Assembly: GCA_937138345.1 (NCBI GenBank)
Contig: CAKZOW010000119.1
Span: forward strand, 1-46,766
Length of the DNA stretch: 46,766 nt
Direction of reading: 5' to 3'
Origin: an uncultured archaeon
GTDB taxonomy: Archaea; Nanobdellota; Nanobdellia; Woesearchaeales; UBA583
In this document: positions 1 to 46,766 of the stretch, in pieces
Position numbering within the stretch: the stretch's first letter is position 1
How the letters are laid out: the number at the start of each line of letters is the position of its first letter
Notes under the pieces: model-generated
What the model saw: the letters and a program-made list of their open reading frames with translations, nothing else
Databases searched by the model: none
What the model was told of the DNA's origin: nothing
Position numbers and translations under genes: made by a program

Positions 1-374
1 TTAGCTCCAGTAAATCCTAAATCAATTGCCTCATCTCTCAAATCATGGTAGGCAGTTAATCCTCCTCCATTATCATCATTCACAGGCTTAGCCTCCTCAT
101 TCAATGTAGGATTATGGATAATCTCAATGTTAGCATAACCAACCTGAGTTAATTTATCCTTTGATACATTCCATGCTCTATCATTGTACTTTACTAGAGT
201 AGCTTTATGCTCAAACTCTAAAGTAGCTTTGTTTGCTACTGAATCCACTATAATAACGTGGTAAAAATCTTTCTCAGCCTCCAAAATCTCAGTAGGAATC
301 TCAATAGGGTTTTCTCCTTTTAGATATTTCTTTAATCCTTTTTTTGCCGATTTTAGGCTATTTGCTGGTATCAT
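1..374 (-). CDS. Hypothetical head-region protein, N-terminal part (gene continues across the window ends)
   Basis: The frame opens with ATG at 374 and has no stop before base 1; its last complete codons read FTGA. Joined to 46766-46676 on the same strand it continues in frame as KVFEAF and ends after 154 codons. I do not recognise the family. The protein has a basic N-terminus, a mixed alpha/beta middle, and an acidic Gly/Asp/Asn-rich C-terminal third. Its start overlaps the 3' end of the portal gene by 17 nt, which suggests translational coupling. A place between portal and scaffold suggests a head role such as a minor capsid or assembly protein, but nothing in the sequence proves it. Confidence 0.8.
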   Translation of the reverse strand, partial: MIPANSLKSAKKGLKKYLKGENPIEIPTEILEAEKDFYHVIIVDSVANKATLEFEHKATLVKYNDRAWNVSKDKLTQVGYANIEIIHNPTLNEEAKPVNDDNGGGLTAYHDLRDEAIDLGFTGA

Positions 375-2109
375 TACTAATTTGCTCATTTGCGTATGTT
401 TTTAGTTGTTCGTAAATCTTTGCTATCTTTTTATCCTCCTCCAATTTATCCCCAAACTCATTAATTGAGCCATTTTTTTGCTCAAACTTATTAACAAATG
501 TAACTAATCTTTCTGAAATAATTAGCTCCTCCCTTGTAATAATTTGTTTTTCGTATTTGGATACCTTACCCTCACTAGTATCATAAGGGCATGGGTTTAA
601 TTTATTAATCAGCTTTAATCTTGTAATCTTATCAGGGTTTCCCTTGTATTTGGTTTCAATAAGCTGTAAGTAAATCAGCTCAACCTCCTCCATAGGTAAT
701 CCTGCCTCCTTTGCCTTTGTGAATTTGGCTTGTAACTCCTCCTCAGAAACTAAATACCACTCTGTACCATAATTTGCTGATACTTCTAATGGCTTATTCC
801 CTACGGTTGCTAGTCCAATTGTTTTAACCTGCCACTCATACAGCTCATCTAAATTGGTCTTAATGTTTAATAGGATATTTGTTTTGCTCTCAAAAGAGCC
901 TTTTATTTGGTACTCATTTACTGCCTCCTTTGTAATGGCATTATCTGTACCCACTACTTTATTTCTAATGTAGTTTTCAATTTTCTCTAATTTCTTATCT
1001 AGGTACTCTAAATTCCCTACATCATTTGAGATAAATCTAAATTTTCCTGCTGAGTGTGGCTCTCCCTCCTCTGATGGGTCTAGTATAATTTTAGCTCCTA
1101 CTCCTACCTGATTCAATCCAGCACAAATCTCACAGTTTTTATGTTTTACATTCTCTTTCTCCTCAGTTCCTACAAAGTAAGTTTCTACCTCGTAAACTAT
1201 ACCATCTACACAATCATCTAAATTACACTTATTCCTTACCATTTCAGTAACAGGAAACGGTGCATAGTGGTCTGTATAAAATTTATAAATATCAAAATAT
1301 TGCCACTCCTTAATTTTAGATAAAACTCCTGCTAATGGAGCTTTCCTATTTAATTTGGCTTTTGAATTTAATGGCTCTCTAATGAATAATCTAGCTGGGC
1401 AGTATCCGATACCATGAGCAATCTCTGTACCATCCTGAGAGATGTTACCCTCTTTATCTTTGATAAAAATATAGTAATGCTCCTCATCATATACGGCAAT
1501 CCTTACCTCCTCATCTCCATCCTCATTAGTTGAGATTGAGTGAGTAAATGCTATGTATTCTAAATGGGTTTTATCTTTGCTTAATTCAAAATCCAGTAGC
1601 CTATCATTATCTACTGCAATAGGGTAAGCATTACCCTCATCATCTTTATCTATCACTACAATAGTGTTAGGTTTATTTTTCAAAACCTCCTTTCCTTTCT
1701 CCTCTATCCAGCTACTAATTTTCAGCCTATCTAAAAGCTCCTGCATTTTTACTCCTCCATTTTTCTCTACTGTTTTAGTGGAAAAATATGAGTTTCCTGC
1801 ATTGAAAACTTTATACAAATCATTCATTAAGCTGTTAGTAATTTCTACTACACTCAATGGAAATTGTATAAATTGGGTAACTCTTTTTTCTGTCTCTGTA
1901 CTAATAGCTTTCTGCATGAACTCAGTAAACTCTTTCCATGAGCTTTCTGTTTTCATTTCCTCCTCAAACTTTGATTCAGTAAAAAGGCGTAATCTACTTT
2001 CGTACTTACGCCCTAATAATACTGCATCTCCGTTAATAGGTTTTTCAGCTATTTCCTGAGCTTTACTTTGGGATAATTTCATTGTCCTTAAATTGGTATT
2101 TAGCATCAT
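358..2109 (-). CDS. Portal protein (probable)
   Basis: 583 residues, a normal portal length. Portals form the dodecameric ring at one capsid vertex through which DNA enters and leaves. The call rests on size, position directly before the scaffold and capsid genes, and general character: a charged N-terminus, a mixed alpha/beta core with a CEICAGLNQVGVGAKI segment, a long helical region after NDVGNLEYLDKKLEKIE (the usual stem and crown), and a charged C-terminal helix. A start at 2082 (MKLSQSK), preceded by AAGGACA, is an alternative to 2109, which has GGAG 5 nt upstream. Either start overlaps the preceding small gene. No sequence signature is diagnostic, so this is by context and resemblance. 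Confidence 0.7.
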   Translation of the reverse strand: MMLNTNLRTMKLSQSKAQEIAEKPINGDAVLLGRKYESRLRLFTESKFEEEMKTESSWKEFTEFMQKAISTETEKRVTQFIQFPLSVVEITNSLMNDLYKVFNAGNSYFSTKTVEKNGGVKMQELLDRLKISSWIEEKGKEVLKNKPNTIVVIDKDDEGNAYPIAVDNDRLLDFELSKDKTHLEYIAFTHSISTNEDGDEEVRIAVYDEEHYYIFIKDKEGNISQDGTEIAHGIGYCPARLFIREPLNSKAKLNRKAPLAGVLSKIKEWQYFDIYKFYTDHYAPFPVTEMVRNKCNLDDCVDGIVYEVETYFVGTEEKENVKHKNCEICAGLNQVGVGAKIILDPSEEGEPHSAGKFRFISNDVGNLEYLDKKLEKIENYIRNKVVGTDNAITKEAVNEYQIKGSFESKTNILLNIKTNLDELYEWQVKTIGLATVGNKPLEVSANYGTEWYLVSEEELQAKFTKAKEAGLPMEEVELIYLQLIETKYKGNPDKITRLKLINKLNPCPYDTSEGKVSKYEKQIITREELIISERLVTFVNKFEQKNGSINEFGDKLEEDKKIAKIYEQLKTYANEQISNDTSK

Positions 2110-2257
2110 TAATACTCCAACCTTTTACATCTCCATTATCTGCCTCTAATCTCAAAAGTGCTAAAGCGTGTGCCATTTCTAACACTACCTCCTCTCCTCT
2201 TGAATTTTTCATTTTGATAGGCTGTGGCTTAGCCTCTTTTTTGTTTTTATTTTTCAT
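2063..2257 (-). CDS. Small charged hypothetical protein upstream of portal
   Basis: 64 residues, very Lys-rich at the N-terminus (MKNKNKKEAKPQPIKMKN), then a helical segment EEVVLEMAHALALLRLEADNG. It lies 10 nt after the probable tail tube gene and overlaps the portal start by up to 47 nt. Family not recognised. Its position in a tight structural operon supports it being real and translated with the portal. Confidence 0.6.
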   Translation of the reverse strand: MKNKNKKEAKPQPIKMKNSRGEEVVLEMAHALALLRLEADNGDVKGWSINDAKYQFKDNEIIPK

Positions 2258-2267
2258 GATTCAGGTT

Positions 2268-2924
2268 TTAAATGTCATAAATTGGGTCAAAATCTGCTGG
2301 AGTAATGTAGTTAAGGTTTTCACTCCATCCCTCAGGTAAACTAAACCTCATGGTATTGGTATCCTTTGTTCCGTAACCTGCATTCCCTCTATCAGAGAAA
2401 TGGTAGCTACTCATTTGAAATCCTTTTACTCTAGCCTCCCCCTTAATCTCTTGGTAAGCAATTCTCCCACCTTGTAGGAAAAAATACACTTCTACCTCTT
2501 TACATTTGATAGCTTTTAAGGCTTTCTCCTGTGCTGGTAGCAAAGATTTGAATGATGCTGAGAATACAGATGGGTTAGTACCTGTTACCAATTCAACCCC
2601 ATCAAAAGTAGAGTTATCTCCTCCTCCCTCAGTAATGGCATCTCCTGCCTCTATTTGTGGGTCTCCTCCTACCCTTGGAGAGAATACTATTTTAGTATCA
2701 TCTACGGCAGTTTTTCGGGCAGTCCAATCAGCTTTGGTATCAATTTGAGCGTTTAATGCTGTGGCTGGCACACCATTTCCAGCTCCTCCAGTTCCATCTG
2801 CTGAATCCCAAATTACTTTACCTTTTGTGGCAAATGCAATCCTTTGGATTTGTTTCATATCAAATGGGCAATTTGAATCAGGAATTTCTTTTAAAATCCC
2901 ATCATCAGGGCAATTACAATCCAT
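2268..2924 (-). CDS. Probable major tail tube protein
   Basis: 218 residues. It opens with a Cys-rich N-terminus (DCNCPDDG ... NCPFD), then MKQIQRIAFAT and a beta-rich body. Residues around SPRVGGDPQIEAGDAITEGGG and GVELVTGTNPSVFSASFKS resemble a tail tube family common in Bacteroidota siphophages. The C-terminus, RFSLPEGWSENLNYITP, also fits. Tube proteins stack as rings round the tape measure. Oddly, the gene sits upstream of the portal rather than beside the tape measure. A TACCTTTG element at 2992-2999 gives it a likely own promoter, as expected for a high-copy protein. The call is from remembered family resemblance, not a search. Confidence 0.6.
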   Translation of the reverse strand: MDCNCPDDGILKEIPDSNCPFDMKQIQRIAFATKGKVIWDSADGTGGAGNGVPATALNAQIDTKADWTARKTAVDDTKIVFSPRVGGDPQIEAGDAITEGGGDNSTFDGVELVTGTNPSVFSASFKSLLPAQEKALKAIKCKEVEVYFFLQGGRIAYQEIKGEARVKGFQMSSYHFSDRGNAGYGTKDTNTMRFSLPEGWSENLNYITPADFDPIYDI

Positions 2925-2991
2925 AATTTTTAGTTTTTAAATGTTATTAATTAATTTATGTTTAATTGCCTATCCCCTAACAATAATAAAC

Positions 2992-2999
2992 CAAAGGTA
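2992..2999 (-). promoter_or_regulatory. TAnnTTTG promoter for tail tube/portal operon
   Basis: The minus strand reads TACCTTTG, matching the Bacteroidota -7 consensus, in a 92-bp gap and 68 nt before the ATG at 2924. No clear -33 TTTG box at the standard distance. It probably boosts transcription of the structural genes. Confidence 0.5.
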
Positions 3000-3016
3000 A
3001 CAAATAAAATTAAAAA

Positions 3017-3493
3017 TTATTTTTTTTCCTCTATTTTTTCCTGCTCCTCCTCTTTTAATTGCTCATCAGTTTTCTCCTCCTCCTTTGTTTCTCCTGAGGT
3101 TTCAGTAGTTTTAGTGGTCTCTGTTTTTTCCTCAGCTTTCTCCTTACTCTTTATCTGCTCCTCAATAGATGGAGCATTATCATTATTACTAGCTTTCTCC
3201 TCTCCCTCAGTATAAGGTACTGATAAATATTTTTGGATGAGCTGTAATGTTTTTTTCTCATCTGCATCCAGCCTATCTACATCATATCCTAATGCTGATA
3301 ATCTAGTTAGGAACTCCCTGTATGCCGTTTCAGTTTGCACCTCCTCTCCTTTTACTGTTAGCCTCATCTCAGCTAAATCCTCAATCTTTCCCTCTATCAT
3401 AGACTGATGGAAACCTAAAAATCCATAATAGGTCATGGTTAAATGACTATTCATTGATTTGGGCATTGTGTTAAATCTTATTTTTGCTTTCAT
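3017..3493 (-). CDS. Hypothetical protein with long acidic Lys/Glu tail
   Basis: 158 residues. The first about 100 form a folded domain (FNTMPKSMNSHLTMTYYGFLG ...). The last about 60 are low-complexity Glu/Lys/Thr (KAEEKTETTKTTETSG, EEEKTDEQLKEEEQEK), probably disordered. It is the gene directly before the probable tail tube gene. Similar acidic tails occur on phage assembly chaperones and scaffolds, but the family is not recognised and no function is assigned. Confidence 0.65.
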   Translation of the reverse strand: MKAKIRFNTMPKSMNSHLTMTYYGFLGFHQSMIEGKIEDLAEMRLTVKGEEVQTETAYREFLTRLSALGYDVDRLDADEKKTLQLIQKYLSVPYTEGEEKASNNDNAPSIEEQIKSKEKAEEKTETTKTTETSGETKEEEKTDEQLKEEEQEKIEEKK

Positions 3494-3526
3494 TTTGCGA
3501 ATTTTATTTTAACAAATATACTCTTT

Positions 3527-4891
3527 CTATCCGTTTTTTTCAGGTAATGTAAATCCTTTCAGCTCTCCGTATGCTTTATTCAAAATATACCAATCATTCT
3601 CATCCTTAAATCTTAGATGCACAGTACCCTTTTTAAAACATTTTATCTCAAAGAAACTCATATCATACCAAACGCCACGCTCTAAACCTTTTTTATCATT
3701 AAATAAATCTCTGATTTTTAGCTGTGAATCATAGTTACATCCAGTTAAATTACACAAAACTTTAATTAAGTCATTTACTCTTTTGTAATTGGCTCTATAA
3801 TTTAGGGTTAACTTTCCACTATTGCCCCACGTTTCCTCTACCATGTAATTTATGATAAATTTCCTGTTTAACATATATCCTGAGTTTGTTACCCATCCCT
3901 CTACTCCGTACCTGTTTTCTTTTGTATGCTTAGTAAAATGGTCTATTGTTTCCTCTAAAGCTCTATCTAAACTATTTTGCCTAGTTCCTACGATAATATC
4001 AAACATCCTGTAAATGTTTTTCATTGTGAAAGGAATGTTACTTTGTTTTTGGCAAAATATATTTATATCCTCCATAACTCCTGAGGTAACATATTTATCT
4101 AATTTCATTTTATTAAAAACGCTCCTCCATGCCTTAACCTGTAAATCTTTACAAAATTGAGCTACATCCTTTATAGTGTTATTATGACCAAATATAAATT
4201 TTACCTCAGAATCATCAGGAGTTAGATTATTTAGTTTCTCAGTTTCCTCATTTATTTTCTTAAAAGATTTTACTGCATCTACATACCTGTTAACAATATT
4301 TTGAATCTCATTATAGGGCATTACTCCACTCTCTGTATTTACATACTCCTCCTCTGTAAAAAATCCATCAAACTTTATATTATCATTTACTACTGGCTTA
4401 TAAAGCTGAATAAATCCAACCTCTACATTTGTTTTCCTCTCAGAATCACTAAAACAATCCCCAAAATTTACAGATACTCCATAGTTTTTAACCAATGAGC
4501 TTAACTCTGAGTATCTACTCTCATTTTCTACACTTTGCCAATTACATAAAGCAAATATCTCAGCTCCCTCAGGAGCTATGTTAAAAGCATGGATTATATG
4601 CCTATCAGCTCTATCAAAAGGAGGATTCATTATTATCATATCTATATGGCTCACATCCTCAGGATTTGCATCCAAAAAATCACTACCAATCAAATTCCCT
4701 TTATCTGCTACAATTTTCTGTAAATCCTCATTCAATTCATAACAGTAAACGCTTTTAGCTCCATTCTCTTTACAAAAATCTATAATATCCCCCTTTCCTG
4801 CTGATGGCTCTAAGACTGTTTTATTAAAACAGTCAAAGTTCATCATCTCAATAACCTCTTTAGGAGTTGGGTAAAAATTCTTATCAAACAT
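3527..4891 (-). CDS. DNA methyltransferase-like protein with C-terminal DUF4942-type domain
   Basis: 454 residues. The N-terminal half is a class I SAM-dependent methyltransferase: FYPTPKEV near the start, SAM-binding motif I VLEPSAGKGD (about residues 26-35), an acidic YEL after the second strand, and catalytic NPPF at 89-92, the form used by amino-methylating (N6-adenine or N4-cytosine) DNA enzymes. The rest, from about residue 200 (KAWRSVFNKMKLDKYVTSGV onward), resembles DUF4942, usually fused to such phage enzymes. No restriction partner is present, so it is an orphan enzyme that may protect phage DNA or alter host DNA. Target site unknown. It follows the 78-residue gene behind promoter module A. 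Confidence 0.8.
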   Translation of the reverse strand: MFDKNFYPTPKEVIEMMNFDCFNKTVLEPSAGKGDIIDFCKENGAKSVYCYELNEDLQKIVADKGNLIGSDFLDANPEDVSHIDMIIMNPPFDRADRHIIHAFNIAPEGAEIFALCNWQSVENESRYSELSSLVKNYGVSVNFGDCFSDSERKTNVEVGFIQLYKPVVNDNIKFDGFFTEEEYVNTESGVMPYNEIQNIVNRYVDAVKSFKKINEETEKLNNLTPDDSEVKFIFGHNNTIKDVAQFCKDLQVKAWRSVFNKMKLDKYVTSGVMEDINIFCQKQSNIPFTMKNIYRMFDIIVGTRQNSLDRALEETIDHFTKHTKENRYGVEGWVTNSGYMLNRKFIINYMVEETWGNSGKLTLNYRANYKRVNDLIKVLCNLTGCNYDSQLKIRDLFNDKKGLERGVWYDMSFFEIKCFKKGTVHLRFKDENDWYILNKAYGELKGFTLPEKNG

Positions 4892-4909
4892 CTTTTTTCT
4901 ATTTTTTAA

Positions 4910-5146
4910 TTAATAACCTAATGCTTTTAACATCCCCATAGCTAAATGCTGTAAGTAATGAAATACATCCCCATTCATAAAATCTATCTTAACTAAAGTA
5001 TTTTTAATTTGTGAATGGTAATCTTTTGCCTCAGCTATGTAATCCACTAACATCTCATAAGTAATACCATAATGCCCCTCAATTTGTAGCTCTGTACTTA
5101 ATGATGTTCCTTTCTCTGTAATTAAATTGATTAAATAAGTTTTCAT
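4910..5146 (-). CDS. Small hypothetical protein, first gene behind promoter module A
   Basis: 78 residues, mostly helical (MLVDYIAEAKDYHSQIKNTL; HYLQHLAMGMLKALGY). Not recognised. The ATG is preceded by AAAAGGCACAAATT, one of several starts with a GGCAC motif, and by promoter module A with TACATTTG at 5176-5183. The leader is about 30 nt. Short first genes right behind strong early promoters are often host-takeover factors, but this is only an inference. Confidence 0.7.
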   Translation of the reverse strand: MKTYLINLITEKGTSLSTELQIEGHYGITYEMLVDYIAEAKDYHSQIKNTLVKIDFMNGDVFHYLQHLAMGMLKALGY

Positions 5147-5175
5147 AATTTGTGCCTTTTGTTTGTTTGTATATT

Positions 5176-5256
5176 CAAATGTACTACAAAAAACTTTATA
5201 AAAAAACTTTTGAGCCTTTTTTATTTAAAAAATTCAATATTTTATTTTAAATATTA
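5176..5256 (-). promoter_or_regulatory. 81-bp repeated promoter module, copy A
   Basis: The -7 element TACATTTG is at 5176-5183. Upstream lies an AT-rich block almost identical to modules B (7490) and C (20068): AAAAGTTTTTTTATAA, preceded by AAAAAAGGCT and TATTGAATTTTTTAAATA. The similarity to copy B extends to about 5280 (shared AAAACTAATTTT on the plus strand). It drives the gene at 5146 and probably the methyltransferase and structural genes beyond. Confidence 0.75.
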
Positions 5257-5280
5257 TATATTATATATAAAACTAATTTT

Positions 5281-5712
5281 TTAAACCATGCCTTTCCTGC
5301 CAAATATGAGCATCCCTGCATCCCTGCCATGCTCATTAGTAATCCCTTTCCAGCCTGTTACAGCTTTAAATCTATTCTTATCCCATTTGGTTATAGATTT
5401 GGATGGGCGTACAAACTTATGAGGGATTTTAGCCTCAACTAAAAACTCCTCCCAAATCTTACAATCTCTTTTAACTGAACCTGCCCCCTGAGCTTTAGCC
5501 TTTGATGTATTGTATTGAACCTGCCTAGCATCCTCAACTATTACGCTCTTTATTCTATCTCTGAGCTGATGCACCTGCCTAATAGCATTTAAAATAGTAC
5601 ATGATGATACTGAGATAAATTTACTCTCTCCAGTATCCCAAATAGCTATTCCAGTATTTACTCCTGCATCAATTCCAATTAATAGTTCCTTTGTTTTTCT
5701 CTCTAAGCTCAT
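5281..5712 (-). CDS. RuvC-like Holliday junction resolvase
   Basis: 143 residues with an RNase H-fold nuclease pattern: first strand LLIGIDAGVNTGIAIWD with D15, VIVEDAR with E60, and the C-terminal NEHGRDAGMLIFG with H128 and D131. These match the acidic residues of small phage and bacterial RuvC-type resolvases, which cut four-way junctions before packaging. The start at 5712 overlaps the preceding gene by 44 nt. No later ATG lies before the catalytic strand, so the overlap is probably real. The gene ends next to promoter module A. Confidence 0.8.
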   Translation of the reverse strand: MSLERKTKELLIGIDAGVNTGIAIWDTGESKFISVSSCTILNAIRQVHQLRDRIKSVIVEDARQVQYNTSKAKAQGAGSVKRDCKIWEEFLVEAKIPHKFVRPSKSITKWDKNRFKAVTGWKGITNEHGRDAGMLIFGRKGMV

Positions 5713-5893
5713 GTATTACTTTTTGCTCTGTATGTACTCTATTATGATACCTAAAGATAGTAAAACCAATCCAGCATTCAGTAGGCTTACAAATGCAGTT
5801 TCCTCCTCCTGCATAATGGTCTAAATCTCCATCATTGGTAGGATACATATCCATAGTAAGCCTATCTCTATCTTTTTTGGGCATCTTATCCAT
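5669..5893 (-). CDS. Small hypothetical protein
   Basis: 74 residues with a GGGNCICKPTECWIGFTIFRYH segment containing three cysteines, and a charged C-terminal helix. Not recognised. It overlaps the YopX gene before it by 8 nt and the resolvase after it by 44 nt, which places it in the same transcript. The density of overlaps supports a real gene. Confidence 0.6.
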   Translation of the reverse strand: MDKMPKKDRDRLTMDMYPTNDGDLDHYAGGGNCICKPTECWIGFTIFRYHNRVHTEQKVIHELREKNKGTINWN

Positions 5894-6431
5894 TAGGTAA
5901 ATCTTTTGGCTCTAATACTCCAAACATTCTATTTGCCTGAACTGGTACAGCATCATTAAACTCCCTCCTATCCACTATCATTCCATCTCCTTTCCTTACT
6001 CCTGCAAATCCTGAGGCATTCAAACCTTTTACCCAATCAGCCAATCCTATTAACTCCTGAGCTTTCAAAGTAAATACAGTATGCTTATTTCCTATAACCT
6101 CAATATCCTGTATAAAATGGCTCAATCCTGATAGGCTATTATTTCCTATTTGCTTTCCAATAAAACAGCCATCTCTAAATATTACCTCATACCTTATATT
6201 AATATCTCCATGATGATAAATATCTCCCTCAAATATCTCTACCTGATTCTTATCTATCATTCCTGTAAACTGGCAAAGAGTTTCAGCTCTTATCTCTCTC
6301 CAGTTATCCTGAGATATTTCCATATAAATATTTCGGGATTTTCTTTTAATCAATCCCCCTCCTATTGTCATTCCATGTATCCACTCATTACTAGATACTC
6401 CTACTGCCTTAAATTTAATTTCTCTTTGCAT
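5886..6431 (-). CDS. YopX-domain protein with C-terminal extension
   Basis: 181 residues. The first about 120 follow the YopX phage family: MQREIKFKAV start, LCQFTGMIDKNQVEIFEGDI, then a beta-strand pair and DIEVIGNKH, where YopX proteins normally end soon after. About 65 further residues (TVFTLKAQELIGLADWVKGL ... VLEPKDLPNG) have no counterpart I recognise. Biochemical function of YopX proteins is unknown; they are frequent in accessory parts of phage genomes. Confidence 0.75.
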   Translation of the reverse strand: MQREIKFKAVGVSSNEWIHGMTIGGGLIKRKSRNIYMEISQDNWREIRAETLCQFTGMIDKNQVEIFEGDIYHHGDINIRYEVIFRDGCFIGKQIGNNSLSGLSHFIQDIEVIGNKHTVFTLKAQELIGLADWVKGLNASGFAGVRKGDGMIVDRREFNDAVPVQANRMFGVLEPKDLPNG

Positions 6432-6450
6432 AACTTATTTTATTTTATTT

Positions 6451-6693
6451 CTATCTAAAAGTTTCTCCCTCCCTCCACATTTTTCTTAAATGCTCAGGCT
6501 CTTTGTGAATATCAAAGCAAATAGCATTACTCTCCTCATCAAATACCTGATAATCTAAAATATTATCTACTGCTACATGATGCCTCTCAGGTAGCTTAGA
6601 TTTTATTATTTCCCTGCCTGCATCATTTATTTTGCCATCTATGGAATCCAGCTCTATTACCTCTCCTCCATTTATTGAAAATTGTACTTTCAT
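6451..6693 (-). CDS. Small hypothetical protein
   Basis: 80 residues from the ATG at 6693 (MKVQFSINGGEVIELDS). I chose this start because it follows the stop of the preceding gene by 4 nt; the longer frame to 6738 would lie within that gene. The predicted fold is alternating beta and helix, and the middle reads RHHVAVDNILDYQVF. Not recognised. Confidence 0.65.
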   Translation of the reverse strand: MKVQFSINGGEVIELDSIDGKINDAGREIIKSKLPERHHVAVDNILDYQVFDEESNAICFDIHKEPEHLRKMWREGETFR

Positions 6694-6697
6694 AATC

Positions 6698-6976
6698 TTA
6701 TTTTTTGTTAAATCTAAACACGTGCCACACATATCCATTAGGCATTAATACAGTTCCTAAAAACTTTCTAACCCCATCCTCTCTATCCACTATTGCATTA
6801 CCTGTACCAATTACCTCAATCTGTACATCCTCCCAATCATCCAATCCTATCTCTACTACTGCCCAAATATAAATATCATCTCCCTGCCTATGAGCTGATA
6901 AAATAAATGCTCCTTTTGGCATTTTTATTAACTGATGCTCCAAAACCTCTACTTTGTACTTAAATATTTTTTTCAT
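6698..6976 (-). CDS. DUF7352-like small phage protein
   Basis: 92 residues: MKKIFKYKVEVLEHQLIKMP, GAFILSAHRQGDDIYIWAVV, a variable loop, then GTVLMPNGYVWHVFR. This layout (FKYxV ... MPxGAxILxxxxQxxxxxxWA) is common in small phage proteins grouped as DUF7352. Function unknown. It lies in the tight operon of module B, 6 nt after the preceding gene. Confidence 0.65.
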   Translation of the reverse strand: MKKIFKYKVEVLEHQLIKMPKGAFILSAHRQGDDIYIWAVVEIGLDDWEDVQIEVIGTGNAIVDREDGVRKFLGTVLMPNGYVWHVFRFNKK

Positions 6977-6982
6977 CCCCCT

Positions 6983-7264
6983 TTATCTAGTAGTTAGTAT
7001 TTCCTCAGATAAATCATCCTCTGAGGCGTGTAATTTAAAATCCTCTACACACTCCTCAAAGCTCATCCCATCCTCATCCATAAATCTCCTCTCAATGCAG
7101 ATAGTGTTACCATCCTCATCTTTGAATTTAATTTCACTCCAAAAGATTCTGAGCTTATTGGTTACTCTATTCTCTAATAAATCATTGAAATCTTTTGCCT
7201 TTACTGTTTCTCCTACTACTCTGTTACAGAATACTACGAACGCTTTTAATTTTGAATTTGCCAT
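6983..7264 (-). CDS. Small acidic hypothetical protein
   Basis: 93 residues with an acidic C-terminal half (MDEDGMSFEECVEDFKLHASEDDLSEE). The start ATG at 7264 is preceded by AAAAAAAAGGCACAAA, one of the clearest copies of the GGCAC start motif. Not recognised. Confidence 0.65.
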   Translation of the reverse strand: MANSKLKAFVVFCNRVVGETVKAKDFNDLLENRVTNKLRIFWSEIKFKDEDGNTICIERRFMDEDGMSFEECVEDFKLHASEDDLSEEILTTR

Positions 7265-7301
7265 TTTGTGCCTTTTTTTTATTTGTTAACCTATAATTTA
7301 A

Positions 7302-7460
7302 TTATTTAATGTCTTTTTTTGATACTGGCATGAATCTACCATTAGAACCTGAGAAATAAAAATACCTCAAACCTGCTTTAGTAATTTTTGCGTAAACATC
7401 AAAAGTTTTACCATTTGAGAAAGTTACTGTTTTGTTAGTTGTGTTCATTGTAGCATTCAT
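7302..7460 (-). CDS. 52-residue small protein, first gene behind promoter module B
   Basis: This short frame starts at ATG 7460 (MNATMNTTNKTVTFSNGKTF) and ends in GRFMPVSKKDIK with TAA at 7302-7304. The middle is FDVYAKITKAGLRYFYFSGSNG. It sits about 30 nt below the -7 element TACTTTTG of module B, fills an otherwise empty gap and has a plausible globular beta composition. A second ATG at 7448 is possible. Function unknown. Confidence 0.65.
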   Translation of the reverse strand: MNATMNTTNKTVTFSNGKTFDVYAKITKAGLRYFYFSGSNGRFMPVSKKDIK

Positions 7461-7489
7461 AATAATCTGTTTTTCTTTGTTTGTATATT

Positions 7490-7570
7490 CAAAAGTAATA
7501 TAAATTTTCTTATAAAAAAACTTTTGAGGCTTTTTTATTTAAAAAATTCAATATTTTATTTTAAACATTA
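7490..7570 (-). promoter_or_regulatory. 81-bp repeated promoter module, copy B
   Basis: The -7 element TACTTTTG is at 7490-7497, with the same conserved upstream block as copies A and C (CAAAAGTTTTTTTATAAG, TTGAATTTTTTAAATAAAAA). It lies just downstream of the large terminase gene and drives the small-gene, YopX and resolvase operon. Confidence 0.75.
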
Positions 7571-7586
7571 GATAAATTATTTAAAA

Positions 7587-9086
7587 CTAATTTTGATAAC
7601 TTACTCCTCCTTTAGCTGTTTTAATCATATACTGATGGATAGCATAGCATAATACATCTACCATATCATCATGAGTACCATTAGGAAATGAGGCACATTG
7701 GTCTATAAATTTTTTATTCCATCCTCCCTCTACCAATACTATCCTCTCACTAGCTAGGAATGGCTCGCTATTCTCTACTCTATTGAGTTTACCTAATGCT
7801 ACATCTTTGTTATTTACTTTCCTAGTATTGTATCCTCCATATTCGACTTTAGAGAGCATGGATTTAAGTGGATGCCCTGAGGCTTTCAATTCTATAAAAA
7901 CGCTACTCCTTTTGCTCCTATGATGCTCTTTAGTGTAAGATGGAAAGTATTTGAGCAACTCATACAGCTCTTTCCTAACTCCCTCACAATTGAAAATATA
8001 GAGTTTCTTATCAAATTTATTATAGTAGCAACTTAATAAACCTGTCTCATCATTTTCTGTTTTCTCAGTATATGCCCCATCAATAAAGTAATCAGTAGCT
8101 ACTGAATCAGGATTAAATGGTAGCTCCTTATGCTTAATAATCTGAAACCACTCCCTTTTAATCTTATTTCCATCCTGAGCTGATGGGCGTTGCTGGTCTA
8201 ATGATTGAAATCCTGTGGGATTTATACGCCTCCTCTTTCTGTATTTCTCAGCTGAATGCCTAGCCTCCCATAATGCCTCATCTATTTCTCTAGGGTCGTT
8301 AATATCTAATGCCTGCTCTATTGGCTTGGTTGCCTCCTTTAGAGCTGAAAATGCTAATATAGTCCACTCATCTGCCTCAGTTTTATCATAATGTTTGTTA
8401 TTTGGGTCTAGGATACGCCCAGCAATATCATCCTCATGCCATCTAGTAAATAGTAGTAATTGTTTTGAATCATTGTGCAACCTAGTTAAAAATACATCCT
8501 GATACCACTCCCAAACCTTATCTCTAATTGTAGGAGAGTTTGCCTCAGTCCTATCCTTAAATGGGTCATCTATAATACCAATATCTAAAGGAGTTCCTGT
8601 AAGAGCTGAGCGAACTCCTACACTCTTAAAAAATCCTCTATGCCCTACGGTTTCAAATATGTGCGTATTTCTCAGCTCCCCCTTTGCAGTCCAATCTCCT
8701 ACACTATTTAGCCTAGTATCAGGAAATAGCTCCTTATACTTTGGCTCATCTATGATATTTTGGCAATCTCTATTGAATCCAGCTGATAAATCCATTGCAT
8801 AGGATGCTACTCCAATTTTTAACTTTGGATTTTTCCCTAAGGCATAAGCTGGAAAACGCCTACTAGATAGCTCAGATTTTCCATGCTGAGGAGGCATAAA
8901 AATCATTAGTTTTTTTATATCCCCATCATATAATTTCTGTAAAGCATTACATACTATGACATGAAACCATTGAAAATCATAATCAGTCTTAGTGTATTGC
9001 ACAAATCTGCTAAATTGATTTTGTGCTTTGTATTTTAGTATCTCATCCTGCTCCCTGCTAATTTGTATTAAATCAGTTCTATTCAC
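7587..9086 (-). CDS. terL: Terminase large subunit (TerL)
   Basis: 499 residues. This is the ATPase and nuclease that packages phage DNA. Walker A is MPPQHGKS (residues 64-71). Walker B is DIGIIDDP (168-175). A coupling motif with FTRWHEDDIAGR is near 213-224. The C-terminal RNase H-like nuclease has D336 (FIDGAY), E399 (VFIEL) and the HDDMVD cluster at 472-477. The gene overlaps the small subunit by 8 nt. All motors and catalytic acids appear intact, and the length is normal for a phage TerL. Confidence 0.95.
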   Translation of the reverse strand: MNRTDLIQISREQDEILKYKAQNQFSRFVQYTKTDYDFQWFHVIVCNALQKLYDGDIKKLMIFMPPQHGKSELSSRRFPAYALGKNPKLKIGVASYAMDLSAGFNRDCQNIIDEPKYKELFPDTRLNSVGDWTAKGELRNTHIFETVGHRGFFKSVGVRSALTGTPLDIGIIDDPFKDRTEANSPTIRDKVWEWYQDVFLTRLHNDSKQLLLFTRWHEDDIAGRILDPNNKHYDKTEADEWTILAFSALKEATKPIEQALDINDPREIDEALWEARHSAEKYRKRRRINPTGFQSLDQQRPSAQDGNKIKREWFQIIKHKELPFNPDSVATDYFIDGAYTEKTENDETGLLSCYYNKFDKKLYIFNCEGVRKELYELLKYFPSYTKEHHRSKRSSVFIELKASGHPLKSMLSKVEYGGYNTRKVNNKDVALGKLNRVENSEPFLASERIVLVEGGWNKKFIDQCASFPNGTHDDMVDVLCYAIHQYMIKTAKGGVSYQN

Positions 9087-9549
9087 TTTCCTCCTTTTTA
9101 ATATCTAGGCTATCATCATCTAATAAATCATTTATCTTACTGTTATTCTCTAAAACCAATGCCTGTATCTCCTCATCAGTTTTACCTTTTAGAGCCTCAT
9201 GTGGGTTTTTAATCTCAATACTATCCCCATATCCTCTATCCTTTGCTTTGGCTTTCAAATGAGTTACCAATGCTCCAAAATGTGGCTTAACTTTCCATCC
9301 TATAAACTCTCCTCCTACTCCAGTTTTAGGCACTCCCATTCTCAGTAATTTTAGCCTCTCCTCAGAATCATCTACATCAGCCTGAAATAATGCCTCACAA
9401 TCTGCATCAAATACAGCATCATCTTTCCTCCAGTTGTAATAAGTTTTTCTCTCAATGTTTATAGCCTTGCAAGTTTTGGAAATATTGTAATTTTTTTTCT
9501 CTAGGATATTTAAAAACATTTCCTTTTTTGTTTCTCTATTATCTGCCAT
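9079..9549 (-). CDS. terS: Terminase small subunit (TerS)
   Basis: 156 residues from ATG 9549 (MADNRETKKEMF). The N-terminus holds a helix-turn-helix that fits DNA recognition (NISKTCKAINIERKTYYNWR). It is followed by a helical oligomerisation region with GWKVKPHFGALVTHLKAKAKDRGYGD, a pattern typical of phage TerS proteins next to TerL. The start at 9594 is rejected because it lies inside the -7 element at 9592-9599; AAAGGC precedes 9549. TerS selects the phage DNA for TerL. Confidence 0.85.
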   Translation of the reverse strand: MADNRETKKEMFLNILEKKNYNISKTCKAINIERKTYYNWRKDDAVFDADCEALFQADVDDSEERLKLLRMGVPKTGVGGEFIGWKVKPHFGALVTHLKAKAKDRGYGDSIEIKNPHEALKGKTDEEIQALVLENNSKINDLLDDDSLDIKKEESE

Positions 9550-9591
9550 GCCTTTGATTTTGAATTTTTGTGTAAATAGTGTAATTATATT

Positions 9592-9599
9592 CAAATATA
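9592..9599 (-). promoter_or_regulatory. TAnnTTTG promoter for the terminase genes
   Basis: The minus strand reads TATATTTG 42 nt before the TerS ATG, just below terminator 9642-9673, so the terminase genes form an independently started unit. The upstream DNA is AT-rich; no clear -33 box is seen. Confidence 0.6.
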
Positions 9600-9641
9600 A
9601 GATATTTTATAATTTTAAATAAAATATTTAGTTTTTTCCAT

Positions 9642-9673
9642 AAAAAAAAGGAGCATCTATTAAATGCTCCTTT
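9642..9673 (-). terminator. Rho-independent terminator after the secreted-protein gene
   Basis: A 10-bp stem (AAAGGAGCAT with ATGCTCCTTT, 7-nt loop) is followed on the minus strand by a run of eight T. It lies 22 nt after the stop of the gene at 9695 and isolates it from the terminase operon. Confidence 0.85.
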
Positions 9674-9694
9674 CTCTAATTATTAATCATTCCA

Positions 9695-10294
9695 TTAACT
9701 CCAAATCCATTTTCTACTTATTCGTATCAAATACTCATTCTCATTAGTGGCTTTTTTGTTTCCTGAGAGCCTCCTCTCAAAACTCTCTCCTGTTATTCGT
9801 TCCATACTCCCCCTATTGGCTAAACTGGTCTCATTACCTCCTAGTATTCTAATTGGAATGGTTTTGGTATTGGTCTCTGTACCTATGGTAAATGAATTAT
9901 CTATTGGATAAGGTATAAATGCCTCCGATTTTTCAAAACAATTTTCATCAGTTAAAATATCTATCAAACCTACTACTCCACAATTATCACACTTTCCTAT
10001 AAATTCTGAATTGAATTTTGATACAAAAGCATTTTTTACATGGTAATCAGTTTTAAGTACCGATACTATGGCATCAGCTGAATCTCCATAAACTACTATA
10101 TTCACATTAGTAGGCTCTCCATTGAATAGCTGTGGAATGTGGTTTTTAATAATTACTGCAATTCCATCAACTTTATCCATTGTGGGTACTTCAATAAAAT
10201 CATCTGCTACTTTGTCGGTTACACTAGATGCAAAGCTAGCGTTTGATGAGAGCATTAATACTACTCCCAGCAAAATCATTGTTATTTTTTTCAT
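9695..10294 (-). CDS. Secreted/periplasmic protein in a moron-like cassette
   Basis: 199 residues from ATG 10294. The N-terminus is a classical Sec signal peptide: MKKITM, hydrophobic ILLGVVLMLSS, then a likely cut after ASFA. The mature part has CDNCGVVG and an alpha/beta look (VNIVVYGDSADAIVSVLKT) and ends basic. I do not recognise the family. The longer frame to 10321 is rejected because it would place the ATG upstream of the TATATTTG box. The gene has its own promoter and terminators on both sides, the layout of a phage moron. Such secreted products often alter the host envelope or block superinfection; that role here is inference. Confidence 0.75.
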   Translation of the reverse strand: MKKITMILLGVVLMLSSNASFASSVTDKVADDFIEVPTMDKVDGIAVIIKNHIPQLFNGEPTNVNIVVYGDSADAIVSVLKTDYHVKNAFVSKFNSEFIGKCDNCGVVGLIDILTDENCFEKSEAFIPYPIDNSFTIGTETNTKTIPIRILGGNETSLANRGSMERITGESFERRLSGNKKATNENEYLIRISRKWIWS

Positions 10295-10298
10295 AATC

Positions 10299-10306
10299 CA
10301 AATATA
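10299..10306 (-). promoter_or_regulatory. TAnnTTTG promoter of the moron-like gene, giving a leaderless mRNA
   Basis: The minus strand reads TATATTTG followed by GATT and then the ATG at 10294. Since transcription starts only a few bases after this element in Bacteroidota, the mRNA would begin at or next to the start codon. Confidence 0.5.
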
Positions 10307-10326
10307 GATAAAAAATGCCATATAAT

Positions 10327-10365
10327 AAAAAAGCTCCCAAACTGAATCAACAGGGGAGCTTTTTT
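10327..10365 (-). terminator. Rho-independent terminator upstream of the moron-like gene
   Basis: The stem AAAAAGCTCCC pairs with GGGAGCTTTTT around a loop of about 15 nt, with a T-tract on the minus strand after GGGAGC. The T-tract is also usable on the plus strand. It ends the transcript of the gene at 10427 and of the candidate small RNA. Confidence 0.85.
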
Positions 10366-10408
10366 AAGCTACTACAAAAAGGAAAAAGGCACTTTCCTAA
10401 CGAGTGGA
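10328..10408 (-). ncRNA. Candidate phage small RNA (promoter plus terminator, no ORF)
   Basis: A TATATTTG element (10412-10419) lies about 50 nt before the terminator at 10327-10365 with no start codon or frame between them. A transcript of about 80 nt would begin in or just after TACTCCACTCG, contain a small hairpin GGAAA/TTTCC whose loop includes GTGCC, and end with the terminator hairpin. GTGCCTTTTT (10383-10392) is complementary to AAAAAGGCAC found at several gene starts. Its existence is inferred from sequence only. Confidence 0.4.
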
Positions 10409-10411
10409 GTA

Positions 10412-10419
10412 CAAATATA
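10412..10419 (-). promoter_or_regulatory. TAnnTTTG promoter of the candidate small RNA
   Basis: The minus strand reads TATATTTG immediately after the stop region of the gene at 10427. It could alternatively feed the secreted-protein gene by readthrough of the terminator. Confidence 0.5.
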
Positions 10420-10426
10420 TAATAAA

Positions 10427-11056
10427 TTATCCTAAACCATCAGCAACATCACAAAACTTTTTAGCGTGTACCTCACTATAATCTCTAAAAACCTCCTCAG
10501 CTCTTTCCTTACTTGTAAATGACAATGTACTACTAATTGTTTTCCCTATATCATTGTTGAATATAGTTGTTTGCTTTACTGTGTACTCCTGTAATGGATT
10601 TGATGATATTTTTAACAAAACCTGCCTCCCATTTTCCATCTCTAATATCCTAACAAATTTAGTAGCTGGTTTTGGCAAATCATCTAGGGAGAAAACTAGT
10701 GCATAACAAAAAACCTCTCCATCCTCCATTATTGAAAACTTTGAATGATTCGCATTAATAAATAAATCCCATGTTAAATCAGGATTTGATTTAGGAGAAA
10801 ATGTAGCATTTAATCCTACTCCATTTTTTACTTTTCTCTTTCTACGGTCATACTTTCCTTTGGAATTTATGTAAACCATAACTCCATTATCAGCTCCAAT
10901 CTCATCATCTAATGCTCCCTCCAATATTAATAAATCATCTGATGCTCCATAGGCTATCACTAAATTATTTTCTTTGGCTTTCTCTGTGAGAGTTTTACTT
11001 ATGCCATCTCCGTACTTAATGCCATCTAAGGCTTTTGCTAATTCCTCTTTATTCAT
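10427..11056 (-). CDS. Conserved phage protein of unknown function
   Basis: 209 residues. The first third has LVIAYGASDDLLILEGALDD followed by IGADNGVMVYINSKG. I have seen this pattern (GASDDLxxxxGAxDDExG) in phage proteins of Bacteroidota and others, without known activity. The C-terminal part (SSTLSFTSKERAEEVFRDY) is helical. The start overlaps the ASCH gene by 4 nt (ATGA type), so the two are coupled. It is the last gene of the operon before the terminator at 10327. Confidence 0.7.
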   Translation of the reverse strand: MNKEELAKALDGIKYGDGISKTLTEKAKENNLVIAYGASDDLLILEGALDDEIGADNGVMVYINSKGKYDRRKRKVKNGVGLNATFSPKSNPDLTWDLFINANHSKFSIMEDGEVFCYALVFSLDDLPKPATKFVRILEMENGRQVLLKISSNPLQEYTVKQTTIFNNDIGKTISSTLSFTSKERAEEVFRDYSEVHAKKFCDVADGLG

Positions 11057-11388
11057 TTCTTTATGTTTAGTTTATAAAATACTGCTCCTAATTCTATTAT
11101 AAAGTCTCCTTTCTCTACCTCTACTAGCAATCCATTGGAAAATTTTATTGTTTGCTTTACCTGAGAAACTCTAAAACCTTTAAAATCTACTAAAAATTGT
11201 GGCTTATCATGCCCATATCCATTAACAAATTTCACATGATTATAATCCCTAGGCTCTCCATTCTTATCAAATAAACGGCTCTTTATCCAATTACTAGGCT
11301 TTCTAAATTCCTCTGTTTTTTCTCCAGTTACCATTACATCAAATGGCTCTTCCCCTAGAGATAAAAATAATGTATCATCTTTTTTCAT
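11053..11388 (-). CDS. ASCH/PUA-like (DUF3850-type) RNA-binding-fold protein
   Basis: 111 residues. The N-terminus FLSLGEEPFDVMVTGEKTEEFR matches the ASCH-type opening (loop, helix, and a ligand-side Glu-Phe-Arg), followed by beta strands (KFVNGYGHDKPQFLVDFKG) and a final FIIELGAVFYKL. ASCH domains have a PUA-like fold and probably bind RNA or nucleotides; several act in translation control. Preceded by GGCACA directly before ATG. Confidence 0.7.
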   Translation of the reverse strand: MKKDDTLFLSLGEEPFDVMVTGEKTEEFRKPSNWIKSRLFDKNGEPRDYNHVKFVNGYGHDKPQFLVDFKGFRVSQVKQTIKFSNGLLVEVEKGDFIIELGAVFYKLNIKK

Positions 11389-11393
11389 TGTGC

Positions 11394-11882
11394 CTAGCTT
11401 TTTGTGCCAATTTTCTTATCCTCCAGCTTAATTATATTGTATAATTTCCTCTTTAGCTGTGCCAAATAATCAAATCTCTTTTTATTATTCATTGTTGTAC
11501 CTCCCAAATCTCTATTAACATAAGTATAAAACTGCCTCCATTCATCAATAGAAATCTCCTTTACTGCCTCTCCCATTGCTTTCATGCTTTCCACTACTTT
11601 CTTATCATTCTCTATCATAAAATCCTGAAAATTTACCAAATTACCACTCCATTCATTATCAGGCTTTATACCTCCATTCCAATAATCAGTACAATCTATT
11701 CCTAAATTACATTGTGGGCAATCTACCTCTAAATCTACTACCTTATTTCCATTGCAAAAATTACAATTCTTTTTATCAGATTTTTTAAAATCAAAATTAT
11801 CCATCCAAATCATTAAAAACAGGAGTACCATTGTTAAAATCCAAATAGATTCATAGCTATCAAAATATTTTGATGCTATCAC
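11394..11882 (-). CDS. Membrane-anchored zinc-ribbon-like protein
   Basis: 162 residues. One membrane segment near the N-terminus (SIWILTMVLLFLMIW) is followed by a cysteine cluster: CNFCNG, CPQC and a further Cys in GIDCTDYW, a likely zinc-binding knuckle. The rest is helical (MKAMGEAVKEISIDEWRQF). Family not recognised; probably an inner-membrane protein with the zinc module in the cytoplasm. Confidence 0.6.
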   Translation of the reverse strand: MIASKYFDSYESIWILTMVLLFLMIWMDNFDFKKSDKKNCNFCNGNKVVDLEVDCPQCNLGIDCTDYWNGGIKPDNEWSGNLVNFQDFMIENDKKVVESMKAMGEAVKEISIDEWRQFYTYVNRDLGGTTMNNKKRFDYLAQLKRKLYNIIKLEDKKIGTKS

Positions 11883-11939
11883 ATAAAATCCCTGAAATTA
11901 CCATAAATAACCTCTTTCTAAATTTCTCTGTATTTGTTT

Positions 11940-12185
11940 TCATTTTGCCTTTTTATTATGACCTGCCTCAAATCCCATCCTCTTAATAATATCTATTCTC
12001 AGGATTTTTACTGCCTCTTTTATTCCTAATTTGTTCAATACCCTCCTATTGTTATAATTACCATCTTTAGGCTTATAAACAACCTCTTTTATCTCTCTCT
12101 TTTTTCCTTTGTGGAGTACAGTTAAATTACAGTAAACTATTTCTCCATCTGCTACTTTATCTCCCTCCATCTTTACCTCTTTCAA
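11940..12185 (-). CDS. Small basic hypothetical protein
   Basis: 81 residues, Lys-rich, with a beta N-terminal half (EIVYCNLTVLHKGKKREIKE) and a helical C-terminus (RVLNKLGIKEAVKILRIDII). A start at residue 6 (MEGDKVAD) is also possible. Not recognised. It follows the 68-residue membrane protein by 9 nt. Confidence 0.6.
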   Translation of the reverse strand: MKEVKMEGDKVADGEIVYCNLTVLHKGKKREIKEVVYKPKDGNYNNRRVLNKLGIKEAVKILRIDIIKRMGFEAGHNKKAK

Positions 12186-12194
12186 ACCATACCT

Positions 12195-12401
12195 CTATTT
12201 CTCTCTGATTCTATACCAATCAATTTTAAACTTTTTAGCCATCCAATCCATTATAACTCCTCCTAATCCAATACAGGTAAAAATTATTATAGGATAAGAG
12301 AGAAATAGAGCAAAGAAAAACACTTTAACTCTATTTTTTTTCCAGTAAACTAATGTACTAATAATGGCTACTGCCAAACTAACTCCCCAATAAATCTCCA
12401 T
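12195..12401 (-). CDS. Small membrane protein, two TM segments
   Basis: 68 residues with two hydrophobic segments (YWGVSLAVAIISTLVYW and VFFFALFLSYPIIIFTCIG) joined by the basic loop KKNRVK and ending in a basic tail. It lies 2 nt after the alpha-CTD-like gene. Function unknown; its place in the early block makes a lysis role unlikely. Confidence 0.6.
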   Translation of the reverse strand: MEIYWGVSLAVAIISTLVYWKKNRVKVFFFALFLSYPIIIFTCIGLGGVIMDWMAKKFKIDWYRIREK

Positions 12402-12403
12402 AA

Positions 12404-13051
12404 TTATACTTTTTTAAGTGGCTGAGCCTCTTTTTTAAATTCCAGCTTATTCTCTTTCATCAATACAGCTATCTCCTCCATAGCCTTTTTTCCTATGCCT
12501 TTTTTGACACTAAATTCTTTTTGAGTAAAAACAGTAACATCATCCAAAGTTATTATCTCCAGCTCTGATAGAGTGTTAAATAATTTGTTTGACAACCTGC
12601 CTGCATCAAATAGAGTAGAAACCTGCAAACCTGCCAATCTCTCTCTCTCATCAATTTCATCCTGAGACTTTAGAGCCTCAACTGTAAGCTCCAGCATTTG
12701 CCTAATATGTTTATCTCTTTTAGCTGAGAAAAACAGAGCCTCTATTACTGCTCCAGCATCTCCAATCATACCACCACTAAAATCTCCATCTATTGCTAAA
12801 TGGCTCATTGATGAGATGCCATATTTTTTAGCAATATCCATCAATTGCCTTTTAACCTTACCTGCCTCTCTATTGAAATTCTGTTTAGCTTTTTTCTTAT
12901 TCTTATCTGCTCCTCTCCTAGCACTTCTACCCTCTCCCTTTTTAGGGATTAATGTAGGCTCTTTTTTCATTGGCTCACAACCTTTATAGCCTCCCATTAT
13001 TTCCTTACTCAATTCACATCCTACACTTAATCCTTTATTTGATTCACTCAT
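12404..13051 (-). CDS. Protein with C-terminal RNA polymerase alpha-CTD-like domain
   Basis: 215 residues. The N-terminal 70 are basic and probably disordered (RSARRGADKNKKKAKQNF), then a helical middle. From about residue 150 the sequence parallels the C-terminal domain of RNA polymerase alpha: RLSNKLFNTLSELEI, LDDVTVF, and GIGKKAMEEIAVL. Against the E. coli domain, the positions of R265, N268, G296, K298, S299 and E302 read K, N, G, K, A and E, so most DNA-contact residues are kept. In alpha these bind AT-rich UP elements and regulators. A phage copy could redirect host polymerase or occupy such sites; that role is inference. A generic helix-hairpin-helix protein is the alternative. Confidence 0.7.
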   Translation of the reverse strand: MSESNKGLSVGCELSKEIMGGYKGCEPMKKEPTLIPKKGEGRSARRGADKNKKKAKQNFNREAGKVKRQLMDIAKKYGISSMSHLAIDGDFSGGMIGDAGAVIEALFFSAKRDKHIRQMLELTVEALKSQDEIDERERLAGLQVSTLFDAGRLSNKLFNTLSELEIITLDDVTVFTQKEFSVKKGIGKKAMEEIAVLMKENKLEFKKEAQPLKKV

Positions 13052-13071
13052 TTTATCTATGATTTTTTAAT

Positions 13072-13833
13072 TTATAATTCTACTAATCCCTCCTGCATTT
13101 TATCAAAAAATGTTTTCCTAGTTTTTGATTCAAACATATAAGGATTTACTGTTATTCCTATTACCTCTAATTTTTCGCACAAATCCTCAATATCTGCCAA
13201 TTTCACTCTTTGCCAAATTGCATCCAGCTCACTATGCTTATTTTTCAAATGTTCATAAAGGAACTCCAAATGTACTAGGCTGTATTTTTTCTTTTTTTTA
13301 TTCAGCTCCTCCCTAATTTCCTCTAGCCTTTCAAATGTTTTTACTCCATCTACCTCCTCAGCTATTTCCTGCATTGGTCTAAAATCCACTTTAATAAAAT
13401 CCTCTTTTGATTGAACCATATCAGCCATTTCTTTAAGAGCTTTCAAAACTCCCTCAGGTACATCTCCCCCTTTTATTATTTGAATATCTACGTTTTTACC
13501 AAAATTTAGCCTATCCCTACTAATTATCTCCTCTCTAGCTTTTAATCTATCTGAATCCTTACTATCTCCAGTATATCCTCCTTTCCTTAAACCTCTAACC
13601 TCCTCTCCTCTTTCTAATCTGCAATCATCACAATCACAAACCTCCTCTTTTTTCTCATCAGCCTTTTTTGATTCTGCTGGATTTTTTGCTCTTAGCTCTT
13701 TTTTTAACCTGTACAAAACGCTAGAGTAGCAAACAAATACAACCCCTGTAAATACTCCTGCCTCATAACAAACTCCAGCTATCATAACTGCAAACAATAC
13801 AGGAAACTTATACTTTTTAATTAATTTTTTCAT
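13072..13833 (-). CDS. Membrane-anchored protein with Cys motif and coiled coil
   Basis: 253 residues. Two closely spaced hydrophobic stretches near the N-terminus (FPVLFAVMIAGVCYEAGVF, GVVFVCYSSVLY) are followed by a basic loop, a CDCDDC cysteine motif, and a long charged helical region to the C-terminus (RLEEIREELNKKKKKYSLV). Not recognised. The 10-nt gap to the upstream exonuclease gene indicates a shared transcript. Confidence 0.6.
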   Translation of the reverse strand: MKKLIKKYKFPVLFAVMIAGVCYEAGVFTGVVFVCYSSVLYRLKKELRAKNPAESKKADEKKEEVCDCDDCRLERGEEVRGLRKGGYTGDSKDSDRLKAREEIISRDRLNFGKNVDIQIIKGGDVPEGVLKALKEMADMVQSKEDFIKVDFRPMQEIAEEVDGVKTFERLEEIREELNKKKKKYSLVHLEFLYEHLKNKHSELDAIWQRVKLADIEDLCEKLEVIGITVNPYMFESKTRKTFFDKMQEGLVEL

Positions 13834-13843
13834 GATTCTTATT

Positions 13844-14428
13844 TTATAGATTTTCCCAAACTCCTAGAGTAGCATAGCAATCTCCTAAAGCTCTATGCTC
13901 ATCCTGATTTACTACTCCAAATTTCTCAGCCAATTCAGGTAATGAGTTACCTCCTTTCCCAAATTTATCTCTAGCTAAAATCAATGTATCAATCAGGAAA
14001 TCAAAAGTAAATCCATCTCCAAAACGGCTCATAAAATACTCTACCCACCTCTTATCAAATGATTTTACATTATGCCCTACAATTGTATCAATATCCCAAT
14101 TTTTCAGGATGTTTAAAATGGCAACTCCTACCTCCTCAGCCTCCAATCCTTTCTCCTCCATCTCATCCAAATCAATTCCATTAACCTGCATTGCACTCTC
14201 TTTATAAGATACAAACTCATTACCATCCTCTCCTATAAATTGTGGCTCTCTTTTGTATGGCTTTATCAATGTAGTAAACTCCTCCTCCACATTTAAGGAA
14301 CTATTTACTATCAATACTGCTATCTCACAAATCCCATTTTTTTCTTTACTGAAACCTCCTGTTTCAATATCAATGATGGCGTAATTTTTACTGCCCATTT
14401 CTTTTTTTTGTGCCTCTTTTTTTTGCAT
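13844..14428 (-). CDS. DnaQ-like DEDDh 3'-5' exonuclease
   Basis: 194 residues. The motifs of the DEDDh exonuclease family are intact: YAIIDIETGG (Asp and Glu of motif I), IVGHNVKSFDKRW (motif II), and HRALGDCYATLGVW (motif III His and Asp). These enzymes remove nucleotides from 3' ends, as in DNA polymerase III epsilon. No polymerase is encoded here, so it may act in host-nucleic-acid breakdown, end trimming or recombination. The ATG at 14398 (MGSKNY) is an equally good start. Confidence 0.85.
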   Translation of the reverse strand: MQKKEAQKKEMGSKNYAIIDIETGGFSKEKNGICEIAVLIVNSSLNVEEEFTTLIKPYKREPQFIGEDGNEFVSYKESAMQVNGIDLDEMEEKGLEAEEVGVAILNILKNWDIDTIVGHNVKSFDKRWVEYFMSRFGDGFTFDFLIDTLILARDKFGKGGNSLPELAEKFGVVNQDEHRALGDCYATLGVWENL

Positions 14429-14445
14429 GATTTATCTGTTTTTTG

Positions 14446-15234
14446 TTAATCTCTAAATACTTTTATCTCTTTTGAACTAGACCCTAAAATAGTCTCAATC
14501 ATTTCATCATCAATAATACCACCTCTTTCTAGTAATACCTCATTCCTTTCAATAGTTACCACCTCCTCAGTATCCTCATCTATAAACTCCTCATTCCATG
14601 TACGCAAAACTCTACTCCCCAATCTCTTTCCTTTTGCTAGCTCTAGGTTTTTTGAATTTACTTTTATAGTGTATTTCCTGAATGATAGAGAAATTGCACC
14701 CAATGCTTTCATGATGGTATTATTTCTATCCTCCATTTCTGATAGCTTAAAATCTATATCTTTTTGCTCCTCAAAGCTCAGAATAACTATATTATCAGGG
14801 TTTCCAATATCACTATCACTCCAATTTTTTCTAATGATAATATCTGCTAATGGTTTCTCTTTGATGCTGGTAATTTTTACCTCTCCATCAGAATCACTAA
14901 GATAATCCAGTAATTGTATAGTGGCTCTTTTTGTAGTCTCATCAGCTACTAAATAACTAAATGAAATCCACTTATCTCCATCCACTTTCATTTTTACCTT
15001 AGCCTCAAACCACTCATAATCATCCTGCTCATGCAAGTAAACCAAATCCTCATAAGATTTATGAGTTAAGCTCTTAACATAAAAATCTTTAATATCCATC
15101 CAATCTACCATATACTTAGTTAAATTGGTTTCTGCCTCAGTAAATGTTAAGGCATCAATTAAATAGCTGTATGTACTTTCTTTATCAGCTCCCTCCTCCT
15201 TATAGGTAATTTTACCCTCAAATAATTGTTTCAT
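14446..15234 (-). CDS. Hypothetical protein
   Basis: 262 residues from ATG 15234 (MKQLFEGKITYKEE). This start is chosen because it sits 1 nt after the stop of the 50-residue gene, whereas the longer frame to 15270 would overlap it. Composition is acidic alpha/beta, with SYLIDALTFTEAETNLTKYM near the N-terminus, a segment seen in other phage proteins of unknown function in Bacteroidota. No motif recognised. Confidence 0.65.
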   Translation of the reverse strand: MKQLFEGKITYKEEGADKESTYSYLIDALTFTEAETNLTKYMVDWMDIKDFYVKSLTHKSYEDLVYLHEQDDYEWFEAKVKMKVDGDKWISFSYLVADETTKRATIQLLDYLSDSDGEVKITSIKEKPLADIIIRKNWSDSDIGNPDNIVILSFEEQKDIDFKLSEMEDRNNTIMKALGAISLSFRKYTIKVNSKNLELAKGKRLGSRVLRTWNEEFIDEDTEEVVTIERNEVLLERGGIIDDEMIETILGSSSKEIKVFRD

Positions 15235-15235
15235 T

Positions 15236-15388
15236 TTAAAATAGTGTTTTTTGATTTGAAATGTAAGCATCTACTTTTTTCTCTAATTGCTTACTCTTTA
15301 CTAAAATTGTTTTATCTCCAGTTCTGAAATAGGAAATCTGTGCCTCCCTCATTTCTTTAACTAATTTCTTAAATTCTGAATACTCCAT
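15236..15388 (-). CDS. 50-residue small protein
   Basis: This short frame starts at ATG 15388, overlapping the stop of the previous gene by one base (TAATG), and ends at TAA 15236-15238, one base before the ATG of the next gene. The product is basic and helical (MEYSEFKKLVKEMREAQ ... AYISNQKTLF). The perfect coupling on both sides is the main evidence. Confidence 0.7.
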   Translation of the reverse strand: MEYSEFKKLVKEMREAQISYFRTGDKTILVKSKQLEKKVDAYISNQKTLF

Positions 15389-15753
15389 TACGCCTCTTTT
15401 TTCTTGTAAACCATTGCCCTATACCTAAACTCATTATTAATAGTATCATCTAAATACCTCTCAATAATTCCCTCTCTCAACATTTTAACTCCAATATCTT
15501 TAGCTACCTCCCTATCTATTGACTGCATTTGCTCTACTCCCACCTGTTTCCCAATAACTTGCTTTGCCTCTATAATAAATGGCTCATAGGTTTCACATGG
15601 AATTTTAGTTTGATTCAACTCAGCCAAAATCTTAATAGATTCATTAACAATAACTCCCCCTAATAATTTCTTCATCATCATAGGATTATCATTTGCACTA
15701 CCTACAATTGTTTTTAACAATTCAACTACCTGTAACTCTGTATTAAAATCCAT
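15388..15753 (-). CDS. Hypothetical helical protein
   Basis: 121 residues, largely helical (ELQVVELLKTIVGSANDN, PMMMKKLLGGVIVNESIKIL). It is the first gene behind the TACATTTG element at 15774-15781. Not recognised. Confidence 0.65.
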   Translation of the reverse strand: MDFNTELQVVELLKTIVGSANDNPMMMKKLLGGVIVNESIKILAELNQTKIPCETYEPFIIEAKQVIGKQVGVEQMQSIDREVAKDIGVKMLREGIIERYLDDTINNEFRYRAMVYKKKEA

Positions 15754-15773
15754 ATTTCTCTTTATTTGTTTTA

Positions 15774-15781
15774 CAAATGTA
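15774..15781 (-). promoter_or_regulatory. TAnnTTTG promoter for the 15753 operon
   Basis: The minus strand reads TACATTTG in the 63-bp gap after the ParB-like genes, 20 nt before the ATG at 15753, with very AT-rich DNA upstream. Confidence 0.6.
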
Positions 15782-15816
15782 AATAAAATATATTAAAAAT
15801 TATATATTTTATATAA

Positions 15817-16386
15817 TTATTTTAATAATTCCTTTCTAGCAATTGTAATTATTGCATCCTCTACCTCTGTATTTTCTAAAGTTCCTTTTAGTTTGTTGAG
15901 TAATTTACTGGCTACCTCCTTATCCTCTTTTGTGTTAAAAATTAACTTATAAGTGAATATTTTTGGAGAAATATCTATATCCTGCTCAGGGTCTAAATGT
16001 ATATCCTTAGCCACTTCAACCGAAAACCCACCATCTACTAAGTAATCCTCTGTATAATTCTCTCTGAGAGCTTTAAAATCATTTATCCCTACTATATTCT
16101 CATTCATTCTCAAATAAACATCTACCTCCTCAGATTTTGTTAATTTTTTGGATGGGTAAGAAACTACCACCTCCTTAATCTTTAAATCTAAAAGAGCTTT
16201 ATACCTCAGATGCCCATTTAATATAGTTCCATCTGTATTTATTACCAAAGGCTCTAAAACTCCATCCTTTGAAATTGTAGCTTTCATTTTAGCTAAATCC
16301 AGTAATGAGTAATCCCTAAGCACTCCTCCAAACTCTTTCAGCTCAGATACTTTCATACTCTTTATATTCCATTCTAATTTTTTCAT
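15817..16386 (-). CDS. ParB-like nuclease-fold protein, second of a tandem pair
   Basis: 189 residues. The N-terminal ParB/Srx-type domain shows KVSELKEFG, DLAKMKATISKDGVLEPLVI, and TILNGHLRYKALLDL (the nucleotide-pocket G-H-x-R motif). The C-terminal half is unlike the first copy. ParB-fold proteins may act as CTP switches, nucleases or ligases; this one lacks a clear DNA-binding centre and no ParA is present. It overlaps the other copy by 4 nt. Confidence 0.75.
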   Translation of the reverse strand: MKKLEWNIKSMKVSELKEFGGVLRDYSLLDLAKMKATISKDGVLEPLVINTDGTILNGHLRYKALLDLKIKEVVVSYPSKKLTKSEEVDVYLRMNENIVGINDFKALRENYTEDYLVDGGFSVEVAKDIHLDPEQDIDISPKIFTYKLIFNTKEDKEVASKLLNKLKGTLENTEVEDAIITIARKELLK

Positions 16387-16967
16387 AAAACTGATACTAA
16401 AAATTGTATTAACCTCTCCCCATCAGATTCTAGCTCAGGTAAATCTAAATTTAATTTACTCATCAGCTCCTCCATAACATCAAATTCACTCTCTGAGCCA
16501 AATTTAAAATTTATCTTATGCTTTCTCTCCCTCTCAATGTATTTCTCCTCATCATCTAACTCAACTTTATCAGATTCAAAATAAATCTTATCTAGTCCAA
16601 ACCCTAAACTCATCAGCTTTTTTGGCTCTAAATTTTCATTCAGCTTATCAATGTTAAATTCTGAGTAAATACTATTACTGAGTAATGAGCAAACCTTAAA
16701 ATCCCTCTCTGTTAATTTCTTTTTTGCTACAAAACATTTAACCTCCTCAATCCCCAGCTCCATTAATGCCTTTTTTCTAGCATGACCTCCTACAATAGTT
16801 AAATCTGAATCACAAAAAAGGAAAACAATTACTCCAAATTGGGTAATGCTCTCCTTTAAATCCCTCAATCCTTTATCTGAGTGGATACGTGGGTTTAATT
16901 CCCACTCTTTTAAATCCTCAACTTTTATGGATTTTAAAATAAAATTATCTGTTAATTTTTTAGCCAT
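16383..16967 (-). CDS. ParB-like nuclease-fold protein, first of a tandem pair
   Basis: 194 residues. The ParB/Srx-type domain reads VEDLKEWELNPRIHSDKGL, DLKESITQFGVIVFLF, and LTIVGGHARKKALMELG, the last giving the G-G-H-x-R pocket motif. The C-terminal part has acidic YFESDKVELDDEEKYIERER, then a beta-helix segment. Tandem ParB-fold genes near packaging and modification genes occur in many phages with no settled role. Confidence 0.75.
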   Translation of the reverse strand: MAKKLTDNFILKSIKVEDLKEWELNPRIHSDKGLRDLKESITQFGVIVFLFCDSDLTIVGGHARKKALMELGIEEVKCFVAKKKLTERDFKVCSLLSNSIYSEFNIDKLNENLEPKKLMSLGFGLDKIYFESDKVELDDEEKYIERERKHKINFKFGSESEFDVMEELMSKLNLDLPELESDGERLIQFLVSVL

Positions 16968-17307
16968 GTGTAAGCTCTAAATATTGATTTTTATAATAAC
17001 TAGGATGCCTAGAAAAATGATTTGCTAAAGATAGCCTCATTGTTCTCCTAGCCTCTTTTATTGGTCTATTTGAAAATAAAACAAATTCAGCTAATTTATC
17101 TTTCTCAAAAATAGATTCTGATTTTAACCTAACCTTGTTAATTACATTGGATTCATAAGGAGATAGAGTGCAATCCTTATAAACTCTCTCAAATTCTTTG
17201 GTAATGTATTTTTTATCATTCTCAAATGATACCTGCCTTTCTTTTAATTTCCAAATAACATCCCTTTCAATAGAGATAATTACATTGATGTAAATTAATT
17301 TTTTCAT
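16960..17307 (-). CDS. Hypothetical basic protein
   Basis: 115 residues, basic, with RTMRLSLANHFSRHPSYYKN near the end. It is the first gene behind the TAGTTTTG element at 17330-17337 and overlaps the first ParB-like gene by 8 nt. Not recognised. Confidence 0.65.
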   Translation of the reverse strand: MKKLIYINVIISIERDVIWKLKERQVSFENDKKYITKEFERVYKDCTLSPYESNVINKVRLKSESIFEKDKLAEFVLFSNRPIKEARRTMRLSLANHFSRHPSYYKNQYLELTHG

Positions 17308-17329
17308 AGTTGCTTTTTTTTGTAGTTAT

Positions 17330-17337
17330 CAAAACTA
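17330..17337 (-). promoter_or_regulatory. TAnnTTTG promoter for the 17307 operon
   Basis: The minus strand reads TAGTTTTG, 22 nt before the ATG at 17307. About 22 bp upstream lies a block (17359-17378) that differs at one base from the block at the same place in the early promoter at 26079, which suggests a shared class. Confidence 0.55.
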
Positions 17338-17368
17338 ATAATTTTATCTAATAAATAAAATATTTTAT

Positions 17369-17833
17369 TTACTTTTTTAAATTAATTGTTAAGATATAAC
17401 CCATATCTCTAGCCCATCCAGCATAATCAGGCTCAAAATGAATCCTCCTAGGATGGCAATCCCCACAACAAGCCATAAAATACCTAACATCATACAAAAG
17501 CTCTCCATTTCTCCCAGCCTTATGATGTAGATTATTTGAATTATTATTACATCCATCTACCTCACAAACTTTATTTTCCTGTAAATATCTATCCCTTATT
17601 GGAGTGTATTTAGCATACTCCTGTAACTTTTTTACACTCATTGGAGCAATTCTTTTAGGCTTTGCTTTTGGCTTTACCAGCTCTCTCTCTTTTGCTCGTT
17701 TCTGATATTCTAAAGCCTTATTCCTTTTGTAATGATAAATGCACTCAGGAGGCTTAACCCTTGCTAGCCTTACCTCCTTATACTCTCCACTTTCTGAGCA
17801 TTCTGTACAAACTCCATATTTAGCTTTCATCAT
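17369..17833 (-). CDS. HNH-type zinc protein (possible HNH nuclease, NinG-like)
   Basis: 154 residues. The N-terminus carries CTEC, then a basic linker. The C-terminal half reads KVCEVDGCNNNSNNLHHKAG (Cys pair followed by the His-His of an HNH core), YFMACCGDCHPRRIHFEP (second Cys pair and His). Such proteins are common in Bacteroidota phages as HNH or NinG-like recombination factors that process DNA. The start overlaps the Mini-A-like gene by 14 nt. Confidence 0.7.
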   Translation of the reverse strand: MMKAKYGVCTECSESGEYKEVRLARVKPPECIYHYKRNKALEYQKRAKERELVKPKAKPKRIAPMSVKKLQEYAKYTPIRDRYLQENKVCEVDGCNNNSNNLHHKAGRNGELLYDVRYFMACCGDCHPRRIHFEPDYAGWARDMGYILTINLKK

Positions 17834-18938
17834 TCAAAGATTTTACTATTTCAGCAATTTTCTCCCTATCCTGCTCCTCATCAGCTATTACATCATTATA
17901 AACATCCATATCAATAGCTAATTCAATTTGGCTCTGTACTATATCCTCCATTACACTAGGTTTCAAAGCATCTACCTCCCAGCTTACTGCTCCAAATTTA
18001 TCTACATAAGCCTTTGCCCTAGGGTCTTTTACTTTGGCTGGATTTGGAGGAGGATTGTATTGCTCAATCTGCTCCATAGTTAATCCAATTGGAATTATTT
18101 GAAAATGATGATTAAAATAAGCTCTTTCATAACAAAACCCCTCCTCTCCATCACTATACATTCTTTTACAATTTGAATCATTATGGTAACTCCAGCAAAT
18201 ATCTGTATAGGTTTCCTCTCCATCCTCCTCATCAATTTCCATTGCCCAACTATCAATTTTTTTCTCCAGCTCCTCCTTTCTCTCTCCATCCACAAACATA
18301 AACATCAGCCTATCTCTAATATCCCTAATCATATCTAATCCTGATGGGTCATGGTCTCCAAAATACAAAATAGTTACTTTCTCTCCTTTTGCTATTTTTC
18401 TAAAAAATCTTTTATAAGCTCCATAAATTGCAGTAGAGGATGTATAGCCTTTATTTACTACCAAAGTAATCCCATAATCTGATGTAACTCCTTTCAAAAT
18501 GCTACTAATTGCATCTTTCTCAGTCCAAACCTCTACATGGTTTTTTTGATTTTTCTGCCTGTTTAGCCTGTATCCATCAGCTGTATAACTCAAAGCATCA
18601 GCAATACTATTCTCATAGTATGGAGTGGATGGAACTCTACCCCTATCCTCAAATACATCCCAATCTACCATTCCTGAATAAACCACCTCATCCTTTAAAC
18701 TGCTGAGCTTTTTATACACTTTATCCTTATTTGGTATCAAATCCTTTCCTACCAACTGATAGTATAGCTGTCTCAGGGTTAAAACATAACCTCCTCTCCT
18801 GTATTCATTACAAACCTCAATAATTGAATTAATAATATCTCTTTTTTGAGCTTTCCAGTACATTTTAGGCTCTCCCTTATCAGCTATATTCATATTTATA
18901 GCTCCATCTAATTTTATATTTCTAAACTGCTCTTTCAT
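17820..18938 (-). CDS. Spo11/TopoVIA-like protein (Mini-A type) with Toprim domain
   Basis: 372 residues. A winged-helix region holds LTLRQLYYQL (residues 53-62), which matches the catalytic tyrosine motif (R-x-x-Y-Y) of topoisomerase VI subunit A and Spo11. A Toprim domain follows: VEVWTEKDA with E140, and ILYFGDHDPSG with D195 and D197, the metal-binding acids. Between them are DWDVFEDRGR and GYTSSTAIYGAYKRF. No ATPase B subunit is encoded. Free-standing A-like proteins, called Mini-A, are known from mobile elements and phages, with unknown activity; transient double-strand cleavage for replication or recombination is a reasonable inference. Confidence 0.75.
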   Translation of the reverse strand: MKEQFRNIKLDGAINMNIADKGEPKMYWKAQKRDIINSIIEVCNEYRRGGYVLTLRQLYYQLVGKDLIPNKDKVYKKLSSLKDEVVYSGMVDWDVFEDRGRVPSTPYYENSIADALSYTADGYRLNRQKNQKNHVEVWTEKDAISSILKGVTSDYGITLVVNKGYTSSTAIYGAYKRFFRKIAKGEKVTILYFGDHDPSGLDMIRDIRDRLMFMFVDGERKEELEKKIDSWAMEIDEEDGEETYTDICWSYHNDSNCKRMYSDGEEGFCYERAYFNHHFQIIPIGLTMEQIEQYNPPPNPAKVKDPRAKAYVDKFGAVSWEVDALKPSVMEDIVQSQIELAIDMDVYNDVIADEEQDREKIAEIVKSLNDES

Positions 18939-19241
18939 TTTGATTTTTTATGATGATTAATAGTTTTCTCTTTTGTTTCAAATACTTTATCCCCTCCTCT
19001 TAATTGAAATAAATCCCCAAACATTCTCTTTGCCAATCTGTAAAAACTGCTCTCCTCTTTTTTTACTAACATAAATCCTGAGCATTGTAAATCTGTTTTT
19101 TTTATGGCAAACGAATGAATCAGCATTTAACATCTCTCTCATCCTATCCTCTCCTAGCCATCCATCTAAAGTATCTTTCCTAAATGGGCAGTTACTACAT
19201 GGAGTTTTAGTACAGGGCAGTTTATTTACTGGGTTTATCAT
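18935..19241 (-). CDS. DUF6283-like Cys-rich protein with a frameshift at an A8 run
   Basis: The N-terminal part, from ATG 19241 (MINPVNKLPCTKTPCSNC), runs to SFVCHKKN and then into an unrelated tail. The other frame resumes as KKTDLQCSGFMLVKKEE and ends at 18935 with four-base overlap to the Mini-A gene. Together they give the known order PCxxCPFR - W - FVCH - QCSGF of DUF6283-type zinc-like proteins. The switch falls on eight A (plus-strand T at 19096-19103), where losing one A restores the frame. It may be a true mutation, slippage by ribosome or polymerase, or an assembly error. Confidence 0.75.
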
Positions 19242-19662
19242 CAATCTCTCTTTTAGTGTAAAATTTCTCCTCATTATACTCATCTTTCAATAATGCTATC
19301 CTCTCTCTCATTTCCTCACAAATCCCTTTCATAGCAAATAGAATATTATAATAACTATCATAAATTGCCTCCATCTCTACTACTTTTTTAATCTCATCCT
19401 CTACATTGGCTCTAGCCTGCCAATCAGCTTTAGTAGTTCCTTTGTATGAAAAATCTACCCTGAATTGATTTTTTTTAATCTCTAAATTTGCCTCAGCCTC
19501 CTTAAATTTAGTTTTTGCTCTTACCATTTCTTTAGTAACATCAAAAATATAAACTCTCATCTGTTTATGATTATAGGAAATCTCTGTAATGGCAGTAGAA
19601 TCCCTGCCCAAACCTTTATACCATTCAACTATATTAGTTGCTCTATCTAAACTATTACTCAT
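19222..19662 (-). CDS. Hypothetical coiled-coil protein
   Basis: 146 residues, mainly helical and charged (TKEMVRAKTKFKEAEANLEI, YNILFAMKGICEEMRERIAL), likely a coiled coil. Overlaps its neighbours by 8 and 20 nt. Not recognised. Confidence 0.65.
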   Translation of the reverse strand: MSNSLDRATNIVEWYKGLGRDSTAITEISYNHKQMRVYIFDVTKEMVRAKTKFKEAEANLEIKKNQFRVDFSYKGTTKADWQARANVEDEIKKVVEMEAIYDSYYNILFAMKGICEEMRERIALLKDEYNEEKFYTKREIDDKPSK

Positions 19663-20038
19663 AATCCTCTACTTTTATTGATTTTTCAATTAAATCCTCT
19701 AAATTTTTCTTTTGCTTTTTTGTTAGTGGCATCAACTCTCCTAAATATTCAACTTTATAAATATCTATCTCTACTACCTCTCCAATAACATCAGATGATG
19801 CTGGAGTATCTCTATCTCCAAAATCCATTTCCACAGTCTGCCTAGCACTATACTCAAAATTAATAGCCGTTTCCTCTCCTAAAATAGAATCATAAACTAA
19901 ATAGCAATCTACATCATAACAGCTATACTCTTTTATCCTACCATTGCCTCCCAGCTCTTTCCATTGCAGATAAAACTCCTCCTCAGCATTTCCAAAATGC
20001 TTTAGTAATTTGTTGAATTTTTTGTTAGTATTTTTCAT
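19655..20038 (-). CDS. Hypothetical acidic protein, first gene behind promoter module C
   Basis: 127 residues. It has a helical N-terminus, a beta-rich middle (YSCYDVDCYLVYDSILGEE, ARQTVEMDFGDRD) and a helical basic C-terminus. The ATG is preceded by AAAGGCACAA and by the -7 element at 20068-20075. Not recognised. Confidence 0.65.
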   Translation of the reverse strand: MKNTNKKFNKLLKHFGNAEEEFYLQWKELGGNGRIKEYSCYDVDCYLVYDSILGEETAINFEYSARQTVEMDFGDRDTPASSDVIGEVVEIDIYKVEYLGELMPLTKKQKKNLEDLIEKSIKVEDYE

Positions 20039-20067
20039 TTGTGCCTTTACTTTTTGTTTTCTTAATT

Positions 20068-20148
20068 CAAAAGTAACATAAAAAACTTTATAAAAAAACT
20101 TTTTAGGCTTTTTTATTTAAAAAATTCAATATTTTATTTTAAATATTG
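20068..20148 (-). promoter_or_regulatory. 81-bp repeated promoter module, copy C
   Basis: The -7 element TACTTTTG is at 20068-20075, followed upstream by the same block as modules A and B (AAAAAGTTTTTTTATAAAG, TTGAATTTTTTAAATAAAAA). From the GTTTTTTATAAAG block upstream, copies A and C differ at only a few positions. It drives the operon with the Mini-A-like gene. Confidence 0.75.
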
Positions 20149-20158
20149 AATATTATAT

Positions 20159-20758
20159 TTAATCCTTATTTTTTGAAAGGTTTTTTAAATAGACTTTATT
20201 AGCTATCTGATTCTTTACTCTTTCACTCTCATAATTTCTCTCCCCTTTCTCCTCATGGTACTTATGTTTCTCAGATTTTCTCATACTCCTAGCTCCTGCC
20301 ACATTGCATCTACTATCAAAATACTGCCTAAACCATCCTAGTATTTTATCCATAGATAAACTCTCATAAAGCTCTCCATAAGCTCCAGTCTTAGCATTGG
20401 TAAAAACTACTTTAATATCAGCTATGGTAATATTTTTAAAATCAGAAACTATAAAAAAGGCTATCTCATCAATCTGATGCTCCATTAGTTGCCTCTTTAA
20501 ATTTATTGATTCATTCAAATCAATAACCCAAATTTTAATATAAGCCTCAATTTGTTTCTCTGAGTAAGTTCTAACCATCTCTCCTAATGATGGAGTATTA
20601 GTATCTAATGCCTGTGCAACCGTTCTAACACTCCTCAGCTCCCTTTTTAGGGTTGCTGGGTTGTAAATCTCTAAGAACGCCTCTAAGGTACTGGGTAGAT
20701 ACTTTACCTTTGTTATCTCCAGCTTTCCCTCCTGTATTGCTATTTCCTTTTTTGCCAT
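20159..20758 (-). CDS. Replication-associated conserved phage protein (DUF6633-like)
   Basis: 199 residues. The C-terminal half has ITIADIKVVFTNAKTGAYGE, LYESLSMDKILGWFRQYFDS, a pattern found in Bacteroidota phage proteins next to replication initiators. The first 44 codons are overprinted by the end of the upstream gene (134-nt overlap, different frame). The next in-frame Met is at residue 61, so the overlap cannot be removed without losing much of the N-terminus. A helicase-loader role is possible but not shown. Confidence 0.65.
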   Translation of the reverse strand: MAKKEIAIQEGKLEITKVKYLPSTLEAFLEIYNPATLKRELRSVRTVAQALDTNTPSLGEMVRTYSEKQIEAYIKIWVIDLNESINLKRQLMEHQIDEIAFFIVSDFKNITIADIKVVFTNAKTGAYGELYESLSMDKILGWFRQYFDSRCNVAGARSMRKSEKHKYHEEKGERNYESERVKNQIANKVYLKNLSKNKD

Positions 20759-21347
20759 CTGTTTTCGATTGTGTATGTAATGTATTAAATTTTTTTCTCA
20801 GTTTTTCTGTACTCTGTACCTTATCTGCCCAAAATGTATGATGCTGGAGAAACTGGTACAAATCTACTAAATCCTCTTTTTTTACTTTATCTACCTGCAT
20901 CATTAATCTAACAGGAGTAACCCATTTATCATATTTGGCATTCTCTACATGGATAGTCCTAACTCCTAATCTCTCTAAATTAGCCTTAAACATACCATTA
21001 AAAGATAGAGCTATTTTAAAATAAATCTCATCTCCATCAGGTATCTCATCCTGAGTAACTTCATTTAGTAGCTTTTTGGTAACAGGATTAATATTTGAGC
21101 CTCTTTTTTTTGTGTTATCAATTACTTTTTTACCCAAAATCCTAACTGCTCCCTCATAGGTTTCTACCAACTTCATTAATCTTAAATCCTCAATAATCTC
21201 ATCATCTGCATCTAGTACAGATTTTTCTACCTCATTGGTAACTCCTGATGATTTTAATGCAATTTCTATTAATGCTGTGAGATGTTTTGGGCGTTTTACC
21301 AAAATATCCAACTCCTTTCCTGCCTTTAATCTTATAGTATTTATCAT
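20625..21347 (-). CDS. Replication initiator/helicase-loader-like protein
   Basis: 240 residues. Residues around 165-195 read VDLYQFLQHHTFWADKVQST, EKLRKKFNTL. The FWxxKVxSxxKLRxKF pattern is common in phage replication-initiation and DnaD-type proteins. The C-terminal 40 residues are low-complexity (NSNTGGKAGDNKGKVS) and are exactly the part encoded over the next gene. No helicase or polymerase is encoded, so this protein probably recruits host machinery. Starts right below terminator 21359-21390. Confidence 0.6.
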   Translation of the reverse strand: MINTIRLKAGKELDILVKRPKHLTALIEIALKSSGVTNEVEKSVLDADDEIIEDLRLMKLVETYEGAVRILGKKVIDNTKKRGSNINPVTKKLLNEVTQDEIPDGDEIYFKIALSFNGMFKANLERLGVRTIHVENAKYDKWVTPVRLMMQVDKVKKEDLVDLYQFLQHHTFWADKVQSTEKLRKKFNTLHTQSKTDGKKGNSNTGGKAGDNKGKVSTQYLRGVLRDLQPSNPKKGAEEC

Positions 21348-21358
21348 AGCCTTAAATT

Positions 21359-21390
21359 AAAAAACCCTACCCCATGATAGGATAGGGTTT
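21359..21390 (-). terminator. Rho-independent terminator or attenuator inside the early operon
   Basis: An 8-bp stem (AAACCCTA with TAGGGTTT) is closed by a loop with extra pairing, followed by six T on the minus strand. It sits 20 nt after the coiled-coil gene. No TAnnTTTG promoter is visible between it and the next gene, so it may only attenuate. Confidence 0.7.
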
Positions 21391-21410
21391 GCTTATTAAC
21401 AATTTATTGT

Positions 21411-22763
21411 TTATTTCATATCCATAACCTCAGCAATTACCTCCTCTAATCTAACAGCTAATCCCTCAACTATTGATTTACTCTCTGAGTAGTCAAAATT
21501 TACATTTTTAATCATCTCTTTGTAATTACCTAAATAATCTAATGCAGATTTTTTAAATGGCTCTATCTCCTTTCCAACTCCTTTAATTTTGAGCCTCTTG
21601 TTTTTTTCTTTAAGCTCAGAAATTTTAGTTTTCAATTCCTGCAATTGCTCAGGAGATGGCATTTGAGTATTGAAATCTGACTTATTACCACCTAGAGCAA
21701 TATAATTATCTCTCAGCTCTTTCCATTGCTTTCTAGCCTCTACTATTGCTTTTTGTTGCTCCTCCTCCTCTAGCTTTAATCTCTCAGCTATTATCTCATC
21801 AGTTTGCTCTAGGAAATCATACCACTCTACCTCATCCATCAATGAAATATTTTGCCTATCAGATTCATTTGGCTTAATTCCCTTTTTAGCTAAAATACCT
21901 ATTCTAATTTTGGCAATTTTCTCTCTTTTTTCTGCTAAAATCTCATCAGCCTTACGCCTAGCCTCAGCCTCATGTTTCTCTTCCTCCTCTTTCTCTTTCT
22001 GCTCAGCCTCTTTTTTGGCTTTCTCCTCAGCTTGTATCTTAGCCTGCTCCTCCTCAAATTTTTTCTTATCAGCCTCAAATTTTTTCTTATCAGCTATCTC
22101 TTTTTTGCTGGATTCAATTTGCTTAATAACCTCCTCTCTCCTGCCCATGTAGGTAGCCTCTAGTTTTTTTCCTTTGTACTCAAACTCATCCATTTTTGGT
22201 ATCTCATTTCTAAGCTCCAATAATTTCTCATCATACTCAGCTAGATGCTCATCAGTTTTAGCTTTTGCAATCAATACCTCAAAAAATTGCTCAGTTCCTA
22301 CTAGAATGTTTTGGATAGCCTCAACTCTTTCAAATTCTATTTGCTTTGCTAGCTCTTTCTCCTGTTTCTCTTTCTCCTGAATAGCTTTAAGCTCTCCAGT
22401 TAATCTATCCTCAGTATCTTTCAAAATCTCAATTAAGTTATCAAATACTTTTTTCTCCTCTTTTTTGGCATCATTTAATACAGCCTTATTATTCTCATGG
22501 ATATTTTGTAGAGAGTACCTAGTTTCTCTAAATTTCCTTTCAATTTTCTTACCCTCTGTTTTGTAATTCTCAGGAGTAATTTTGAAATCTTTGTACTCAT
22601 TAGCCATATCCAACAGGATGCTCTTTGTTTCCTCAATGCTTACCAGCTGTATTAGCTCTCCATTTTTTCCACTTGCAAAATCTTTAACTTTTGCTGGAGT
22701 TAGTAAATTTTCCAATTCACTTTTTTGCTCCTCTACTTCGTTTTTTTTGTCAACTTGTGCCAT
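21411..22763 (-). CDS. Coiled-coil recombination-module protein (DUF1351-like)
   Basis: 450 residues. The N-terminal 100 are folded (LIQLVSIEETKSILLDMANE). The centre is one long Glu/Lys/Ala-rich coiled coil, including a short internal repeat DKKKFEADKKKFEEE, and the C-terminus is helical with KSALDYLGNYKEMIKNVNFD. The layout resembles DUF1351 phage proteins, found near exonuclease and single-strand annealing genes. The next genes upstream are two nucleases, which fits a recombination module. Exact role unknown. Confidence 0.6.
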   Translation of the reverse strand: MAQVDKKNEVEEQKSELENLLTPAKVKDFASGKNGELIQLVSIEETKSILLDMANEYKDFKITPENYKTEGKKIERKFRETRYSLQNIHENNKAVLNDAKKEEKKVFDNLIEILKDTEDRLTGELKAIQEKEKQEKELAKQIEFERVEAIQNILVGTEQFFEVLIAKAKTDEHLAEYDEKLLELRNEIPKMDEFEYKGKKLEATYMGRREEVIKQIESSKKEIADKKKFEADKKKFEEEQAKIQAEEKAKKEAEQKEKEEEEKHEAEARRKADEILAEKREKIAKIRIGILAKKGIKPNESDRQNISLMDEVEWYDFLEQTDEIIAERLKLEEEEQQKAIVEARKQWKELRDNYIALGGNKSDFNTQMPSPEQLQELKTKISELKEKNKRLKIKGVGKEIEPFKKSALDYLGNYKEMIKNVNFDYSESKSIVEGLAVRLEEVIAEVMDMK

Positions 22764-22774
22764 TTTTCTATTTT

Positions 22775-23446
22775 TTATTTGTTTGTTTTTAAAAATACTT
22801 TATATAATTCTGATATTTGATATACTACTAAAAATAAATCCTCCTTTAGTAACTCTAATCTCTCCTGAGTTGTACATCTATCAACTCTCCAAATGTTTTC
22901 TCCAACTGTTAAAACCTCTCTACCTCCCTCATAGTAACAATTACCCAATCTCTCAACTGCACAAACCTCCATTTCAGGAATGTTACCAGTTACCTCTATT
23001 GCTTTCATAGCGTAAAAATCCATCTGAGTATAATCATCAGTTTTATACTGCTGGAGAGATTTTAAACTGCAAGTTTTATAATCTATGATTTTACTCCAAT
23101 CCTCAGCTCTATCATCAATGATACCATTTAGGGTAAAATCCCCAAAATCAATCTCAAATTTATCCTGAAAAATTCCTAAAGGCTCTATTTTATTCAAAAC
23201 CTTTTTCTCCTCCTCCTTAAATTTTTCTGATTTTTCTCTTTTGCAAATGTAATCCTCTACATCATTTCCAAATTCTGCCCATCCTTTATCAGCAAATTTA
23301 TATCCTAAAAAATATTTAACTACATATTCCTTATACCCCTCATCTTTCAGATTGAAAGAGCTGAGGGATTTGAATAAACTGTACTGTGAATAACTTATTG
23401 TTGGTTTGCCTTTTTTGTTTTGTTTTGGTAGCTCTATTTTTCTCAT
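22775..23446 (-). CDS. PD-(D/E)XK nuclease (Cas4/RecB-like)
   Basis: 223 residues. The nuclease core is clear: FTLNGIIDD (residues 104-112) and IIDYKT (120-125), giving the D-x(n)-D-x-K triad, preceded by a helix with GNDVEDYI and followed by YTQMDFYAMKAIE, which supplies the Q-x-x-x-Y motif of RecB-type nucleases. It probably resects DNA ends for recombination. It overlaps the exonuclease gene by 4 nt. Phage-like size; the N-terminal SYSQYSLF is typical of this family. Confidence 0.8.
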   Translation of the reverse strand: MRKIELPKQNKKGKPTISYSQYSLFKSLSSFNLKDEGYKEYVVKYFLGYKFADKGWAEFGNDVEDYICKREKSEKFKEEEKKVLNKIEPLGIFQDKFEIDFGDFTLNGIIDDRAEDWSKIIDYKTCSLKSLQQYKTDDYTQMDFYAMKAIEVTGNIPEMEVCAVERLGNCYYEGGREVLTVGENIWRVDRCTTQERLELLKEDLFLVVYQISELYKVFLKTNK

Positions 23447-24375
23447 CCTGTATAGTTTCCTTTTAAAATTGTTAACTCAATAATCTCATCTAATTTACCT
23501 CCTTTTAATTTCAAAGCTCCATTAAGATTCTTAATAAAAGCCTCTTTCTCTTTATAATCCAATTGTACAGATAATTCATAAATTAAATTCTCATCCTCAG
23601 GAGAAATCTCCCCATTTTCAGCTATTCTCTCAATCAGCCTCAAAGGTTTTCTCTCTACTGGCACTCTTACCTCAAAATCATCAAATACCTCCTCAAATCT
23701 CATCTTTCTAAAGCAATTAATCAAAGCAAATACATCTCTTTCACAGTATTTAACTATTCTCTCAACTCCTTTCTCCCCCTCTTTGAAATAAACATTACCT
23801 ACCTCAGCTCCAGTAATATCTCCCTTTGGAGATTCTACACCTAAAGCCAAACATAGCATAATTAAACTAGTATTGTAGTATCCTGAGCCTTTCCATAGCT
23901 CTTTAGTATCAATTGCAGTAACCTCCCAAGGCTTTAACCCAGCCACATCCATTAATAAATTTGGAGCTACTCCGTTAACTATTGCTCTCTTAAAAATAAA
24001 TGGAATATCAAAGTTTTTTACTGAATGTCCACAAATCTGAGTTTTAGGAGAATGTTTTACTACTGCATCCAAATCATCCATAAACATTCTAATCATTTTC
24101 TGCTCATCTGAATCTGAATAAGTAGTTAGTGTAACCTTTCCATCTCTTACTCTACCTACCGTAATACATACAAGCCTAGAAAACTCAGGATATAATGCAC
24201 TTTTATCTATGTAATTCTCAAAAATATCCTCTCCAGCCTCCTCTAAAGAGCGTTTCATTTTGTACTCCCAAGCATCAAAAGTAGGAGTATTAGGCTCTAA
24301 ATTTTCATGTAGCCTAGTAGTCTCAGCATCTATAAATACTATATCCTCAATCTGTATCCCCTTAATTGCTCTCAT
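23443..24375 (-). CDS. PolB-type DEDDy 3'-5' exonuclease
   Basis: 310 residues. Motif I is IVFIDAETT with D16 and E18; motif II GHSVKNFDIPF with D123; motif III YCERD, Y210 and D214, the DEDDy form. This matches predicted 3'-5' exonucleases related to the exonuclease domain of family B polymerases. The extra C-terminal helices (about 90 residues) are not a polymerase. Probably acts with the adjacent PD-(D/E)XK nuclease in recombination or proofreading. Confidence 0.85.
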   Translation of the reverse strand: MRAIKGIQIEDIVFIDAETTRLHENLEPNTPTFDAWEYKMKRSLEEAGEDIFENYIDKSALYPEFSRLVCITVGRVRDGKVTLTTYSDSDEQKMIRMFMDDLDAVVKHSPKTQICGHSVKNFDIPFIFKRAIVNGVAPNLLMDVAGLKPWEVTAIDTKELWKGSGYYNTSLIMLCLALGVESPKGDITGAEVGNVYFKEGEKGVERIVKYCERDVFALINCFRKMRFEEVFDDFEVRVPVERKPLRLIERIAENGEISPEDENLIYELSVQLDYKEKEAFIKNLNGALKLKGGKLDEIIELTILKGNYTG

Positions 24376-24376
24376 C

Positions 24377-24634
24377 TTACTTTTTTATTTTAAGTTTCAA
24401 TTTTTGCCCATTAGATAATAATAAAACAATATCCTCATCCATACCTCCCAAAATATCATGGAGAGAATTTAAAGTTAATTTCCCTCTATTCAGTATTACT
24501 GATAGTGTTGATTGACCTTTGCCACAGGCAGTAGCTACCTCCTGCATATTCATTCCCTTATTTGCAGAAATGATTTTTACTGCCTCTTTTATTGATACCT
24601 CCTGTACCTCTGTATTAATTGTACTCTTTCCCAT
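24377..24634 (-). CDS. XRE-type helix-turn-helix regulator
   Basis: 85 residues. The helix-turn-helix lies in NMQEVATACGKGQSTLSVIL, followed by a helix LNSLHDILGG and a strand-rich, basic end (LLLSNGQKLKLKIKK). It has its own promoter at 24658-24665. It is the only classical Cro/CI-type DNA-binding protein seen, and with no integrase present it is more likely an early-gene switch than a lysogeny repressor. Confidence 0.75.
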   Translation of the reverse strand: MGKSTINTEVQEVSIKEAVKIISANKGMNMQEVATACGKGQSTLSVILNRGKLTLNSLHDILGGMDEDIVLLLSNGQKLKLKIKK

Positions 24635-24657
24635 TTTGTTGTTTTTAATTATTTATC

Positions 24658-24665
24658 CAAATGTA
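24658..24665 (-). promoter_or_regulatory. TAnnTTTG promoter of the XRE regulator
   Basis: The minus strand reads TACATTTG, 23 nt before the ATG at 24634. Upstream is an AT-rich run with tandem TTTA units, suited to autoregulation. Confidence 0.6.
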
Positions 24666-24721
24666 TAAACAAATAAATAAATAATATAATTTTTTCAATG
24701 TTTTGTTTAAAATTTATGCTT

Positions 24722-25030
24722 TTACTCCTCTTTATCAAAATTCATTTTACTGGGTATTATCATACATTCTACCCCATCAATCTCCTCAATCCTGTACTCT
24801 ATCAAATCCCCTTTATCTAAAATAGGCTCAGCATCTCCTCTAATCTGTATCTCAGCCTCTTTTAATGCTGAGATGATTGAGTATTTAAAACTATGATAAT
24901 CTCCTCCAAAACCACTCCCTCCTAATTTTCCCAAATTAAACCTCCTAACTATTTCTGCAAAGGCTTTCTCCAGTTCCTTAGATGTAGAAAATTTTAAGTT
25001 TAAATCCAGTATATTAAGATGATTTTTCAT
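24722..25030 (-). CDS. Hypothetical protein
   Basis: 102 residues. A helical N-terminus (KELEKAFAEIVRRFNLGKLG) is followed by a glycine-rich turn and beta strands. Overlaps the HTH gene by 17 nt. Not recognised. Confidence 0.65.
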   Translation of the reverse strand: MKNHLNILDLNLKFSTSKELEKAFAEIVRRFNLGKLGGSGFGGDYHSFKYSIISALKEAEIQIRGDAEPILDKGDLIEYRIEEIDGVECMIIPSKMNFDKEE

Positions 25031-25592
25031 TTTCTGATTTTAGTGAGTATTTAGCAAAATTAACCTTATTGCCGTACCTGTTTTTTCTGCTCATGGTTTC
25101 AGTTTCTATATCTAAATTCTCATCATGCCTCAAAAGCCAAATAATTGCTGATAATCTAGTAATACCATAATCCTTAAAAGCATCCCATGATGTTATACTC
25201 TTAAAATCATTCAGGTGCATCCTTACCTCATCTCTCTGAGTTTTCGCACCACTCAAAACCATTTTAATCTGATTTGGCTGTACATCCGATTCTTTAACTT
25301 TTATCTTTTGGAGCTTTTTTAATTGTCCTTTGATAAATGTTACCATTTCCTCAATCCCTTTAGGAGAGTAATCTGATAATACTGATTCTGTTTTTTTCTC
25401 AAAATTATCTAACTGCTCTTTCCTCAATTCAATCTGAGCCTTTACAGTCAATCCTCCTTTGAGTAATTGCACCCCTTTTATGTGCATTTGTATCCTCTCA
25501 TCTGATACATTACCACTCTCCAGCTCATCCTTTGTTATGCTGAAATTTTCGTACATTTTTGCTAGTACCTTTGCTTTTATATCTGCTCTCAT
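25014..25592 (-). CDS. Protein with C-terminal winged-helix (HTH_39-like) domain
   Basis: 192 residues. The N-terminal part is helical with KGGLTVKAQIELRKEQLDNF. The C-terminus reads WDAFKDYGITRLSAIIWLL, RHDENLDIETE, NKVNFAKYSL, which follows the order of phage HTH_39-type winged helices (GITRLxAxIxxLR ... Y.L). Probably DNA-binding in early regulation or replication. Confidence 0.65.
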   Translation of the reverse strand: MRADIKAKVLAKMYENFSITKDELESGNVSDERIQMHIKGVQLLKGGLTVKAQIELRKEQLDNFEKKTESVLSDYSPKGIEEMVTFIKGQLKKLQKIKVKESDVQPNQIKMVLSGAKTQRDEVRMHLNDFKSITSWDAFKDYGITRLSAIIWLLRHDENLDIETETMSRKNRYGNKVNFAKYSLKSENEKSS

Positions 25593-25816
25593 TTCTCTGT
25601 TTTTTTATGTAACTCCTTTAATAATTTTCTCTTAAAATCTGTCATGTGGTACATTCCTAAGGTAAAATCCAAACCTTTCAGCTCTACCAATCTCAAATAT
25701 CCTCCCATTGCTTTTACATAAGCTGGATGAACCCAAATAACCTGTAAAACATCTGAGGCATTTTTAAACGCCTCAGTATCTTTTATTTGCTCAGCTGTTA
25801 GATTATGCTCTAGCAT
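25589..25816 (-). CDS. Small hypothetical protein
   Basis: 75 residues, with WVHPAYVKAMGGYLRLVELK. Overlaps the genes on both sides (4 and 14 nt). Not recognised. Confidence 0.6.
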   Translation of the reverse strand: MLEHNLTAEQIKDTEAFKNASDVLQVIWVHPAYVKAMGGYLRLVELKGLDFTLGMYHMTDFKRKLLKELHKKTEK

Positions 25817-26051
25817 ACCTCAAAGCTCTTGGTAATGTTTCAAAAAACCTCCTTTGAGTTTCCTGAGATGCCTCATCATATCCTATTACTATGGTATATC
25901 CTAGAACAATCATTTTATCAGTATCAAAACCAGCTCTAAAATCTAATCCATTTACAGAAAATGTAATATCCTTATTGAATCCGTTTAAATCAACCTCCTC
26001 AAATGAGATGTTTTGTTTTGTTAGTTTGTTTTTTAGTGTAGAAACTTTCAT
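25803..26051 (-). CDS. Small hypothetical protein, first early gene
   Basis: 82 residues from ATG 26051 (MKVSTLKNKLTKQ). The longer frame to 26132 is rejected since it starts upstream of the -7 element at 26079-26086. The start is preceded by AAAAAAGGCACATT. Alpha/beta with VNGLDFRAGFDTDKMIVLGY. Not recognised, but as the first gene of the early operon it is a candidate host-takeover factor. Confidence 0.65.
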   Translation of the reverse strand: MKVSTLKNKLTKQNISFEEVDLNGFNKDITFSVNGLDFRAGFDTDKMIVLGYTIVIGYDEASQETQRRFFETLPRALRYARA

Positions 26052-26078
26052 AATGTGCCTTTTTTGTTTTCGCTTATG

Positions 26079-26086
26079 CAAATATA
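26079..26086 (-). promoter_or_regulatory. TAnnTTTG promoter of the early operon
   Basis: The minus strand reads TATATTTG between the terminator of the lysis operon and the first early gene, with a 20-bp AT-rich block at 26110-26129 shared (one difference) with the 17330 promoter. Confidence 0.65.
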
Positions 26087-26153
26087 AATAAAACTTATTT
26101 AATAAACCTAATATTTTATTTGCTTTTTTCAATAAATTATTTATTAATAGGCA

Positions 26154-26182
26154 TAAAAAAAGCTCCCTGAGGAGCTGTATGC
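26154..26182 (-). terminator. Rho-independent terminator ending the late operon
   Basis: AGCTCC pairs with GGAGCT round a 4-nt loop, followed on the minus strand by seven T. GCAT and ATGC lie just outside. It is 20 nt after the spanin-like gene and separates late from early transcription. Confidence 0.85.
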
Positions 26183-26201
26183 TTATCTATTATTGAGCTT
26201 T

Positions 26202-26915
26202 CTACTTTATTTGAACTATTGCAATATTTAAACCTCCACTAATTACAGGAGTTAAATAAACCTGATTATCTCTTACAGTAGCTCCATATCCTAGATGCAA
26301 TCCTAAAGATATTCTCTTTGGTTTTTGCTTTACTGTAAAGCTCCTAAGCTCCTGAGTAATTGTATTAGGATTGAGATTTTTTACTCTTACCTCATTAGTC
26401 CTAGGCTTAAACCATCCATTTGATGCTCTCCCTAGAGTTATCTCATATTTATTGGCAATCTTTATATCTCTAAATACTGAATCCTTTGAGGCTACGATTT
26501 TTCCCCTCTCCCATTCGTTTTCCCACTCCGTTTCATACTTTGGGTACACAAATATCATTGAATCCGTTTTTATCGTATCTGAGGCTCTTATTTCAGTTAA
26601 ACTATTTCCTTTTGAGGAGGATGAGGATTGAGATATTAAAGCTGTGGCAATTTTTCCATTAAAATCTTTTACTACACTTTGTAACCATTTTAGGCTTTTA
26701 TCATTTGTTTTCAGCCTCAATAAATCATTCTTATGCTGGCTCTCTAATGCTCTAATGTAGCTTTCAGTAGTTCCATCAGCATTTTTCTCATGCTTTAGCT
26801 CATCAACTAGAGCCTCCATAAATTCCTTATCTGATTTATCTTTTTGGCATCCCCTTATTTGCAGAAATACCAAAACTCCCACTAATAGTAGGAGTAAAAT
26901 TGTGCCTTTTTTCAT
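26202..26915 (-). CDS. Spanin-like envelope protein (N-terminal TM, coiled coil, C-terminal beta end)
   Basis: 237 residues. An N-terminal signal anchor (ILLLLLVGVLVFLQI) ends in RGCQ. A helical periplasmic part follows (FMEALVDELKHEKNADG), then a beta-rich region with KIANKYEITLGRASNGWF, and finally ISLGLHLGYGATVRD and YLTPVISGGLNIAIVQI, which look like the last strands of an outer-membrane barrel. Position right after the endolysin and the layout suggest a protein that spans the envelope and disrupts the outer membrane at lysis. Family not certain (resembles proteins beside Bacteroidota phage amidases). Confidence 0.55.
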   Translation of the reverse strand: MKKGTILLLLLVGVLVFLQIRGCQKDKSDKEFMEALVDELKHEKNADGTTESYIRALESQHKNDLLRLKTNDKSLKWLQSVVKDFNGKIATALISQSSSSSKGNSLTEIRASDTIKTDSMIFVYPKYETEWENEWERGKIVASKDSVFRDIKIANKYEITLGRASNGWFKPRTNEVRVKNLNPNTITQELRSFTVKQKPKRISLGLHLGYGATVRDNQVYLTPVISGGLNIAIVQIK

Positions 26916-26940
26916 AGCCTGTATGTTTAAAAATTAATAA

Positions 26941-27564
26941 TCATCTTTGAAAATTCATTATCATATTAAAATGAGCTTTAGCAATTTGCCTCCTGCCACA
27001 TTTTGTCATTAAAATCTCCTTACACTCTCTCTCATTTGTCATGAAGAAATTTTCTGATAAAATTGCTGGGCATACCGTTCTAGTTAAAACTGTAAATTTT
27101 GCCTCCTTATCAGGGTCTCCATCTCCCAAACCTTTCCTAAATCTCTCATCAGGAAATAGCTCTAAAGTTTCTTTGTACAAATCAGTAGCATAAATATCTG
27201 ATTTAGTTTGCCCAATACTTGTAAAACAACTCCATCCATGAGCTGATGGCTTACTAAAAGCATCTGAATGAATTGAGATAAATAGAGTTTTACTTATACC
27301 GTATTTTCTAGCGTAAGCATTAGCAATATTTACTCTTTGCCTCAAACTAATATCTTTCTGCCCCTCATTTACATACTTATACCTAACTCCAGCTCTTTTT
27401 AGCATCTTGGCTAACTCATCTCTGATTAACCTGTTACCAACTCCCTCAAAATATTGTGAGCCATCTGCCCAAACTGGAGAGCGTTTACCTGCTGTTTGAT
27501 AAACTCCATTAATCATACCTCCATGCCCTGCATCCAGCAAAACCATTCTAATCTCATTTTCCAT
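26941..27564 (-). CDS. Endolysin, N-acetylmuramoyl-L-alanine amidase (Amidase_3)
   Basis: 207 residues. The zinc amidase motifs are complete: DAGHGG with H14, YFEGVGNR with E40, SIHSDAF with H99, and LSENFFMTN with catalytic E171. It cuts the amide bond between muramic acid and L-alanine in peptidoglycan. No signal peptide, so it needs the holin-like membrane proteins for release. It overlaps the membrane-cupin gene by 11 nt. Confidence 0.9.
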   Translation of the reverse strand: MENEIRMVLLDAGHGGMINGVYQTAGKRSPVWADGSQYFEGVGNRLIRDELAKMLKRAGVRYKYVNEGQKDISLRQRVNIANAYARKYGISKTLFISIHSDAFSKPSAHGWSCFTSIGQTKSDIYATDLYKETLELFPDERFRKGLGDGDPDKEAKFTVLTRTVCPAILSENFFMTNERECKEILMTKCGRRQIAKAHFNMIMNFQR

Positions 27565-28258
27565 AGCCTAATTTTTTAAAACAATCTACATAATAGGAGC
27601 AATCCTTATTAGCTTTACCTCCATGTATCTCTCCTGCCTCATAATGTTGCTCAGTAGTCATAAATTTATTTGATGTAGGATTAAATATAGTTTCCTCAGG
27701 GCAGTATAAAATCTCATCATAATCATCATGCCTATGAGGTAAAACCTCAGCTCCCTCTTTTTGCTCAACAAAATGCCTGTAATGTGTATCAGTTATTTTT
27801 TCAGTAGAGATAAAAATACCTTTATCTACCTCAGTCCTGCCTTTTTTGTATAAATCCAAAACTACCTCCCAATTTATTACATCAGCTTTATTAAATCCAA
27901 ATGCTCTCCTAACCTCTCTCCTTAATGATAAATTGTAATCCTCTCCTATCCTTTCCTTTCTTAAATGCCTAGTTATTTGAGTATTCAAATAAGCTATTAG
28001 CATGATTAAAATCCACATACTCCTTTTTATCAGCTCAGCCTCCAAAACATACTCAAAGCTACCCCTGTTAAATAGGAATATCATAAAACATAAATTAGCT
28101 AGAAATAAACTAATCAGCATTGATATATGAGACCTGTTATGGGCATCATTTAGCTCAGATTTTATTGAATCATCAAAATGCTTATAAAGCTCTACTCCTG
28201 CTCTTACTATGGAGTAAGAAAAAACTAAAAAACTAATTACTACTATCAATATCATCAT
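27554..28258 (-). CDS. Membrane-anchored cupin-domain protein in the lysis cassette
   Basis: 234 residues. Three hydrophobic segments are near residues 2-19, 46-63 and 81-96. The C-terminal domain carries the cupin metal motif: GAEVLPHRHDDYDE gives G-x5-H-x-H-x4-E (H175, H177, E182) and AGEIHGGKAN gives G-x2-H (H212). Cupins are small barrels that bind a metal; many are enzymes. A membrane-tethered cupin between holin-like and endolysin genes is unusual. It overlaps the upstream gene by 26 nt and the endolysin by 11 nt, so it is translated with them. Confidence 0.75.
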   Translation of the reverse strand: MMILIVVISFLVFSYSIVRAGVELYKHFDDSIKSELNDAHNRSHISMLISLFLANLCFMIFLFNRGSFEYVLEAELIKRSMWILIMLIAYLNTQITRHLRKERIGEDYNLSLRREVRRAFGFNKADVINWEVVLDLYKKGRTEVDKGIFISTEKITDTHYRHFVEQKEGAEVLPHRHDDYDEILYCPEETIFNPTSNKFMTTEQHYEAGEIHGGKANKDCSYYVDCFKKLGYGK

Positions 28259-28604
28259 CTTTTTTTGAATTTAATTTTTTTTCTAAATATTTAGCTACTG
28301 TATCATTTTTGAGAAAAAATACTATTACCGTATATGCAAAAATGGTACACAGCATCATAACGGCAATCCTACCATCTCCCTCATACCATTCAGGGCGTAA
28401 TGCTTTAACACCTGTACTAGTACCCCATCCTGCAATAGAGCTAGCTAATAATGATGTAAGCATTTTTGATAGCTTTTTTTCCATCTTATTAGCCTCTAGC
28501 ATTGCTGATACATAGAGAATCCCAAATATGATAAATATAGGAAAATCAGAGAATACTGTAAAGCTACCTATGGTAGCTGATAAAAACATTGTAGCTTTTC
28601 CCAT
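28233..28604 (-). CDS. Holin-like small membrane protein
   Basis: 123 residues with about three hydrophobic segments (FPIFIIFGILYVSAML, MLTSLLASSIAGWGTS, AVMMLCTIFAYTVIVFFL) and a charged C-terminal tail rich in Lys and Asp. Size, topology and place just before the lysis enzymes fit a holin, which forms inner-membrane holes for the endolysin. No family motif proves it. Confidence 0.6.
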   Translation of the reverse strand: MGKATMFLSATIGSFTVFSDFPIFIIFGILYVSAMLEANKMEKKLSKMLTSLLASSIAGWGTSTGVKALRPEWYEGDGRIAVMMLCTIFAYTVIVFFLKNDTVAKYLEKKLNSKKDDDIDSSN

Positions 28605-29111
28605 TTATTTTATTCTGTTTAAGGTTTCTAATATCTTATGAGCTGAGATAGGTATTAAGGCTATCCATTCTGCCCAAAAAATAGAATACCAACCAAACCC
28701 AAAACAACCTAGCATAGCTAAATTTAATGCTAATCCTAGCAAAATATTAGAAACTCTATATCTTTTTGAGCTGTAATAAATCATATTAAATACAATTCCC
28801 TCAAAAAATATTACTGCAAAAGTGTAATGAGTTTTAGTCCACTCCTCCATATCAAATAGAGTAAGGAGCAAAAGAGCTAAACCAATTACTATCTCAAAGT
28901 AATTAGTTTTATTAGTAGCTCCCTCAGTTATAAATAACTTTGCTATCAAAGTCATTAAAACGGCAAAAGTTAAAGGAGTAGCAAGGGCATAAGCCGAAAT
29001 ACTACCCTCTACCTTTCCTCCATTGACTAAAATTAAAATCAATGGAGAAAGTAGGAAACCCCAATACTGAGCCAAAATATACCTTTTGTATGCTTTTGCA
29101 GAAATAGCCAT
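28605..29111 (-). CDS. Multi-pass membrane protein of the lysis region
   Basis: 168 residues with about five hydrophobic segments (WGFLLSPLILILVNGG, ISAYALATPLTFAVLMTL, YFEIVIGLALLLLTLF, YTFAVIFFEGIVFNMIYY, ILLGLALNLAMLGCFGF). Stops 1 nt before the holin-like gene. It may assist holin or exclusion; no family recognised. Confidence 0.55.
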   Translation of the reverse strand: MAISAKAYKRYILAQYWGFLLSPLILILVNGGKVEGSISAYALATPLTFAVLMTLIAKLFITEGATNKTNYFEIVIGLALLLLTLFDMEEWTKTHYTFAVIFFEGIVFNMIYYSSKRYRVSNILLGLALNLAMLGCFGFGWYSIFWAEWIALIPISAHKILETLNRIK

Positions 29112-29113
29112 AA

Positions 29114-29551
29114 TTAATCGTTATTTAACTCCCAATCCTCAGGAGATGTTTGAAAATATCCCTGCTGTTTTACTTCAACTGGGTAAATGTTTTTAAAGTT
29201 CAACAAAACTCCTCCCTGTAATCCTGTTTGTGGAGTAATTGCAACTCCAGCAACCTTAAAGAATCCCTCAATCTCAGCCATTTCCTTAGTAGTTCTCTGA
29301 TTTTTTTGCTCTATCAAATCTCTCCTAGTTGGCTCAATTATAGTTTCAGGCTCTCCATCTTCTCCAAAATGAGGATTTTGTTTTTCTACATCCTCTAAAA
29401 AATAATAAACCTCTCTATAATGAAATTTACCAGTTTCAAAATCCAAGCCTAAACACGTTCCCTCAGCAAAAACCTGCTCCTGTCTTATTCTTAATTTCCA
29501 AGGTACTGTTACCTTTCCTTTTGTTTTTAATTTTACTATTCTATCAATCAT
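29114..29551 (-). CDS. Hypothetical protein at the tail/lysis border
   Basis: 145 residues, beta-rich N-terminus (GKVTVPWKLRIRQEQVFAEG, KFHYREVYYFLEDVE) and helical linker. Not recognised. It follows the LamG-like gene by 12 nt. Confidence 0.6.
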   Translation of the reverse strand: MIDRIVKLKTKGKVTVPWKLRIRQEQVFAEGTCLGLDFETGKFHYREVYYFLEDVEKQNPHFGEDGEPETIIEPTRRDLIEQKNQRTTKEMAEIEGFFKVAGVAITPQTGLQGGVLLNFKNIYPVEVKQQGYFQTSPEDWELNND

Positions 29552-29563
29552 TTTTTTATTTTT

Positions 29564-30340
29564 TTATAATCCAAATCTGGATTTTGTTGCATTAAAATTC
29601 TGTAAGTGTTCAGCATTGGTTAAACATTTATTGTCGTATAACATTATCCTAGAAACATACCCCTCTTTATTATTATCTGCTCCATTTACATAACCACCAC
29701 CAACCAACTGAGTATAAGGATTTGAATAAGAGTTGTAAACTTGCCCACCATCATCAGCATATTGAATACCATTTACAAAATATTCTACTTTTGGTACTGT
29801 GGTTAATACACCTCCTACTAATTCTTGGTTTGTAGGGTCATAATTAACTCCCATTAAAAACATAGTACCTGCACTTGTTGGCGTTCCGTTTGCATAAACA
29901 TATCTAATACTATTGTTAAACCTTGTTTGACCTCCTCCAAAAAGAATACTGTTTGTGTTTGCAACTATCCAAAACCCTCTATTATTACTACCCCCCATAT
30001 CTGCATATACTTGGTAACTTGTTTCTCCTGTTGCTATTTCAACCCAAAAACAATATGTTTTTTTTCTTCCATCATTAGGATATGTTTCTGCCTGAGCCAA
30101 TCCCATTCTATAATGACTACCTGCATTACCTGTTGTATAAATAGAGCCTCCGTATTTTGTTGCATCTACTGTTGCTCCATATAATAAAACATCATTTCCA
30201 TTCCCTGATAAATCACTTAAAACCGTTCCACTACCTGAATATGACAATATATTTGATGGGTCTATATCCATTACAAGCCTATCCAATACAATCCCTAAGG
30301 GAGTGCTGTTTTTTTGGTTTTTTATTGCTGTTGCTCCCAT
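29564..30340 (-). CDS. LamG/concanavalin-like tail adhesin
   Basis: 258 residues. It reads MDIDPSNILSYSGSGTVLSD, LSGNGNDVLLYGAT and later KKTYCFWVEI, NRGFWIVANTNSILFGGG, YFVNGIQYADDGG, a typical laminin-G-like beta-sandwich, ending in SRIMLYDNKCLTNAEHLQNF. In phages these bind sugars or proteins on the cell surface. As the last tail gene it is a good candidate for the receptor-binding tip. Confidence 0.75.
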   Translation of the reverse strand: MGATAIKNQKNSTPLGIVLDRLVMDIDPSNILSYSGSGTVLSDLSGNGNDVLLYGATVDATKYGGSIYTTGNAGSHYRMGLAQAETYPNDGRKKTYCFWVEIATGETSYQVYADMGGSNNRGFWIVANTNSILFGGGQTRFNNSIRYVYANGTPTSAGTMFLMGVNYDPTNQELVGGVLTTVPKVEYFVNGIQYADDGGQVYNSYSNPYTQLVGGGYVNGADNNKEGYVSRIMLYDNKCLTNAEHLQNFNATKSRFGL

Positions 30341-30341
30341 T

Positions 30342-30890
30342 TTAATCAGGTATTCCTACTATTAATAATTTATCTGCTGTGGCTACTGTTACTGTAATAG
30401 CCGTTTTGTTAGTGTTCATTACAGCTATTGGAGATACAGTATTTGGGTATGCTGAATGATTTGGAGTTACTTCATTTTCCAAATTATAAATATCTATCTC
30501 TTTTTTCAATGGTAATCCTGTTGGAAAGGTAATAGTTACACTAGCATTAGTATCTACCTCTATAATATCTACCTCATTCATATCTTTAGGAGTAACATTA
30601 TAGTTATTGGCTGTAAAATCTCCTATTGTTAGGGTTTTAATCACTTTATCAGTTCCTCCCAAATTACTTAAAGAATCTTTTACCTCAGATACACTAGCTC
30701 CTAATGAGCCTCCTGTTTGATTCTGAAAATTAGCAAAATTATCCTTATAGGTAGAGTTTGTTTTTTGGCTAAATACTCCTAAATCATTTGTATCCCAATC
30801 TAAAATAACAAAATCCTCAATATTGATATTTACATTAGCAAAACCTGCTCTTTCTACTATAATTTGGTTTCCATTTCTATAAACTTTCAT
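30342..30890 (-). CDS. Probable tail fibre or tip protein
   Basis: 182 residues, beta-rich and low in charge, with KVYRNGNQIIVERAGFAN at the N-terminus, a helix with SVSEVKDSLSNLGGTD, and Thr/Val-rich strands (TAITVTVATADKLLIVGIP). The pattern resembles short virion fibre proteins. It sits between the Cys-rich tail protein and the adhesin. Confidence 0.55.
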   Translation of the reverse strand: MKVYRNGNQIIVERAGFANVNINIEDFVILDWDTNDLGVFSQKTNSTYKDNFANFQNQTGGSLGASVSEVKDSLSNLGGTDKVIKTLTIGDFTANNYNVTPKDMNEVDIIEVDTNASVTITFPTGLPLKKEIDIYNLENEVTPNHSAYPNTVSPIAVMNTNKTAITVTVATADKLLIVGIPD

Positions 30891-30894
30891 AACT

Positions 30895-32790
30895 CTAGCA
30901 ATTTAATTTTCTTTTATCTTTCTTTCTATCAGTAAATACTAGGTTAACCCTTGCATCTCTGTTAGTTGCATAATAACCTGTGCCTTTGTTATCTTCTAGC
31001 TCTACTGCAAACTTAATGAATTTATACGAATGATTGATTAAATTATAATCATTTGTATATAACTCATTCCCAAAAATTAGGAAATCAAACAAATAATCAG
31101 TAATACAAACAGGTAATAATCTAGTCTGAAATTGATACTTATTTTCTTGGCTCATACTTATTTGCTCAGATTTGTAGTTTCTCTTTACAATATTATCCTG
31201 AGTATATTCAGGCTCTCTCCTCCCAAAAAATCCTTTCATCCTCAAACTATCACTAAAATTAGTGCCTTTAAAATCAATATCCAGCTCTACTAACTTTCCA
31301 TTCATTACTGAATCTATCCTAACTGTATGATTTGCTAAATCTGTACTAAAATGCTCTAAATGATAAGTATTGCTCATTTGACTAAATGGCAATCCAGCAA
31401 TAATCATATCTTTCTCTATTTGATACATCCCAGCTCCTAGTACAGCCAAAACCTTTCTCCAGTCCACTCTGATAACTTTTAAATCAGGCTGAGTACCAAA
31501 ACCTCCAAAATCCCAAAACTGCCCATAAGTAGCTGAATTTAGAGCGTAAGTGGCTGATGTTTGTACATCATGTAAAATAAAATCACAAGTATCAAAACTT
31601 TGTTGCCTTTTAAAATAAAATGAGTTGTAATCATTTTTATAATCTGATGAATCTGTTAGATGAGCTAGTACCAAATTATCATAACAACACTCTTTAAATC
31701 CTTTGTTTGGTATAATTGGCTCAGGTAACTTTATTATCTGAGCATAGGATACATCCCTCTCATGCCTATCACAATCTCCTAAAGTAGCTAAACATGATGG
31801 GCAGTTATCATGTGAAGTATCTAAAATTACTGGCTGAGATGATGTAAGTAAATCTACTGGATATAAAACCTCCCAGCAATCACATGGATACTCATTTACT
31901 TTTACAACTCCATAAGTACATGGGTTAGCATCCTCTCTCCTTATCCATGTACAAACAGGAAAATCCCCACCATTACAATAATCTACGGCATATCCAGTCG
32001 GACACGTCCAACCGTTAAAGCCTGTAAAAACATCTGTACCATCAAACTCTAAACTAGAAAAAACTAAAGCATCATTTAGCTCACTTAAATTAGTCCATCC
32101 CATTACTCCAGCCTGATTCTCTTTATAAAGCTCAAATCCTATACTACCATCTCCTGTACTTGGCTCTTTACCCTCTACCTCAATAATATTTACTCCTGCC
32201 TTTAAAGTTATTGGAATAACGTGCCATTGTTCACAGGCAAAATCTCTATCCTGTAACCAAATAATCTCCTCTCCATTTAATCTCATCCTAACCTCATGCC
32301 ATCCTCCTATACCAAAATTATATTCTGCCTCAGTATCTACATCAAAGCATTTAGTAAACCCAAACCACTCATCCACAATTACAGTAGGTGGTGCAAAAAT
32401 ACCCACATCATTTAGCCTCCCATCTGAGCCTGAGTTATTACGCCAAAATCCTCCAGCTGTTTGTTTTACTAAAGCTGATGGTACTGCATCCTCAATATTA
32501 TTGGGATTATCTTTTAATGGCATTACCTTATTATCAATATTCTCATAAAATACAACTCCATTACTCCCATACTGAGCTGATGTATTTGCTCTTTGAAATG
32601 GAGTAGGAACTACATTACTAGTTGCTGATGTAGTTAAAACCTGCTCACAATATAAAGTAGATGGGTTTAAATTAAATCCTGTACTACATCCACAGGGAGC
32701 ATTATTTGGCAAAATAACTCCAGCATTAAACTCAAATACTTTCTCAACTGCTGTTTTACAGTTTCTAACTTTAAATTTTTCTTTTGGCAT
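30895..32790 (-). CDS. Cysteine-rich tail tip protein
   Basis: 631 residues with about 20 cysteines, often in pairs (PCGCS, PCDCW, NCPSC, ECC), unusual for an intracellular virion protein and suggesting metal clusters. A sugar-binding-like beta region spans FGIGGWHEVRMRLNGEE to KAGVNIIEVEGKE. The C-terminal third is globular with FGRREPEYTQDNI. Position among tail genes suggests a baseplate or host-contact protein. Family not recognised. Confidence 0.6.
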   Translation of the reverse strand: MPKEKFKVRNCKTAVEKVFEFNAGVILPNNAPCGCSTGFNLNPSTLYCEQVLTTSATSNVVPTPFQRANTSAQYGSNGVVFYENIDNKVMPLKDNPNNIEDAVPSALVKQTAGGFWRNNSGSDGRLNDVGIFAPPTVIVDEWFGFTKCFDVDTEAEYNFGIGGWHEVRMRLNGEEIIWLQDRDFACEQWHVIPITLKAGVNIIEVEGKEPSTGDGSIGFELYKENQAGVMGWTNLSELNDALVFSSLEFDGTDVFTGFNGWTCPTGYAVDYCNGGDFPVCTWIRREDANPCTYGVVKVNEYPCDCWEVLYPVDLLTSSQPVILDTSHDNCPSCLATLGDCDRHERDVSYAQIIKLPEPIIPNKGFKECCYDNLVLAHLTDSSDYKNDYNSFYFKRQQSFDTCDFILHDVQTSATYALNSATYGQFWDFGGFGTQPDLKVIRVDWRKVLAVLGAGMYQIEKDMIIAGLPFSQMSNTYHLEHFSTDLANHTVRIDSVMNGKLVELDIDFKGTNFSDSLRMKGFFGRREPEYTQDNIVKRNYKSEQISMSQENKYQFQTRLLPVCITDYLFDFLIFGNELYTNDYNLINHSYKFIKFAVELEDNKGTGYYATNRDARVNLVFTDRKKDKRKLNC

Positions 32791-32796
32791 AATCTT

Positions 32797-35217
32797 TTAT
32801 TTACAATCTATTTTAGAAGTTATTTTGTACCTGTTTGCTGTTAATAGTTTTGATGTATCAACTAAGCATTCCAATTTAACAACATTTGGAGATACTAGCG
32901 TTTTTTTGGTATGAGTTTCTCCTGTTAATGGGATTAATGGGTTATCTGATTCACTACCTACCTCAGTAGATAATTGCCTAAACTCAGGCACTCCTGCTCC
33001 TCTATCAACCTCAATACAAATAGTACCGTAAATATCTGCTAAAGCTCCCCAGTTTCCTGTTAACTTGGTATGAAATACCTCTATCCTTATTTTCTCATTG
33101 GTTAAAAATGTAGCTAATTGCTTTCCTGTGGTTGCATCTAATCCAGCATTCAGAGCGTAATTATCTGAATCCCTATAACTAAACCATGTAGTATTAACAT
33201 CTGCATTACTATCATAATCATTAAATACTAGCTCTCTCTCATTTTCGTATCTCACAGCAATCCCTCCTAAAACTGCATCAGTATAAACAGTATAATTTAT
33301 TTTCCAGCCTGCTGTACTCAAATAATGATACCAATCATTATGAAATCCATTATTTAACTCAGTAGCATCAAAAAAGGCTGATGGTATTCCTAATCTTTGT
33401 ATCCAATCCTCCCATCTTATTTTAAATCCATAATGAGCCAAATATCCATAATCAGAGGCAGTATCATTAGCTGGCTCTCTTTGAACTTTTACCCAGTTTT
33501 TATCATTTCCTGCTACATATTTGAAACCCCTACTTTGGTTAAAATTCCATTGTGGAACTCCTGAGGCATCATTTGGAAATCCTGATAAATCAATTTTATA
33601 ACTTTCTAACTCTACTTTCTCTCCTGTGGCTATGTTTTCTGCCTCAATTTGATGAGTAATGGCAGTAGGAATTACATCAGTAATATCTACATTCAAACTA
33701 ACCTCAGCTAAAATATCATCCTCTACATACATATTTGAGCAAACCTTATTTCCTACATGGTTTTTAAACTCAATTTTCATAGGAGAAAATGCACCTACTG
33801 GAGCAATATAATCATCCAAAACATTAAAATCAATCCTCTTACTAACCCTATCACTAAAATTAGTAACCTCTAGCCTATCTGCTACTGATACCCAAAGCAA
33901 ATAATTTCTATCAGCCTCATCTATGCTATTCATAAAATTAGTAAATGCTACTGATGGAGAGAAAGTGGCTTTATAAACCAAATCAGCTCCCTGTATCTCA
34001 AAATGTACGTTTTTAACATTCATTGGAGTAGTACCAAATCCTAAATAGGTGGTAGTTCCTGCAAAATTTGTAGGCACAAATACTCCACTACCATAATATC
34101 CAGCTGTATTTATTAAAGTATTTTCATGGAAAGGAGTTGGTTTATTTTTGTAATATGTATCATCTTCAGGAAACCAAGCAAATCCAATACCTAACTGAGT
34201 TAATCCATTTGCTAAATTAGCTATCCCACTAATACGGCACTCAATATCAGTTTCCTGAGTGTAGCTTAGCCTGTTTAATACCGTTCCTGTGGCTGTATCT
34301 TTGTAAACCAATCCACTTATAGTAAAGTTATCAGTTAATCCATTAAAATTCTCATCAAACCATCCAGTATTACCTAGCCTTTTTGTTTTCTGCAAATCAC
34401 TTTGTATCCTAGTATTTGGATTATTCCACTCAGGATAACCAACTATTTTAAAATTATCAGTTAAACTACTGGCATTAAATACCTGAGATGGAGCTGTATT
34501 TGATATTAAATTTGTCAAATCCTCCAAAAATGAGCTTAACATAAATTCAATGTTAAAAGCATATTGATAGGAGTGAGTTCCTACCTTATCCCAATAATTC
34601 CAGTTACCAACTTTAACACTCATTCCTGAATGGTTGCCAATTACTGTTAATGGTTGCCACCCTGTTAAAGTGTGCATATTTCTAGCTGAAAACTGAGTAT
34701 CTGTACCATCTATAAAACTACTTAAATCTGAGCCTGCAAAATCAGCATTTTCTATATGCCCATAAGTAATAATAGCTCCCTCAGGCTTTTTATCAGAATA
34801 AACAATTACGTTATCAATTTTCTGCCTACCTGTATTTGATGGCATATCTAAATTTCCTAAACTAGCTCCATCTAATGTAATCTCATTCCCTCCTATTGCT
34901 GTAATATTTCTAGTACCTGTTAAAGTAGTTGGAAATCCTGATTGAACATTACCACTAGAATCATACATTGTCAACTGGAAAGAGTAAGTAATTGAATCCC
35001 CTAAATCAAATCCATAACTACTCCAATCACTACCATCAGAAATTATCATTTTATTTCCTCTGATGTTTAATGGAGAGCCATTGGTAAACTCTTTCTCTAC
35101 TGCAAATCTACAAACTAGAGTAAGCTCCTGCCAATCCCCAGTATTTCCTAAAAGGAAATCTACTATTTCAGGTCTATATCTATTTGCATAATCCCTACCT
35201 GTTACTGTTACTCCCAT
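32797..35217 (-). CDS. Large tail tip/baseplate protein
   Basis: 806 residues, beta-rich. It opens with MGVTVTGRDYANRYRPEIVD and VVYSDK-type strands and has many aromatic residues. No protease or lysozyme motif seen. Size and place after the tail hub gene fit a central tip or side-fibre protein. Overlaps the 92-residue gene by 23 nt. Confidence 0.6.
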   Translation of the reverse strand: MGVTVTGRDYANRYRPEIVDFLLGNTGDWQELTLVCRFAVEKEFTNGSPLNIRGNKMIISDGSDWSSYGFDLGDSITYSFQLTMYDSSGNVQSGFPTTLTGTRNITAIGGNEITLDGASLGNLDMPSNTGRQKIDNVIVYSDKKPEGAIITYGHIENADFAGSDLSSFIDGTDTQFSARNMHTLTGWQPLTVIGNHSGMSVKVGNWNYWDKVGTHSYQYAFNIEFMLSSFLEDLTNLISNTAPSQVFNASSLTDNFKIVGYPEWNNPNTRIQSDLQKTKRLGNTGWFDENFNGLTDNFTISGLVYKDTATGTVLNRLSYTQETDIECRISGIANLANGLTQLGIGFAWFPEDDTYYKNKPTPFHENTLINTAGYYGSGVFVPTNFAGTTTYLGFGTTPMNVKNVHFEIQGADLVYKATFSPSVAFTNFMNSIDEADRNYLLWVSVADRLEVTNFSDRVSKRIDFNVLDDYIAPVGAFSPMKIEFKNHVGNKVCSNMYVEDDILAEVSLNVDITDVIPTAITHQIEAENIATGEKVELESYKIDLSGFPNDASGVPQWNFNQSRGFKYVAGNDKNWVKVQREPANDTASDYGYLAHYGFKIRWEDWIQRLGIPSAFFDATELNNGFHNDWYHYLSTAGWKINYTVYTDAVLGGIAVRYENERELVFNDYDSNADVNTTWFSYRDSDNYALNAGLDATTGKQLATFLTNEKIRIEVFHTKLTGNWGALADIYGTICIEVDRGAGVPEFRQLSTEVGSESDNPLIPLTGETHTKKTLVSPNVVKLECLVDTSKLLTANRYKITSKIDCK

Positions 35218-35473
35218 TTGGCTTATATTTTTTAAATTCCTGATTCATTTCCTCCACTAGCTCATTAAAATCAATACTCCCATTTTTTGCCCTGTTTATG
35301 TAATTGTTAGCCTTATTTTTGAAATTATCTAGTATTTTTTTATCATCTCCTGTAATATCTGCTCCCACAATATCTAAAGTTGATTTATAAATTTCAGTTT
35401 GTTTACTGAAATCACTAATAGCTTTCCTACCTGCCTCAACTTGCTTTTTTAAATCATCTAATTGTTTACTCAT
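35195..35473 (-). CDS. Small helical protein between tail-tip genes
   Basis: 92 residues, almost all helical and charged (QLDDLKKQVEAGRKAISDFS, NRAKNGSIDFNELVEEMN). Its ends overlap both neighbours (1 and 23 nt). It may be an assembly factor of the tail tip. Confidence 0.6.
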   Translation of the reverse strand: MSKQLDDLKKQVEAGRKAISDFSKQTEIYKSTLDIVGADITGDDKKILDNFKNKANNYINRAKNGSIDFNELVEEMNQEFKKYKPNGSNSNR

Positions 35474-37260
35474 TACTCTATGTATTTAGCCTTTAAATTA
35501 TTTGTATATTTTTCTTTTACCCTGTAATCAATGAAAGCATGATTTTCCCAGCTCCTCCATTTCAGCATTTCAATCATGGCATCCTTTCCATTAGAATCTT
35601 TGCAGAAATGTTTATCTAGCAAATTTAAGTAATCCTCCCAACAAAACGGCACTTTTACATTTTTGCACCTGTAATACTGATTATGCACTCCATTAATCTC
35701 TACAAATGATTTTATAAAATGCAAATCATCAAATAGCTTTTTTGATGCCAATAAGCCTCTTTGATTTGTAGCCAATTTACTCCCACTCATTACTACTACT
35801 TTTGGAATTGTTAAGAAATGAGAGGTTAAATGTAAAGCTCCTACCCTATTTTGTATTTTGGATGCGTAATTAGTACCTCCTCCTAAAATTCCAGTAATAC
35901 CATCTATTAATTTAGCTAATGATTTAACTGTTTTTTCAATTACTGTTAGGCTGTTTTTTCTCAATCCTAATGAGCATGGTATATCAACCTCATACAATCC
36001 TTTCAGGTTTACCAATTCTTTATTCTGAACTATTTTAGGCTCTAAAATTGCCTGAAAAACTCTGCCCTGCTGATTATCTAAAGTATTTTGGTCTTGCGTA
36101 TCGTATGCCCATGATATTACATAATTAGAGATAATTTCATTTACATTAGGCTTAAATGTATCAGTTAAAGTATCCTGATTTGTAAATACATCATCAATCA
36201 CATAACTCCCAGCACTTTGCCAATAATCCTCTCTCTCAAAATAAAATACTCCGTTTACTATTTTGTAATCAGCTCTCAATGCCTCCATCCATACTCTAAT
36301 TACATCTCCAAAGGTATTTAATCCATCCTCCTTATCAGGTACTCCAGTTTCACTCCATGAGCCAATATGCCCCTCAGGTTTTTCTCCTCCTCTATGCCCT
36401 TTGGATGGGATAATTACCCATTTATTTCTAGTATCTAACAAATTGCTGTTTAAAGTTAATCCTAAATGCTGGCATCCTTTACTAAAAAGAGTTTCCAATT
36501 TCATTCCTAAATGATACCTCAGCTTTGGCATTAATTGCTCAATAACCTGCTCAATCAATTGCTTTAGAGCCTTAATTATTACTACTGTGTAAATTATATA
36601 GGCTACTAATTTTAATGATGCCCAAATAATATCTCCAATATCATAAGCTACAACTGCCACAGCTCCCACTCCTACTCCCACTCCTACTACTGGAGTTGCT
36701 GCATTTATTACCTCAGCCACTTGGTCGCTTAAATTTCTGATAGCCTCAGCCAATTCTTTGCTCATTATAAAAATAGAAATCCCTAGTAAAAGTAATTCCA
36801 TTCCATCAGGTACATAGTTGATAACATACGGCACTTTAACAAAATCTGAGTTTGTTATTGTACCAATACTCTCCAAATACCTGTAACTAAAAGAATCTGC
36901 CACATCATTTATCCAATCTGTACCCTGTTTCTTTTTTAGAGCTACTGTAACCTCATTACAGCTCTCAAACTCTATATCATCAGCCAAATCTAAATAACCC
37001 TCAAATGTAAAGGCTGGAGAGCCTATTTTACCCACCTCAATATCATAAGGCTCTCCCTCAAACATTCCAACTCCTCCAGTATTGCCATTTAAGGCTCTAG
37101 CTCTAATCTCTTTTGCTATATCTCCAGCAAATTCTAATCTAGCTATATTAATATTTCCCTCAGCTTTCCTATCTAAAAAATCATGCTCAATCTCTAACTC
37201 CTGCCAATTACGAGGCTCAGAAATTACTACACCATTTTTCTTATGAATTATATCAGCCAT
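35473..37260 (-). CDS. Tail hub/distal tail protein with internal hydrophobic segments
   Basis: 595 residues. The N-terminal about 150 form a beta domain (EIEHDFLDRKAEGNINIARL, MFEGEPYDIEVGK) like that of distal tail or hub proteins. Residues 154-166, 190-207 (ATPVVGVGVGVGAVAVVAY) and 211-232 (IIWASLKLVAYIIYTVVIIK) are membrane-like, followed by a helix and a globular C-terminus with WSETGVPDKEDGLNTFGD. The segments may insert into the host membrane on DNA ejection. The gene lies 2 nt after the tape measure. Confidence 0.65.
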   Translation of the reverse strand: MADIIHKKNGVVISEPRNWQELEIEHDFLDRKAEGNINIARLEFAGDIAKEIRARALNGNTGGVGMFEGEPYDIEVGKIGSPAFTFEGYLDLADDIEFESCNEVTVALKKKQGTDWINDVADSFSYRYLESIGTITNSDFVKVPYVINYVPDGMELLLLGISIFIMSKELAEAIRNLSDQVAEVINAATPVVGVGVGVGAVAVVAYDIGDIIWASLKLVAYIIYTVVIIKALKQLIEQVIEQLMPKLRYHLGMKLETLFSKGCQHLGLTLNSNLLDTRNKWVIIPSKGHRGGEKPEGHIGSWSETGVPDKEDGLNTFGDVIRVWMEALRADYKIVNGVFYFEREDYWQSAGSYVIDDVFTNQDTLTDTFKPNVNEIISNYVISWAYDTQDQNTLDNQQGRVFQAILEPKIVQNKELVNLKGLYEVDIPCSLGLRKNSLTVIEKTVKSLAKLIDGITGILGGGTNYASKIQNRVGALHLTSHFLTIPKVVVMSGSKLATNQRGLLASKKLFDDLHFIKSFVEINGVHNQYYRCKNVKVPFCWEDYLNLLDKHFCKDSNGKDAMIEMLKWRSWENHAFIDYRVKEKYTNNLKAKYIE

Positions 37261-37262
37261 AA

Positions 37263-40200
37263 TTAAAATCTATTTCTTTTTAGTGGATACCTGTTTATTT
37301 TTCTCATGTTTCTTTTGCGTACCTCCTCTACAAATTCTAAAGTACCATCAACCATCTTAACTACATCTACCTGCTGTACTGGCTTAGATTTTTCATAATC
37401 CAGTAAATCTCTCAATCCATCCTCAATCTTTTTGGTACTGATGGCAGTTGGATTTACATTTTTAGTAAATTCTTTTGCCTGAGTTCCAAAATTATTCCTT
37501 TCTAGCTGTGAGCTACTTTGCATACTCCATCCAGCATTAGTAAATCTCTCTTTAAAATCTTTCATAGATTTTCCTCTCAATCCTAGAGCTTTAGTATTTG
37601 GAGCATCAATAACGAACTCCTGCCCATGAGTAACTCCTGCCACTCTATCTACTCCTCCATCTCCTGTATATCCTCCATCTTTAAAGCCTGCTGTAAGAGC
37701 CTCCAATATTGTAATATCTTTGATGGTTTTTGCTAGAGCTACACTACTATCCTGCCCATCTCTTAGAGCTGATAGATTTGCATTGTAGGTATTATAATAG
37801 GATTTAAACCTTTGAATCCTCTCTAATCTTTTTTGGGATGCCAATAATTGAGCCTCCCTTTTTGCCTGCTCTTTTTTCTCAAAAGCTAAAGTATTTGCCT
37901 GCCCATTTATAGCTCTTTGCCTTTGCTCCTCAACTAGAGCCTCCTGTTTATTTAGAGCATCCTCCATACCCTCTACTGATGCCTGTAATTTATTCTCAAT
38001 AGATTCACTAATTTGAATTATGGAATTACTAATATCATCTGCAAATTTTTTCCATTGACTGCTCTCAGGTGGGATAGCTAAATTGGCTAATTGAGCTTTC
38101 AATTGCTCTACCTCAACTTTAAACTCATCATTATTGGCTGATTCAAGTAACTCAATCCTTTTTTTAAGGTACTCTCTCTTTATCTCCAAAAATTTCTCCT
38201 CTTTGAATTTCTCATAAGCCTCCTGAGTTTTAAATGATGCTCTAGTTTGCTCAACTTTTGCCTCATCAATTAGCTTATCACTTTCCAGCTCTCTTAGCTT
38301 TTTTTGTAGAGCTTGGTTTTTTTCAAACTCCTCCAAACGCTTGTACTCCTTTATCATTAATTCCAACTTTTTGAAAGTCCTAATTTCTGAATTTTGAGCA
38401 ATCTCATCTAGTATCTTTTGGGATTTGATACGCTCCAGCTCAATAGATTTTTCTGTTTCATCCTCAATATATCCAATCTCAATCTCCCTAGCTGATTCTA
38501 GTTTTTTTAATCTTATCTCAATATACTTATCAGTAATCTCCTGAACTCTCACACCTCTCTCCTCCTCCAATGCTTTCCTCAAATCAGTAGCTACTTTAGA
38601 ATTTCCTTTTATAGTGGCAATTTCTCTCTGATACCTCCTTTTTAATTGCTGTATCTCTCTATCCTCATCAACTTTAATAGCCTCATCATTTGCATCCTCT
38701 AGCCTCTTTCTGTAATTCGCTAAATCTTTAGCTATTTTCTTTGCATCTCTGTTATAATCTCTCTCAGCTTTTATCTTTCCTTTTACAGTTTTTCTGAGGT
38801 TTTTTAAATCCTCCGTTTGAGCCGTTAATTTAACCTGAGTAATTCCCTCCTCATTGGCTCTAATGTTATCTACCAAAGCATCATTCCCAGCAATACTATC
38901 AGCAATCAATCCCCTCTCAGCTAATCCTCTCTTTTGCTGTAATAAAGCTATCTGCTCCTGAGTGTAATCCTCATTTTCTAAAAGCTCAGCATTTGCCCCC
39001 TCATAATTTAATTTCTTTGTGAGAGTATTCATTTGCACCTGCTCCTGATACTTTTGCTCATTTTTCAGGAGGTTTTTGTTTTTGGTTTCATTTGCAGAAA
39101 TCTCCTCATCTATATTAGCTAAAAACGCTTTGAGCTGGTCTTGGCTCAAATTATCTAAATTGGATGCAGTAGCTTTTATATCATTGTAATTTTTTATCAG
39201 AGTTTTACCTGTGGTAATTTGCTGTTTTCTCAATCTAGCCTCCTCTCTCAATTTTTCATTTAATAACTCCTGCTCATCAGTAAGCTCCTTTGTTTTAGAG
39301 GTAAATATTGGCAATAAACTTATCAAAGTTGTAATACCTGTAATTATCCCCACAAATGGAATCCCTTTTACTGCTGTACTAAATCCTTTTATTGATAATG
39401 CAGATAGTTTCACTCCTCCCTGAAATAATCCCTGAGCTAATGTTATTGCTGAGAGAGTTGCCCTGTAAATTCTCATCCCATTATTTACAGCAAACATTAC
39501 CGTTTTCATAAGAGAAAAAGCTATTACTGCATTCCTGATAGCAATAACAAAAGTTGATAGATTTTGCCTTAAAAATACCACCACACTCTTTAAACTACTG
39601 ATTGAATTATTAGTATCATCAGTAGATATTACCATTTCCTGCCATGATTTAGTTAATTTCTCAACCTCAGCCTGTAATGATGTATTTTTTTTCTCAAATT
39701 CTGATTGAATACTAGTACCCTCCTCAAATGCTGTATTTGAAATCTCCTGTAATTCTGTGAGCCTTTCGGTACTGTTTGAAAGTACCCCAATAATTCCCAC
39801 AGCTCTAGCATTCTCAATACCTAAATCCTGCATAGTGTTAGCCAATCCCTCTAATCCTCCCTCTGTACTCTTTGCTCCACTAGCTACCAACTTTAAAGCC
39901 TCAATAGGGCTAGCATTGGTAATTTTTCTAAACTCTTTCTCTGTTACTCCTGCAATCTTTGCAAATTTCTCTATATCCTTTCCAATTTCAGGGAGAAATT
40001 TATTGATAACTGTACTAGATGTTTCAATACTTTGCCCAGCCTCATCAAATAAAGCTCCTAAAGCATTTACATCAGATACAGAAATATTAGCCTGACTACT
40101 TAAACCTGCTAATCTCTGAGTAAAATCTATAATTTTATCCTCAGTAGCTTTGGAATTTGCACCCAGCTCATTTAATGAGCTACCTACTTTTGTAATTCCC

Positions 40201-41165
40201 TCTCCAATACCAAACTCAGCATCTACTCCAAAGTTTGAGCTAATTTTACCTAATGTTAATCCAATATCATCAGCTGTACCTCCCAAAGTATCTCCTAAGG
40301 ATACAAATGCTTTATCTACTGCCTCAGTAAAATCTACTACATCCTGCCCTTTTAATCCTAATCTACCTCCTGCTGATGCCAATCCTAATAAATCCTCAAT
40401 AGATGTCCTAGTATCTATCTCTCTGATTGATTTAGCCATTAACTCAACCTCCTGCCTAGTTTGCCCTGTGGTTTTCTGTACATCAACTAATGCCTCATCA
40501 TAATCAGCTAAAATCTTAAATCCTGATTTGAATAAATTTACTGCTCCAAATACTCCTCCAGCTAATCCTAATGCACTAGTAAAGCTCAGCAATTTCTCTC
40601 TCACATCCTGTAAAGCATCACTATAATTACCTACATTTCTCCTATTATCTCCAGTAACTTTCTCTAGCCTTTTTAGAGATGCTGTTAATTCTGTTTTAGA
40701 TTTTACTAGCCTCCTCCCTCTTTTGGTATTTTCCAGCTCCTCTACATTAACATTTTTCAATGCTACTGTTACTAGAGCTAATTTAGCTCTCAAATTCTCT
40801 ATACTACCTGCCTCAGTTTTTTTGATTCTAGCTATTGCCTTTGCCTCAGCTCTAGCCTCTCTCAATGCTAAATTCTCTTTCTCTCTTTGGATTAATTCAG
40901 CTTTTGATAGCTCAGATAGCTTTTTTCTAGTGTTTACTGTCTTAACCTTGATTTTATTAAGCTCAGCCTGAGATTTTTTTAATTTCTCAACCTCAATAAC
41001 CAATTTTTTTACCTGCTCACTTTCCTCAGGAGAAACTACATTTAATGCTCCCTCCAAAGATTTTCCCTTTGTCTTAATGAAATTTTCTAAATCTGTAATT
41101 TGTTTCTCCAGTTTATCAAAAGCTCCATCATCTCCTACTAAGTCGCTATAATTAATTATTGCCAT
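37263..41165 (-). CDS. Tape measure protein
   Basis: 1300 residues, the longest gene, as expected for a tape measure that sets tail length (at about 0.15 nm per residue, roughly 195 nm). Coiled coils fill the N-terminal 180 and the region after about 690. Hydrophobic segments are near 195-220 (LGLAGGVFGAVNLF), 545-570 and 605-620 (FVGIITGITTLISLLPIF). The C-terminal FKDGGYTGDGG, VDRVAGVTHGQEFVIDAP is typical of tape measures. Start overlaps the upstream gene by 14 nt. Confidence 0.9.
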   Translation of the reverse strand: MAIINYSDLVGDDGAFDKLEKQITDLENFIKTKGKSLEGALNVVSPEESEQVKKLVIEVEKLKKSQAELNKIKVKTVNTRKKLSELSKAELIQREKENLALREARAEAKAIARIKKTEAGSIENLRAKLALVTVALKNVNVEELENTKRGRRLVKSKTELTASLKRLEKVTGDNRRNVGNYSDALQDVREKLLSFTSALGLAGGVFGAVNLFKSGFKILADYDEALVDVQKTTGQTRQEVELMAKSIREIDTRTSIEDLLGLASAGGRLGLKGQDVVDFTEAVDKAFVSLGDTLGGTADDIGLTLGKISSNFGVDAEFGIGEGITKVGSSLNELGANSKATEDKIIDFTQRLAGLSSQANISVSDVNALGALFDEAGQSIETSSTVINKFLPEIGKDIEKFAKIAGVTEKEFRKITNASPIEALKLVASGAKSTEGGLEGLANTMQDLGIENARAVGIIGVLSNSTERLTELQEISNTAFEEGTSIQSEFEKKNTSLQAEVEKLTKSWQEMVISTDDTNNSISSLKSVVVFLRQNLSTFVIAIRNAVIAFSLMKTVMFAVNNGMRIYRATLSAITLAQGLFQGGVKLSALSIKGFSTAVKGIPFVGIITGITTLISLLPIFTSKTKELTDEQELLNEKLREEARLRKQQITTGKTLIKNYNDIKATASNLDNLSQDQLKAFLANIDEEISANETKNKNLLKNEQKYQEQVQMNTLTKKLNYEGANAELLENEDYTQEQIALLQQKRGLAERGLIADSIAGNDALVDNIRANEEGITQVKLTAQTEDLKNLRKTVKGKIKAERDYNRDAKKIAKDLANYRKRLEDANDEAIKVDEDREIQQLKRRYQREIATIKGNSKVATDLRKALEEERGVRVQEITDKYIEIRLKKLESAREIEIGYIEDETEKSIELERIKSQKILDEIAQNSEIRTFKKLELMIKEYKRLEEFEKNQALQKKLRELESDKLIDEAKVEQTRASFKTQEAYEKFKEEKFLEIKREYLKKRIELLESANNDEFKVEVEQLKAQLANLAIPPESSQWKKFADDISNSIIQISESIENKLQASVEGMEDALNKQEALVEEQRQRAINGQANTLAFEKKEQAKREAQLLASQKRLERIQRFKSYYNTYNANLSALRDGQDSSVALAKTIKDITILEALTAGFKDGGYTGDGGVDRVAGVTHGQEFVIDAPNTKALGLRGKSMKDFKERFTNAGWSMQSSSQLERNNFGTQAKEFTKNVNPTAISTKKIEDGLRDLLDYEKSKPVQQVDVVKMVDGTLEFVEEVRKRNMRKINRYPLKRNRF

Positions 41166-41925
41166 TTGGTTTATTTTTTTGCTCTACATACTCTACTAAG
41201 GCATAAAATCTAAAAGCCGTTACATTGTTTAAATCCTCATTTGTATGCTCCTGTACAGCATAAACAAATTTAGTATATTCTACCTCCATCTCCCTCTCCA
41301 TATTTCCAGCATTATTTATATTCCAGCTATTTGCTTTGTCTAGGTTTAATAAATTTTTCTCAGCTTTAAATAATTTCTCTTTCTGCTCAACTCCTGTTAT
41401 AATTTGCCCTAATTCTACTTTCAATTTCCTAATCAATTGCACGTTATACTCTACACTATCATAGTTATTGAATTTCTTTGGAAAGTAGTTTTTTAGTTCA
41501 TTTTCAATTTTTTTTTTTACTTCATCAACTGTATCCTGTACCTGTTTGTATGTAAATCCTAGCTTATCTAGTTTATCAATAATCTCATCCAATCCATCAG
41601 AGGAATAATCTGTACACTCCTCCCCATTTATACTCTTTACCAAAATTGCTAAAGCTCTATTTTTGGGAGAGTATTCCATGTAGGCATTATATACCATTTG
41701 CCTCCTGTTTTCAAGCTCTAAAACTGCATCCTCTTTCATTCCCTTTTTTAGATACTCAATGGCTTTTACACTCCTCTTATTGAAATCAGCAAAATCAGAG
41801 CCTACATCATTATCTATCATCAAAAATTTATTAAATCTTTGGTAGCGTTTCATAGGAATAAGCTCAGCACTATTATAGAACTCAACTACATTTTTTTTAT
41901 CCTCTCCTAATACTATTTTTTTCAT
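41152..41925 (-). CDS. Candidate tail assembly chaperone
   Basis: 257 residues, helical and charged, in the slot before the tape measure where tail chaperones normally sit. Centre: IDKLDKLGFTYKQVQDTVDE, followed by an 11-A run (plus-strand T at 41508-41518, codons GTA AAA AAA AAA ATT). Slippage there in either direction meets a stop almost at once and would make a product of about 140 residues. Chaperone genes often use frameshifts to make two forms, so this fits, but only position supports the role. Confidence 0.5.
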   Translation of the reverse strand: MKKIVLGEDKKNVVEFYNSAELIPMKRYQRFNKFLMIDNDVGSDFADFNKRSVKAIEYLKKGMKEDAVLELENRRQMVYNAYMEYSPKNRALAILVKSINGEECTDYSSDGLDEIIDKLDKLGFTYKQVQDTVDEVKKKIENELKNYFPKKFNNYDSVEYNVQLIRKLKVELGQIITGVEQKEKLFKAEKNLLNLDKANSWNINNAGNMEREMEVEYTKFVYAVQEHTNEDLNNVTAFRFYALVEYVEQKNKPNGNN

Positions 41926-42197
41926 TGCCTTATGCCTTTAATAAAATTAAATAATGATGCTCCCATAAATGGAAACAACAAATAAAACCACTCTCCAAAT
42001 CCAATAGCAAATAGTACAGATGGAACTATTGCCAAATGATGCTCTATACAAAACTCACATTCTGAAAGCTCATGCAAAAATTTCCATCTCATTTTATTTG
42101 ATAACCTCTGTATCCTAGATTTTATCTCATACTTATAAGCTATCACTAATACTCCCCAATGAATGAGGATAAAATATATAAATTCTGTTATGTTCAT
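41922..42197 (-). CDS. Small membrane protein in the tail module
   Basis: 91 residues: two hydrophobic segments (EFIYFILIHWGVLVIAYKY and IVPSVLFAIGFGEWFYLLF) and a basic, Cys-containing loop (ELSECEFCIEHH). The location in a tail operon is odd for a membrane protein; homologues of similar layout occur in Bacteroidota phages. Overlaps neighbours by 4 nt on each side. Confidence 0.6.
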   Translation of the reverse strand: MNITEFIYFILIHWGVLVIAYKYEIKSRIQRLSNKMRWKFLHELSECEFCIEHHLAIVPSVLFAIGFGEWFYLLFPFMGASLFNFIKGIRQ

Positions 42198-42931
42198 GGT
42201 TGCAATTTACTCAATAAATCTGTTTTTTGTTGTACTGATAATGAATTAAAAATACTATCATCAGAAAAATCTAGGGTAGGTAACAAAATATTTAGAATCT
42301 CATTTTGGCTCACATTTTGCCTCAATGCCTCAGCTGGATTATAAGCTATCCCATCACAATTACTCTCCATAACTGATAACTCACAATTGAATCTAAAGGC
42401 TGAGTAAGGAGCTTTTAAATATCCCTCTTTCTCCTCAATACTAAATTCTTTGTAAACCTCATTAAATTCTCTTTGTACCGTTTTGATTTTTAAACCTAAA
42501 TCCAAACCTCCCAGCTTTCTAGTAAGTACATCTCTCACATCTTTTATAAGATTCTGAGTAAATATGCTAGTAGTTAACAAAGGTTTGTTAATTAGCTCCA
42601 AATTAACCCAAAACACTATTCCTACATTCCATTTCAAATAGTTAAACTGATTAATCTCAAAATCATTATCCTCCTGCCCCACAACAAAAAAACACATCCC
42701 TTTCTTATCATTATCAGGAGTTACTCTATGATAGTCATTGTTTCCCTGATAAACCTCAGGAAAATACAACTTATTCCCATCATTATTATCTAAATGCCTG
42801 TAAGCTCTAGCGTATGAGTTTGTGAGCCAATCTAAATTAGTATCTAAAGCTAATTGTAGCTCTAAAATTGCTTTATCTATCTCTACTGCATCTATCTGAG
42901 TAGGTATGTTAGGATTTTGTAATTGTATCAT
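42194..42931 (-). CDS. Probable tail completion/terminator protein
   Basis: 245 residues, alpha/beta: IDAVEIDKAILELQLALDTN at the N-terminus, YLKWNVGIVFWVNLELI strand, helix TSIFTQNLIKDVRDVLTRKL. Size and position after the neck protein and before the tape measure fit a tail terminator. Overlaps the upstream gene by 23 nt. No defining motif. Confidence 0.5.
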   Translation of the reverse strand: MIQLQNPNIPTQIDAVEIDKAILELQLALDTNLDWLTNSYARAYRHLDNNDGNKLYFPEVYQGNNDYHRVTPDNDKKGMCFFVVGQEDNDFEINQFNYLKWNVGIVFWVNLELINKPLLTTSIFTQNLIKDVRDVLTRKLGGLDLGLKIKTVQREFNEVYKEFSIEEKEGYLKAPYSAFRFNCELSVMESNCDGIAYNPAEALRQNVSQNEILNILLPTLDFSDDSIFNSLSVQQKTDLLSKLQP

Positions 42932-43358
42932 ATCTTTTTTTCAAATTTGGTAAAATGTACTTTTGTACAAATTCTTTTAATAGCTCCTCCTGTATCCCTA
43001 AAACCTCATTATCCTTATATTTTTCTAACAACTCTTTTGCATAAGGAACGCTCAGTAAAATCTCTACTGAATCAGCTTTTGGTATTATTCTCATGGTCTT
43101 ATATAGTGTGCCTGTATCTTTCCATGTTACTCTATCCGTTGGCTGTCCTTTTTTGAATTTTATTTTAACAGTTAGAGGAGAGTAAGCTGGGCGAATTATT
43201 GAGCCTTTTGAATCCTCCCCCTTATCATACAGCTGTTTCTCTACCTGATAATCTAGTATAACAGATTTGTACTGCTCCATAGTTTCCTGTATTAAAGGAT
43301 TTACAGAGTTTTTCATTTGTTCTACTGCATCTCTAGCTTTATCAAATACATCAGCCAT
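42909..43358 (-). CDS. HK97-gp10-like neck/tail-joining protein
   Basis: 149 residues: a helical N-terminus, LTVKIKFKKGQPTDRVTWKD, TGTLYKTMRIIPKADSVEIL, then VPYAKELLEKYKDNEVLG. The order (ligand-loop, W-x-D-T-G-x-L, beta sheet, Y-A) is like the HK97 gp10 family of head-tail joining proteins, which close the neck. It shares one base with the upstream gene. Confidence 0.65.
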   Translation of the reverse strand: MADVFDKARDAVEQMKNSVNPLIQETMEQYKSVILDYQVEKQLYDKGEDSKGSIIRPAYSPLTVKIKFKKGQPTDRVTWKDTGTLYKTMRIIPKADSVEILLSVPYAKELLEKYKDNEVLGIQEELLKEFVQKYILPNLKKRYDTITKS

Positions 43359-44506
43359 TACATTACTCCATAAGTTACTCCACTATTTACAGAGCATGGT
43401 AAACAAACTTTATCTAAAGAGCTATGGTCATACCTTACAGCTCTCAAAGCTCTAGCGTACTGGTCAACTATATTAATGTAGTTGGTTTCCTTATCTCCCT
43501 CCAAATCTCTTATAATCATCATTTTTAACTGCTCCTCCACATGGTTTATCTGAGTAGAAAATGAAATATCTTTTAGAATCCTATGGATAACCTTTAATGA
43601 GAGAGCATTTTTTAGGCTCAGCCTGTTATCTATCCAAAAATTAGTTAAATCACATTTAGCTGAGATGTTAAAATTGAATCCCCAATTATTAGTATCAGTA
43701 TCAATTACTGCCTTTATATTGAATAACTCCCTATTCAATTCTAGTCCTGCATTTGGAACGTAAAAAGCCTGCATACCTACATACTGATTTAGTGTGCTGT
43801 ATCTCTTTCTAGCTACTCCTCCATCACAGGTAGCACAAAATCCAGTCCTCCAATTTAATTTACTGTATTTCACAGCTACTCCATCAATATCATCCTGATA
43901 GTATCCTAGGTAAAACATCCCTCCTGATAAATCAGCATCATCTCCCATTAAATCCTGAGCTATTTCCATCCATGTAAAATCTCCTCCTTTTGTAGAGTTA
44001 AATAAAAATTCTTTTACTGGCTCAGTCCTATGAGAATGGTACAGGTATATTTTCAAATCTGTTTGAGGCATTGTGAACTGTAAAGCAATTCTATTAATTG
44101 TGGCTTTTAAACCGATTCTTTGAGTTGGCACAAACTTTACCCCCACAAATCTACTTTCACTAATCACAGTATCCCCAATAAAGCCTGAGGCATTATAAAT
44201 TACATCATTTGCCACTATCTCCTTTCCTACCTTTCCTATTTGTTTCTCTACTGTAATATCATTAAGTAGCTCAGTAATTGCTCCCTCCTCAACCTCTTTT
44301 AAATACTCCTCCAGCTCCCTGTTATTTGGTAATGTAGATTGAATTAAATCTAATCTCATTGCTGGATGTTTCTCCTGATAAAACTCCCCACTTTCTGAAA
44401 TACTTAAATCTGTATCTGTAAATGCTGGAATCTCACTATTATCATAATGCTCTTTCCATCCTACAACTTTACTCAATGGAGGTACTACTATTTCCTTTTT
44501 AAACAT
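43358..44506 (-). CDS. Virion neck or head-associated protein
   Basis: 382 residues from ATG 44506 (MFKKEIVVPP). The longer start at 44533 lies inside the terminator stem and is rejected. Beta-rich, with two CxxC pairs (FCATCDGG, VCLPC) that may bind zinc, and a helical LKMMIIRDLEGDKETNYINI near the end. Position directly after the capsid suggests a connector or head-decoration protein. Family not recognised. Confidence 0.6.
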   Translation of the reverse strand: MFKKEIVVPPLSKVVGWKEHYDNSEIPAFTDTDLSISESGEFYQEKHPAMRLDLIQSTLPNNRELEEYLKEVEEGAITELLNDITVEKQIGKVGKEIVANDVIYNASGFIGDTVISESRFVGVKFVPTQRIGLKATINRIALQFTMPQTDLKIYLYHSHRTEPVKEFLFNSTKGGDFTWMEIAQDLMGDDADLSGGMFYLGYYQDDIDGVAVKYSKLNWRTGFCATCDGGVARKRYSTLNQYVGMQAFYVPNAGLELNRELFNIKAVIDTDTNNWGFNFNISAKCDLTNFWIDNRLSLKNALSLKVIHRILKDISFSTQINHVEEQLKMMIIRDLEGDKETNYINIVDQYARALRAVRYDHSSLDKVCLPCSVNSGVTYGVM

Positions 44507-44520
44507 AATTTGATTGATAT

Positions 44521-44557
44521 AAAAAAAAGCCACCCCTATTTATAGAAGTGGCTTTTA
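44521..44557 (-). terminator. Terminator directly after the major capsid gene
   Basis: Stem AAAAGCCAC/GTGGCTTTT (9 bp, loop of about 14 nt) with a run of T on the minus strand. Probably partial, letting capsid mRNA outnumber the following tail genes. Confidence 0.8.
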
Positions 44558-44579
44558 GGTTAAACTTTAATTTTAGCTC

Positions 44580-45623
44580 TTATGGTAAAAACTCAAATTT
44601 CTTTACTCCTCCAGCTTTAGTAGCTGGGTCTGAGTTATAAGTATTCACTAATGCTACATCAATAGAAAATTCAAACTCCTCTACATGGGTAGCTTTCAAA
44701 TGGCTCAATCCTGCAACTCCACTCAAATCTTTACAAGTTGATTTGTGCATTACTGCCACATTGAATCCAAACACATCTAAAAATGCTGTTTCCCACTTAG
44801 TTCCATCACTAGTCTCATTCCCCATTACTGCATCAACATTAATATGGGTCATTATCCCCATATCTCCATCATTCATAATGAATCCAGTAGCTTTTTTCCC
44901 TGCTCCATCTACTACATGGTTACTAAATCTGAAATCAAAGTTACCGAATTGGTAAGTTAGATTTTCATCATTGTTAGCTCCTTGGTTTCCGTAATGAGTA
45001 ACAGATGGCTTTAGTCCAGTAGATGATAAAACTTTGAACGGCATAGAGTAAAAATCATCCTCCTCCATGATAACAGATAAATCATTAAAAAATGTTTCCT
45101 GCTGTGCTGATGCTACCTGCATAGTATCAGCTGTAAATGGATAGTTAGCTGATAAAATGTTAGAGTTAGAAACTCCTGATTTAATCGTATCCAATTTAGC
45201 AAAAATCAACTGCTCAACTGCCTTAGCAAAAGCATTATCTAATTTTGCCAATTTCTTTCCAAAGTCCATTTCATAACTTACTAAGTTATTGTGGTACTCA
45301 CTTTTTTTCATGTGAAATCCAGCAACTAAAGTAGTCCATGTAACTGGAACCATCTCAGTAGTATTTTCCAAATCGTTAATCTCACAACTACGAGCGTTTG
45401 TAATTGCAATATCTCCAATTTTGTAAACTGGTATTTTCAAATCTCTCCCCTCAGATTCTTTGGCTTTAGTCATTAAATCCTCATTAATGATACTATTAGG
45501 GGATGCTGTCATTTCTTTTACGGCTGTTAAAAGTCCGTAACGAGTGTAACGCCACTCATCTCTTTCAATAGGATTGAGCATTTTTGCTCTAATTTCCTGT
45601 TTTAATGTGTTTACTAAACTCAT
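44580..45623 (-). CDS. Major capsid protein (HK97 fold, probable)
   Basis: 347 residues, correct size and position (after the scaffold, before the connectors). N-terminal helix LKQEIRAKMLNPIERDEWRY, then a beta/alpha core with TTEMVPVTWTTLVAGFHMKK, a long spine-like helix EYHNNLVSYEMDFGKKLAKL, and C-terminal SIDVALVNTYNSDPA, which is typical of HK97-like coats. No protease is encoded nearby, so it is probably not cleaved. Confidence 0.8.
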   Translation of the reverse strand: MSLVNTLKQEIRAKMLNPIERDEWRYTRYGLLTAVKEMTASPNSIINEDLMTKAKESEGRDLKIPVYKIGDIAITNARSCEINDLENTTEMVPVTWTTLVAGFHMKKSEYHNNLVSYEMDFGKKLAKLDNAFAKAVEQLIFAKLDTIKSGVSNSNILSANYPFTADTMQVASAQQETFFNDLSVIMEEDDFYSMPFKVLSSTGLKPSVTHYGNQGANNDENLTYQFGNFDFRFSNHVVDGAGKKATGFIMNDGDMGIMTHINVDAVMGNETSDGTKWETAFLDVFGFNVAVMHKSTCKDLSGVAGLSHLKATHVEEFEFSIDVALVNTYNSDPATKAGGVKKFEFLP

Positions 45624-45643
45624 CTTTTTTTGGTTTTAGGTTA

Positions 45644-46600
45644 TTACTTTAATTCTAATTCTGAAACCTCATGCTCTTTATAAGCCTCATCATAGAAATC
45701 ATTATACTCCTTAGTACCTACTGCTATCCCCTGACCTTTTAAGGTATTAGTTACTAATTCATTAAACTCTTTCTTTGTGCTGAATGCTCCTTTATCTAAC
45801 ACTAGTTTCGTTTTGGCGTTATCCCCTTCACCAGTTTTTATGATTTTACCTGTACTAAGATTTGGCGTTGCACCTCCTCCTTTTTTGGTTACATCTGTCT
45901 CTTTTGATAGTACACTACCTAATTTTTCTGCCCAAATCTCCTGAGCTGTTATAGGTTTGTACTCTTTATTTAGCCAAGGTTTACCATCTTCTTTATAGTA
46001 AACTACTTTGCCATCCTCAATCTTTGCATTTGCTTTAATGCTACCCTCATTTGTGGCAATTATGGCATCAATAGCCTCCTGTGGCAATCCATCCATAAAT
46101 TTCAATCCTCCTCTACCTAGAGTTAAATCAGTTCCTACTGATGAGCTTAACTGCTCATTTTTCATAGTTTCAATAGTTTCCTTTAACTCTTTCTCTTTTT
46201 TCTCAAAACTCTCTCTAGCCTCCTCAAAAGTTTGTTTCCAATGGCTATTATGTGAGCCATCATCTTTCATTTTCTTTATCTCCTCATTTAGCTCTTTAAT
46301 CTTAGCATCTTTCTCCTCAGGCTTGGCATCTTTCAGCTCTTTGTATTTTCCTAATACTTCCTTTAGGAAATCATAGGCTTTTTGGTCTCCCTTTTTTCTC
46401 TCTCCAATTGCCTCAAAAATATCATTCTCATAAGCCTGATGTAGCTCAGCTATCTTTGGCTTAATTCTATCCTCAAATTCTGCATCAGCAAAATTTTTCA
46501 AAATACTCTTTCCCTCTGTTGTTTCAGTTGAGTAAATTACCACAGCTTTATTTAATGCTGGGTCTTTTCTCATTGCCTCCTTAATTTCCTCTAATGTCAT
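45644..46600 (-). CDS. Capsid scaffold protein
   Basis: 318 residues. A long Glu/Lys-rich coiled coil runs from about 90 to 160 (KELKDAKPEEKDAKIKELNE, FEKKEKELKETIETMKNEQL), followed by a flexible Gly-rich region and a short basic helix end. This layout and the place just before the capsid gene match scaffolds that guide procapsid assembly. A middle segment with SVGTDLTLGRGGLKFMDGLP is typical of phage scaffolds of this kind. Confidence 0.8.
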   Translation of the reverse strand: MTLEEIKEAMRKDPALNKAVVIYSTETTEGKSILKNFADAEFEDRIKPKIAELHQAYENDIFEAIGERKKGDQKAYDFLKEVLGKYKELKDAKPEEKDAKIKELNEEIKKMKDDGSHNSHWKQTFEEARESFEKKEKELKETIETMKNEQLSSSVGTDLTLGRGGLKFMDGLPQEAIDAIIATNEGSIKANAKIEDGKVVYYKEDGKPWLNKEYKPITAQEIWAEKLGSVLSKETDVTKKGGGATPNLSTGKIIKTGEGDNAKTKLVLDKGAFSTKKEFNELVTNTLKGQGIAVGTKEYNDFYDEAYKEHEVSELELK

Positions 46601-46636
46601 TTTCTATCCCTTTAAAATGTTAATATTATTACTAAA

Positions 46637-46658
46637 AGTGGAGTATCGCTACTCCACT
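46637..46658. other. Perfect 9-bp hairpin with GNRA-type loop between the junction gene and scaffold gene
   Basis: AGTGGAGTA pairs perfectly with TACTCCACT round GCGA (minus strand), and only four T then AG follow, so it is a weak terminator. It may attenuate transcription or stabilise the scaffold-capsid mRNA. Confidence 0.6.
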
Positions 46659-46675
46659 CATTACTCTAAATTTTC

Positions 46676-46766
46676 TTACTCTTGGCTTTCTCCTCCATTA
46701 TCATCTCCTGAGCCTGCTCCAGCATTTGCCTCAGCTTTTTTCTCAGCAATAAATGCCTCAAATACC
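46676..46766 (-). CDS. C-terminal part of the junction-spanning head-region gene
   Basis: Reading from 46766 downward, KVFEAFIAEKKAEANAG then AGSGDDNGGESQE and TAA at 46676-46678. It is the continuation of the frame ending at base 1 (the codon straddling the ends is AA|G). The acidic, Gly-rich tail is probably flexible. Confidence 0.8.
   Translation of the reverse strand, partial: VFEAFIAEKKAEANAGAGSGDDNGGESQE

Follow-up and report, generated by a model that had tools for sequence, protein, structure and literature searches.

GibS, a trans-encoded small RNA of Bacteroides thetaiotaomicron, pairs through a 5' seed across the start regions of two mRNAs and represses them (PMC7366714), and Rfp18, a small RNA of Flavobacterium psychrophilum, is chromosomal, conserved in the genus and measured by RNA-seq (PMC9723704). 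Among phage-encoded small RNAs, PreS of lambda and VpdS are verified and linked to Hfq (reviewed in PMC12197685); Bacteroides has no obvious Hfq (PMC7366714). Our literature searches turned up no small RNA described from a phage of Flavobacterium. The mRNAs of Flavobacterium naturally lack Shine-Dalgarno sequences, the phylum being without Shine-Dalgarno leaders and relying on A-rich, unstructured upstream sequence (PMC6847099). Here we compare with these systems a promoter-terminator unit in a phage contig of 46.8 kb (46,766 nucleotides; the whole stretch analysed is called the window), which an initial annotation had read as a candidate small RNA complementary to the starts of five phage genes.

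Results

The window has 33% GC and carries nearly all of its genes on the minus strand. Its capsid, terminase and endolysin families match phage models, and its TerL shares 63% identity with that of Flavobacterium phage 1/32 and 53% with that of tant8-1; judged from these matches, it is a Flavobacterium-type phage. A narrow pattern search of the other contigs of the assembly (G000) found no promoters comparable to the TATATTTG-ATG arrangement. The window (contig C119) may well be mis-binned, and G000 cannot be taken as the host.

From the stop codon of gene 11056-10427 to the next promoter, the minus strand reads TATATTTG, about 5 nt, CCACUCGUUAGGAAAGUGCCUUUUUCCUUUUUGUAGUAGCUU and a terminator. 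The features are as follows.

10412-10419, minus strand: -7 promoter element TATATTTG, fitting TAHHTTTG, directly 3' of the stop codon of the upstream gene (10427)
10327-10407, minus strand: predicted non-coding transcript of about 80 nt, its start placed by F. johnsoniae spacing and its end by the terminator U-run
10380-10398, minus strand: 5' hairpin AGGAAAG-UGCCU-UUUUCCU (predicted fold, -5.0 kcal/mol for the hairpin alone)
10392-10383, minus strand: proposed pairing segment GUGCCUUUUU (DNA GTGCCTTTTT), within the 5' hairpin
10327-10365, minus strand: intrinsic terminator with 12-bp stem and U6, from sequence and fold
10299-10306, minus strand: a further TATATTTG promoter, which serves the next gene (probable start ATG 10294)

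The element at 10419-10412 agrees with the Bacteroidota -7 consensus TAHHTTTG (PMC7366714), which is also that of F. johnsoniae, where its G sits at -5 (PMC6847099); because of this spacing, the start of the transcript is put near 10407, giving an RNA of about 80 nt. There is no good -33 TTG box upstream of the promoter, the nearest TTG lying 24 nt away. Between promoter and terminator the same strand has no open reading frame of at least 20 amino acids, and its longest GTG frame runs to six codons. The arms of the terminator stem are AAAAAAGCTCCC (10365-10354) and GGGAGCTTTTTT (10338-10327), separated by a 15-nt loop; our terminator scan, which took loops of 3-8 nt only, did not list this hairpin, and it was recovered by folding. 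For the unit the fold has an energy of -26.5 kcal/mol (z -4.6), most of it from the terminator, and the predicted 5' hairpin presents UGCC in a loop of 5 nt. The TATATTTG element, the absence of a frame and the strong terminator of the initial annotation are thus confirmed in the sequence, and the unit is built as an independent small RNA would be. Rfam 15 at gathering score gives no match in the window, nor in phage 1/32, tant8-1 or FpV9 (L024, L025 and L116). The layout does not fit a cis-encoded antisense RNA, since the RNA and all of its proposed targets are on one strand, 3-17 kb apart. As to neighboring genes, the open reading frame list begins one at 10321, ahead of its own promoter (10306-10299), and another at 9594; the true starts are probably ATG 10294 and ATG 9549, respectively.

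Complements of the pairing segment stand at the five gene starts that had been named, and all of the reported match lengths (8-10 nt) are correct.

5152-5160, minus strand: candidate target AAAAGGCAC in the leader (about 25 nt) of gene 5146-4910; promoter TACATTTG at 5183
7268-7276, minus strand: candidate target AAAAGGCAC just 5' of the start of gene 7264-6983, a second gene without its own promoter
20041-20048, minus strand: candidate target AAAGGCAC, leader of gene 20038-19655, which has promoter TACTTTTG at 20075
26055-26064, minus strand: candidate target AAAAAGGCAC, leader of gene 26051-25803, which has promoter TATATTTG at 26086
26902-26910, minus strand: AAAAGGCAC inside gene 26915-26202 (codons 2-5, Lys-Lys-Gly-Thr), 3' of the endolysin gene

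Five copies of AAAAGGCAC occur in the window, four on the minus strand (5160, 7276, 26063, 26910) and one on the plus strand (10384), against 0.52 expected from dinucleotide shuffles of the window, none of 100 shuffles reaching five; AAAGGCAC is additionally present at 20048. AGGCAC is the main enriched motif containing G or C in the 20 nt before gene starts (5 versus 0.29 expected). Most other gene starts in the window have no such site, and 11388 has a partial one (AGGCACA). At 5146, 20038 and 26051 the motif falls some 10-20 nt past the predicted transcription start, within a leader of about 25 nt, and it runs one A (CACA) beyond its complementarity to the RNA.

The set of five targets needs qualifying. 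The match at 26910 is in frame (ATG AAA AAA GGC ACA), at the start of a signal/TM protein gene that follows the endolysin gene, and is probably a coding coincidence. The leaders of 5146, 7460 and 20038 are copies of a cassette of about 85 nt, of which the 7460 copy has no motif, having lost it or never had it; because the leaders of 5146 and 20038 are both copies of one promoter cassette, they are not independent. About three independent leaders therefore remain, not five. The four-leader set as proposed is, on this sequence evidence, possible and somewhat short of probable. The cassette itself stands at operon heads three times (5147-5280, 7461-7586 and 20039-20158; AAAATAAAATATTGAATTTTTTAAATAAAAAAGC...TTTTTTTATAA...TACTTTTG) and is probably the early promoter of the phage.

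How far chance could produce the match depends on the framing. For the given motif, the expectation for AAAGGCAC is 0.13 occurrences over the plus strand of the window and 0.007 over all gaps together. If instead any of the ten 8-mers that contain G or C and are common to three starts is allowed, the complement of one or another turns up in 17% of simulated gap sets. Of 24 contigs examined alike, two scored, the window and L067. The L067 lookalike (4534-5771) was rejected: AAAAGCGT stands before three genes there, and the gap sequence complementary to it forms one arm of a terminator hairpin, which shows that coincidences of this sort do arise.

Duplex energies of the candidate RNA with 67 gene starts were compared with those of 150 dinucleotide shuffles. 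The candidate had 21 sites that reached -14 kcal/mol or better, against 10.9 +/- 3.5 in the shuffles, one of which was as high, and the six best duplexes averaged -19.85 against -17.25, with seven shuffles as good; the candidate thus paired with gene starts better than 143-149 of the 150. The same test on two controls, the units of 1/32 and tant8-1, gave no excess pairing. At a threshold of -11, 11 of 406 random 82-nt windows matched the candidate, all from the plus strand, and U/C-rich RNA of any kind pairs with A-rich leaders. The sequence support for targeting is accordingly modest, with p of about 0.01 to 0.17 by framing and the question posed after the match had been seen.

The 16 related contigs, counting the window among them, have 79 coding-strand terminators, and TAnnTTTG lies 8-80 nt upstream of 15 (some inside genes and not units), whereas permuted motifs average 3.8, the next highest reaching 7. 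In four further isolates it precedes 6 of 42 terminators and again ranks first (permuted mean 1.9, next highest 4). In this phage group the motif is about three to four times over-represented before terminators. As in the window, such a unit lies close to terL in five or six of the related phages. In L029, L030, L031 and L037/L038, TAnnTTTG stands at or just past a stop codon; some 25-36 nt further on come a terminator and then another TAnnTTTG promoter. These units lie 1.2-2.6 kb upstream of terL and have a common 5' end close to CAAAGCCATAAT; L034 has a degenerate, less exact copy 0.85 kb upstream of terL. Units in this position and a second type behind lysis genes are located as follows.

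L029 7985-8066: orphan unit upstream of terL
L030 4729-4810: orphan unit upstream of terL
L031 8279-8345: orphan unit upstream of terL
L037 6237-6300: orphan unit upstream of terL
L034 9114-9180: orphan unit upstream of terL
L025 (tant8-1) 40431-40514: second orphan unit
L116 (FpV9) 19888-19965: second orphan unit

The second, also conserved, consists of TATATTTGnCAAAGATTTnCCACnAGTCT and then a terminator, and is kept in tant8-1 and FpV9 though these phages have otherwise diverged; the unit behind gene 11 of 1/32 has 21 identical bases around its promoter in common with tant8-1. The recurrence of this layout supports, at the level of sequence, the view that orphan small-RNA genes may be a regular feature of these phages, and it raises the odds that the unit in the window is one.

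The terL-upstream units, whose conserved 5' end is close to TATATTTGCAAAAGCCATAATT, are absent from Rfam as far as searched, and the reverse complement, AATTATGGCTTT, looks like a start-codon region. In the parts of the relatives examined, the complement of the AGCCATAAT segment (TTATGGC) formed no consistent set at start codons. Extra matches to the CAAAAGCCATAA pattern in IMG/VR (L113 and L114) were rejected as coding-like, unrelated and without a terminator. Phage 1/32 carries, near 5890, 8640 and 41680, a repeated cassette AACTTGCGAGAATGAAAAATAGTTGTAAATTTGCT before several genes, a counterpart of the window cassette.

Searches for closer relatives returned little. The exact hairpin had no match in IMG/VR, nor had the unit by blastn against phage records, and neither the RNA nor AAAGGCAC leaders were found in relatives among the database phages searched. 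A search with the flanking gene yielded no close phage and two distant GC-rich matches only, those with gene 26915, the topoisomerase or the capsid none, and a scan of genome contigs four distant matches only. The terL search gave relatives at 51-63% identity, all without GGCAC leaders. Finding such leaders in phages that lack the RNA had been put forward as a refutation of the proposal; that none was found lends the proposal weak support, the leaders of the relatives not being homologous.

Discussion

The proposal of a small RNA acting on phage gene starts has held in part: the anatomy of the unit, the enrichment of its layout in relatives and pairing that exceeds that of shuffles all favor it. 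We consider the unit somewhat likely to be a small RNA, as far as sequence can indicate. The reading we prefer, tentatively and at rather less than an even chance, is of an orphan phage small RNA that represses operon-head genes by pairing with their leaders. Under such a model, the primary sigma factor of the host would read TATATTTG to give an RNA of about 80 nt ending at the strong terminator, and its 5' hairpin would present UGCC with a U/C-rich flank and pair, loop first, with A-rich AAAAGGCAC leaders. Pairing would lie 2-5 nt before the start codons of 5146, 7264, 20038 and 26051 and block ribosome entry; A-rich upstream sequence is what the U/C-rich segment would cover. Gene 20038-19655 heads a long operon ending at 10427, and the putative RNA gene lies just past that end, adjoining the terS/terL unit. 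Because the RNA gene would thus stand beyond an operon headed by its own target, delayed negative feedback at the early/late transition may be envisioned, the operon-head genes being damped as late expression begins or the early program ends. Transcription, pairing in the cell, repression and timing are steps that we infer.

Alternatively, the unit may encode a real phage small RNA directed at host mRNAs or at phage mRNAs other than those named, in which case the GGCAC match would be a by-product of a U/C-rich hairpin loop. The enrichment of the layout is independent of GGCAC leaders, the units of relatives differ in their 5' ends and have no clear phage target set, and the named targets shrink to about three independent leaders; however, the excess pairing of the window unit with phage starts runs against such an explanation, which we regard as unlikely, if not strongly so. 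There may also be no separate RNA: the long early operon, which stops at 10427, would simply have its 3' end and terminator here, with TATATTTG and GTGCC present by chance. The missing -33 box would fit, as would the several dozen TAnnTTTG on the minus strand of this AT-rich DNA, mostly within genes, and a terminator is required here anyway, to part the operon from the next promoter (10306). The over-representation of TAnnTTTG ahead of terminators in the phage group argues against chance, however, as does the order of stop, promoter, short spacer, terminator and promoter that several relatives keep, and we hold this explanation to be unlikely.

One could also envision AAAAGGCAC as a DNA operator or a leader element, e.g., a translation enhancer spread with the duplicated cassette, in which case 10383-10392 would be a further operator copy, inverted and downstream of a promoter. 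Such an element would account for the position of the motif, which in 5146, 20038, 26051 and the candidate unit sits, in either orientation, at roughly +10 to +25 relative to the predicted start, and for the threefold repetition of the promoter cassette; AAAGG also looks like a Shine-Dalgarno core. On the other hand, the motif is non-palindromic, it is present at 7264 where there is no promoter, and the natural lack of Shine-Dalgarno sequences in Flavobacterium mRNAs (PMC6847099) also speaks against this explanation, which we think very unlikely.

Returning to the small RNA with leader targets, a broader claim is improbable as a whole: that Flavobacteriia phages share an undescribed class of orphan small RNAs and that the RNA of the window co-evolved with the leader motif to repress four operon heads. 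Members of that class would run from a TAHHTTTG promoter through 35-50 nt, the 5' end of which is conserved, to a terminator; they would be common behind lysis genes and, upstream of terL, at the early/late junction. If the unit works, a single RNA would set the switch between operon sets through a leader motif, and the recurring units would become a list of candidate phage small-RNA genes in FpV9, tant8-1 and 1/32.

Among described systems, GibS is like the candidate in belonging to Bacteroidota, in being intergenic and in directing a 5' seed against translation starts (PMC7366714), an analogy of mechanism only; in contrast, GibS is a chromosomal RNA whose targets have been measured and whose 5' seed is extended and unstructured, whereas the candidate has a putative seed of about 10 nt in a hairpin loop. 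Rfp18 is comparable as a Flavobacterium small RNA with a single pairing region predicted for several mRNAs (PMC9723704), a likeness of description. PreS and VpdS share with the candidate that a phage-encoded small RNA is proposed to steer the infection program through base pairing, but they are verified and Hfq-linked, whereas the proposed targets of the candidate are the phage's own leaders. A small RNA here would be a known kind of thing in a new place, and the wider recurrence of promoter-terminator units is the more interesting lead.

Follow-up and report, generated by a model that had tools for sequence, protein, structure and literature searches.

A divergent alpha-CTD-like domain at the C-terminus of an accessory protein from a Flavobacterium-type siphophage

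As judged by profile and residue comparison, the last ~75 residues of a 215-aa phage protein are a divergent alpha-CTD-like domain whose similarity to its relatives goes beyond chance, and the profile matches place the ancestry of this tail in the bacterial RNA polymerase alpha-CTD. The reading that we favor, with about even confidence, is that an accessory protein of a Bacteroidota siphophage has co-opted a polymerase-derived domain as its DNA-binding tail, tethering being a likelier role for the domain than competition at UP elements. The protein is encoded on contig CAKZOW010000119.1 of assembly GCA_937138345.1, which was analyzed in its entirety (46,766 nt; hereafter, the window). Its open reading frame starts with ATG and lies within a run of minus-strand genes (Table 1).

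Table 1. Positions in the window of the 215-aa protein, its parts, a neighboring gene, and the promoter-like elements
Feature	Position	Strand	Basis or detail
215-aa phage protein with C-terminal alpha-CTD-like domain	12404..13051	minus	ORF call, Pfam and NCBIfam profiles
Alpha-CTD-like domain, residues 137-208	12428..12643	minus	Profiles, residue alignment, AlphaFold model, shuffle test
Predicted helical phage core, residues 55-136	12644..12889	minus	~28-33% identity to L031:8309-8770
N-terminal tail, residues 1-58	12878..13051	minus	Net charge ~ +8; low model confidence
DnaQ-like exonuclease gene, neighbor of the 215-aa protein	13844..14428	minus	Profile match
-7 box TACATTTG; for the gene run containing the 215-aa protein, the closest promoter-like site on the upstream side	15774..15781	minus	
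AT-rich module, copy 1	5110..5280	minus	-7 box TACATTTG at 5176-5183
AT-rich module, copy 2	7424..7594	minus	-7 box TACTTTTG at 7490-7497
AT-rich module, copy 3	20002..20172	minus	-7 box TACTTTTG at 20068-20075

A phage contig in an archaeal assembly

The assembly itself is archaeal, as its contig C148 carries an archaeal-type cluster of ribosomal protein and Rpo3 genes. The window is a Flavobacterium-type siphophage: 23 of its ORFs match Flavobacterium phage 1/32, including those for portal, capsid, tail, and terminase, and the structural genes of the two are collinear, in agreement with the phage setting proposed in the initial annotation. The terminase is 63% identical to that of phage 1/32 and has relatives in that phage and in tant8-1. 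Synteny with phage 1/32, together with promoters of the Bacteroidota type (see below), indicates that the phage contig was most likely misbinned with the archaeal genome. On the same grounds (the 23 matching ORFs and the sigma-A type of the promoters) we rejected the reading of the window as an archaeal virus; the host most likely belongs to Bacteroidota, and probably to Flavobacteriia. The alpha-CTD model gave few and weak matches in 40 relatives of the archaeal assembly, and Rfam gave no match in the window.

Evidence for alpha-CTD ancestry

The resemblance of the last ~60 residues to the alpha-CTD, on which the initial annotation was built, held up in profile searches. The NCBIfam RpoA model NF003519 aligned residues 129-209 to its positions 241-318 of 320 (E 3.9e-7), and Pfam RNA_pol_A_CTD (PF03118) matched residues 153-199 at E 6.9e-5; against the PF03118 cut-off of 23.8 bits, the protein scored 22.9 bits in the ORF scan and 23.9 bits, above the cut-off, in the genome search. 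A custom HMM built from 57 alpha-CTD-like sequences gave the protein 25.8 bits, compared with 11.5 bits for the top of 2000 shuffles and 3.5 bits for the second-best among the 73 window ORFs. Further, the protein found 10 matches in 297 Bacteroidota genomes, aligned at its residues 104-208, and every one of these lies in an RpoA-sized open frame (328-344 aa). A sequence search of the PDB gave six matches, the best five of them alpha subunits, at weak E-values of 0.1-0.6. The matches beat the shuffles, yet the PDB hits are weak; the similarity of the domain thus exceeds chance, but the domain is divergent. Single-sequence searches with the whole protein against viral contigs, genome contigs, and phages returned zero matches.

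A generic HhH origin of the tail was rejected because the RpoA models were its sole matches in Pfam and NCBIfam, and no HhH family matched the 215-aa protein at E<1 in the Pfam scan.

A further search again found only contig L163. A 134-aa viral protein on that contig (L163:4776-5180) has a divergent alpha-CTD that retains R265, and its 'LYDDGLIS' aligns where the window protein reads 'LFDAGRLS'.

Structure prediction, which had been suggested as a check, gave a compatible picture. An AlphaFold model of the C-terminal 82 residues, made with 20 alpha-CTD relatives, reached pLDDT 74, and its ten best matches among solved structures were all alpha subunits (TMq 0.62-0.79, with weak E-values, 0.01 at best), Spx-bound and AT-rich-DNA-bound forms of the alpha-CTD among them. 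Several of the best matches among viral predicted structures come from phages and bear names of alpha-CTD proteins. The model supports an alpha-CTD fold for the tail, but because its alignment contains alpha-CTDs it is partly circular and demonstrates compatibility rather than independent proof. Profile and fold together place the domain in PF03118, the fold being taken from this homology-informed model. A full-length AlphaFold model from a two-sequence alignment was unusable, with a pLDDT of 38.5.

Residues that contact DNA and sigma

We compared the tail with 57 sequences (27 RpoA and 30 viral alpha-CTDs), using E. coli numbering. Residues K156, N159, G187, K189, and E193 of the protein are equivalent to R265, N268, G296, K298, and E302, and the string K-N-G-K-E had therefore been read correctly at these five positions. 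The broader claim that most DNA-contact residues are kept rested on a favorable choice of positions: over the minor-groove set R265, N268, C269, N294, G296, K298, S299, and E302, the protein has K, N, T, G, G, K, A, and E, so that only four of the eight are identical and R265K, C269T, N294G, and S299A are changed. Arginine occupies position 265 in all 57 comparators, and N294 is present in 56 of them. Glycine and lysine at 296 and 298 are generic to the HhH hairpin motif, which leaves N268 and E302 as the only alpha-specific contacts unchanged; the GxGKK hairpin is the best-kept part of the tail. At D259 and E261, the acidic positions of E. coli alpha that face sigma region 4, the protein has A150 and R152, and the acidic contacts to sigma are thus not preserved.

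Pfam and NCBIfam gave no match to an alpha N-terminal domain in the protein, so that it does not qualify as an RpoA capable of assembly, and the Pfam scan detected neither a sigma-4 nor an HTH domain. What the window encodes is a phage protein that has an alpha-CTD and lacks the RpoA N-terminal domain (NTD).

AT-rich promoter modules

Three AT-rich module copies of ~171 bases each share an upstream AT-rich block and a TANNTTTG box. Of the 16 gaps between genes that measure 40 bases or more, nine have this -7 box on the gene strand, where 1.8 would be expected; the opposite strand had one, and none of 2000 resampled sets reached nine. It corresponds to the sigma-A box of Bacteroidetes/Flavobacterium (PMC9723704, PMC6847099). 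A pattern search for TTG at the expected -33 spacing in the modules gave none. The boxes bear out the earlier suggestion that the AT-rich repeats are promoters and, as far as sequence can tell, support their use by the host sigma-A polymerase.

Similar modules are present in related phages. In phage 1/32, four A-tract promoter modules (at 5875, 8635, 33953, and 41652) resemble those of the window and end in TANNTTTG, tant8-1 has two repeated AT-rich modules (5048 and 8286), and the related contigs G049 and G044 have two and three similar ones, respectively; PF03118 had no match anywhere in these four records. Because comparable modules exist in relatives that do not have the domain, the proposed link between protein and modules fails the test of co-occurrence in related phages, and the modules do not appear to need the 215-aa protein.

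A relative of the front half without the tail

The front half of the protein matches a 153-aa protein at L031:8309-8770 (IMG/VR contig 3300021504_000004) at 28% identity, the sole relative found. That protein has no CTD, PF03118 is absent from the entire L031 record, and the neighborhood is similar, with an exonuclease and DUF4494 pair adjoining the relative. Since this relative has the front domain but not the tail, the tail would have been gained in the lineage of the window or lost in the other. An alignment-based search with the N-terminal core returned only the same contig, tblastn with the L031 protein gave no phage match, and the core alignment drew nothing but chance-level thioredoxin matches from the PDB; among these searches, the N-terminal domain had no relative of known function. 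The exonuclease gene of this contig (L031:6676-7123) is broken up over two frames that overlap, perhaps through a frameshift or a sequencing error.

What the tail may do

In the reading that we favor, a phage helical domain carries an alpha-CTD-derived domain at its C-terminus, and this domain most likely is a stand-alone DNA-binding tail. Judging from the residues, it would bind with what remains (the GxGKK hairpin, Asn268, and Glu302), having lost Asn294, the arginine that contacts the minor groove, and the acidic residues that contact sigma. The tail would probably bring the N-terminal domain to DNA in early or middle infection, as part of a gene run in which an exonuclease is encoded as well, and the module promoters would be served by the host sigma-A polymerase without any need of the 215-aa protein. 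Against this reading, a lysine might still fit into a narrow minor groove, and real promoter modules share the genome, so that a role in transcription is conceivable.

It is possible, although unlikely, that the tail has no transcription role and works as a generic HhH-type DNA-binding element in replication, recombination, or packaging. The good preservation of the GxGKK hairpin is in keeping with such a role, as are the exonuclease neighbor and the ParB-like, DnaD-like, and terminase genes in the same region; however, the tail matches RpoA models only and no HhH families, and a direct functional link to replication, recombination, or packaging genes was not found.

We consider it quite doubtful that the protein is a trans-acting mimic of the alpha-CTD that redirects host polymerase, either by sitting on UP-like elements in phage promoters or by displacing the host alpha-CTD at the host's own promoters. 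The ancestry of the tail and the AT-rich stretches that precede real -7 boxes would suit such a mimic, and phages are known to target the alpha-CTD (T4 Alt/ModA, PMC2988021; Rac, PMC7552054), but R265K, N294G, and the loss of the D259/E261-type acidic patch argue against it, as do the lack of an alpha NTD or sigma-4 domain with which to reach polymerase and the presence of comparable modules in relatives that lack the protein. Our confidence is very low that a free-standing phage alpha-CTD with Lys for Arg265 binds AT-rich upstream DNA of phage promoters and diverts host polymerase toward phage genes; if this were true, the lysine would escape Arg265-directed modification. The compact takeover system that the initial annotation had seen in the protein and the modules finds no support, given the loss of R265 and of the sigma-facing acidic residues, the absence of an alpha NTD, and the occurrence of modules without the protein. 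Finally, it is highly improbable that the tail serves as a decoy, using the protein-binding face of the alpha-CTD to capture host activators or the sigma factor instead of DNA: factors such as Spx dock on the alpha-CTD, and the Spx complexes 3gfk and 1z3e are among the top structural matches of the CTD model, but the sigma-4 contact residues are changed and no host partner is known.

Comparison with known systems

The tail shares with the CTD of RpoA (PF03118; Bacteroidota RpoA) the fold, the helix order, the GxGKK hairpin, Asn268, Glu302, a similar linker, and the C-terminal 'LEF' end. It differs from RpoA in the absence of the alpha NTD, in the four substitutions of the minor-groove set, and in the loss of the acidic residues that contact sigma.

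An IMG/VR scan found 34 loci with alpha-CTD-like domains, although some of the contigs may represent integrated elements and not phages. When 27 full viral proteins were scanned, PF03118 was present in all 27 and Sigma70_r4 in 15, and RpoA NTD families were absent among the 18 families listed for them. Such proteins are encoded, for example, at L128:2395-3393 and L141:4365-5231 and by others in the set L141-L174, some with an HTH in front. The fusions of sigma-70 region 4 to an alpha-CTD (e.g., those of L141 and L128) and the window protein alike are viral proteins that end in an alpha-CTD module, whereas the window protein has neither sigma-4 nor HTH. We found no description of this class of viral alpha-CTD proteins, with or without sigma-70 region 4, in the literature searched, an absence that is no proof of novelty. 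The phage alpha-CTD domains of L126, L143, and L152 also match a stretch of the model of the BREX kinase PglW (NF033442), hinting at an alpha-CTD-like region in PglW.

Proteins of the same kind are already annotated as alpha or alpha-CTD proteins in Bacillus phage Goe8 (Goe8_c00050), Rhodococcus phage Finch, and Mycobacterium phage Mithril. The Goe8 protein (210 aa) lies near one genome end and has a strong alpha-CTD match (E 4e-22), with no match to the RpoA NTD in a profile scan; its N-terminal part has no similarity to the window protein. It and the 30 aligned viral domains keep Arg265, whereas the window protein has Lys, and viral alpha-CTD proteins that keep this arginine would be the better place to test for phage-made promoter-recognition modules.

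Other phages act on the alpha-CTD step by a different route, modifying the host alpha or causing its cleavage: T4 Alt and ModA modify Arg265 (PMC2988021), and the Rac protein of phiKMV-like phages cleaves the alpha linker (PMC7552054). We claim no homology of the window protein to any of these. Rather than a demonstrated takeover system, the window protein is a modest variant of known phage alpha-CTD proteins, in which an accessory protein would have taken on the alpha-CTD as a module, one gained or lost between related phages.
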